Shown here piece by piece: positions 1-34,427 of a DNA stretch of 34,427 nucleotides. The notes under the pieces are model-generated. The model saw only the letters and a program-made list of their open reading frames with translations. It did not search any database and had not been told where the DNA came from. Position 1 is the stretch's first letter, and every line of letters starts with the position of its first letter. Source of the DNA: a virus; the IMG/VR virus record IMGVR_UViG_3300044949_000293, positions 1-34,427 of that record; one strand, given 5' to 3'. The position numbers and the translations under genes are program-made.

Positions 1-33
1 GAAGTCTCCCCAATAGAGTCCATAACCGTTCAT
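1..33 (-). CDS. 5' end of a leftward gene, cut by the window edge
   Basis: Only the first 11 codons are inside the window (MNGYGLYWGDF), read leftward from an ATG at 33-31. A GGAG Shine-Dalgarno sits five bases before the ATG, which supports this start. An upstream in-frame TTG at 87-85 could extend the protein by 18 residues but has no clear ribosome site. The fragment is too short to assign a function. It matters because it points away from all other genes in the window and makes the region from 34 to 358 a divergent intergenic region. Confidence 0.5.
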   Translation of the reverse strand, partial: MNGYGLYWGDF

Positions 34-358
34 TTCATCTCCAATCTGCCAGCCGAATTTCGGTTGGTCTGCCCCATATATACGCAAAGCTTCGCTTTGC
101 TATCTTGAGATGTGCGTAGCGCCTGTAGCATGGCGCCCCGCCTGTTAATAGCCAATCCGCATACTCGCCTGTCCCTGCGCGTGTGTGTATGTATACCCAT
201 GTGTGTATGTGTCTATGTGTCTGTTCATGTATGTCATGCTCAACAGGCTCAAGACACGCCTCCTGTCCGTCTGAATTTGACAATGCTGGGGCTCGTCGTG
301 TAAGATGGTTCCATCAATCGGCGCTGGGCTGGTTGATAACTAACCGAAAGGCAAGCAA
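34..358. other. divergent intergenic region with GT-rich tract and hairpin
   Basis: About 325 bases lie between the leftward start at 33 and the rightward gene at 359. The region holds a 7-bp inverted repeat with a UUC loop near 87-103 (arms GCAAAGC/GCTTTGC), an alternating GT-rich stretch at about 181-235, and the rightward promoter annotated separately. Short ORFs exist on both strands but their residue composition follows the GT tract and they look accidental. No convincing leftward promoter was found. Confidence 0.6.
277..306 (+). promoter_or_regulatory. sigma-70-type promoter for the 359-813 gene pair
   Basis: A perfect -35 box TTGACA at 277-282 is followed by an 18-base spacer and a near-consensus -10 box TAAGAT at 301-306. 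It lies about 50 bases upstream of the ATG at 359, so a leader of about 40 bases is expected. It is the best promoter match seen in the window and suggests the two downstream genes are read early by the unmodified host polymerase. Confidence 0.75.
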
Positions 359-625
359 ATGATTACAGCATGGACACACGATGATTTACTAGTAAATCTC
401 AAGGACGAAGTTAACGAAGTTAAAGAGTTCTATAACGTACCTTCGCTCGACCATGTACCCGATTTCGAATTGACTACAGTCAAGTACGCTCAACTAGGTG
501 ACCTAGTTCCACTAGGTAAGGGTCGCGTAGGCATAGTCTTCGACGTAGTCGAAAGCTTCGGAGTGCGCGAGTTGAGCATCGTCGCATCAAACCTTCGCGT
601 GGTTCTCAAGCGAGTAAGCGCATGA
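359..625 (+). CDS. small protein of unknown function, first gene of early pair
   Basis: Encodes 88 residues starting MITAWTHDDLL, with an AAAGG ribosome site before the ATG. I do not recognise the family. The N-terminal half is acidic and probably helical (residues 7-25), and the C-terminal half is beta-rich with a short LGKGRVGIVFDVVES segment. No membrane segment or metal motif is visible. It follows a strong promoter and its stop overlaps the next start by ATGA, so the pair is probably co-transcribed and translationally coupled. Early-gene or host-takeover roles are inferred from position only. Confidence 0.75.
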   Translation: MITAWTHDDLLVNLKDEVNEVKEFYNVPSLDHVPDFELTTVKYAQLGDLVPLGKGRVGIVFDVVESFGVRELSIVASNLRVVLKRVSA

Positions 626-813
626 GGGCGATAGCGTGTGACGATAACGGTACTCTCGCGGTGGTACGCGAGGGGAAGTTAGATATCTATACGCTCATCG
701 GCGAAGCCGACACGCCCAAGGATTTGACAAGTCGGAGTGTGTATACACTCCTTCACTCCATAGGCGAGCCCGATAGTGAGGCGCGTATATATGAATGGTT
801 CAAGGCTCTATAG
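622..813 (+). CDS. small protein of unknown function, second gene of early pair
   Basis: Encodes 63 residues (MRAIACDDNGTLAVV...). The ATG overlaps the previous stop in an ATGA arrangement, which typically couples translation. The pattern of short beta-prone stretches (TLAVVREGKLDIYTLIG) followed by a helical C-terminus is consistent with a compact soluble protein, but no family is recognised. It is followed by a transcription terminator at 886-916, which makes 359-813 a self-contained two-gene unit. Confidence 0.7.
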   Translation: MRAIACDDNGTLAVVREGKLDIYTLIGEADTPKDLTSRSVYTLLHSIGEPDSEARIYEWFKAL

Positions 814-885
814 ATAGTCAAGCCCCTCTTCCATCTCCGCGAGGACGGTGGGGGAGGGGTTCACCTTTTCAGACATGATTTACGC

Positions 886-916
886 GGGGCAGGGGGCAAC
901 CCTTGCCCCTTTTTTT
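886..916 (+). terminator. rho-independent terminator after the early gene pair
   Basis: A G-rich arm (GGGGCAGGGG, 886-895) pairs with CCCTTGCCCC (900-909) including one G-U pair, closing a GCAA tetraloop at 896-899. Seven T residues follow at 910-916. This is a textbook intrinsic terminator for transcripts arriving from 359-813. Confidence 0.85.
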
Positions 917-1120
917 GTGCGTTTGCCCATGCCGACCCCCCCGATGTTTAACCTCACCCCCCGCCCGCCCCCCACTATCACCAAAAATATTTTCACCAGA
1001 ACCAGGCTCTGACCTGCACTTTTAATATATTTTAAAAATAATTACCAAAACCCCTTGAGACACGCCCATCCTCTAGCCCCCTATATAAGTGTAACGGCGA
1101 AGTTCCACTGAGCCGTAAAC

Positions 1121-1145
1121 GGCGGTCTTAACGACCGCCTTTATT
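1121..1145 (+). terminator. hairpin with T-rich tail in leader of structural operon
   Basis: GGCGGTC (1121-1127) pairs perfectly with GACCGCC (1133-1139) around a five-base loop, followed by TTTATT. The short interrupted T tract makes it a weak terminator or attenuator. It sits about 75 bases before the terminase start, downstream of the weak promoter-like sequence, so it could limit read-through until a phage factor acts. Confidence 0.4.
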
Positions 1146-1214
1146 GGTAAATAAGCTTATGTGGGGATACCTCTGTCTATCCTCTTGTAGACCCCTACAG
1201 GTACTGGAGTAGAC

Positions 1215-3104
1215 TTGGAAAGAAATCTAACCCCCGAAGAGGCTCGTAAAGAACTCATCGACTTGGTACGCCAAGGGCGCACCATCGCCGATGCCCTAAA
1301 GGTTATCGGTAGAAGTCGTTCTTGGTATGACACCCAACGGCGCGAAGCTCAAGGCTTCGCTGCCTACGTAGACAATGCTCGGTTTAGAACAGCAGACCTC
1401 GCAGAAGATGCTCGGTCTGGTCTTTCTGACTTTGCCGAATTCTCCGAGAAGTATCTTGGTGCAAAAGTCTGGGACCACATGCTTAACGTGGTCGATATGC
1501 TAGAAGGTCGGGAACCTCGCTGGATTGAACCAGCAATGACCTACGAAAAAGGCTCTGGCGGTCTATCTCGTTTGCTGGTAAACGTACCACCAAACCACGC
1601 CAAGACCATGACCATCACGATTAACTACGTGACCTACCGTATCGTCAAGAATCCTAACATCTCGGTTATCGTAATTTCGAAAACCCAAGAGCAGGCTAAG
1701 AAGTTTCTTTACGCTATCAAGCAGCGTTTAACGCATCCGCGTTACGCTGACTTACAAGCTGCCTTCGGTCCAGCCGATGGCTACAAAGCAACCGCTGACC
1801 AATGGTCGGCTAACAAGATTTACCTTGGCGGAGATATCCGCGACAACGACGCTAAAGACCCTACGGTCGAAGCTATCGGTATGGGCGGTCAGGTCTACGG
1901 CGCACGTGCAGACCTAATCGTGCTAGACGACGTGGTGACGTTGTCGAACGCCAATGAATGGGCGAAGCAACAAGAATGGATTAGGCAGGAAGTTGCCTCA
2001 CGTCTCCCACCAGGAGGCGGTCAGCTTCTCGTAGTCGGTACTCGCGTATCAGCAGTCGACTTGTATAAAGAACTTCGCAACCCCCAGCATTACACGGATG
2101 GTGTACTTCCGTGGTCATATTTGTCCATGCCAGCAGTACTTGAGTACGCTGACAATCCAAAGGATTGGAAAACCCTTTGGGCTAAATCAGAGCAACCTCT
2201 TACAGACACTGACGTGCCTGACGAAAATGGTTACTTTGACCGATGGACAGGCGAACGCTTAACGGCGGTTCGCAACGAGGCAGGACCATCCAAATGGTCT
2301 CTGGTTTACCAGAACCTCGATATCGCGGAGAATGCAATCTTCGACCCGATGTGCGTCAGAGGCGCAGTCAACGGAATGAGAAAATCGGGTGCGCTTATTG
2401 CAGGCGCAGCGGGACATCCTGATAATGCACAGAACTTCTTTCGCATTATTGGTATTGACCCAGCGATGTCTGGCGACACCGCAGCTGTAGCTTACGCAGT
2501 TGACCGCAGAACACACAAGCGCTATGTCATGGACGTTCACGTCATGAGCAGCCCCACACCTGCAGCAATTCGCTCCTTGATAAGAGAGTGGACGGATGCG
2601 TATCAACCGCATACCGTTATAGTTGAGTCAAACGCTTTTCAGCTTTTCTTAACACAGGATGAGGAAATTAGAAACTTCCTTGCCACACGTGGTATTAATT
2701 ACCGACCACACTACACAGGTAATAACAAGCAAGACCCAGAGTTCGGCGTAGCCTCTCTGGCACCACTGTTCGGTACCGTCATTAAGCGAGACGGTAACAA
2801 CAACAACTTGAAGCATGCAGGCGATAACATCATTGAGTTGCCTGACTCTTCAAGAAATGAACATATTAAAAAGTTAATAGAACAACTTGTAACCTGGCAG
2901 CCAGGAGTACAGGGCAAGCGATTAAAGATGGACGCCGTGATGGCGTTATGGTTCTGTGAAATCGTAGCCCGTGATGTTCTACTTACTTCAGCCACTGTAC
3001 CAAACTTCCTTAAGAACGAATTCACACCACGTTCCGAAGTTGAATCAAGGTACATCGTCAACTTAGATGACTTAGCTGCAGCGCAGCGAATAGCGAGATT
3101 GTGA
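1215..3104 (+). CDS. terL: terminase large subunit with N-terminal HTH region
   Basis: This 629-residue protein is the packaging motor and headful or end-cutting nuclease. The ATPase region has a Walker A-like VPPNHAKT (124-131), Walker B LIVLDD (234-239) and a GTRVS coupling segment near 275-279. The nuclease region has GIDPAMSGDT with Asp 415, VIVES with Glu 471 and MDAVMALWF with Asp 573, the acidic triad expected of an RNase H-like terminase nuclease. The start is a TTG at 1215, supported by GGAG five bases upstream. Residues 6-60 look like a small-terminase-type HTH (GRTIADALKVIGRSRSWYDT). No separate small-subunit gene is seen in the window. Portal follows at once. Confidence 0.95.
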   Translation: MERNLTPEEARKELIDLVRQGRTIADALKVIGRSRSWYDTQRREAQGFAAYVDNARFRTADLAEDARSGLSDFAEFSEKYLGAKVWDHMLNVVDMLEGREPRWIEPAMTYEKGSGGLSRLLVNVPPNHAKTMTITINYVTYRIVKNPNISVIVISKTQEQAKKFLYAIKQRLTHPRYADLQAAFGPADGYKATADQWSANKIYLGGDIRDNDAKDPTVEAIGMGGQVYGARADLIVLDDVVTLSNANEWAKQQEWIRQEVASRLPPGGGQLLVVGTRVSAVDLYKELRNPQHYTDGVLPWSYLSMPAVLEYADNPKDWKTLWAKSEQPLTDTDVPDENGYFDRWTGERLTAVRNEAGPSKWSLVYQNLDIAENAIFDPMCVRGAVNGMRKSGALIAGAAGHPDNAQNFFRIIGIDPAMSGDTAAVAYAVDRRTHKRYVMDVHVMSSPTPAAIRSLIREWTDAYQPHTVIVESNAFQLFLTQDEEIRNFLATRGINYRPHYTGNNKQDPEFGVASLAPLFGTVIKRDGNNNNLKHAGDNIIELPDSSRNEHIKKLIEQLVTWQPGVQGKRLKMDAVMALWFCEIVARDVLLTSATVPNFLKNEFTPRSEVESRYIVNLDDLAAAQRIARL

Positions 3105-3108
3105 TTTC

Positions 3109-4869
3109 ATGAAAGAATTCGTACACGCTTTTGAGCAATTGAAAGCTAGAAACGCCGAGCGCGATAAGCGCATGCGCGAGGTAGCTTTAGTTCGTGCTGG
3201 TAATGCAGACCAGGTATTTCGTGGTTTGTTCCCAGAGGGAACATGGTCACGTCCTATCATTGCTAACCTTATCGACGTTGTAGCTCGTGATGTATCTGAG
3301 CAAGCTGGTGTTCTACCTACCATTACTGCTGCTGGAGATTCATCTCTCGATGACTCCCAGCGTACCAAAGCTGATAAGCGTACAAAGATTTGTAATTACT
3401 ATGTAGCTTCATCACGACTTGGTACGGAACTACTGCGTGGCGCAGACCAGTTGGGTACATACGGATTCGTTGTATTCCGTGTGGAACCTAACTTTAAAGA
3501 ACGTCGTCCGCATATCCATGTTGAAAACTCCATGGGTGCGTACTACGACGTTGACCGATTTGGCGAAGTCCAAGTCTATGCTCGCTCTTACCATCGTAAG
3601 GCGGGAGATTTAGCAGCTCAGTTCCCTGAGTATGCTGACCAAATTCTACAAACAGGTGCGTTCTCTCGTGGAGATACAAACCAGCTTCTTGAAGTTGTAC
3701 GATGGACTGATAAGAAGCAAGCAATCATGTTTATCCCAGAGCGAGGGGGCGTAGTTCTTGCACAGACACCAAACAAACTCGGTCGTGTCCCAGTTGCGAT
3801 TGCTCAACGTCCTTCTCTCGACGGAGAAGTCCGAGGCTCGTTCGACGATGTACTACCTGTTTACGCAGCCAAAGCTCGTCTTGCTCTCCTTACTATGGAA
3901 GCTGTCCAAAAATCTGTTGAAGCTCCTCTTGCTTTGCCTACTGATGTTACTCAGCTTTCCGTTGGTCCTGATTCAGTCATTCGTTCTAACTCCCCTGAGA
4001 AAATTCGTCGTATTAATTTGGACGTACCTCAATTCGCTTTTGCTGAGAATAATGTTCTAGCCGATGAAATGAAGTTGGGAACACGATTCCCACAAGCACG
4101 TGCAGGACAAGCAGAAGGTTCTATCGTTACTGGTCAAGGTGTCAAGGCACTTATGGCTGGATTCGATTCACAGATTAAAGTTATTCAATCAGTACTTGGT
4201 GAGGCAATTGGTCAAGCTATTTCAATCGCTTTGGCTACCGATGAAACATACTTCAAGGAAGTTACACGTGAAGTATCTGCTACGGCAAACGGAGTTCCTT
4301 ACAAGTTAAAGTACAAGCCATCAGCTGACATCAACGGTAACTATGGAGTTACAGTTGAATACGGACTAATGGCAGGTCTAGACCCTAACCGAGCACTCGT
4401 ATGGGGTCTACAAGCACGAGGCGACAAGCTAATCTCACGAGGAATGCTACGTCGCAATCTACCGATTTCGCTCAATGCTGGAGAAGAAGAGCGAGCAATT
4501 GATATTGAAGAGATGCGTGATTCGCTAAAGCAATCAGTTGCATCTATGGCTGCTGCAATTCCACAAATGGTAATGCAAGGTCAAGACCCAATGAAGATTG
4601 TTGAAAAGATGGCTGCAGTTATTGACGAACGTAAGAAGGGTACTCCTCTAGAGGATGCCGTTGCTAAAGCGTTCAAGCCAGAACCAGCACCAAAACAACC
4701 TCAGATGCCAGGAATGCCTCCACAGGGAGCAGCTCCTGAACAGGGTATGGGTGGCGAAATGCCTAACTTCCCACAAGAACGACCAGCAATGCAAGAACTT
4801 CTTGCAGGTCTAACTGGTGGAGGAAATCCAAACCTAGCAGCAAGAGTAACTCGTCAAATACCAGCATAA
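3109..4869 (+). CDS. portal protein
   Basis: This 586-residue protein follows the terminase by four bases, the standard position for the portal, the dodecameric ring through which DNA passes. The N-terminal part (residues 30-60, ending IIANLIDVVARDVSEQAG) and the central beta-rich domain are typical of portal proteins of short-tailed phages. A long helical section lies around 290-480. The C-terminal 60 residues are Pro, Met, Gln and Gly rich (PQMPGMPPQGAAPEQGMGGE) and probably disordered. The ribosome site is weak, so translation may be coupled to the terminase. The family call rests on composition and order more than on a single motif. Confidence 0.88.
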   Translation: MKEFVHAFEQLKARNAERDKRMREVALVRAGNADQVFRGLFPEGTWSRPIIANLIDVVARDVSEQAGVLPTITAAGDSSLDDSQRTKADKRTKICNYYVASSRLGTELLRGADQLGTYGFVVFRVEPNFKERRPHIHVENSMGAYYDVDRFGEVQVYARSYHRKAGDLAAQFPEYADQILQTGAFSRGDTNQLLEVVRWTDKKQAIMFIPERGGVVLAQTPNKLGRVPVAIAQRPSLDGEVRGSFDDVLPVYAAKARLALLTMEAVQKSVEAPLALPTDVTQLSVGPDSVIRSNSPEKIRRINLDVPQFAFAENNVLADEMKLGTRFPQARAGQAEGSIVTGQGVKALMAGFDSQIKVIQSVLGEAIGQAISIALATDETYFKEVTREVSATANGVPYKLKYKPSADINGNYGVTVEYGLMAGLDPNRALVWGLQARGDKLISRGMLRRNLPISLNAGEEERAIDIEEMRDSLKQSVASMAAAIPQMVMQGQDPMKIVEKMAAVIDERKKGTPLEDAVAKAFKPEPAPKQPQMPGMPPQGAAPEQGMGGEMPNFPQERPAMQELLAGLTGGGNPNLAARVTRQIPA

Positions 4870-4882
4870 CAAGGAGAAATAA

Positions 4883-5032
4883 ATGTTCGGAAAGCAAGGA
4901 AAAGCAGCAAAAGCTCCAGTACACCCAGGACACGCAGGCAAGAAGTCAGCAGGTAAGGGTGTCGGTCTAGGACAGAATGCTAAGCCAGCAGCGCTAAAGA
5001 CCATCAAGGGCAACAACAACAAGCTTAAGTAA
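4883..5032 (+). CDS. 49-residue basic Lys/Gly-rich protein
   Basis: A small ORF of 49 codons fills the gap after the portal. It has a strong AAGGAG ribosome site before its ATG and ends MKxx-free with a basic KLK tail. The protein begins MFGKQGKAAKAP and contains about a quarter lysine, with no hydrophobic core. It is likely a nucleic-acid-contacting or disordered virion-associated peptide. The stop overlaps the ribosome site of the next gene, which is also Lys-rich. No family recognised. Confidence 0.7.
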   Translation: MFGKQGKAAKAPVHPGHAGKKSAGKGVGLGQNAKPAALKTIKGNNNKLK

Positions 5033-5041
5033 AGGATAACC

Positions 5042-6661
5042 ATGGCAGCCAAGAAGGCAAAGACCACACGAAAGTATCGGCAGGCAAAACAGGCTGCCAA
5101 ACCTGCTGCCAAGGAAGCGTTTCCTGGTAAGAAGCAAGCAGGACGTAGAGAACCATTAGGCAAAATCAGCTTAGAAGATAAGCAAATTGCTGATGAAGTA
5201 AGAAAAACCGCTAAGTCTGAACTTGGCAAGAATGCATACCTCAGCAAGTCTGAATACAATATGCAGCAAGCTGCATCTCGTGCAAGATTCCGAGAGGCAA
5301 TGCGTGAAGAGTTCGGCGAATACGGTGGAAAGAAAGCTTCACCAGCTGAATCAGAAGTATCTAGAGCAGCTAAAGCAACTTCAGCAGGCAAGGGTTCATC
5401 TCTTGTAGAAGATGGCAAGGTTGTATCTAAGGCTCGTGCTGAAGAAATTATGTCAGGTAAGAAGAAGTCACCTGCTAAAAAGAAAGCAGCGGTTAAGAAA
5501 CCTTCTGTTGCAAAGCCAGGCGTCGATGTTAAGAACGTTGCAAAGGTAGCAGGTAAAACTGTTGCTGCTGCTAAGGCAGCAAAAACTGCAGGTAAAGCTG
5601 CAAAGTCTGCTGGAAGAGCAGCACGTTCCGCTGCAAACAAAGCAGCATGGAAGAACATGACTCCAGAAGAGCGCAAGAACTGGAAGTCAACTCGACCAGG
5701 TGCTAAGCCTTCAACATATGTAGCAGAACGTAACGCAGGTAAGACACCAGCAGATGCTGCTAAAAAGGCTAACCCAAGATTGTTCAAGAACCCTACGGCA
5801 GAAGCACCAGTAAAAATGCCAAAGGAATCAACAAAGACAACACCAACAAACGTTAAGCCTTCACCGCAAGGTAAGACACCAGTGCGTCCTACAGATGCAT
5901 CACTTCGTGCGAAGGAAGATGCATATCTTGATGAAACCAAGAAGCGTATGGCTGCAAAGAACAAAGCTCTTGCTAACTCAGCTAAAGGTAAAACACAAAC
6001 ACCTCAAGCAGAAAAGGCTAGAGCTACCGCAAAGCCAGAACCAAAGAAGGCTGTAGCACCTAAGAAGGGTTCACGTACAGTACGTGGAGCTAAGTTTGTT
6101 GCTAAGAAGTTCCCACTAGCGATGGTTGCTGGAGAAGTTGTTTCAGCAGCTAAGGGTTCTACATTTAAAGACCTTAATGAGATTAACCGTCTTAAGGCAA
6201 AACTTGGTGATAAGCCAATGTCAGCCAAAGAAGGTGCAGCAACACAGGCAAGTAACCTTGCTAATCTTGCAACCATGGGTCTTGTTGGAAAGACTCGTCG
6301 TCAACGTATGGACGAACTTAATGCAAAGATTAAAAAGAAGGAAGCAGCAACTGCTAAAGCCAACAAGGGTCTTCGTTATGGACCAAAGGGCGAAAGCTTA
6401 GTTCCAGGAACCGATGCATACAAGAAGGGTTCCAAGACACGTCCATCTGCTAGTTCAGCAAATAAGCCAACAACTGGTGCAGGTGGTTCATCTACTAAGT
6501 ACGTAGTTAAGAAGGGCGATACCTTGTCAGGTATTGCTAAGAACGCAGGGCTTTCACTTTCAGAAGTTCGTGCATTAAATCCAAAACTAATGAACGACCC
6601 TAAGTACAAAAAGGGTTCAGCGATTTGGTCTGGAACAAAGGTTAACGTTAAGAAGAAATAG
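5042..6661 (+). CDS. Lys/Ala-rich protein with C-terminal LysM domain
   Basis: This 539-residue protein is dominated by lysine and alanine for most of its length, with histone-H1-like runs such as KSPAKKKAAVKKPSVAKPG and VAAAKAAKTAGKAAKSAG. The last 55 residues (485-539) form a LysM domain: YVVKKGDTLSGIAKNAGLS, then EVRALNP and a closing GTKVNV. LysM binds N-acetylglucosamine-containing polymers such as peptidoglycan. The start ATG has AGGA five bases upstream. Placement after the portal and before the capsid block suggests a virion protein, possibly DNA-condensing inside the head and cell-wall-binding on ejection. That double role is inference. Confidence 0.85.
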   Translation: MAAKKAKTTRKYRQAKQAAKPAAKEAFPGKKQAGRREPLGKISLEDKQIADEVRKTAKSELGKNAYLSKSEYNMQQAASRARFREAMREEFGEYGGKKASPAESEVSRAAKATSAGKGSSLVEDGKVVSKARAEEIMSGKKKSPAKKKAAVKKPSVAKPGVDVKNVAKVAGKTVAAAKAAKTAGKAAKSAGRAARSAANKAAWKNMTPEERKNWKSTRPGAKPSTYVAERNAGKTPADAAKKANPRLFKNPTAEAPVKMPKESTKTTPTNVKPSPQGKTPVRPTDASLRAKEDAYLDETKKRMAAKNKALANSAKGKTQTPQAEKARATAKPEPKKAVAPKKGSRTVRGAKFVAKKFPLAMVAGEVVSAAKGSTFKDLNEINRLKAKLGDKPMSAKEGAATQASNLANLATMGLVGKTRRQRMDELNAKIKKKEAATAKANKGLRYGPKGESLVPGTDAYKKGSKTRPSASSANKPTTGAGGSSTKYVVKKGDTLSGIAKNAGLSLSEVRALNPKLMNDPKYKKGSAIWSGTKVNVKKK

Positions 6662-6669
6662 GTCAAACA

Positions 6670-7074
6670 ATGTCAATGATGCAACCTTCGGGTCCTGGAA
6701 AGTTCGCTAAGCGAACCGATAGACAGGGTGCTATGAAGTTACCTAACGCTGCTTATGGTGAGCAAAAGCAATTCCAAGCAGAACAAGCAGGCGCACCAAT
6801 GGCAAAGTCAGCACCACGGCGCAATCCAATGGAAAACATTGTTCCGTTAACAGCGCCAACACGTAGACCAAGCGAACCTGTTACTGCAGGAGTTGACTCT
6901 GGTCCAGGACCAGGTAGTTCAATTCTTGGAATGAAAAAACCAGCAGATGTTACGTTGGAAGATTTATCCAAAATGTCTCAGTACATGCCATTGATGGTTC
7001 GCTTTGCGGACTCACCACAATCTAGTGGAACAATGAAAGCGTTTGTTAAATATCTAAGGAGTCAAACCGAATGA
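6670..7074 (+). CDS. putative structural protein of unknown function
   Basis: Encodes 134 residues. The N-terminal 80 residues are Pro, Gly, Lys and Gln rich and look disordered (PSGPGKFAKRTDRQG, SGPGPGSS). The C-terminal 45 residues look folded and helical (VTLEDLSKMSQYMPLMVRFA). It lies between the LysM protein and the next small gene, with which it shares an ATGA overlap. No family is recognised; a virion or assembly role is inferred from location. Confidence 0.75.
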   Translation: MSMMQPSGPGKFAKRTDRQGAMKLPNAAYGEQKQFQAEQAGAPMAKSAPRRNPMENIVPLTAPTRRPSEPVTAGVDSGPGPGSSILGMKKPADVTLEDLSKMSQYMPLMVRFADSPQSSGTMKAFVKYLRSQTE

Positions 7075-7250
7075 GAGCACTCAAGAAGTTCGAAGAGAAC
7101 CTTGAGTACCTTGGCTTTGACATGGCTCCAATTGCTTGGGATATAGCACGTATGGAGTTTCCAAACGATGATGACCGACTTGCTTTATTAGAAGAATTGA
7201 CTGTTCAGAAGGAGGTCACACCAGGTGTCAATGACGGAATGGTGGAATGA
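7071..7250 (+). CDS. 59-residue acidic protein of unknown function
   Basis: A 59-codon ORF starts with ATGA overlap on the previous stop and runs 26 bases into the next gene. The protein begins MRALKKFEENLEYLGF and has a conserved-looking IAWDIARMEFPNDDDRLALLEEL helix. A very strong AAGGAGGT ribosome site for the following gene lies inside it (7209-7216). Double overlap and lack of any gap argue that it is translated. Function unknown. Confidence 0.7.
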   Translation: MRALKKFEENLEYLGFDMAPIAWDIARMEFPNDDDRLALLEELTVQKEVTPGVNDGMVE

Positions 7251-10200
7251 CCCACAAGTCAACAAGCAACCTTCTAAGGTTAAAACATCTAAGGTAGATG
7301 AGTTCAAGAAGCAAACAGATAAAACTAAGGTAGGTCAGGCAGAAGCTGCCATCATACCTAAAGTTGCTGGTGCAATTGAAGCAGGTAGCAAGAAGCCAAT
7401 CCTTGGCGCGGTTATTAACCCAGCAATGCGTGTGCTTGAAACATTTGGCAAGCGTGTTGTACAGCCACTTACTCAAGGTGCATCTACTGCATTACTTACG
7501 CCACAAGCTATGGCTGCTGGCAAAGGTAACCCTATTGAATCATTTCGTTTTGCTAAGAAGCAATCTGAAAAGATTTCTATGGGTCAAGCGTTAGCAGGTG
7601 CTGTAGGTAAAGTTACATCACCAGTACTTGGTGACGTAACAAACGCTACCTTTCTTAACGAAGACTTCGATATCTTTAACGATAAGCAACGCGAACGAGC
7701 ATTCAGAGATGAATGGGTTGGCATCATTGCATCAGGGTCAAGCGATTTAGTATTAGCTGCGCTAGGAACTAAAGGCGCTGGAGCTACTGTTCGTGCTACA
7801 GGTCGTAAAGTTGTAGGACCAAAGCGTATTGCAACAACAGATGACATGAATAAGTTTCGTGATGAAATCGAAACTATTGTTACAGAATCTACATTGCCAG
7901 ATGTTCAGCGTACCAAAACTGGTCTTACTGTACTTGTTGATGATGCCGTTAGAGAAAAGGACATCACCAAGTTAGCTGCTAACCCACTAGTAAGTGAAAC
8001 AGCAAACCCTTACCGTACCGCAACAATCGTTTCACGATTGGATAACCACCGCGATGTAGCAGATTACTTGCTAGCAGAACGCGGTGACATTGATGCGTTT
8101 AATCGTTTCTTTGCAAGCAAGCCACTAGATGCTGACCACTTAGATGATTACGGTATCGACAAGACAACACCAATCTATGATTGGTCTGAGTTGGGTCAAG
8201 AGTTTCTTACACCAGCAATGACATCAAGAATGCAGCGGATTGTTGATGCAAAGAAAGCAAGTGACCCTAAATTTGCACGAGCTCTAGAAGAGTTCGGTGC
8301 TAATCTGCCACGTGGCGTAAACGTTGAAAGCTATCGTCCAGGACGTTTTGCTGCTCTTGAATCACTTAGCCTTGCTAAAAAGAAGATTCAATTGCAGTCA
8401 CAATACGGTGACCTTAAAATGTTTGGTGACGACGGTGGCGAAGGTTGGAAGACGCAGGTCTACCAAACAAACACATACGACCGCGTTATCCGCACAATTG
8501 CATGGACTGGCTCAGGTCGCCCACAGGGCATGATTAATATTTCTAACCCACGTGCATTTGAAGCATCATCTGATTTACTATCAGACCTTAACCGCCTACA
8601 GTTCCTTAGTGGAGCCGAAGGCGCAGTGTTTAAGCGTAAGATGGTTTCAAAGTTTCTTAACGCTCAGGATGATACAGAACGTGCATTAGCACTTGGTCAA
8701 ATTGAAGAAGCTGTCATGATTCGCCTAGCAAAGTTCTATGGCGTAACAGACCTTCAGGATATCCGCACACCTACTGACGCTGTCGACCAGATTAAGCAGT
8801 GGCGCACCAAGGCTAACGAATCACGTTCAACCATCAAGCAGTTTGCTGTTAAGAATGGTTTTATTCCAGACAACGATGGTTCTATTAACGTACAGAATTT
8901 TCTTTCAGTATCAAACGAAGCTCAAACAATTCCAATGCTTGACTTCCGCCGACTAGAAGCAGAAGTAATTATCAATGCTCGTCGTGCTGCTGGTAAGGGA
9001 ACAAAGGTAACTGAAGGTCAATACCGTGGCGCTGTTGTGTCCAAGGTAGCTATGAACACTGGTCAGTTCCTTGACTTAGCTAACATGGTTTTCTCAAACC
9101 TTAACTTGCTTCGCCTTGCATACATTCCTAAGAACTCAATGATTGACCCAATGGCTCGTGCTTCTATGGCACTTGAGTCTATGGAGTTGTTCCGTAATGC
9201 AGCACCAGCAATGGATAATGTTGCATATAACTCAAGCCTTCGCGCTGAATCAATCAAGCGTTTCTTGCCTGGTTCACCACAATCAAAAGCACGTAAACGT
9301 GCTGAAGCTGCAAAGTTTGAAGTTGAACAGTACCGAGCAGAGATGGAACCAAAAGTTGCTGATTGGGAAAAAGCACAGGACGCATTTGATATTGCTGACA
9401 AGAATTACGCTAAGTTAGTTGCTGCTCGTGATAAGGCATTGGCTCGTGCCAATAAGTCTACAGGTGCATCGGCTGCTAAGGCACAGGCTGCATTGTATGC
9501 AGCAGAGGATGCGCTTTATGACGCACGTATTGCGCTTAGCCAAGCAGATGACCAATTGTCACGTACGGCAGATATTGTCAACGGATACGCAAAACTTATT
9601 GACAATACACGCAAAGACTGGATTGATTACGAATCACGTAAGCAAGAGTTGCGTACTGGTAAGAAGCGCATCGGTCAAGAGCAAGATGTAATCGTAAGCT
9701 CAAGTGGCAAGGCATACACTATTGATGGTCTTGCAGACCCTAACATTCGTGGCGTCGGTCCTTACATGGCTGAAGTTGATTCAGCTCAAAACTTTTTAAC
9801 AACTGCTATGCAGTCAGAAATTTCTCGTCGCCTTCGTGCAGACGGAACTCGCTTTGTAAAGATTAACCGCAAAGACCGAGCAGAATATATGAATGCTTTG
9901 GCACATATTGCAAACCGTCAGATTCGAAATGAAATCGACATGCCTCTTGGCATGATGATGCGTAATGAATCTACTGGCGAGATTCTTAAGTGGTTATACA
10001 GCCCAGCAGGTAAAGAGTACCGACTACGTATGCAGTCACGTTTCGGCGGTAAAGAATTAAAACGCGATGACTTTGCTAACTGGATTGATACAACCAGAGA
10101 CAAACTTTTCCAGATGTATCCAGATGATGGACTACGTTCAACAATTCTTACACGTGAAGTTTCTGTTGACGAGGTTGACTCAATCCTTTACGGCAAGCCA

Positions 10201-12171
10201 GATTTGCCAGAAACAATTGATGGACCAAGCCTTCAACTTAACGATTTGAATAACCTAGAACGTGGCTTAGCCAAGGTTCAGGGAGCAACTGATGCAGCAT
10301 GGAGAATCTTATCTGCAGCAGAAAACAGACTGGTGCGTAATCCACTGTTCTTGACGTATACACGCCAAGAGATGAAGACGATGGTAGATGCTGCAGAACG
10401 CTCTGGCATTAATGTATCTGACGCGGTGGTTAACCATGAGATTCGCCAAGCTGCATATCGTAAGGCGTTATCACGTGTTGAAGAAACACTGTACTCATCA
10501 CGTCGCCTCAGCAACGGTATGTACGTGGCACGTTATGCCATGTCATTCCCACTAGCATTCTTTAACTCACAGGCTGTAGCGCTTCGCCTATTGGCTCGCA
10601 ACCCAATGAATGCGTACTGGTACAACAGTATCCAGCAAGCGTTCGATAACTTTGAAGCATACGAAGACCAAGATGGAAACACTTACAAGAACATTAAGGA
10701 TGTTCCTAGAGGAACGCAAGTGTCCGTTAAGTATCCAATTCCTTTTGGTGACAAGCTACCAGGTTGGGCTCAGAACGCACTAAAGCCTTACACAGATTCA
10801 CGTGGCGGTGGAATCCGCTGGAATCCAAAGCAACTAGAGTTTATGGTTGCTGACCCATCAGTATCTTGGTTCGGTGGTATTACAATTTCTGAAATCGTTA
10901 AGAACGGTATCGGAATTGGTCCATGGAAGATTTATGGCGAACAGGTTGCTCAAGGATTACGTGAAGTACTTGGCGATGATGTCTATGAATCCAGCGTTCT
11001 ATACGGTGGATACCCACAAGAAGGTGGTGGTTTCGTAGAAACTACAGCCAACACAATCCTTCCAGGGTATATGAAATCAGGTTTAGCTGCACTAGGCATC
11101 TTTAGAGATGACAGATTCTTGGACGAAACATTTGTCCAGTTTAAAACTGCATACGCTCAATGGGATAGAAACGGTCGCATAGGCGAGCCACCTACCATGA
11201 CAACAGCAGCACGAGCTGCTGGAGTAATGTCTTTTATCCGTTCGATTGTTCAGTTCTCAATGCCAATCGCTACATCATTTGACCCTGTAACACGTTCAGC
11301 TACTGCATGGTATGCAGAGTTGGTCGATGCTACAGGCGGAGATTACAAGATGGCAGACAAGATATTCGCAGAACAATGGGGTGTCGATGCAATCGCACTG
11401 ATTGGTTCTAACCAAAAGAATATCTCAGGTCTTGCAACAACAATGGATGACCTAGCTGTTCTTCGCAAGAACCCAGAGTTGCTTGCAAAGCTTGGACGTT
11501 CCAACACAAAGTACGCAGCAATGCTTTCATCTGGTTACGGTGATTTGTCAAGCAGTTCTGAATACTCAACCGAAGTTGCTGCAATCTTTAAGAAGCTTGG
11601 TTACCCTGGATATGACACTCCTATTACCCAGAAAAAAACCAAGGAAGAAGTAGCTAAAAGCGTTGAGGCTCGACGCGGTTGGTTTGAGTACCAGAAGGCT
11701 CAGGAGTGGCGTGATGCCAAGATGGCTGAGTACGGTATTCGGTCTACAAGCGAATCAATGTACGAACGAAGCGGTATCAAACGTGAGTTTGACAAGATGG
11801 TTCAGGTCGTTATCGATGACTTCCCATCATGGGTTACCGAACGTAAGAACATCAACGATGAGTATTGGGATGCAACAATCCCATCTATTCAGAAGATTGT
11901 AGATGATGAAAACTGGAGAGCATATTCCTTCAGTAAGGGAAGTCCTAAGTGGGAAGAAATAGCGTACTGGCTTGAAGAAGCTAAAGCTTTTAACAAAGCT
12001 TATGAGCAGCAAAACAATACAGACAAGCGCAAACTTCTACTAAAGCAAAACTTTGCTCAGTTCCACTATGACTTTTTGCAGACAGCATCTGAAGAATTTG
12101 CTGCTTTTGCGTACAGATGGTTAAACAATATGCCTCAACTAGACACAGAATTTACGGTGACAAATGGCTAA
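7225..12171 (+). CDS. giant structural protein, probable internal virion (ejection) protein
   Basis: At 1648 residues this is by far the largest protein in the window. A perfect AAGGAGGT at 7209-7216 lies eight bases before a GTG at 7225, so GTG is preferred over the ATG at 7231. The N-terminus is basic (residues 14-40). Residues about 690-800 are a charged Ala-rich coiled coil (RAEMEPKVADWEKAQDAFD and following). A hydrophobic stretch near 1100-1123 (YAMSFPLAFFNSQAVAL) could contact membrane. No enzyme motif was found. With no tail tube or sheath genes nearby, a tape measure is less likely than an internal core or DNA-ejection protein like the large ones of T7-type phages. This is inference. 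Confidence 0.85.
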   Translation: MSMTEWWNDPQVNKQPSKVKTSKVDEFKKQTDKTKVGQAEAAIIPKVAGAIEAGSKKPILGAVINPAMRVLETFGKRVVQPLTQGASTALLTPQAMAAGKGNPIESFRFAKKQSEKISMGQALAGAVGKVTSPVLGDVTNATFLNEDFDIFNDKQRERAFRDEWVGIIASGSSDLVLAALGTKGAGATVRATGRKVVGPKRIATTDDMNKFRDEIETIVTESTLPDVQRTKTGLTVLVDDAVREKDITKLAANPLVSETANPYRTATIVSRLDNHRDVADYLLAERGDIDAFNRFFASKPLDADHLDDYGIDKTTPIYDWSELGQEFLTPAMTSRMQRIVDAKKASDPKFARALEEFGANLPRGVNVESYRPGRFAALESLSLAKKKIQLQSQYGDLKMFGDDGGEGWKTQVYQTNTYDRVIRTIAWTGSGRPQGMINISNPRAFEASSDLLSDLNRLQFLSGAEGAVFKRKMVSKFLNAQDDTERALALGQIEEAVMIRLAKFYGVTDLQDIRTPTDAVDQIKQWRTKANESRSTIKQFAVKNGFIPDNDGSINVQNFLSVSNEAQTIPMLDFRRLEAEVIINARRAAGKGTKVTEGQYRGAVVSKVAMNTGQFLDLANMVFSNLNLLRLAYIPKNSMIDPMARASMALESMELFRNAAPAMDNVAYNSSLRAESIKRFLPGSPQSKARKRAEAAKFEVEQYRAEMEPKVADWEKAQDAFDIADKNYAKLVAARDKALARANKSTGASAAKAQAALYAAEDALYDARIALSQADDQLSRTADIVNGYAKLIDNTRKDWIDYESRKQELRTGKKRIGQEQDVIVSSSGKAYTIDGLADPNIRGVGPYMAEVDSAQNFLTTAMQSEISRRLRADGTRFVKINRKDRAEYMNALAHIANRQIRNEIDMPLGMMMRNESTGEILKWLYSPAGKEYRLRMQSRFGGKELKRDDFANWIDTTRDKLFQMYPDDGLRSTILTREVSVDEVDSILYGKPDLPETIDGPSLQLNDLNNLERGLAKVQGATDAAWRILSAAENRLVRNPLFLTYTRQEMKTMVDAAERSGINVSDAVVNHEIRQAAYRKALSRVEETLYSSRRLSNGMYVARYAMSFPLAFFNSQAVALRLLARNPMNAYWYNSIQQAFDNFEAYEDQDGNTYKNIKDVPRGTQVSVKYPIPFGDKLPGWAQNALKPYTDSRGGGIRWNPKQLEFMVADPSVSWFGGITISEIVKNGIGIGPWKIYGEQVAQGLREVLGDDVYESSVLYGGYPQEGGGFVETTANTILPGYMKSGLAALGIFRDDRFLDETFVQFKTAYAQWDRNGRIGEPPTMTTAARAAGVMSFIRSIVQFSMPIATSFDPVTRSATAWYAELVDATGGDYKMADKIFAEQWGVDAIALIGSNQKNISGLATTMDDLAVLRKNPELLAKLGRSNTKYAAMLSSGYGDLSSSSEYSTEVAAIFKKLGYPGYDTPITQKKTKEEVAKSVEARRGWFEYQKAQEWRDAKMAEYGIRSTSESMYERSGIKREFDKMVQVVIDDFPSWVTERKNINDEYWDATIPSIQKIVDDENWRAYSFSKGSPKWEEIAYWLEEAKAFNKAYEQQNNTDKRKLLLKQNFAQFHYDFLQTASEEFAAFAYRWLNNMPQLDTEFTVTNG

Positions 12172-13009
12172 GAAGTACAAAAAGGGTGACCCAGCGCCAG
12201 ACCCAAAAAGTTATCCAAATAACAGCAAGGGCAAGGCTGCATACCAGGCTGACTACAAGGCTTGGCAAAACGCGCAAACACCAAAACCTCAAGAGCTTGA
12301 TGTACCACCAATTCTTCTTCCTGGCGTTAAAGCAGGAGAACAATTATCAGTAGACCAACAGCAAGCAAAAGACTGGTTTAAGTTTACTGCACCAAAGGCA
12401 GCAAAGGGAACGCCTGCTCGTATTTACTACGATAGCTTTGTTTCAATGCTAGCCAAGGCTGGTATTCCAAAGTCTAAGTACAATTCTGTATGGGCTGATG
12501 CGGTGTCTTGGGTTCAAGCACCAGGGTCTGGCTCTAAGGGTGACCCAAAGTTGTATCTATCTTCTGGCTTTAGCGCAGCAGATTACGCATCAACAGCAAC
12601 TAAAGCACCAGCGACTACTAAGAGTAAGACAACAACTACTACTCAATACAGTCCATCATCTGCTGGCTCAACAATCAACTCAATGATTGAAAATGAACTT
12701 GGTCGTACTGCAACTTCAGATGAAGTTGCTGGATACCTAAAGGCAGTAAATGAAAAGGCAAAGCTTGAACCGTCTGTTTATGAAAACACAAGCAAGACAA
12801 CAGTTACTGGCTCTGGCGCCAAAGGCGTAAGCAACACTGTAACTAGCGCTACTCAGTCAACTGGATTTGACCCAGCAATCTTTGCACAGAACTTTGCTCG
12901 CAGCTTACCAGATTACGCTGAATCTTTTGCTGCTAAAAACTTTTTAAGAATCGTAGATAGTCTTATCGGTCCTGACCGAACAGCAATCGGAAAGGTGGTT
13001 GAGCAGTAA
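12164..13009 (+). CDS. putative internal virion or structural protein
   Basis: Encodes 281 residues and overlaps the giant gene by eight bases. The first 40 residues are Lys, Pro and Asn rich. A folded segment spans about residues 60-150 (DWFKFTAPKAAKG, IYYDSFVSMLAKAGIP). A Thr/Ser/Lys linker follows (TTKSKTTTTTQYSP), then a segment NSMIENELGRTATSDEV in about residues 170-215 and a helical C-terminus. No catalytic motif is recognised. Its position in a run of large proteins before the scaffold suggests a virion protein, possibly a core component. Confidence 0.8.
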   Translation: MAKKYKKGDPAPDPKSYPNNSKGKAAYQADYKAWQNAQTPKPQELDVPPILLPGVKAGEQLSVDQQQAKDWFKFTAPKAAKGTPARIYYDSFVSMLAKAGIPKSKYNSVWADAVSWVQAPGSGSKGDPKLYLSSGFSAADYASTATKAPATTKSKTTTTTQYSPSSAGSTINSMIENELGRTATSDEVAGYLKAVNEKAKLEPSVYENTSKTTVTGSGAKGVSNTVTSATQSTGFDPAIFAQNFARSLPDYAESFAAKNFLRIVDSLIGPDRTAIGKVVEQ

Positions 13010-14079
13010 TGTCAGCACTAGATGCAGCAAATACAGCGCGTCAAGCGCAAATACAAGCAGGACGTCGAACTCTTCTACCACCTCCTAATCCTAATACATT
13101 AAGCAGCTCTGTTCCACAAACCAGAGACACTCTCTCTATGGCAATGCTGCAATCAAAGTTCGGTATTGCTGCTGCAGTTATCGGTGCTGACCCAAGCCTT
13201 AAGGCTGCGCTAGAAAGAATCCTTGGTACCAGTGGTGGACCAATGATTACCGACCCATACCTACAAGAACAAATTATTAAAGAATCTTCTTGGTGGCGTG
13301 ACCAGACAGATACTCAACGTCAATACGCTTTTGCTAAGCAGACTAACCCAGGTCAGTTCGCTGCAGATTTGCAATTAAACGCCAGCGAAATTGTCAAGAA
13401 GTTTGCAGCTAACGGTATTTCTATTACTGCTGATGACGCGATTAGATACGCAGAACAGATGATGCAGCAGTCAATCATCAAAGACGGCAAGGTAGTTCGT
13501 TACGATACAGATTACCTAAACCAGTTGATGGCTAATGCAATTGACTTTACAAAGAATGACAAAGTTGGCGACCGAGTTGTTTACACAAAACTTGCTGGCA
13601 ATCTTGAGACATTGGCACAAAGCTTATACAAGCAAGCATGGGACTATGGTTTCCCACAGACAATGTCCAACACAGGATTTACTAACTGGTTTGAGGCAAG
13701 CATGAAGGGTCTAGTTTCTGGACAATTAAATCCACAACAAGTCGATGACCAACTTCAAGCACGAGCAAAGTCATTTGCTCCTGGTTTATCTAACCTAATT
13801 GACCAAGGTCAGACGCTGCGTCAAGCAGCAGACCCATGGCTACGTGCTATTGCAGATACATGGGAACTTGGCGACGTTAACCAAATTGACCTTAACGATG
13901 AAACAGTTCAGCGAACATTAAACTCTACAGATGAAAAGGGAAATGTATCCCCTATCAATCTATACGATGCAAAGAAGATGGCTCGTCGCAGTTCTAAGTG
14001 GGATATGACCCAGAACGCTAAAGAAGAGAAGACAAGAATAGCAAGCACAATCTTGCGCGACATGGGATTCTTGGGGTAA
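13009..14079 (+). CDS. putative internal virion or structural protein
   Basis: Encodes 356 residues, with a TAATG junction to the previous gene, so coupled translation is likely. The sequence is mostly helical and Gln/Ala rich (MSALDAANTARQAQIQAGRR; FAKQTNPGQFAADLQL). No metal, nucleotide or catalytic motif was seen, and no membrane segment. It belongs to the same run as the giant protein and the 281- and 534-residue proteins, so together they could form an internal core or ejection apparatus. That grouping is inference from order only. Confidence 0.8.
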   Translation: MSALDAANTARQAQIQAGRRTLLPPPNPNTLSSSVPQTRDTLSMAMLQSKFGIAAAVIGADPSLKAALERILGTSGGPMITDPYLQEQIIKESSWWRDQTDTQRQYAFAKQTNPGQFAADLQLNASEIVKKFAANGISITADDAIRYAEQMMQQSIIKDGKVVRYDTDYLNQLMANAIDFTKNDKVGDRVVYTKLAGNLETLAQSLYKQAWDYGFPQTMSNTGFTNWFEASMKGLVSGQLNPQQVDDQLQARAKSFAPGLSNLIDQGQTLRQAADPWLRAIADTWELGDVNQIDLNDETVQRTLNSTDEKGNVSPINLYDAKKMARRSSKWDMTQNAKEEKTRIASTILRDMGFLG

Positions 14080-14082
14080 CAA

Positions 14083-15687
14083 ATGCGATATTACGATAGA
14101 TATATGGTGGATGGTGGCGGTTCGGACATCCCAGACCTTGTTTCTGCTTTTGATAAATTTAATGCAGATAATAATACTATTGCTGATGATACAGCCGTTG
14201 ATGAAACTGGCGATGATGGTGGATTAACCTACGACGAAGTTTTTGGCAACGCTGAAGATAGCCCAGATTTTGATTACAACCCATGGGGCGACCCAGACGA
14301 GATTGACACAACTGGCGTTGAAACAATTGAATATGACCCTTCTTCTTATGGACCAACTGGTTACGACAATCTTGGCGACGAAGAGCTTATGGCTCAGTAT
14401 GACAGTCTTCTTGAACTTCAGGGAGATAGCAGTGGTAACAGCCCAGCTGCATTCCGTATTGGTGAAGAGCTCAGCATGCTTGAGCTTGAAATTGATGCCA
14501 GAAATCAAACACGTAAATTAACACCTCCTCCTAAAAGTACCACTACAACTGGCGGAGGAACGTTATCTCCTGGTGCTGGTGGGGCAGGTCCAGTAGATGC
14601 TGCAACTAAAGCAGTACTTGACCAGATTGCTGGATTAACAAAGCAGATTGCAGACCTTGAGGCTGCACGTGCAGCAGAAGCTGCTAAGCCAAAGGTTGTC
14701 GGCGTACGTACAGTACGTAAGACAGGTGGCATTGTTGAAACCGTTGAGGTTATGTCAGACGGTTCACAAGGTAAAGTCATTGATTCATACAAGGACTTTG
14801 GTGCTCGTGACTCTGTAATGAAGATGTTTGAGAACACAGGTCTTGGCAAGAACTTTATTGATACTTTGGTTCGTTCAATTGACAAAGTGTATGAAGAAAA
14901 CATTATGCCAACCGATGAGCAGATTCTTAATACTATCTACAACAGTGACGCATACAAGACACGGTTTGCAGCTAACGAAACAATTAAGAAGCGCATGGCT
15001 GAAGGCAAGGGTATGCCTGGTGACAGACTCCTTACGCCAAAACAATACATTGACACTGAGATTCAGTACAGAGAAATTATTCAGAACGCTTCATTACCAG
15101 AAGGTTTCTACGATACACAAGATGACTTCACCAAGTTAATCGAAAACAATATCAGCGCAGCTGAGTTGGTTGACCGCGTTAACGTAGCAAAGAACATCTT
15201 GCAGAATGCTGACCAAGCAATCAAGGATTCGCTTAAGAATTATTATGGTCTTTCAGAAAGCGACATGGTCGCTTATCTTCTCGACAAAGATAAAGCATTC
15301 AACCTTATCGACTCACGATTTAAGTTCAGCACAGCAGATGCACAGAAGATGTACACAGCTGCCGAAGTTGGTGGCGCTGCTGCTCGTGCAGGTATGGGTG
15401 CTAACAAAGCATTTGCTGAGGAGATTGCCGAAGCAGGCAAAGCACAAGGCGCAGAAGAAGCATTCCAAACAGCTGCTCGCAATCAAGCAGACTACGCACG
15501 ATTGCTTGGTCTGTACGGTGAGACAGCAGGTGAAGAAGACCTCGCTCGCCAGCAGTTGGCTCTTGCAGGTGGTACAGATGTTGCACTTAAAACCAAGAAG
15601 CTTGCTTCTAAAGAACGTGCAAAGTTTGCTACACGTAGCGCAATCGAGAAGACGTCACTTGGTCGTACGACCGCAGCCGACGTTTAA
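14083..15687 (+). CDS. putative internal virion or structural protein, acidic N-terminus
   Basis: Encodes 534 residues. The first 120 residues are very acidic and Gly/Asn rich (VDETGDDGGLTYDEVFGN). A Thr/Gly/Pro linker follows near 145-170, then a short coiled coil (IAGLTKQIADLEAARAAEAA, about residues 185-205). The C-terminal half is helical and Ala-rich, ending KTSLGRTTAADV. The ribosome site is weak, with only a three-base gap from the previous gene. No enzymatic motif was found. It is the last gene before the structured leader and the scaffold. Confidence 0.8.
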   Translation: MRYYDRYMVDGGGSDIPDLVSAFDKFNADNNTIADDTAVDETGDDGGLTYDEVFGNAEDSPDFDYNPWGDPDEIDTTGVETIEYDPSSYGPTGYDNLGDEELMAQYDSLLELQGDSSGNSPAAFRIGEELSMLELEIDARNQTRKLTPPPKSTTTTGGGTLSPGAGGAGPVDAATKAVLDQIAGLTKQIADLEAARAAEAAKPKVVGVRTVRKTGGIVETVEVMSDGSQGKVIDSYKDFGARDSVMKMFENTGLGKNFIDTLVRSIDKVYEENIMPTDEQILNTIYNSDAYKTRFAANETIKKRMAEGKGMPGDRLLTPKQYIDTEIQYREIIQNASLPEGFYDTQDDFTKLIENNISAAELVDRVNVAKNILQNADQAIKDSLKNYYGLSESDMVAYLLDKDKAFNLIDSRFKFSTADAQKMYTAAEVGGAAARAGMGANKAFAEEIAEAGKAQGAEEAFQTAARNQADYARLLGLYGETAGEEDLARQQLALAGGTDVALKTKKLASKERAKFATRSAIEKTSLGRTTAADV

Positions 15688-15827
15688 TTAAGTTCCGTCC
15701 CAGACCGTCCAGCCCTGGTGATGTGTATAAGTCTGGAAGTCATCACGTCTACGAATCACTACCCCTTGTGAGGAGTACGTGTGGTGCAAACCCGATGAGG
15801 GTCAACTACTAATAGGGAGAAAAAACA
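15688..15827 (+). promoter_or_regulatory. structured leader before scaffold and capsid genes
   Basis: This 140-base gap is unusual in a genome where genes otherwise touch. CCAGAC (15700-15705) can pair with GTCTGG (15731-15736), and GTGATG (15718-15723) with CATCAC (15741-15746). The two stems interlock, an H-type pseudoknot topology. Further short helices are possible at 15756-15759/15768-15771 and 15790-15793/15799-15802. A TATAAG at 15726-15731 could be a -10 box but has no good -35. It ends with a GGGAG ribosome site for the scaffold gene. Role may be mRNA processing or translation control of the most abundant proteins; unproven. Confidence 0.4.
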
Positions 15828-16277
15828 ATGGCAGATAACTACGAATACGATATCGAAGATGACGAAGACTACAGCGGTACTGACTTGGTCAAGAAACTTC
15901 GTAAGCAAATCGATGGACTTCAGAAACAACTGAAGGAAAAAGACTCGCTTATCGAAGAGTTCACGACTTACAGTCACGAAGCATCAATCGGAGAAATCCT
16001 AGAATCATTCGGACTAAATGCAAAAATCGCTCAGTTCATTCCATCAGAAGTCGAAGCCGACCCTGATGCAGTAGCTGAATGGCTAAATGAATACGGCGAT
16101 GCCTTTGGTATTGAAGCCGTTGAAGAGGGAGGCGAAGCCTCCCCAGACGCTCAAGCATATGAGCGTATGTCATCTTTGGATGATGGAGAAACTGACCCTT
16201 ACGTTGGACATGATTTGCAAACACGCATTGACAATGTCACATCTAAGGAAGAGTTACTCAAAATCATTCAGGGCTGA
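15828..16277 (+). CDS. putative scaffolding protein
   Basis: Encodes 149 residues, strongly acidic, lying directly upstream of the major capsid gene, where scaffolds normally sit. The N-terminus is Asp/Glu/Tyr rich (YEYDIEDDEDYSG). Residues 20-45 are a coiled coil (LVKKLRKQIDGLQKQLKEKD). A helical middle and an acidic tail follow (VEEGGEASPDAQ), and the C-terminus is short and helical (SKEELLKIIQG). Scaffolds template capsid assembly and leave before DNA enters. Size, charge and position fit; sequence alone does not prove it. The ribosome site is GGGAG. Confidence 0.65.
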   Translation: MADNYEYDIEDDEDYSGTDLVKKLRKQIDGLQKQLKEKDSLIEEFTTYSHEASIGEILESFGLNAKIAQFIPSEVEADPDAVAEWLNEYGDAFGIEAVEEGGEASPDAQAYERMSSLDDGETDPYVGHDLQTRIDNVTSKEELLKIIQG

Positions 16278-16312
16278 TACATCCACATAAACCCTAATAG
16301 AAAGATATAAAC

Positions 16313-17290
16313 GTGCCAACAACACCAGCCACGTCAACAACGACATCAACGATGTCGAACTTGATTCAGACGTCGTATGATAAGTTGATTGAGTTTAATC
16401 TTCGTTCAGAACCAATGTTCCGCAAGTTTGCAGACAAGCGTCCTGTCGATGTAACAAACCCAGGCAACACCGTCGTCTTCCAGGTCTACAAGGACCTATC
16501 TCGTCAGACAACACCTCTGACACAAACTGAAGACCCAGATGCAGTAACACTTAGCAACACTGACCGTGTTAACGTTGTAGTTAACGAATACGGTAATGCT
16601 GTTATCACAACTGAGCGTCTGGCTCTTGAGTCACTTTCAGCAATTGACCCAGCGGTTGCAGACATGTTGTCATTCAACATGCGCGACTCACTTGATTCAA
16701 TTGTATGGAGCCGTCTAACATCACTTGCAACAGGTCGCTTCACAGGTACATCATCTGCTGATGAATCAACAATCAACGGTGAGAACGTATCTTCAAGCAC
16801 AACAGCTCCAAACTTCTCAGCAGCACTTGCTCGTAAGGGTGTAGCTAAGCTACGCGGAGCATCTGTTCAGCCACGTGATGGTGGATTCTACACAGCACTA
16901 ATTCACCCAGATGTTTCATTCGACCTTCGTTCAGAAGCAGCAACATCTGGAAACGTTTCATGGCAGCTACCACACACCTACACAGAGGCTGGCGTTGCCA
17001 ACCTATGGAATGGTGAAATCGGTATCTTCGACCAGGTTCGTTACATCGAAACACCACGTGCTGAGTCAATCTCAGGTTCAGGAACATCTAAGGTTTACGC
17101 AACTGTAATCCTTGGTAAGCAGGCTCTTGTTGAGGCTGTTTCATATGAGCCAAAGACTGTTATCGGTCCAGTTACAGATAAGTTGATGCGCTTCCGCCCA
17201 GCGGGTTGGAAGGGTCTACTCGGATGGAACGTCTACCGCAAGGAAGCACGTTACGTTATCCAGACCAAGTCAAGCATCGCATCTGCGTAA
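16313..17290 (+). CDS. major capsid protein, N4-gp56-like
   Basis: Encodes 325 residues from a GTG start with a weak AAAGA ribosome site. The pattern matches the N4-gp56 type of HK97-fold coat proteins: a Ser/Thr-rich N-arm, FADKRPVDVTNPGNTVVFQV (39-58), TPLTQTEDPDAVTLS, then VVVNEYGNAVITTERLAL and a long helix with DSLDSIVWSRLT. It ends with a conserved-looking LGWNVYRKEARYVIQTKS. It is flanked by the scaffold upstream and a stable hairpin downstream, consistent with a highly expressed coat gene. Exact subfamily is less certain than the coat assignment. Confidence 0.85.
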   Translation: MPTTPATSTTTSTMSNLIQTSYDKLIEFNLRSEPMFRKFADKRPVDVTNPGNTVVFQVYKDLSRQTTPLTQTEDPDAVTLSNTDRVNVVVNEYGNAVITTERLALESLSAIDPAVADMLSFNMRDSLDSIVWSRLTSLATGRFTGTSSADESTINGENVSSSTTAPNFSAALARKGVAKLRGASVQPRDGGFYTALIHPDVSFDLRSEAATSGNVSWQLPHTYTEAGVANLWNGEIGIFDQVRYIETPRAESISGSGTSKVYATVILGKQALVEAVSYEPKTVIGPVTDKLMRFRPAGWKGLLGWNVYRKEARYVIQTKSSIASA

Positions 17291-17298
17291 TTTGACAG

Positions 17299-17324
17299 GA
17301 AGGGGGAGGGCAACCTCCCCCTTC
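17299..17324 (+). terminator. perfect 11-bp hairpin with GCAA loop after capsid gene
   Basis: Arms at 17299-17309 and 17314-17324 pair without mismatch around a GCAA tetraloop. No T tract follows (TACTTAAGGG), so it is a poor intrinsic terminator. Position right after the capsid stop suggests it protects the 3' end of capsid mRNA from exonucleases or marks a processing site, and it may lower read-through into the small genes. Confidence 0.55.
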
Positions 17325-17338
17325 TACTTAAGGGAGAT

Positions 17339-17539
17339 ATGGCAAAAAAAAAGCAAAAACCAGATACAACCTTTCTGACACCTCTAAAGCTACATGCTGT
17401 GCAAGCACATGAGTTGTATACAGAATACAAAGAGGCGGGATTTACAGAAGGTGAAGCATGGGAATTACTAATGCGCCAACTTCCTGATTTGGAATTAGAA
17501 GGTTTAGATTTTCTAGAAGAGGGGTTAGACGATGCCTAA
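17339..17539 (+). CDS. 66-residue protein of unknown function
   Basis: Follows the post-capsid hairpin with an AAGGGAG ribosome site very close to the ATG. The protein starts with a MAKKKQK basic patch, then has a helical segment (LKLHAVQAHELYTEYKEAG) and an acidic C-terminus (LELEGLDFLEEGLDDA). The opposite charges at the two ends suggest a bridging or chaperone-like role, but no family is recognised. It overlaps the next gene by eight bases. Confidence 0.7.
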   Translation: MAKKKQKPDTTFLTPLKLHAVQAHELYTEYKEAGFTEGEAWELLMRQLPDLELEGLDFLEEGLDDA

Positions 17540-17678
17540 CATGAAGAAGCCTGCGGTCAAGAAGCCTGCAGTTAAGAAGAATGTTATTCCACCAGACTAC
17601 GACGTGATTCTTCCTGGCATGGGTTATACCAAGCCAACAAAGAAGAGCCCACCAAAGAAAATTAAGAAGGGTAAGTAA
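17532..17678 (+). CDS. 48-residue Lys/Pro-rich protein
   Basis: A short ORF overlapping the previous gene by eight bases. It begins MPNMKKPAVKKPAVKKN and ends KKIKKGK, with a hydrophobic middle (DYDVILPGMGYT). The repeated KKPAVKKPAV unit recurs in the next small protein. Small size, high charge and tight packing in an overlapping series suggest a real, disordered, nucleic-acid-binding or head-associated peptide. No family recognised. Confidence 0.65.
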   Translation: MPNMKKPAVKKPAVKKNVIPPDYDVILPGMGYTKPTKKSPPKKIKKGK

Positions 17679-17679
17679 T

Positions 17680-17847
17680 ATGCCAATGGTCGACGGAGAG
17701 AAGTTTCCATATACCGCTAAGGGAATTGCTGCAGCCAAGAAGAAGAACAAGAAGCACGAAAAGACTGAAAGCAAAATGGAACGAGCAATTGAATACGGCA
17801 AGAAGAAGCCAGCAGTAAAGAAGCCAGCCATTAAGAAGAAGAAGTAA
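17680..17847 (+). CDS. 55-residue Lys-rich protein
   Basis: Starts one base after the previous stop and shares a TAATG junction with the next gene. The protein begins MPMVDGEKFPYTAKGIAAAK, a short folded-looking motif, and ends in KKPAVKKPAIKKKK, which copies the repeat of the preceding gene. More than a third of the residues are lysine or arginine. A DNA-condensing or capsid-interior role is possible but unproven. Confidence 0.65.
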   Translation: MPMVDGEKFPYTAKGIAAAKKKNKKHEKTESKMERAIEYGKKKPAVKKPAIKKKK

Positions 17848-18005
17848 TGCCAAAGAAGAAGCAGGTTTGGGACAAACCAAACCCTAAGAAAGTTTCTAAG
17901 CCTTTGACATCGGCACAAAAGGCATCAGCTAAAGCTGCAGCAAAAGCAGCTGGACGCCCATATCCAAACTTAGTTGACAACATGAGAGCAGCAAAGAAGA
18001 AGTAA
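17847..18005 (+). CDS. 52-residue Lys/Ala-rich protein
   Basis: The ATG overlaps the previous stop (TAATG). The protein begins MPKKKQVWDKPNPKK, has an Ala/Lys helix (SAQKASAKAAAKAAG) and ends NMRAAKKK, a composition like histone H1 tails. The next ATG follows the stop directly. It is the third member of a run of tiny basic proteins after the capsid gene. Function unknown. Confidence 0.65.
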   Translation: MPKKKQVWDKPNPKKVSKPLTSAQKASAKAAAKAAGRPYPNLVDNMRAAKKK

Positions 18006-18281
18006 ATGGACCCAAGACTAAAGCGAGCAGGTGTATCTGGTTTTAACAAACCAAAGGCAACACCTAGTCACCCAACCAAGTCACACGTTGTTGTAGCCAA
18101 ATCTGGTTCACAGGTTAAGACTATTCGCTTTGGTCAACAGGGTGTCTCTGGCTCGCCAAAGAAGGCTGGCGAAACAAAGTCTTACCGTCAGCGTCGTCAA
18201 TCATTTAAAGCACGTCACGCAGGTAACATTAAAAAAGGCGTTATGTCAGCAGCCCATTGGGCAGACAAGGTGAAATGGTAA
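18006..18281 (+). CDS. small basic phage protein, conserved-looking C-terminus
   Basis: Encodes 91 residues, basic. The N-terminal part is Pro/Lys/Gly rich. The C-terminal 30 residues (SYRQRRQSFKARHAGN, then SAAHWADKVKW) match a pattern I recall from small phage proteins of unknown function, with an SFKARH core and a WADKVKW end. It begins immediately after the previous stop and overlaps the next ATG by one base. Probably virion-associated, given its place between capsid and tail genes, but the recollection of the family is not checked. Confidence 0.7.
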   Translation: MDPRLKRAGVSGFNKPKATPSHPTKSHVVVAKSGSQVKTIRFGQQGVSGSPKKAGETKSYRQRRQSFKARHAGNIKKGVMSAAHWADKVKW

Positions 18282-18535
18282 TGGCAAAAGTTTTTAGTGG
18301 ACCATCAATGCGTATTAAACTTGGCATGTCAGAACATCTATGGTTTGTTTCATATCCATGGGCTAAGACTGTTGTTAAAAAGAATGGCACATGGTCAACG
18401 ATTGTTTCACCACAAGACAGTTCATTAAAAGATTATGACAGAGTATTACGCGGTGGTTATCAAAACCCAATCACCGACGAAGAGGCAGCGGAGTTAACCG
18501 CTGCAGGTTATGGAGATTACATTGTCGAAGTGTAG
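18281..18535 (+). CDS. 84-residue protein of unknown function
   Basis: The start chosen is the ATG in a TAATG overlap at 18281, giving MAKVFSGPSMRIKLG. An upstream in-frame ATG at 18257 would lie inside the previous gene and is less likely. The protein looks like a small beta-rich fold (LWFVSYPWAKTVVKKNGTWS) with an acidic helix near the end (DEEAAELTAAGYGDYIVEV). No family is recognised. It lies in the head-tail gene series. Confidence 0.7.
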   Translation: MAKVFSGPSMRIKLGMSEHLWFVSYPWAKTVVKKNGTWSTIVSPQDSSLKDYDRVLRGGYQNPITDEEAAELTAAGYGDYIVEV

Positions 18536-18764
18536 AACTGGATGTCGTACGCAAGACCATGAAAATTATGGTGACTGTCTTCGTGACGCAAACATCGGTG
18601 TTAGTAACGAAGGCGTAGCAACCGCCCTCAAGACAACCGACAAAGAGCTAAGCGCTTACCGCGACGCTCGCAAACTTGGTATTCAACCAGCATCAACCAA
18701 GATGAAGGATATTCAAAAAGCTGTACGAGTATCTGAAAAAATAGGAAGGGCAGCACAAGCGTAA
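18522..18764 (+). CDS. small Cys-containing phage protein
   Basis: Encodes 80 residues from a TTG at 18522 that has GGAG six bases upstream; an ATG at 18510 adds four residues but has a poorer site. The N-terminus carries three Cys in KCRTGCRTQDHENYGDCLRD, with a His between, so a metal site is possible. The rest is helical (ALKTTDKELSAYRDARKLG). I recall similar small proteins with this Cys pattern in actinobacterial and aquatic phages, unverified. It ends in a TAATG overlap with the tail adaptor candidate. Confidence 0.7.
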   Translation: MSKCRTGCRTQDHENYGDCLRDANIGVSNEGVATALKTTDKELSAYRDARKLGIQPASTKMKDIQKAVRVSEKIGRAAQA

Positions 18765-19663
18765 TGGCAACACTAAACCAATTGGTAGAACAGACCATCG
18801 CCGAAGTTGGCGCCTATGTAAAAAACCAAGAATCAGTTACAGTCATCACAAGTTCCATCGACGATAACGATGTAACTATCCCAGTAGATGATGCTTCCTC
18901 ACTTAGCAAAGGCATCGTTGAGATTAATGAAGAATTAATTTATGTAAAGAAGTCCGTTAAGGACAGCGGTACCATTCAGGTACTAGGTACTGGTGCAACC
19001 GTAGCAGGACGTGGATGGCGTGGAACTACAGCAACTAGCCACGCCGTTGGCTCTATCGTACGTAACAATCCTTTGTTCCCACGTACACAAGTCAAGCGAG
19101 CCATCCTAGAAACAATCAAGGGAATGAACTTCCCTGTAATTGCAAATGAAACATTCCAGTTTAATGGTTCTGACTATTCATACATCATGCCAGATTCTCT
19201 AGAAGATATCACTGGTATCTCATGGGATGTACCAGACTCAACTGGTGTATGGCAGATTATTAAGAACTGGCGTTTAGACACAAACTACTATGACCCATCT
19301 ACTGGAACAACTAAGCAAGCTTTGATTCTAAAAGAATCACCTATGCCTGGTCGCGATGTTCGAGTTCAATACACAAAGTTTCCAACAGTTATTACAGATA
19401 ACCAAGATTTAACCGTTAGCGGTCTTCCATCTTCTTGCGAAGATGTTGTTCGCCTTGGCGCCATGTACCGTTTACTATCAACAGTAGACGCAGGAAAGGT
19501 TACAGCAGTATCTGTATCTGCAGATGCTCTAGACCAACCAGTATCAGCTGGTGCTTCTACTACTGCTGCTAAGTATATTTTCCAACTTTACACTGTTCGT
19601 TTGTCGGAGGAAATCGGCAAGCAACAGGCAAACTTCCTAAACACAATCCAGTATACGAGGTAA
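18764..19663 (+). CDS. putative tail adaptor or head-tail connector protein
   Basis: Encodes 299 residues. The N-terminus is a helix (MATLNQLVEQTIAEVGAYV) followed by a beta domain with VEINEELIYVKK and GRGWRGTTATSHAVGS, a pattern seen in phage virion proteins. Residues 110-125 (RTQVKRAILETIKGMNFP) and the C-terminal helical half (LGAMYRLLSTVDAGKV) resemble the adaptor ring (T7 gp11-like) that docks under the portal in podoviruses. Its position after the capsid cluster and before the fibres fits. The call rests on position and general pattern. Confidence 0.6.
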   Translation: MATLNQLVEQTIAEVGAYVKNQESVTVITSSIDDNDVTIPVDDASSLSKGIVEINEELIYVKKSVKDSGTIQVLGTGATVAGRGWRGTTATSHAVGSIVRNNPLFPRTQVKRAILETIKGMNFPVIANETFQFNGSDYSYIMPDSLEDITGISWDVPDSTGVWQIIKNWRLDTNYYDPSTGTTKQALILKESPMPGRDVRVQYTKFPTVITDNQDLTVSGLPSSCEDVVRLGAMYRLLSTVDAGKVTAVSVSADALDQPVSAGASTTAAKYIFQLYTVRLSEEIGKQQANFLNTIQYTR

Positions 19664-19666
19664 CGA

Positions 19667-21076
19667 ATGCCATCACCATCACGTTATTACAGCTCTACAG
19701 CTGCAAAGACAACGCTCTCAAGCGCTGTCGATTCATCAAGTGCAAGCATTCAGCTTGCTGCTCCATCAGGTCTGCCTTCACAATATCCGTATACTCTTAT
19801 TCTTGAGAAGGATACAGCTAACGAAGAAATCGTTCAGGTTAACTCGGTAACTGGTTCTTCCTACGGTGTAACTCGTGGTGTTGACGGAAGCACAGCAAAG
19901 GCACACGGCGTTGGTGCAACCGTAGAACACGGTGTATCTGCTCGTGACTTTACCGACTCACGTGCTCACGAAATCCTAACATCTGCTCACGGTGTAACTG
20001 GAGATGTTGTCGGTACTGGTGGTTCACAAACCCTTACTGGCAAGACTCTGACCACGGCAACTCTTGGTTCGGACTTGTCTGCTGGTGGATTTAAAATTAC
20101 CAATCTTGCTACACCAACATCATCTTCTGATGCAGTACGTAAAGACTTTGCTGATGCTCAAGTTGCAGCAGCAGCCACTTCAGCAGCGTCTGCTTCAACA
20201 AGTGCTACTGCAGCAGCAACCAGCGCAGCAAGTGCTTTAACATCACAGACTGCTGCTGCTACATCGGCAGCCTCAGCACTAGCATCTCAGACAGCAGCAG
20301 CAACATCGGCTGCAAGCGCAGCAACCTCAGCATCTAGTGCAGCAACTAGTGCTAGCACAATGCTTGCATCAGTAACCGCAGCAGCGACTTCTGCAGCATC
20401 AGCGTTAGCATCACAAACTGCAGCAGCAACCTCAGCGACATCGGCTGCAACAAGTGCTACATCGGCAGCCAATAGTGCTACCGCTGCTGCTACTAGTGCA
20501 ACTTCAGCAGCAGCCTCAGCTACCGCAGCAGCGACTTCTGCTGCTTCAGCATTGACCTCACAGACAGCAGCAGCGACTTCTGTAACATCCGCAGCAGCAA
20601 GTGCAACTGCTGCAGCAACAAGTGCAGCATCCGCTGCTACTTCGGCATCAAGTGCAGATGCATCTTTTGTTGCAGTAACTGGTCTTACTGGTTCTGGTCT
20701 TGTACGAGATATGGGTGACATTACATCACCAGATACAACAACAACAACATATATAAACATTGCAACAGTTGCAGCTAATGCTGCTACTAGCGCGACAAGT
20801 GCTGCAACAAGTGCAACATCCGCAGGAACGTCGGCAACGTCAGCGTTGGCTTCTCAAACCGCTGCTGCGACCAGCGCAACTAGCGCTGCTACATCAGCCA
20901 CTGCTGCAGCAACCTCTGCTGCATCAGCAGCAACATCAGCTTCCTCTGCAGCAGCATCTGCTGTAACAGCAGCAGGATATATACCAGCAATCTCGGCAGG
21001 GGTTAATGGTTACTTCTTAACAAATAACGGAACGGTTGCCTCCTGGGCTAACCTCTCAGATTGGGGAACACTCTAA
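19667..21076 (+). CDS. tail fibre protein with long Ala/Ser/Thr repeats
   Basis: Encodes 469 residues with a GAGGT ribosome site. Residues 1-160 are a folded N-terminal part (IQLAAPSGLPSQYPYTLILE; GSSYGVTRGVDGSTAKAHGV) common in fibres that attach to the tail. Residues about 165-335 and 367-431 are almost entirely Ala, Ser and Thr in short periodic units such as AATSAASALTSQTA, predicted to form a trimeric coiled coil or rigid rod. A short ordered break lies at about 336-366, and the C-terminus is small (GVNGYFLTNNGTVASW). The next protein starts at its stop, so the tip may be supplied by following genes. Confidence 0.85.
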   Translation: MPSPSRYYSSTAAKTTLSSAVDSSSASIQLAAPSGLPSQYPYTLILEKDTANEEIVQVNSVTGSSYGVTRGVDGSTAKAHGVGATVEHGVSARDFTDSRAHEILTSAHGVTGDVVGTGGSQTLTGKTLTTATLGSDLSAGGFKITNLATPTSSSDAVRKDFADAQVAAAATSAASASTSATAAATSAASALTSQTAAATSAASALASQTAAATSAASAATSASSAATSASTMLASVTAAATSAASALASQTAAATSATSAATSATSAANSATAAATSATSAAASATAAATSAASALTSQTAAATSVTSAAASATAAATSAASAATSASSADASFVAVTGLTGSGLVRDMGDITSPDTTTTTYINIATVAANAATSATSAATSATSAGTSATSALASQTAAATSATSAATSATAAATSAASAATSASSAAASAVTAAGYIPAISAGVNGYFLTNNGTVASWANLSDWGTL

Positions 21077-21534
21077 TGCCATTTGCATTTCAACGTCGTC
21101 GGGGAACAACAGCACAGCATGCATCGTTTACTGGATTGCTTGCAGAACTTACAGTAGATACCGATAAAGAAGTAGTCGTTGTACACGACGGTTCTACTGC
21201 TGGTGGATTCCCGCTATCAAAGCAGCGTAACTTTATTTCTGCTCAGACAGGCACAACATACACTCTTGCATTGACAGATGCGGACAATGTAGTTACAGCC
21301 AACAACACTAGCGCAGTTACAATTACAATTCCTCCATCAGTGTTTGCTGCTGGAGATAGAATCACAGTCATCCAAAAGGGTGCTGGTCAAGTCACATTTG
21401 CACAAGGTTCAGGAGTTACAATCAACTCTGTTGGTGCTACAGCAACTGCTCCAAAGTTGAGAGCACGTTACTCAGCAGCTACTGTTGTGGCTGAATCAGC
21501 CACAGTATTTTACGTGGTTGGTGACATTGCCTAA
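21076..21534 (+). CDS. tail fibre-associated protein, tropism-determinant-like N-terminus
   Basis: The preferred start is the ATG in the TAATG overlap at 21076, giving 152 residues. The N-terminus FQRRRGTTAQHASFTGLLAE followed by VVVVHDGSTAGGFPL matches the short domain often found at the N-terminus of phage tropism and fibre proteins. The rest is beta-rich (TYTLALTDADNVVTANNTSA; GDRITVIQKGAGQVTFAQGS), typical of a trimeric fibre shaft or tip. It sits in the fibre cluster with TAATG junctions at both ends. Confidence 0.7.
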   Translation: MPFAFQRRRGTTAQHASFTGLLAELTVDTDKEVVVVHDGSTAGGFPLSKQRNFISAQTGTTYTLALTDADNVVTANNTSAVTITIPPSVFAAGDRITVIQKGAGQVTFAQGSGVTINSVGATATAPKLRARYSAATVVAESATVFYVVGDIA

Positions 21535-22106
21535 TGTCCCCAATACTAACTGGAGTTATTGCCTCTGGTATTAGTGGCAACCTTACACCACCTTGGAGTC
21601 CACAAGGTGGGTACGATGCATTAAATGCCGTGACATTGTCAACGTCTGCAGCATCAATTACTTTTTCTAACATTCCAGCTGATTATAAACATTTACAAAT
21701 TCGTTGGATTGCAAGAAATACAGACGCATCACAAAATACTTTGTATGCACGGATGAATGATATTAGCTCATCTTATGCACACCATTTAATTTATGGCGGT
21801 GCTGCAGAAGGAATCGGGTCAGAAGTAGGATTTCCATCAGATTCATTTTTCTTAGGTTCTATATCAAATTCAAATAGAGCAGCAAATTGTTTTTCATCTG
21901 GAGTTGCAGATATATTAGATTATAGTTCAACTTCAAAACTAAAAGTTGTTCGGTCAATTTCGGGTCGCGACGATAACACAAATGGAATTTTCATAGTTTC
22001 AAGCTCTGGATATTTTGGTGGTACGCAAGCAATAGAATCGCTAACACTGACTTCAGCTGGCAACTTAACAGCAAATAGCCACTTCGCATTGTATGGGATA
22101 AGGTAA
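21534..22106 (+). CDS. putative receptor-binding protein, jelly-roll-like module only
   Basis: Encodes 190 residues. Its central and C-terminal sequence (STSAASITFSNIPADYKHL, then LTANSHFALYGIR) is one copy of a module that also forms the N-terminal halves of the next two proteins: SxxxxxFSLYGI/ALYGIR at the end and SITFSNIP at the beginning. It lacks the Gly-rich domain of its neighbours. Likely a beta-sandwich of the tail tip. Codon choice appears richer in A and T than upstream genes. Confidence 0.7.
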   Translation: MSPILTGVIASGISGNLTPPWSPQGGYDALNAVTLSTSAASITFSNIPADYKHLQIRWIARNTDASQNTLYARMNDISSSYAHHLIYGGAAEGIGSEVGFPSDSFFLGSISNSNRAANCFSSGVADILDYSSTSKLKVVRSISGRDDNTNGIFIVSSSGYFGGTQAIESLTLTSAGNLTANSHFALYGIR

Positions 22107-22107
22107 C

Positions 22108-23400
22108 ATGTCAACTAATACTTATGATGAATTACAGGTTCAAATAGTTGGAACTAATACTCCAAGTGTTACGTTTGATTCAATTCCACAAAATTATACA
22201 GATTTAATTTTGGTTTCTCATACTGGATATACAAACACTAATGTTGGTCAAGGACTTTCTTTAAGGTTTAACGGTGATGCTGGCAGTAACTATTCAGTTA
22301 CTGTCGCAGAAAGCGATGGAAGTTCTGCAAGTGCTTATAGAGGCACAAGCCAAACTGGAGGTGGTTTTTGTGCTCCATCAAATGGAAATCAAAGTTTTCT
22401 AACTCCAGTGACGACACATATATTTAATTATACAAATACAACTACATTCAAAAATTGGTTGTCTAGAAACTCTGGACCTACTTTTGTGAACGGATATGCT
22501 GGAGTATGGAGAGCAACACCAGCAGCTATTACTTCTATTTCAATTGTAGCAACTGGGTCTTCTGGAAATATCCGTGCTGGTTCTACTTTTTCTCTATACG
22601 GGATTAGAGCATGGGCTCCAGAAGTGTCACCTAAAGCAAGCGGTGGATATGTTTCCCAAGATTCAACTTATTGGTATCACGCTTTTCCTTTCTCTGGGGC
22701 ATTTGTTCCAAGCCAATCATTAACTGCTGACGTTCTTGTTATTGCAGGTGGTGGTGGCTCTGCACACGCAGGTGGTGGAGCAGGTGGACTTTGTTTCTAT
22801 GCATCACAATCTTTAACAACAACCAATTATGCAATAACAATTGGTGGTGGTGGAACAAGAGGTTCTAACCCAAATACTGGCGGAGGACAAGGGACTAACT
22901 CACAGTTTGCTGCATTAACTGCAGCAGTAGGTGGTGGCGGTGGCGCTGCTTACGCAAGCACAGCAACCACAATCAACGGTGGTAACGGTGGTTCTGGCGG
23001 TGGTGGTTCTGCGCGAGATACCAACTCAACTGGTGCTGGTGGTTCACCAACATCTGGTCAAGGTTTTGCTGGCGGTTCAGCATCCTTTGCATTATCACCA
23101 GGAGCAGTAAGCGGTGGTGGTGGCGGAGGAGCAGGTGGTGCTGGAGGCGAAGCATCTAACGCAACAAGTACAAATGGTAACGGTGGTATTGGTTCATCTG
23201 CTTATTCATCTTGGGGTGCTGCAACAAACTTTGGTGAAAATGTAGCTGGAACTTATTACTTTGCAGGCGGTGGTAGAGGTAATCGTAACTTCCTTTACGG
23301 AACTCCTGGATTCGGTGCTGCTGGAATGAATCGTGGTGGTGGAGCAAATGCTGATTCAGCAGGTGGTTCAGGTATTGTCATTGTTAGATACGCAAAGTAA
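22108..23400 (+). CDS. Gly-rich tail adhesin or receptor-binding protein
   Basis: Encodes 430 residues. Residues 1-170 hold the shared module (SVTFDSIPQNYTDLILVSH to STFSLYGIRAW). A linker WYHAFPFSGAFVPSQ follows. The remaining 240 residues form a Gly-rich domain with runs such as VIAGGGGSAHAGGGAGG and AVSGGGGGGAGGAGGE, closing with GIVIVRYAK. The pattern agrees with the Gly-rich domain found in many phage tail proteins, and resembles the polyglycine sandwich of T2-type gp38 adhesins, a structural guess. It is followed by a paralogue. Confidence 0.8.
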   Translation: MSTNTYDELQVQIVGTNTPSVTFDSIPQNYTDLILVSHTGYTNTNVGQGLSLRFNGDAGSNYSVTVAESDGSSASAYRGTSQTGGGFCAPSNGNQSFLTPVTTHIFNYTNTTTFKNWLSRNSGPTFVNGYAGVWRATPAAITSISIVATGSSGNIRAGSTFSLYGIRAWAPEVSPKASGGYVSQDSTYWYHAFPFSGAFVPSQSLTADVLVIAGGGGSAHAGGGAGGLCFYASQSLTTTNYAITIGGGGTRGSNPNTGGGQGTNSQFAALTAAVGGGGGAAYASTATTINGGNGGSGGGGSARDTNSTGAGGSPTSGQGFAGGSASFALSPGAVSGGGGGGAGGAGGEASNATSTNGNGGIGSSAYSSWGAATNFGENVAGTYYFAGGGRGNRNFLYGTPGFGAAGMNRGGGANADSAGGSGIVIVRYAK

Positions 23401-23412
23401 GGGAGATAAATA

Positions 23413-24816
23413 ATGTCAAGCAATCATGTTCTATTAGAAACTATCCAACTTACACAAAACGCATCATCTGTTGTCTTTGATAATATTCCAACAACTGGTT
23501 ATACAGACTTAAAACTTGTTGCTTCCGCAAGAAGCACAAGAGCTATGCAAGAAGATGGATTTGGAATAAGACTTAATGCATCAACCAGTGGTTATACTTA
23601 TAAAATTCTTGGTGGTAATGGTGCGTCATTATATAATCTAAATTCAACATACGAGCAAACATGGGTTTGCAATTTGCCAGCAGCAAGTTCTACATCAGGA
23701 ATGTTTGGAAACGCAGAAGCATACATACCAAACTACAGAAGCGATGTTGCAAAAACTTATTCAGTTGATGGTAACTCAGAAAATAATGGAACAACTGCTT
23801 ATTTAACTATAGGTTCAATTCAACAATCTTCAACCGCTGCCATTACATCCATTACTTGTTTTGCACAAAATGGAAACCTTCTTTCTGGTTCTACATTTAG
23901 TTTATATGGCGTAGCAGCTCTTAACGCTACACCCACAGTTGCACCAAAAGCTACTGGTGGCAACCTTGTTGCCACAGATGGAACTTTCTGGTATCACGCA
24001 TTTACATCTTCTGGAAATTTCATTCCTCAAATTTCGTTAAATGCAAAAATTATGGTTGTCGGTGGTGGTGCTGGAGGTGGAGCTCATATTGCAGGTGGTG
24101 GTGGTGCGGGAGCAATTAATGATTTTACTAGTACATACGCACTAACTGGTAACACTTCTTATGTTTGCACAATCGGCGCAGGTGGTGGTGGAAATACTGG
24201 AACAGCAAAAGGTTCCCCAGGAATCAGTTCTGTTTTTAGTGGACTTGATACAACTATAACTGCTAATGGTGGTGGTTACGGTGGAGGTAATGACGTATTT
24301 CCTGGAGGACCTGGTGGCTCAGGCGGTGGTGCTGCTGCATCAGGCGGTGGTGCTGCTGGCGGAACCGCTAGTGGTCCAAACACTTTTGCAGGTGGTTCTG
24401 GTTGGTATGGTCCTTACCCTACTTACTCAGCAGGTGGTGGTGGAGGAGCAACTGCAGCAGGAGGCAATGGTTCTACGTCTGCTTCTGTAGGTGGTAACGG
24501 TGGTCAAGGAATGCTGCTGTCATCAATAGATTCCAATTTAACAACAGTGCTCGCTGGTGCTCTTTCTGGTATGACGAGAGTTTCTTCTGGTGGTGGTGGT
24601 TGCGGTCAAAACCCAGCTGGTGGAGCGCAGACTGGTGGCACTGGTGGAACAGGTGGCGGTAATGGTGGCTTTGGTTCAACCAATGCAACCAATGCAACAT
24701 CTTATGGTTCTGGCGGTGGTGGCGGTAACTGGTCAGATGCAGGCGGTGGTGCAACAGGCGATGGCGGTAATGGCTATCAAGGAATAGTAATCATTAGATA
24801 TCCAGTGGCTAGTTAA
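23413..24816 (+). CDS. Gly-rich tail adhesin, paralogue of the preceding gene
   Basis: Encodes 467 residues with a GGGAG ribosome site. It repeats the layout of the preceding protein: module with SVVFDNIPTTGYTDLKLVAS, ending GSTFSLYGVA, then linker FWYHAFTSSGNFIPQ, then a Gly-rich domain (VVGGGAGGGAHIAGGGGAG; GPGGSGGGAAASGGGAAGG) closing with GIVIIRY. The two are clearly paralogues, diverged in the Gly-rich loops, as expected when loops contact variable host surface targets. Either both are on the virion or they are alternatives; this cannot be told from sequence. Confidence 0.8.
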   Translation: MSSNHVLLETIQLTQNASSVVFDNIPTTGYTDLKLVASARSTRAMQEDGFGIRLNASTSGYTYKILGGNGASLYNLNSTYEQTWVCNLPAASSTSGMFGNAEAYIPNYRSDVAKTYSVDGNSENNGTTAYLTIGSIQQSSTAAITSITCFAQNGNLLSGSTFSLYGVAALNATPTVAPKATGGNLVATDGTFWYHAFTSSGNFIPQISLNAKIMVVGGGAGGGAHIAGGGGAGAINDFTSTYALTGNTSYVCTIGAGGGGNTGTAKGSPGISSVFSGLDTTITANGGGYGGGNDVFPGGPGGSGGGAAASGGGAAGGTASGPNTFAGGSGWYGPYPTYSAGGGGGATAAGGNGSTSASVGGNGGQGMLLSSIDSNLTTVLAGALSGMTRVSSGGGGCGQNPAGGAQTGGTGGTGGGNGGFGSTNATNATSYGSGGGGGNWSDAGGGATGDGGNGYQGIVIIRYPVAS

Positions 24817-24827
24817 GGAGAATATAA

Positions 24828-25124
24828 ATGTCACATTGGGCAGAGATTGACGAGAACAACATTGTTCTCCGTGTACTCGTTGGCAACAACAGCGAGCCAG
24901 ATGAAGGCGAAGCTTTCATGAATTCACTAGGTGGAACTTGGGTAAAGACTTCTTACAATGGAAACATCCGTAAGAACTTTGCTGGCATTGGTTTTACTTA
25001 CGACACAGAACGCGATGCGTTCATTGCACCTAAGCCAGAGTGTCATGACACAGTGGTATTTGACGAAGCAACTTGCACCTGGTCTTGTCCAGATGCTACT
25101 CACGTAATCATCCAAGGAGAATAA
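24828..25124 (+). CDS. conserved small phage virion-type protein
   Basis: Encodes 98 residues, with AAGGAG before the ATG. It begins MSHWAEIDENNIVLRVLVGN and continues with LGGTWVKTSYN and AGIGFTYDTERDAFIAPKP. I recognise this pattern as a family common in aquatic phages, usually next to fibre genes, whose function is not established. The Cys residues in PECHDT and TCTWSCPD could be a disulfide or metal site in this member. It probably belongs to the tail fibre cluster. Confidence 0.75.
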   Translation: MSHWAEIDENNIVLRVLVGNNSEPDEGEAFMNSLGGTWVKTSYNGNIRKNFAGIGFTYDTERDAFIAPKPECHDTVVFDEATCTWSCPDATHVIIQGE

Positions 25125-25126
25125 TA

Positions 25127-25354
25127 ATGTCAGATGTACCAAAGAAATTAGTAGTTGATTTAGCAACAGGAATGACTCAGTATATTGACTTGACTCCTGA
25201 AGAGATTCAACAGCGTGAGCTTGATGCTATTGCAGCAGCAACAGCACAGGCAGAACGTGAAGCAGAAGAAGCAGCTAAGGCTGCAGCTAAGGCAGCAGCA
25301 GAAGCAAAGCTTGCAGCACTAGGACTTACACCAGAAGAAATCGCAGCACTCTAA
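25127..25354 (+). CDS. small Ala/Glu-rich protein, helical
   Basis: The start chosen is the ATG at 25127, which has AAGGAG upstream; an in-frame ATG at 25073 lies inside the previous gene and lacks support. The 75-residue protein has a short N-terminal KLVVDLATGMTQYIDLTPEE and then a long Ala/Glu/Lys helix (REAEEAAKAAAKAAAEAK). Such helices form coiled coils. It lies between the tail adhesins and the holin. A chaperone or structural linker role is possible but not shown. Confidence 0.65.
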   Translation: MSDVPKKLVVDLATGMTQYIDLTPEEIQQRELDAIAAATAQAEREAEEAAKAAAKAAAEAKLAALGLTPEEIAAL

Positions 25355-25363
25355 GGAGATAAC

Positions 25364-25552
25364 ATGAACGCAAAGTTTCAATCAGCAGCACTATCTTGGT
25401 TCCGCGCAGCAGCAGCGTCTGCGATTGCGTTGTACCTTGCTGGTCAGACGGACCTTAAGGTCTTAGCAACAGCAGCATTGACAGGATTCCTCGGACCAGT
25501 TCTTAAGTGGCTCGACGGTTCCTCAACAGACTTCGGTCGCGGAGCAGAGTAA
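25364..25552 (+). CDS. putative holin
   Basis: Encodes 62 residues with a strong AAGGAG site. Two hydrophobic helices are visible, about residues 10-26 (LSWFRAAAASAIALYLA) and 33-50 (VLATAALTGFLGPVLKWL), with a polar C-terminus DGSSTDFGRGAE. Size, two membrane segments and the FGRGAE-type end resemble holins of actinobacterial and Gram-positive phages (r1t-like). Holins make membrane lesions that release or activate the endolysin. The endolysin candidate lies two genes downstream. Confidence 0.75.
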   Translation: MNAKFQSAALSWFRAAAASAIALYLAGQTDLKVLATAALTGFLGPVLKWLDGSSTDFGRGAE

Positions 25553-25755
25553 TGACTGCCAACGAATGGGCTGGTATCGCAATAGCGGTTACCACAATAG
25601 TCGCCAGCTTTGCTGGCTCAGTTCGTTGGTTAGTAAAGCACTACCTCACAGAATTGAAACCAAATTCAGGCAGCTCGATGCGTGACTCAATCGATAGGTT
25701 GGAACGACGCGTCGACAGCCTGTATGAATTAGTAGCTGGAAAGAGCCATGAATGA
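25552..25755 (+). CDS. small membrane protein of the lysis cassette
   Basis: The start at 25552 is an ATG in a TAATG overlap, preferred over the upstream in-frame ATG at 25507. The 67-residue protein has one hydrophobic segment (about 6-28, WAGIAIAVTTIVASFAGSVR) and a charged helix at the C-terminus (DSIDRLERRVDSLYELV) suited to oligomerisation. It is likely a second holin-like or antiholin-like protein working with the preceding holin. It overlaps the peptidase gene by ATGA. Confidence 0.7.
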   Translation: MTANEWAGIAIAVTTIVASFAGSVRWLVKHYLTELKPNSGSSMRDSIDRLERRVDSLYELVAGKSHE

Positions 25756-26258
25756 AACCTGTAGTCAAGAAAGCCACACCTGCTGCTCTTGCTGTTCTCC
25801 GTCAAGCGACGGCATTAAAGCCGAAGCGGAAGAAAGCAAGCGATGGTCTTCTGCCATCTGCAGCGCATGTAGCTCAGAGTCCGAATTCGGACCACAATAC
25901 TGGGCTAGCAGCAGACCTTACTCATGACCCAGACAATGGTATTGATTGTGCAGAAATATTTGAAAAGCTTAAGGAAGACAAGCGTGTTTCGTATCTTATT
26001 TTCCAAGGAAAGATTTGGTCTAAAGAAAAATCCAAGCTGGGAAACAGACGGTACACTGGGAGTAATCCTCACAATAAGCATCTTCATATTTCTATTAACG
26101 CCTCTAGTGCTGCCGATACTTCTCCATGGTTTTGGTGGATGAATCAACCAAAGATTATTAATCAGGTCAAGGCAGCTATTGCTGCAGTACCAGTAAAGAA
26201 AGCATACCCAGCAGAAGATACATCTAAATGCTGTCAGCACTGTCCATCTAAGAAGTAG
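25752..26258 (+). CDS. endolysin, M15-type peptidase
   Basis: Encodes 168 residues. SDHNTGLAADLTHD (46-59) supplies His 48 and Asp 55, and HNKHLHIS (107-114) supplies His 112, the zinc-ligand pattern of the M15/VanY-type peptidases that cut peptide cross-links in peptidoglycan. No signal peptide is seen, so it needs the holin to reach the wall. The C-terminal tail (TSKCCQHCPSKK) carries three Cys and a His, unusual for such enzymes. Starts by ATGA overlap with the membrane protein. Confidence 0.85.
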   Translation: MKPVVKKATPAALAVLRQATALKPKRKKASDGLLPSAAHVAQSPNSDHNTGLAADLTHDPDNGIDCAEIFEKLKEDKRVSYLIFQGKIWSKEKSKLGNRRYTGSNPHNKHLHISINASSAADTSPWFWWMNQPKIINQVKAAIAAVPVKKAYPAEDTSKCCQHCPSKK

Positions 26259-26267
26259 GGGTAAATC

Positions 26268-28172
26268 GTGGCAACGAATAACAAGGCTATCGTTGGTGAC
26301 CTTCCGATTATTCTCAGCCAGTCGATTCCGACTGCGCTTGTAAAGTATAAGAGAGAAGACTTTGCTGCTAGCTACGCTATCGGTAATACACCATGGCTAT
26401 CTGCAGCATCTGACCAGAACCGTATTAGTCGTATCACGACTACATACCAGAAGGAACGTATCGACCAGGGCTCATCCGCTGGTGAAAACTCTTTGTCTAA
26501 CTGGTGGCTACGGTCTGCTACATCATGGCACTTCGGTGCGGGTACACGTTACTACGATGCAGATGCATCAGACTTGTTTAGATTCTACGAGTCAAGCAAC
26601 ATAGATGTCTGGACACCAGGTGAGCTTACACTTCTTAAGAAGACAACTAATCTTAGCACCGCGTCGGTAAGCAGCCCAGCTACAGTAACAGGTGGAACGT
26701 TCTACATATCTGGAAGCAACGTATTCTTTTTTAACGAGTCAACATCAACCAGTACATCAACTAGTTTACCTGGTGGTGCTATAGCACAGAAGCTTACATC
26801 CGACGGTGCTGTTGGAATTGTTGGAGCAAGTGACGGTATCTATATCGTTACAACAGCTATGGCTGTTAGTAAGATTTGGAACAAGCCAAGCTCGAATACA
26901 ACATGGACTGTCCAAGCAATCGGGTATGTCAAAGATAGAATTGTAGTTGGTGTTCAATTAGATTCTGGCGAAGCTAACACATACGAACTTAGCAGAAACC
27001 CATCGTCGCCACCAAAGACAGTAAGCACAACAGAACTTAGATATTCATTTCCTAACTCAACATTAACTTATGTATCAATTGCGGAGTTAAACTCTTCAAT
27101 CATTGTTGGCTATACAGTAGGTATCTATTCAAGAATTCACAGCCATGCCATTGATGAGGCATCACCATTGGCAGCAATCAAAGACCCAATCGTTGTAGCT
27201 GAACTACCACGTGGTGAAACGCTCAACCAATTTAGAACCTACCTCAATGAGTATGTCGTACTAGCAACCAGCTCTGGTCTTCGTATTGGTACTCAGTCAA
27301 CCGATGGATTAGGTTTTACATATGGACCACTTACTATCCATACAGAAGTAAAAGATGTAGCGTTCAATGATTCATATGTATATGCCACACGTACGTATAA
27401 CAACACCGCTGGTTTATGGCGTATTGATTTAGGTACACCAATTGGTAGTGGTTATGCATACGCATCCGACTTGTCTATATCTGCTGGTTCTGCAACTGGC
27501 GTTGCTTTTATTGGAACATCAGGTCGCAAGTTTATTACCGCTACATCTGGTGTATGGATTGAATCAGCAACAGAGTTGGAACCATTTGGATTTTTAAAGT
27601 CTGGTTGGATTCGCTGGGGTACTGCAGAAAAGAAGCAGCCAGTGTCTATTGCTATCCGCGCTACAGGTGAAGGCGGAACAGTTAACTTTACGGTTGAAGA
27701 CCAAGAGGGTCGTTCATCTGGTATCGGCTCTGTCCCATTAACTGGGTCCAACGATGTGCAGTTATCTGCTGCGTTATCACCAGCAGACCACTTTGAAATT
27801 ACAGTCAATCTTTCTCGTAGTACAAGCAGTGCAACAGTTGGACCAGTGCTAGAAGAATGGCAGTGTCGTGCATTGCCTGCTCCTCTACGTTCTAGAACAA
27901 TCACTGTTCCATTGCTGTGCTTTGAAGAAGAGAGAGATACCAATGGTGTGACTCGTGTGTCCAACCCTTGGGAAAGAATTAAATATCTAGAACGTATCGA
28001 GCAGAATGGTGGAGCAGTCTTGTATCAAGACTTCTCATCAGAGGAAGAACGTATCTGTACTATCCGAGCTATCCAGTTCGAGCAGACTTCTCCTCCATCA
28101 TTTGCTAGTGGGTTCGGTGGAATTGTTACGGTTCAATTGCAGACAATTGATACGGAGCAAGCTATCCAATAA
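26268..28172 (+). CDS. putative tail nozzle-type beta protein
   Basis: Encodes 634 residues from a GTG with GGGG-type site upstream. The whole protein is beta-rich with repeating strands separated by loops, for example TFYISGSNVFFFNEST, VGIVGASDGIYIVTTAM, DRIVVGVQLDSGEANTY, EYVVLATSSGLRIGTQ and GRKFITATSGVWIES, consistent with a beta-propeller as in nozzle proteins of short-tailed phages (T7 gp12-like). C-terminal 150 residues form further beta domains (GGTVNFTVEDQEGRSS). Position after the lysis cassette rather than beside the adaptor is atypical. An adhesin is an alternative. Confidence 0.6.
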   Translation: MATNNKAIVGDLPIILSQSIPTALVKYKREDFAASYAIGNTPWLSAASDQNRISRITTTYQKERIDQGSSAGENSLSNWWLRSATSWHFGAGTRYYDADASDLFRFYESSNIDVWTPGELTLLKKTTNLSTASVSSPATVTGGTFYISGSNVFFFNESTSTSTSTSLPGGAIAQKLTSDGAVGIVGASDGIYIVTTAMAVSKIWNKPSSNTTWTVQAIGYVKDRIVVGVQLDSGEANTYELSRNPSSPPKTVSTTELRYSFPNSTLTYVSIAELNSSIIVGYTVGIYSRIHSHAIDEASPLAAIKDPIVVAELPRGETLNQFRTYLNEYVVLATSSGLRIGTQSTDGLGFTYGPLTIHTEVKDVAFNDSYVYATRTYNNTAGLWRIDLGTPIGSGYAYASDLSISAGSATGVAFIGTSGRKFITATSGVWIESATELEPFGFLKSGWIRWGTAEKKQPVSIAIRATGEGGTVNFTVEDQEGRSSGIGSVPLTGSNDVQLSAALSPADHFEITVNLSRSTSSATVGPVLEEWQCRALPAPLRSRTITVPLLCFEEERDTNGVTRVSNPWERIKYLERIEQNGGAVLYQDFSSEEERICTIRAIQFEQTSPPSFASGFGGIVTVQLQTIDTEQAIQ

Positions 28173-28390
28173 TGGAAGAGAACAAGTTAATACCTCTGGT
28201 ATTACCAGGGGAAAGAAGTGAGCTAGTCGATAAGGTTCGATTGGCTCTTAATGTTGCTGGCGATGATGTGTTAGATGCTCCCCTTGCCGAGTTGCTAAGA
28301 GGGTTGCAGCATCAGCTTTCCATCCCAGCAGTCGGGTGCATCAATATAGCCACGCTGGATGCGCTCGCAGTTGCTCCACCAGAATGGTAG
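28172..28390 (+). CDS. small protein, last gene of structural block
   Basis: Encodes 72 residues with a TAATG start on the previous stop. The C-terminal 55 residues (VRLALNVAGDDVLDAPLAEL, then LRGLQHQLSIPAVGCIN) faintly resemble a peptidoglycan-binding repeat of type 1, in which a helix, a loop with GxIxxxT and a second helix recur. The resemblance is weak. The gene is followed by the strong terminator at 28401-28432, which ends the 27-kb structural block. Confidence 0.6.
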   Translation: MEENKLIPLVLPGERSELVDKVRLALNVAGDDVLDAPLAELLRGLQHQLSIPAVGCINIATLDALAVAPPEW

Positions 28391-28400
28391 GGCTAAAAGG

Positions 28401-28432
28401 AGAGGGGGACTTAATTGTCCCCCTCTTTTTTT
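28401..28432 (+). terminator. strong rho-independent terminator ending structural block
   Basis: AGAGGGGGAC (28401-28410) pairs perfectly with GTCCCCCTCT (28417-28426) around TTAATT, and seven T residues run over 28426-28432. It is the strongest terminator in the window and separates late genes from the replication block. Confidence 0.92.
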
Positions 28433-28450
28433 ATTTCCCTAAATCACCAC

Positions 28451-28470
28451 GGCTTGCCATCAGGCAAGCC
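28451..28470. terminator. second hairpin after structural block
   Basis: GGCTTGCC (28451-28458) and GGCAAGCC (28463-28470) form a perfect 8-bp stem with an ATCA loop, followed only by TTT then CCC. It could back up the preceding terminator or shape the leader of the replication operon. No convincing promoter for that operon was found in 28433-28530. Confidence 0.4.
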
Positions 28471-28530
28471 TTTCCCGCCCTCCACCCCTCAACCTTATCA
28501 GATACTTGGTAAAAATAAACGGCGTGTCTT

Positions 28531-28764
28531 ATGACACAGATTGGTAATACAACTGATATGATATACGGTATGAATCAACTTCCTCCGCATCGGTCTTACA
28601 GTCAGCTAACAACCTGGCAATCCTGTCCTCAGAAATACTACTTGAGTAAGGTAGCCATGGTACCAGAGAAGCCTGCAGTGTATCTTGCTGCTGGCTCTGC
28701 CGTCCACTCTATGTTGGAATGGTTGAATCATGAGCTCTACAAGCAGCAACAGAAACTTGATTGA
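28531..28764 (+). CDS. Cas4/RecB-like exonuclease, N-terminal part of split gene
   Basis: Encodes 77 residues. The sequence RSYSQLTTWQSCPQKYYLSK (21-40) followed by AAGSAVHSMLEW (53-64) is the opening of the Cas4/RecB-like PD-(D/E)XK exonucleases of actinobacterial phages. Cys 32 is the first cluster cysteine and His 59 the motif I histidine. The reading frame then stops, and the catalytic part is found in another frame at 28962-29630. An in-frame ATG at 28570 gives a more typical start (MNQLPPHRSYSQ). The piece cannot be active alone and probably pairs with the downstream part, or the gene is broken. Confidence 0.75.
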   Translation: MTQIGNTTDMIYGMNQLPPHRSYSQLTTWQSCPQKYYLSKVAMVPEKPAVYLAAGSAVHSMLEWLNHELYKQQQKLD

Positions 28765-28975
28765 CCAACGAGGTATCCCTAGTAACGAATGCGTGAACTG
28801 CGGTTCCAACATTCAAGTTATCAGGGCTATCTTCCAAGACTACGACTTGGTCATGTGGTTCACAGATTCTTTCTGTGCTGATTGCGGTTCTCCTATGACA
28901 ACCCCCACACCAGTCGACCACCCAGACTACGTGAAGCCTGACCGACCAGAGGAAGAAGACGATGAGTTTAACTGA
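28730..28975 (+). CDS. zinc-ribbon-like ORF lying between two nuclease halves
   Basis: Encodes up to 81 residues; the ATG at 28730 lies in the end of the preceding gene and the ribosome site is weak. Two CxxC pairs (CVNC at 21-24 and CADC at 49-52) indicate a zinc ribbon. The tail is Pro-rich then acidic (RPEEEDDEFN). It overlaps both nuclease pieces and is in a third frame. It may be a real small DNA-interacting protein inserted in the nuclease gene, or part of one larger protein if frameshifts occur. Confidence 0.6.
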   Translation: MSSTSSNRNLIDQRGIPSNECVNCGSNIQVIRAIFQDYDLVMWFTDSFCADCGSPMTTPTPVDHPDYVKPDRPEEEDDEFN

Positions 28976-29630
28976 GAAGTGGCTTGAGATATTCAATGCC
29001 GAAGTAAGAGATGTAGAAGAGAAGTCAGGGTTACCTACCACAGAGTGGAAGGTAGCAGGTCGCAAGACCGCTGCTCGTCCCGATGGGGAAGACCTAGCTT
29101 TCTGGCAAAGCGATGGGCTCAAGCAGGTAGAAGCCTACCAAAAATGGGTGTTGCAATCTGGCTGGCAGATTGCTACTATGCCTGATGGTCGTCCTGGAAT
29201 CGAGTGGTCCGCAGATGTGCATTTCGGAGGCACACCTGTGAGATTTATTATCGACGCGGTATATCAAGTAGGGGAAGACTTGGTTATCGTTGACTACAAA
29301 ACTGGTTCCAGGACGCCATTCGGTGTAATCCAAAATGGATTGTATGCCAGTGGTATTGAAAAGATTTTTGGTATCCGTCCCAAGTGGGGCGCATTCTTTA
29401 TGACACGCCAAGGTGAGCTTGGTGATTTGATTGACTTAACCCACCTGAGTATTGAATACTATGAACATGCATTCGCATCTATGAACCACTCAGTATTGCA
29501 AGGTTGGTTCCCAACATTCGTTGGTGAAAACTGCAAGATGTGTTCGTTTATGGATAAGTGTCCAGCATGGGGCAGCAAAGATTTCCCGCTACAAATTCCA
29601 ACAACAGGGAAAGAAAAGGAGAGAAAGTAG
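28962..29630 (+). CDS. Cas4/RecB-like exonuclease, catalytic part of split gene
   Basis: Encodes 222 residues. The PD-(D/E)XK core is visible as FIIDAV (Asp 98) and VIVDYKTG (Asp 111, Lys 113), with Gln 124 in the usual following helix. Three cysteines near the end (Cys 191, 194 and 200, in CKMCSFMDKCPAW) would join Cys 32 of the upstream part to hold a 4Fe-4S cluster, as in Cas4 and AddB. Together the two parts total 299 residues, near the size of a single-gene family member. Such enzymes process DNA ends during phage recombination or replication. An ATPase and possible SSB follow. Confidence 0.85.
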   Translation: MSLTEKWLEIFNAEVRDVEEKSGLPTTEWKVAGRKTAARPDGEDLAFWQSDGLKQVEAYQKWVLQSGWQIATMPDGRPGIEWSADVHFGGTPVRFIIDAVYQVGEDLVIVDYKTGSRTPFGVIQNGLYASGIEKIFGIRPKWGAFFMTRQGELGDLIDLTHLSIEYYEHAFASMNHSVLQGWFPTFVGENCKMCSFMDKCPAWGSKDFPLQIPTTGKEKERK

Positions 29631-30092
29631 ATGACTGAATCTATGTTCTCGTTTACAGGAAAGCTAAACGGAAATGATTTGTTTACCGTCCGAGGTAACA
29701 GCATTTCTGAATTCAAAGCAAACCTAACCGCAGCAGTCGAGGCAATCACTGATGCACAAGGTCTGCAAGCTATGTTGCTTAACCGCACAAATGGAGGAGC
29801 GTATGCTCCTAACATGGAACAAGCTATCGCTGGTCTACAGGCAGCGGGTCTTAACCCACAGCCTGTGACAACAACACCTCAAGCAATCGAGGTAGTTAAA
29901 GATAAGTATGGTAACGAGTGGACATATGGACATCCAGATGCACCAGACCTACCAGACGGACGTGGCAAGTACGCCAAGAAGAAGGGCGTATCAAAAGCAG
30001 GCAAGGCATACGTTGGTTGGTTCGACCCAGCTAAGGGACCAAAGCCTTTCTCACCAGGTGCTGTAGAAGCAGAAACAATCTGGACTAAGTAA
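29631..30092 (+). CDS. putative ssDNA-binding or recombination accessory protein
   Basis: Encodes 153 residues with a GGAG ribosome site. The N-terminus (FSFTGKLNGNDLFTVRGNSI) is beta-rich and the middle helical. The C-terminal part contains KYGNEWTYGHPDAPDLPDG and a basic loop (KYAKKKGVSKAGKAYVGWF). No Walker, nuclease or Cys motif. Lying between a Cas4-like exonuclease and a RecA-fold ATPase, it could be an SSB-like protein. That is inference from order; the fold is not obvious. It shares a TAATG junction with the ATPase gene. Confidence 0.65.
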   Translation: MTESMFSFTGKLNGNDLFTVRGNSISEFKANLTAAVEAITDAQGLQAMLLNRTNGGAYAPNMEQAIAGLQAAGLNPQPVTTTPQAIEVVKDKYGNEWTYGHPDAPDLPDGRGKYAKKKGVSKAGKAYVGWFDPAKGPKPFSPGAVEAETIWTK

Positions 30093-30925
30093 TGCGTAGC
30101 CTATTGCAAGTAGTGGGTGTCGAGTCACCAGCTGGTCATCAACTACCAGAAATCCTACCTCAACTCACCGCCAGTCAGGTGGTCTTCCGTCAAGCGCAGT
30201 TGCATTTGATTGCAGGTCAACCAGGCGGAGGTAAGACACTACTTGCATTATGGTACGCAGTTGCATCAAAGGTTCCATCTCTGTACATATCAGCAGACTC
30301 TGACTCACGTACGATTGCAACTCGTGCAGGTGCAATCATCATGAATAAAGATGTCGCTGATGTAGAAAGATTAATGGATACTGAAGCAAGTGTTCTCCTT
30401 GAGGACGCACTAGCAGAAGGTGCCAGCCATGTACGATTCGCCTTCGACCCAGCACCTTCTCTTCAAGATATTGAAGAGGAGATAGAAGCGTGGATTGAAT
30501 TACATGGCTCGGCTCCTGCTGCTGTATATGTAGACAACTTAATGAACGTAGCATCCGCTAGTGATAACGAATGGACTGCACTACGTGATGCCATGTCAGC
30601 GTTTCACTACATGGCACGTGAATATGAATCGGCATTCATCGTCCTACACCACGTATCCGAGAATGAAAAGATGTCTAAGCCGAACTACCCAGCACCACGT
30701 AAAGCGTTGATGGGTAAGGTGGCAGCGCTACCAGAGTTGGTCCTTTCGGTGGCTCTGGATAGCTCTTCCAATAGTTATCGTGTTGCTGTAGTTAAGAACC
30801 GACATGGCAAGGCAGACCCGACAGCAGAGAGTTATGTATCTCTAGCAGCGGAAGCAAGCAAGATGGTTCTCTATAATTCGCCAGCAGAATTGTTCCGCGC
30901 TAGGACAATGAGCCAATGGCAGTAG
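30092..30925 (+). CDS. RecA-fold ATPase (DnaB/Sak4-like)
   Basis: Encodes 277 residues. Walker A is AGQPGGGKT (41-49), followed by a helix LLALWYAVASK, and the second strand ends in LYISADSDSR, as in RecA/DnaB/KaiC-type ATPases. AAVYVDNL (143-150) is the Walker B strand and FIVLHHVSE (182-190) resembles the sensor strand of such folds. A possible Asp finger or arginine contact lies in YRVAVVKNRHGK. In phages such short proteins act as replicative-type helicases or as Sak4-like annealing ATPases. The neighbouring exonuclease and possible SSB favour a recombination role, but primase genes are also downstream. Confidence 0.85.
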   Translation: MRSLLQVVGVESPAGHQLPEILPQLTASQVVFRQAQLHLIAGQPGGGKTLLALWYAVASKVPSLYISADSDSRTIATRAGAIIMNKDVADVERLMDTEASVLLEDALAEGASHVRFAFDPAPSLQDIEEEIEAWIELHGSAPAAVYVDNLMNVASASDNEWTALRDAMSAFHYMAREYESAFIVLHHVSENEKMSKPNYPAPRKALMGKVAALPELVLSVALDSSSNSYRVAVVKNRHGKADPTAESYVSLAAEASKMVLYNSPAELFRARTMSQWQ

Positions 30926-31308
30926 AGAATCTATCATCATTTGATTTAGATTTTAGATACGGTCAAGAAGGTGAGTCACTGGTTCAGCAACTGCTGACCG
31001 AAGGTGGCACAGTAGAAGTTAAACGTGACCGTAAGTGGCATGCAACTAACAACCTATACATAGAAGTTGAATGCTGGTACCAACGTTCTGGTTCGTGGGA
31101 ACCATCAGGTCTGTCTGTAACGAAGGCTAGTTACTGGGCTTTCGTTCTAGAGCAAGGCGTATTGATGGTACCAACTGGTCACGTACGTCACGCCATACAG
31201 AAATATGGACGTGAGATTACTTGTGAGATACCACCGAACAGAAGCAAAGGCTATCTGATTACGGTAGAGAATTTATTAGATGTGATGAAGGAATTAAAGA
31301 ATGATTAA
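30916..31308 (+). CDS. PD-(D/E)XK-type nuclease-like protein
   Basis: Encodes 130 residues. It shows the compact pattern of a small PD-(D/E)XK family: Glu 20 in YGQEGESLVQQLL, VEVKRDRKWHATNN (33-46) with Glu 34 and Lys 36, a second acidic position in LYIEVE (Glu 50), and PSGLSVTKASYWAFVL at 63-78. I recall this arrangement in phage proteins annotated as endonuclease-like. It overlaps the ATPase gene by 10 bases and lies in the recombination block, so it may act on DNA intermediates or branched DNA. Activity is unproven. Confidence 0.75.
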   Translation: MAVENLSSFDLDFRYGQEGESLVQQLLTEGGTVEVKRDRKWHATNNLYIEVECWYQRSGSWEPSGLSVTKASYWAFVLEQGVLMVPTGHVRHAIQKYGREITCEIPPNRSKGYLITVENLLDVMKELKND

Positions 31309-31462
31309 GCCAGCTGTATATCTACGTGGTGCTTGGGTTAAGTGGCACGTACTTGCATACCTTGGGATGCAGAAAAGAAAAAGGTGGCGTCACCTTGCGG
31401 TGACCGATGAGGTTGCACTAGGGTACTGGGAAAATCTTTATAGAATTAAACGTCGACCTTAA
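31301..31462 (+). CDS. 53-residue basic protein of unknown function
   Basis: A short ORF overlapping the preceding gene by eight bases. It begins MIKPAVYLRGAWVKWHVLAY and is rich in Arg, Lys and Trp (QKRKRWRHLAV, ending RIKRRP). The stop overlaps the AAGGAG ribosome site of the WhiB gene. The tryptophans and basic residues could suit a DNA- or RNA-binding peptide. No family recognised. Confidence 0.65.
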   Translation: MIKPAVYLRGAWVKWHVLAYLGMQKRKRWRHLAVTDEVALGYWENLYRIKRRP

Positions 31463-31471
31463 GGAGTAGCA

Positions 31472-31741
31472 GTGGAATTTCCAGACTTGTCACGAGCACT
31501 ATGTAGAGAAGTCGGTACGGAATTTTTTTACCCAGAAGAGGGTAACGAAACTGACACTTCAATATATAGTTTTGCTAGAAAGATATGTTCTGGTTGTGAA
31601 GTAAGACAAGCTTGTCTTGATTGGGGAGTACGCCACGAAGGTCATGGTGTATGGGGTGGTATGACACCACGTGAAAGAATGGCAATACGCAAGAAGCTAA
31701 ACATAACATTGGAATCAATTATCCCAGGGGAGTACTCATGA
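31472..31741 (+). CDS. WhiB-family iron-sulfur transcription factor
   Basis: Encodes 89 residues from a GTG with AAGGAG five bases upstream. The four cluster cysteines are present: Cys 11, then Cys 39, 42 and 48 in CSGCEVRQAC. The family's GVWGG turn is at 59-63, followed by a basic helix (MTPRERMAIRKKLNI) that contacts DNA or the sigma factor. WhiB proteins occur only in Actinobacteria and their phages, where they bind the primary sigma factor and redirect transcription. It is therefore the best evidence for the host phylum and a candidate regulator of host or phage promoters. Confidence 0.95.
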   Translation: MEFPDLSRALCREVGTEFFYPEEGNETDTSIYSFARKICSGCEVRQACLDWGVRHEGHGVWGGMTPRERMAIRKKLNITLESIIPGEYS

Positions 31742-32091
31742 CCACACCACAGAAACGCAAAGGCTCACAGTACGAACGAGATGTAGTTAAGTGGTTACGT
31801 CAGATGGGATACCCATGTGCCGAACGTGCATACGGTGCGGGTAGACATGATGATGTTGGTGACATTGATGGAATCAATGGTGTTGTTATAGAATGTAAGA
31901 ATGAGAAAGCAATAAGAATTCCTCAGTACCTTCGGGAGCTAGAGGATGAGATGACACATGCTGATGCAGAGACAGGCGTTGTGTTAATCAAGAAGCGTGG
32001 CACTTCTAATATCTCAGAGTCGTATGCAGTAATGCCTGCGGAACTCTGGGTCAATCTGCTAAAACAGGCAGGTTACAATGGACATCAGTGA
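31738..32091 (+). CDS. Holliday junction resolvase-like PD-(D/E)XK nuclease
   Basis: Encodes 117 residues with ATGA overlap on whiB. Glu 13 lies in an N-terminal helix (GSQYERDVVKWLRQMGY), followed by ERAYGAGRHDDVGDIDG with Asp 42 and then VVIECKN with Glu 52 and Lys 54. This is the resolvase-type PD-(D/E)XK order (E, D, ExK) seen in archaeal Hjc and related phage enzymes that cut branched DNA. It would resolve recombination or replication intermediates before packaging. The small C-terminal part (SYAVMPAELWVNLLKQAGY) may help dimerise. Confidence 0.8.
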   Translation: MTTPQKRKGSQYERDVVKWLRQMGYPCAERAYGAGRHDDVGDIDGINGVVIECKNEKAIRIPQYLRELEDEMTHADAETGVVLIKKRGTSNISESYAVMPAELWVNLLKQAGYNGHQ

Positions 32092-32129
32092 GACAGTGAC
32101 AGTGACTCATAAAATGAAAAGAGGTAACT

Positions 32130-32510
32130 ATGCGGTTCGCAATAGTGATTCTCCTATTCTCAGGTGTGCAATTAGCATCACCGAGTATGGCGCTATCGCC
32201 AGTGATGACATACGAGAAACGCTTATTGGTAACAACCGACAAGCGGGAACGTGTGAAACTGACGTTAGGACAAATCACAACCGACAAGAAAGAGGTTCAG
32301 TGTGCGCTAGACATAGCGTACAAAGAGAGCCGATACAACGTGGACTCACTCAACAAATCGAGTGGAGCACGTGGAGTATGGCAATTACTCTGGGGAAAAC
32401 CAGGGTGGTCATTACTGAAACAAACACAAGAAGCACACAAGTATGTGCTCCATCGTTACGACACTTGGTGCGGAGCGTACAGGTTCCATCAGGAAAGGAA
32501 TTGGTATTAG
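32130..32510 (+). CDS. secreted transglycosylase-like protein
   Basis: Encodes 126 residues with a GAGGT site five bases before the ATG. Residues 1-21 form a signal peptide (MRFAIVILLFSGVQLAS, then a likely cleavage after SMA). The SLT-type transglycosylase motif is in YKESRYNVDS with Glu 66 as the likely catalytic acid, followed by GARGVWQL (79-86) and an end WCGAYRFHQERNWY. Cys 58 and Cys 114 may form a disulfide outside the cytoplasm. It would cut peptidoglycan glycan strands. It is small, and its location in the replication block instead of the lysis cassette is odd. Confidence 0.8.
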   Translation: MRFAIVILLFSGVQLASPSMALSPVMTYEKRLLVTTDKRERVKLTLGQITTDKKEVQCALDIAYKESRYNVDSLNKSSGARGVWQLLWGKPGWSLLKQTQEAHKYVLHRYDTWCGAYRFHQERNWY

Positions 32511-32513
32511 AAA

Positions 32514-32846
32514 ATGAATCAGCCTGAGTTCCTTGAAGCAGTCTTTAATCATTACGGATTGACCCTGCCACTTGGCGGAGAGAAATCAATCCTGTGTCCT
32601 GTACATGATGACTCTCGTAAGTCTGCTTCGGTGAACTCAGACAAGGGCGTCTGGGTATGTTATGCATGCAACGGAAGTGGTTCTGGTATACAGATAATCA
32701 TGGCTCGTGAAAAGCTAACATACCCAGAAGCTCGTAAATGGGCAGAGAAAAACATTGGCAAGGAATCACAGCAGTCTGCTCCCACTCGTGGACGTAAGAA
32801 GAACAGTGGGCGGTGGACACCACCAAGATTGAGAGCATCGCTGTGA
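32514..32846 (+). CDS. primase zinc-binding (CHC2) protein
   Basis: Encodes 110 residues. CPVHDDSRKSASVN and WVCYACNGSGSG give the CHC2 zinc ligands Cys 28, His 31, Cys 49 and Cys 52, the DNA-sequence-reading finger at the N-terminus of bacterial-type primases. A helix follows (TYPEARKWAEKNI), then a basic, Pro/Arg-rich tail (RGRKKNSGRWTPPRLRA). The catalytic TOPRIM part lies in a separate gene at 33370-34017. The stop overlaps the GTG of the intervening protease-like gene. Primer synthesis would need both primase proteins together. Confidence 0.88.
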   Translation: MNQPEFLEAVFNHYGLTLPLGGEKSILCPVHDDSRKSASVNSDKGVWVCYACNGSGSGIQIIMAREKLTYPEARKWAEKNIGKESQQSAPTRGRKKNSGRWTPPRLRASL

Positions 32847-33373
32847 CAACTATCATTGGTATACAGCAAGACAACGGCTGCATTCTTGCAGCCGACTCAC
32901 GTACCACAGCAGGTAACAGACCTTACTCTCACCCAATCGTCACGAAGATAACCAAACGTGGCAAGTGGCTGGTCGCAGGTGCTGGTGATGTGCAACCATG
33001 TGATGTAATCCAACATGTGTGGAAACCACCAGTAATCCCAGCCAACATCAAAGATGAATATCATTATATGATTACAACAATTGCGCCAAGCATTAGAGAA
33101 TGCATTAAGGAGTCTGGCTATGTGCCAGACAAGGATGATGCTGATGCTGGCTTTGAATTTTTATTAGCAGTTAATGGAACCATCTATCAGATAGATGACT
33201 CTTACTCAGTGTACTTACGTGACGATGGGCTGTATGGCGTAGGGTCTGGCTCAAGCTTTGCGCTTGGTGCATTGGCTGGTGGTGCAACATGGAAGCAGGC
33301 AATGCAGATTGCTGCTCGTAATGATGTGTATACTGCGCCTCCGTTTATTACACACAGACAGGAGAAGAAGTGA
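32843..33373 (+). CDS. proteasome beta/HslV-like threonine protease
   Basis: The start is taken as the GTG at 32843 in a GTGA overlap with the CHC2 stop, giving 176 residues; an upstream ATG at 32813 would add 10 residues. With this start the second residue is Thr, so removal of the Met exposes Thr 1 (TTIIGIQQDNGCILAADSRT), exactly as in HslV and proteasome beta subunits. Asp 17 and a Lys at 34 take the places of D17 and K33. LVAGAGD, GVGSGSSFALGALAGG and ARNDVYT supply the following family positions, including a Ser near 129 and Asp 160. The protein probably forms a ring-shaped peptidase, perhaps with a host ATPase. No unfoldase gene is nearby. Confidence 0.85.
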   Translation: MTTIIGIQQDNGCILAADSRTTAGNRPYSHPIVTKITKRGKWLVAGAGDVQPCDVIQHVWKPPVIPANIKDEYHYMITTIAPSIRECIKESGYVPDKDDADAGFEFLLAVNGTIYQIDDSYSVYLRDDGLYGVGSGSSFALGALAGGATWKQAMQIAARNDVYTAPPFITHRQEKK

Positions 33374-34017
33374 GAACCAATCCCAAGCTCATCGAACTCT
33401 GGACTAAAGCAGCGCATACATATCATGGTGCATTAGCTGGTTCACCAGCGGAGTCATACCTTGAACGACGTGGCATCCTTGATGGCGCCCAACAATTTTT
33501 GTTGGGGTATGTAGCAGAACCTGCTGCTGGTCATGAAGATAGAATCAAGCACCACCTATCCATTCCATACATCACCGAGGCTGGTGTTGTTGGGTTTAAG
33601 TTCCGTCGCATAGATGATGGTGACCCTAAGTACATGATACCTACTGGTCAGAAGCATCACCTATATAACGTAGGCGCAATACTTCACGCAGTAAGGGAGG
33701 TGTTAATAGTTGAAGGAGAGATTGACGCTATATCTGCAACTCTTGCTGGTCATCCTGCTGTCGCTGTCGCTGGCGTTAACGCTTGGAAGCCTTATTTCTC
33801 ACGTTGTTTCGATGGTATAGGCAGAGTAATTGTAGCCACAGACAACGATGTTAAAGAGGATGGGTCTAACCCAGGACAAGACTTGGCACGTAGATTAGTT
33901 GATGCAATACCACAGGCTATGCGCGTGTCGCTACCGCCTGACAGTGATATCAATAGTATAATTGTAGACCAAGGAGCTCAAGCATTAACCGCATTGATTA
34001 ATGCGTTAGACGATTAG
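33370..34017 (+). CDS. primase TOPRIM protein
   Basis: Encodes 215 residues from a GTG in a GTGA overlap with the protease-like gene; AGGAG lies five bases upstream. The N-terminal part (AAHTYHGALAGSPAESYLER) and IPYITEAGVVGFKFRRID with PKYMIP are the RNA-polymerase-basic region of phage primases. The TOPRIM core has VEGEIDA (114-120, Glu 115 or 117), VIVATDND (153-160, Asp 158 and 160). It ends in a helical segment. It lacks the zinc finger, which is the separate gene at 32514. A helicase is not encoded within the same protein. Confidence 0.9.
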   Translation: MRTNPKLIELWTKAAHTYHGALAGSPAESYLERRGILDGAQQFLLGYVAEPAAGHEDRIKHHLSIPYITEAGVVGFKFRRIDDGDPKYMIPTGQKHHLYNVGAILHAVREVLIVEGEIDAISATLAGHPAVAVAGVNAWKPYFSRCFDGIGRVIVATDNDVKEDGSNPGQDLARRLVDAIPQAMRVSLPPDSDINSIIVDQGAQALTALINALDD

Positions 34018-34028
34018 AAGGGGCTCCG

Positions 34029-34346
34029 TTGGCAACCAGTAAATTAACCATCGATAATTTCCAGGAAGACGCTCAGGAAATTTACGACCAGCTTCTGGAT
34101 ATCTTGGTCATGAAGCAAATCGATTACGGTCCACTTAATATTTGGAATGCACCTGGCGGTGCAACCAATGGGTTGATGGTTCGTATGTCAGATAAGTTAG
34201 AGCGATTAAAGAATCTAATCTATAACAGTATCGAACCAAACAACGAGGCACTTGAAGATAGCTTCATTGACATAGCCAACTACGCAATCATTGCGTTGAT
34301 GGTAGAGCGAGGCATCTGGGAGAAGTATGCCACGCAACAGAAATAA
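34029..34346 (+). CDS. DUF1599-like (nucleotide-modification-associated) protein
   Basis: Encodes 105 residues from a TTG with GAAGGGG five bases upstream. The sequence DYGPLNIW (32-39), VRMSDKLERLKNL (51-63) and EDSFIDIANYAIIALMVERG (76-95) matches the helical MazG-like family often called DUF1599, found in phages near nucleotide-metabolism genes. MazG-like folds hydrolyse nucleoside triphosphates or bind modified nucleotides. The conserved Glu and Asp in the second half would coordinate metal. It overlaps the next gene by 20 bases. Confidence 0.8.
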   Translation: MATSKLTIDNFQEDAQEIYDQLLDILVMKQIDYGPLNIWNAPGGATNGLMVRMSDKLERLKNLIYNSIEPNNEALEDSFIDIANYAIIALMVERGIWEKYATQQK

Positions 34347-34427
34347 AACTTACGAAGAGCAACGTGTGTCTCGCATTCGGTCTTACGGTATTAGTGTCGA
34401 AGACTACGACCGAATGTTCGAAGAGCA
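34327..34427 (+). CDS. endonuclease VII-like protein, cut by window end
   Basis: Only 33 codons lie inside the window: MPRNRNKTYEEQRVSRIRSY and then GISVEDYDRMFEE. The RSYGISVEDYDRMFEE segment resembles the start of phage recombination endonuclease VII proteins (YGIT-EEYD pattern), whose zinc and His-Asn-His residues would follow outside the window. The start ATG overlaps the preceding gene by 20 bases. In T4 this enzyme cuts branched DNA before packaging. The call is from the N-terminal pattern only. Confidence 0.55.
   Translation, partial: MPRNRNKTYEEQRVSRIRSYGISVEDYDRMFEE

Follow-up and report, generated by a model that had tools for sequence, protein, structure and literature searches.

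A proteasome-like threonine hydrolase is a near-core gene of freshwater actinophages whose likely hosts mostly lack proteasome homologues

Introduction

What use is a proteasome-like protease to a phage whose likely hosts, with few exceptions, have no proteasome? The question is raised by a short open reading frame in a viral stretch of 34,427 nucleotides (IMG/VR record IMGVR_UViG_3300044949_000293; the whole stretch is called the window below). An earlier note, made from the sequence alone, had read this frame as an HslV- or proteasome-beta-like Ntn threonine hydrolase nested in the primase region. It had regarded phage copies as unusual, and had suggested that the protein could join a host Pup-proteasome, block one, or degrade proteins during takeover.

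Proteasome-like proteins have been classified by Fuchs, Alva and Lupas (2021), whose group I consists of HslV, BPH, AAH, CPH, PPH and their relatives, with PPH and AAH occurring in phages (PMC8665760). The same study did not find an actinobacteria-specific phage with AAH, gave the viral proteasome-like proteins no function, and describes BPH as a ring peptidase with no known unfoldase (PMC8665760).

Results

A threonine hydrolase gene between two primase cistrons

The genes of the window on which the analysis draws are these:

1215 to 3104, plus strand: large terminase subunit (PHROG_38, 5.2e-67; 46% identity to phages E7 and F5)
3109 to 4869, plus strand: portal protein (PHROG_104; 43% identity to the E7 portal)
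30092 to 30925, plus strand: DnaB-like replicative helicase, in the same replication module as the primase (PHROG_243, 2.3e-75)
31472 to 31741, plus strand: WhiB-family regulator (Pfam PF02467, 3.2e-16; PHROG_472)
32514 to 32846, plus strand: CHC2 zinc-ribbon part of a split DnaG-type primase, upstream cistron (Pfam PF01807, 1.7e-11); its stop overlaps the start of the next gene (GTGA)
32843 to 33373, plus strand: proteasome-like N-terminal-threonine hydrolase (NTN) of 176 aa (Pfam PF00227, PHROG_1040, AlphaFold2 and Foldseek, invariant T1, D17, K34 and G47)
33370 to 34017, plus strand: Toprim part of the split primase, downstream cistron (Pfam PF13362, 1.3e-8); its GTG start overlaps the NTN stop (GTGA)

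The NTN frame opens with GTG, reads (M)TTIIGIQQDNGCILAADSRTTAG..., and encodes a protein of about 19 kDa with the N-terminus (M)TTIIGIQ. The Pfam Proteasome profile PF00227 matches it at 25.7 bits (cut-off 22.4), a match recovered by a six-frame search, and PHROG_1040, annotated as "peptidase HslV family", matches with E=1.8e-30. The gene is thus nested in the primase region, as the earlier note had it, and overlaps each primase cistron by four nucleotides. Such overlaps recur among the 87 loci of the window type, in 68 on the upstream side and in 75 on the downstream side. The WhiB-family regulator is a usual marker of actinophages.

In all 66 IMG/VR loci examined, the start codon lies immediately 5' of Thr1, hence NTN has no propeptide. 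A longer in-frame start (GTG at 32813), which would add a short propeptide, was rejected: many of these loci have in-frame stops just upstream of the NTN start, downstream of this alternative GTG, which makes 32843 the likely start. The resulting Met-Thr is a methionine-aminopeptidase context.

A near-core gene of a freshwater actinophage family

The phage family was delimited by its large terminase and was therefore not selected for NTN. Among the 17 long contigs chosen in this way, 16 encode NTN; the sole contig in which it was not found has 39,501 bp. The family includes the Planktophila phages E7 and F5, which were cultured on 'Ca. Planktophila' LanE-43 (PMC10202952). Both E7 (OX376640, with LanE43-AprE7 in its description line) and F5 (OX376641, AprF5) carry NTN, with 40% identity to the window protein over its full length. 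The window and E7 have most of the structural module in common (identities of 46% for the terminase, 43% for the portal and 40% for the coat protein). The GenBank records OX376640.1 and OX376641.1 hold no gene annotation and no host, and are labelled 'Caudovirales sp. ct2KA10'. There is a single NTN copy per genome in 27 long records, with one exception of 82.7 kb (IMGVR_UViG_3300027754_000069, 82,688 bp), where two copies lie 42 kb apart; this record seems to join two related phage genomes. NTN is thus a near-core, single-copy gene of the actinophage family that includes E7 and F5. This status and the lack of a proteasome in nearly all genomes of the likely host order (see below) are new, barring an earlier mention in the freshwater actinophage paper of Ghai et al.

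The position of the gene differs between phages. In the window type it separates the zinc-ribbon cistron from the Toprim cistron; in the E7 type it is found right behind the portal gene, and the primase cistrons are immediate neighbours. In 169 distinct NTN proteins, 72 are primase-located, 63 (E7 and F5 included) are portal-located, and 34 lie elsewhere or have a position that is not resolved. Location tracks the tree of the proteins, changing about 11 times. That the gene is kept despite its shifting place suggests that its product acts in trans. Six Streptomyces Beephvirinae with a related terminase and the same kind of layout of terminase, portal and long protein were tested, and NTN was absent from all six.

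Some features of these genomes are worth recording in their own right. The DnaG-type primase is divided into a zinc-ribbon and a Toprim cistron in either phage type, whether or not the protease lies between them (32514-32846 and 33370-34017 in the window, 6483-7347 in the E7-type record). The site that NTN occupies in the E7 type holds in the window a Lys/Ala-rich protein of 539 aa with a C-terminal LysM (5042-6661), between the portal and phrog_8200. A 1648-aa protein (7225-12171, phrog_10618) has counterparts of matching size and position in E7 as well as in the Streptomyces Beephvirinae, and is possibly an internal virion protein.

Relatives in other phages

Phage copies of this family turned out not to be unusual, given PHROG_1040, the PPH and AAH proteins of phages (PMC8665760) and the number of matches in sequence collections. 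Two profile scans of IMG/VR gave at least 584 and at least 576 confirmed relatives (more than 500 in either), and an AAH-type query against GenBank phages found 209 records with a relative, of which 154 come from Salmonella or Escherichia phages. The viral proteasome-like protease is real and well conserved, and phage copies of the enzyme family were already known.

The AAH-type relatives of unrelated phages lie in replication or nucleotide-metabolism modules. In the one examined among the Salmonella and Escherichia phages, the T5-like Salmonella phage HMD-P2, the gene (5001-5579) comes after nrdAB, DHFR and thymidylate synthase and is followed by RNase H; in Microbacterium phage Pumpernickel the AAH-type gene overlaps thyX. 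A relative lies near DNA ligase and thymidylate kinase in Tunturi_5, and near PhoH and ribonucleotide reductase in two marine phages.

Fold, catalytic residues and selection

An AlphaFold2 model computed from a 30-sequence alignment (pLDDT 94.1, pTM 0.90) is an alpha-beta-beta-alpha four-layer sandwich with helices H1 (50-58), H2 (72-90), H3 (137-145) and H4 (150-160). Foldseek against the PDB places BPH first (5ovs, E 4.4e-10, TM 0.77), followed by HslV, Anbu and 20S beta, and the best 50 matches are all proteasome-like. Against viral models, phage proteins take the top two places (TM 0.85-0.86), and one of these is named HslV. When PDB sequences are searched by profile, BPH again ranks first (4.7e-10) and HslV second. 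The earlier note would have given up its reading on a predicted fold unlike that of the Ntn hydrolases, or on loss of the threonine or Asp17 in homologues. The predicted fold is the Ntn sandwich, and both residues are unchanged across 170 phage copies.

The residues that the note had pointed to are correct in the numbering of the mature protein: Thr1, Asp17, Lys34, G133-S-G-S-S137 and N159-D-V-Y-T163. Lys34 corresponds to Lys33 of the family through a one-residue insertion. In the 170 distinct phage copies, T1, T2, I3, D17, K34, G47, P61, P62, G133, G135 and G141 never vary and a W59-x-P61-P62 motif after H1 is nearly invariant; position 134 is S or T, position 163 T or S, and position 160, the equivalent of Asp166, varies among D, N, T and S. 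The identity as an HslV/proteasome-beta-like Ntn threonine hydrolase is thus supported by the profile, the fold and the invariance of the catalytic residues. Relative to the window gene, the median dN/dS is 0.063 for NTN, which is thus under strong purifying selection, and 0.062 for the helicase, with higher values for the primase parts.

Position in the proteasome-like family

We searched 395 actinomycete genomes with the phage profile and found a match in 35; the 25 sequences that were read are 'TCIVG...SFRMGQ' proteins. Their length, motif and distribution suggest that this actinobacterial set is AAH, and we call it AAH-like. In a maximum likelihood tree, the freshwater phage NTN clade (86/94 with DSL-LC01) adjoins the AAH-like set, outside it, and the two together are split from BPH, HslV and beta subunits at 98/97; Tunturi_5 has a long branch and an unsure placement. 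Profile scores of the window protein agree with the tree, with 90.5 bits for the AAH-like set, 42.4 for BPH, 20.6 for 20S beta and 15.8 for HslV. No close cellular homologue was found in a pattern-based scan of 84,980 species genomes, in which the best full-length match has 29% identity.

Proteasomes and unfoldases in the likely hosts

The likely host order consists of small-genome actinomycetes (1.1-2.2 Mb; GC of 47-49% in five sampled stretches and 52% in G460), which we infer to be Nanopelagicales. Judging from its relatives, the window phage likely infects this order too. A PF00227 protein is absent from 79 of the 81 host-order genomes, and the same 79 lack the proteasomal ATPase (Mpa/ARC-type, OB domain PF16450). 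The two exceptions, G393 and G460 (1.8-1.9 Mb), keep both 20S subunits and the ATPase. Pup occurs in one of the 40 host-order members of the class sample (G393) versus 320 of 395 genomes class-wide. In the literature on acI/Nanopelagicales we found no statement about the proteasome. The host-order genomes usually encode two AAA_2 proteins, which are of ClpC and ClpX size and were assigned by size only.

The phages do not seem to bring an unfoldase of their own. A Pfam scan of 39 ORFs recognised no AAA+ unfoldase in the window, and its sole recognised AAA-type P-loop protein is the DnaB-like helicase (30092-30925); the earlier remark that none lies near the gene thus applies to the whole window. 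None was recognised in E7 either, where the AAA match is again the DnaB-like helicase, in a scan of its ORFs other than three at 23.2-25.3 kb and some small ones.

Discussion

A probable stand-alone protease supplied by the phage

We consider it probable that NTN is a stand-alone, self-compartmentalising threonine peptidase, nearest to AAH, with which the phage supplies proteasome-type activity to a host lacking its own. We infer Thr1 catalysis, ring assembly, independence from an unfoldase and the timing of expression as follows. In the window type, translation of NTN would be coupled to that of the split primase, in which case the protein would be made together with replication proteins. The host methionine aminopeptidase would remove Met and expose Thr1, which with Asp17 and Lys34 would form the catalytic centre, the amide of Gly47 providing the oxyanion hole. 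The subunits would most likely self-assemble into a double ring like that of HslV or BPH, as suggested by the retention of H1-H4 and by a nearest structure, BPH, that has no known unfoldase. Such a ring could cleave proteins that are small, unfolded or tagged while infection proceeds, with no need of a dedicated unfoldase, and would thereby provide proteasome-type activity to a host that lost its own. The degradation of proteins during takeover, which the earlier note had proposed, is possible. Against this reading stand the variation at the Asp166 equivalent and the two of 81 host-order genomes with a 20S proteasome, and the place of the E7-type gene in the structural module is hard to square with an exclusively early role. 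The bolder claim, that an autonomous, unfoldase-free ring protease of abundant freshwater actinophages runs protein breakdown in hosts without 20S, HslV and Anbu, is one that we put forward tentatively.

Alternative roles

The idea that NTN inhibits or enters host 20S rings would be the simplest explanation for a phage of a class in which Pup is found in 320 of 395 sampled genomes. It is removed by the lack of every proteasome homologue in nearly all likely hosts. With PF00227 and PF16450 absent from 79 of 81 host-order genomes, and Pup from 39 of 40, the plugging into or blocking of a Pup-proteasome that the earlier note had envisaged is not supported. Streptomyces normally has a proteasome, and the related Streptomyces phages nevertheless lack NTN, which leaves interference with 20S rings very improbable. 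The presence of NTN in freshwater phages and its absence from these Streptomyces phages fit the supply of a missing activity, in a comparison of two host groups only. An active ring peptidase could instead capture the host ClpX or ClpC and redirect ATP-dependent proteolysis to phage ends: AAA_2 proteins of the size of both are present in almost every host-order genome, 79 of 81 of these genomes have no proteasome, HslV or Mpa-type ATPase, and a phage unfoldase was not recognised. HslU, the natural partner of HslV, also resembles ClpX. ClpX and ClpC dock on ClpP by IGF-type loops that fit ClpP pockets, however, and NTN would need an equivalent, so far hypothetical pocket; we regard such capture as unlikely.

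Many phages keep a prohead protease after the portal gene, and NTN follows the portal in 63 of the 169 distinct copies, E7 and F5 among them. The window yielded no other recognisable maturation protease. NTN might process scaffold, coat or internal proteins in place of a prohead protease. The 72 copies located by primase genes, the relatives in nucleotide-metabolism modules of T5-like and other phages, and the Streptomyces phages that have the same terminase/portal layout without NTN all speak against this. We rejected a prohead protease as the main role, since its position is not the same in all subfamilies and its relatives are found in nucleotide modules, and consider assembly processing improbable. 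It is likewise doubtful that NTN resembles connectase in being an Ntn hydrolase or ligase of monomeric or low-order form that acts on a single specific substrate: H1-H4 are the helices used for ring contacts, and the model keeps all four and lacks the two-helix insertion that connectase has between S3 and S4. In favour of such an enzyme are the family's own W59-x-P61-P62 motif and the existence of proteasome-like proteins that are not ring proteases (PMC8665760).

Implications

Nearly every member of a very common family of freshwater actinophages carries a gene of the NTN clade. With E7, F5 and their host LanE-43 all cultured (PMC10202952), experiments can address what a viral proteasome does where no host proteasome competes with it. 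T5-like phages with the AAH-type gene in the nrdAB-dhfr-thyA cluster are genetically tractable test phages already at hand.

Comparison with known proteasome-like systems

NTN shares with 20S beta subunits the Thr1, Asp17, Lys33-type catalytic triad and the GSG motif; it differs in having no propeptide and no alpha subunit. Assignment to 20S beta was rejected, with scores below the equivalog cut-offs, the phage having only one PF00227 gene and 79 of 81 host-order genomes having none. NCBIfam models gave sub-threshold matches only, the best being an archaeal beta subunit. With HslV, NTN has in common the fold, a similarly short C-terminus and a 'VYT' near the end, yet it is not HslV by NCBIfam (17.5 against a cut-off of 137, and 16.9 against 157.75 bits), and no HslU was recognised in the phages (window, E7) or, judged by size, in the host. 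PPH has about 140 residues and no helix H2, in contrast with the 176 residues and the H2 at 72-90 of NTN. Connectase-type proteins lack H1 and H2 and have a two-helix insertion between S3 and S4, whereas the NTN model has both helices and no insertion.

By fold and by profile, the best solved structure for NTN is BPH (5ovs, 5ovt, 5ovu). Identity is about 20%, however, and the NTN sequence gives no clear sign of the long acidic pore loop that BPH has. A place within BPH was rejected on the 98/97 branch that sets BPH, HslV and beta apart from the phage/AAH clade. PHROG_1040 is matched by the window, E7, DSL-LC01 and actinobacterial AAH-like proteins alike (E<=1e-22); it is a broad cluster of mixed subfamilies, with a function given by annotation only.

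The best reading of the sequences is that NTN forms a clade of its own, nearest to the AAH group. The two differ at about 30% identity, with Thr2 and W-x-P-P in NTN and Cys2 and V-P-P in the AAH-like proteins. NTN shows traits of AAH, namely no propeptide, H1-H4 and no S12/H5 extension. In common with the AAH-like proteins, it has Thr1 right after the start, an x-PP motif after H1, no H5, and a link to phages and actinobacteria.
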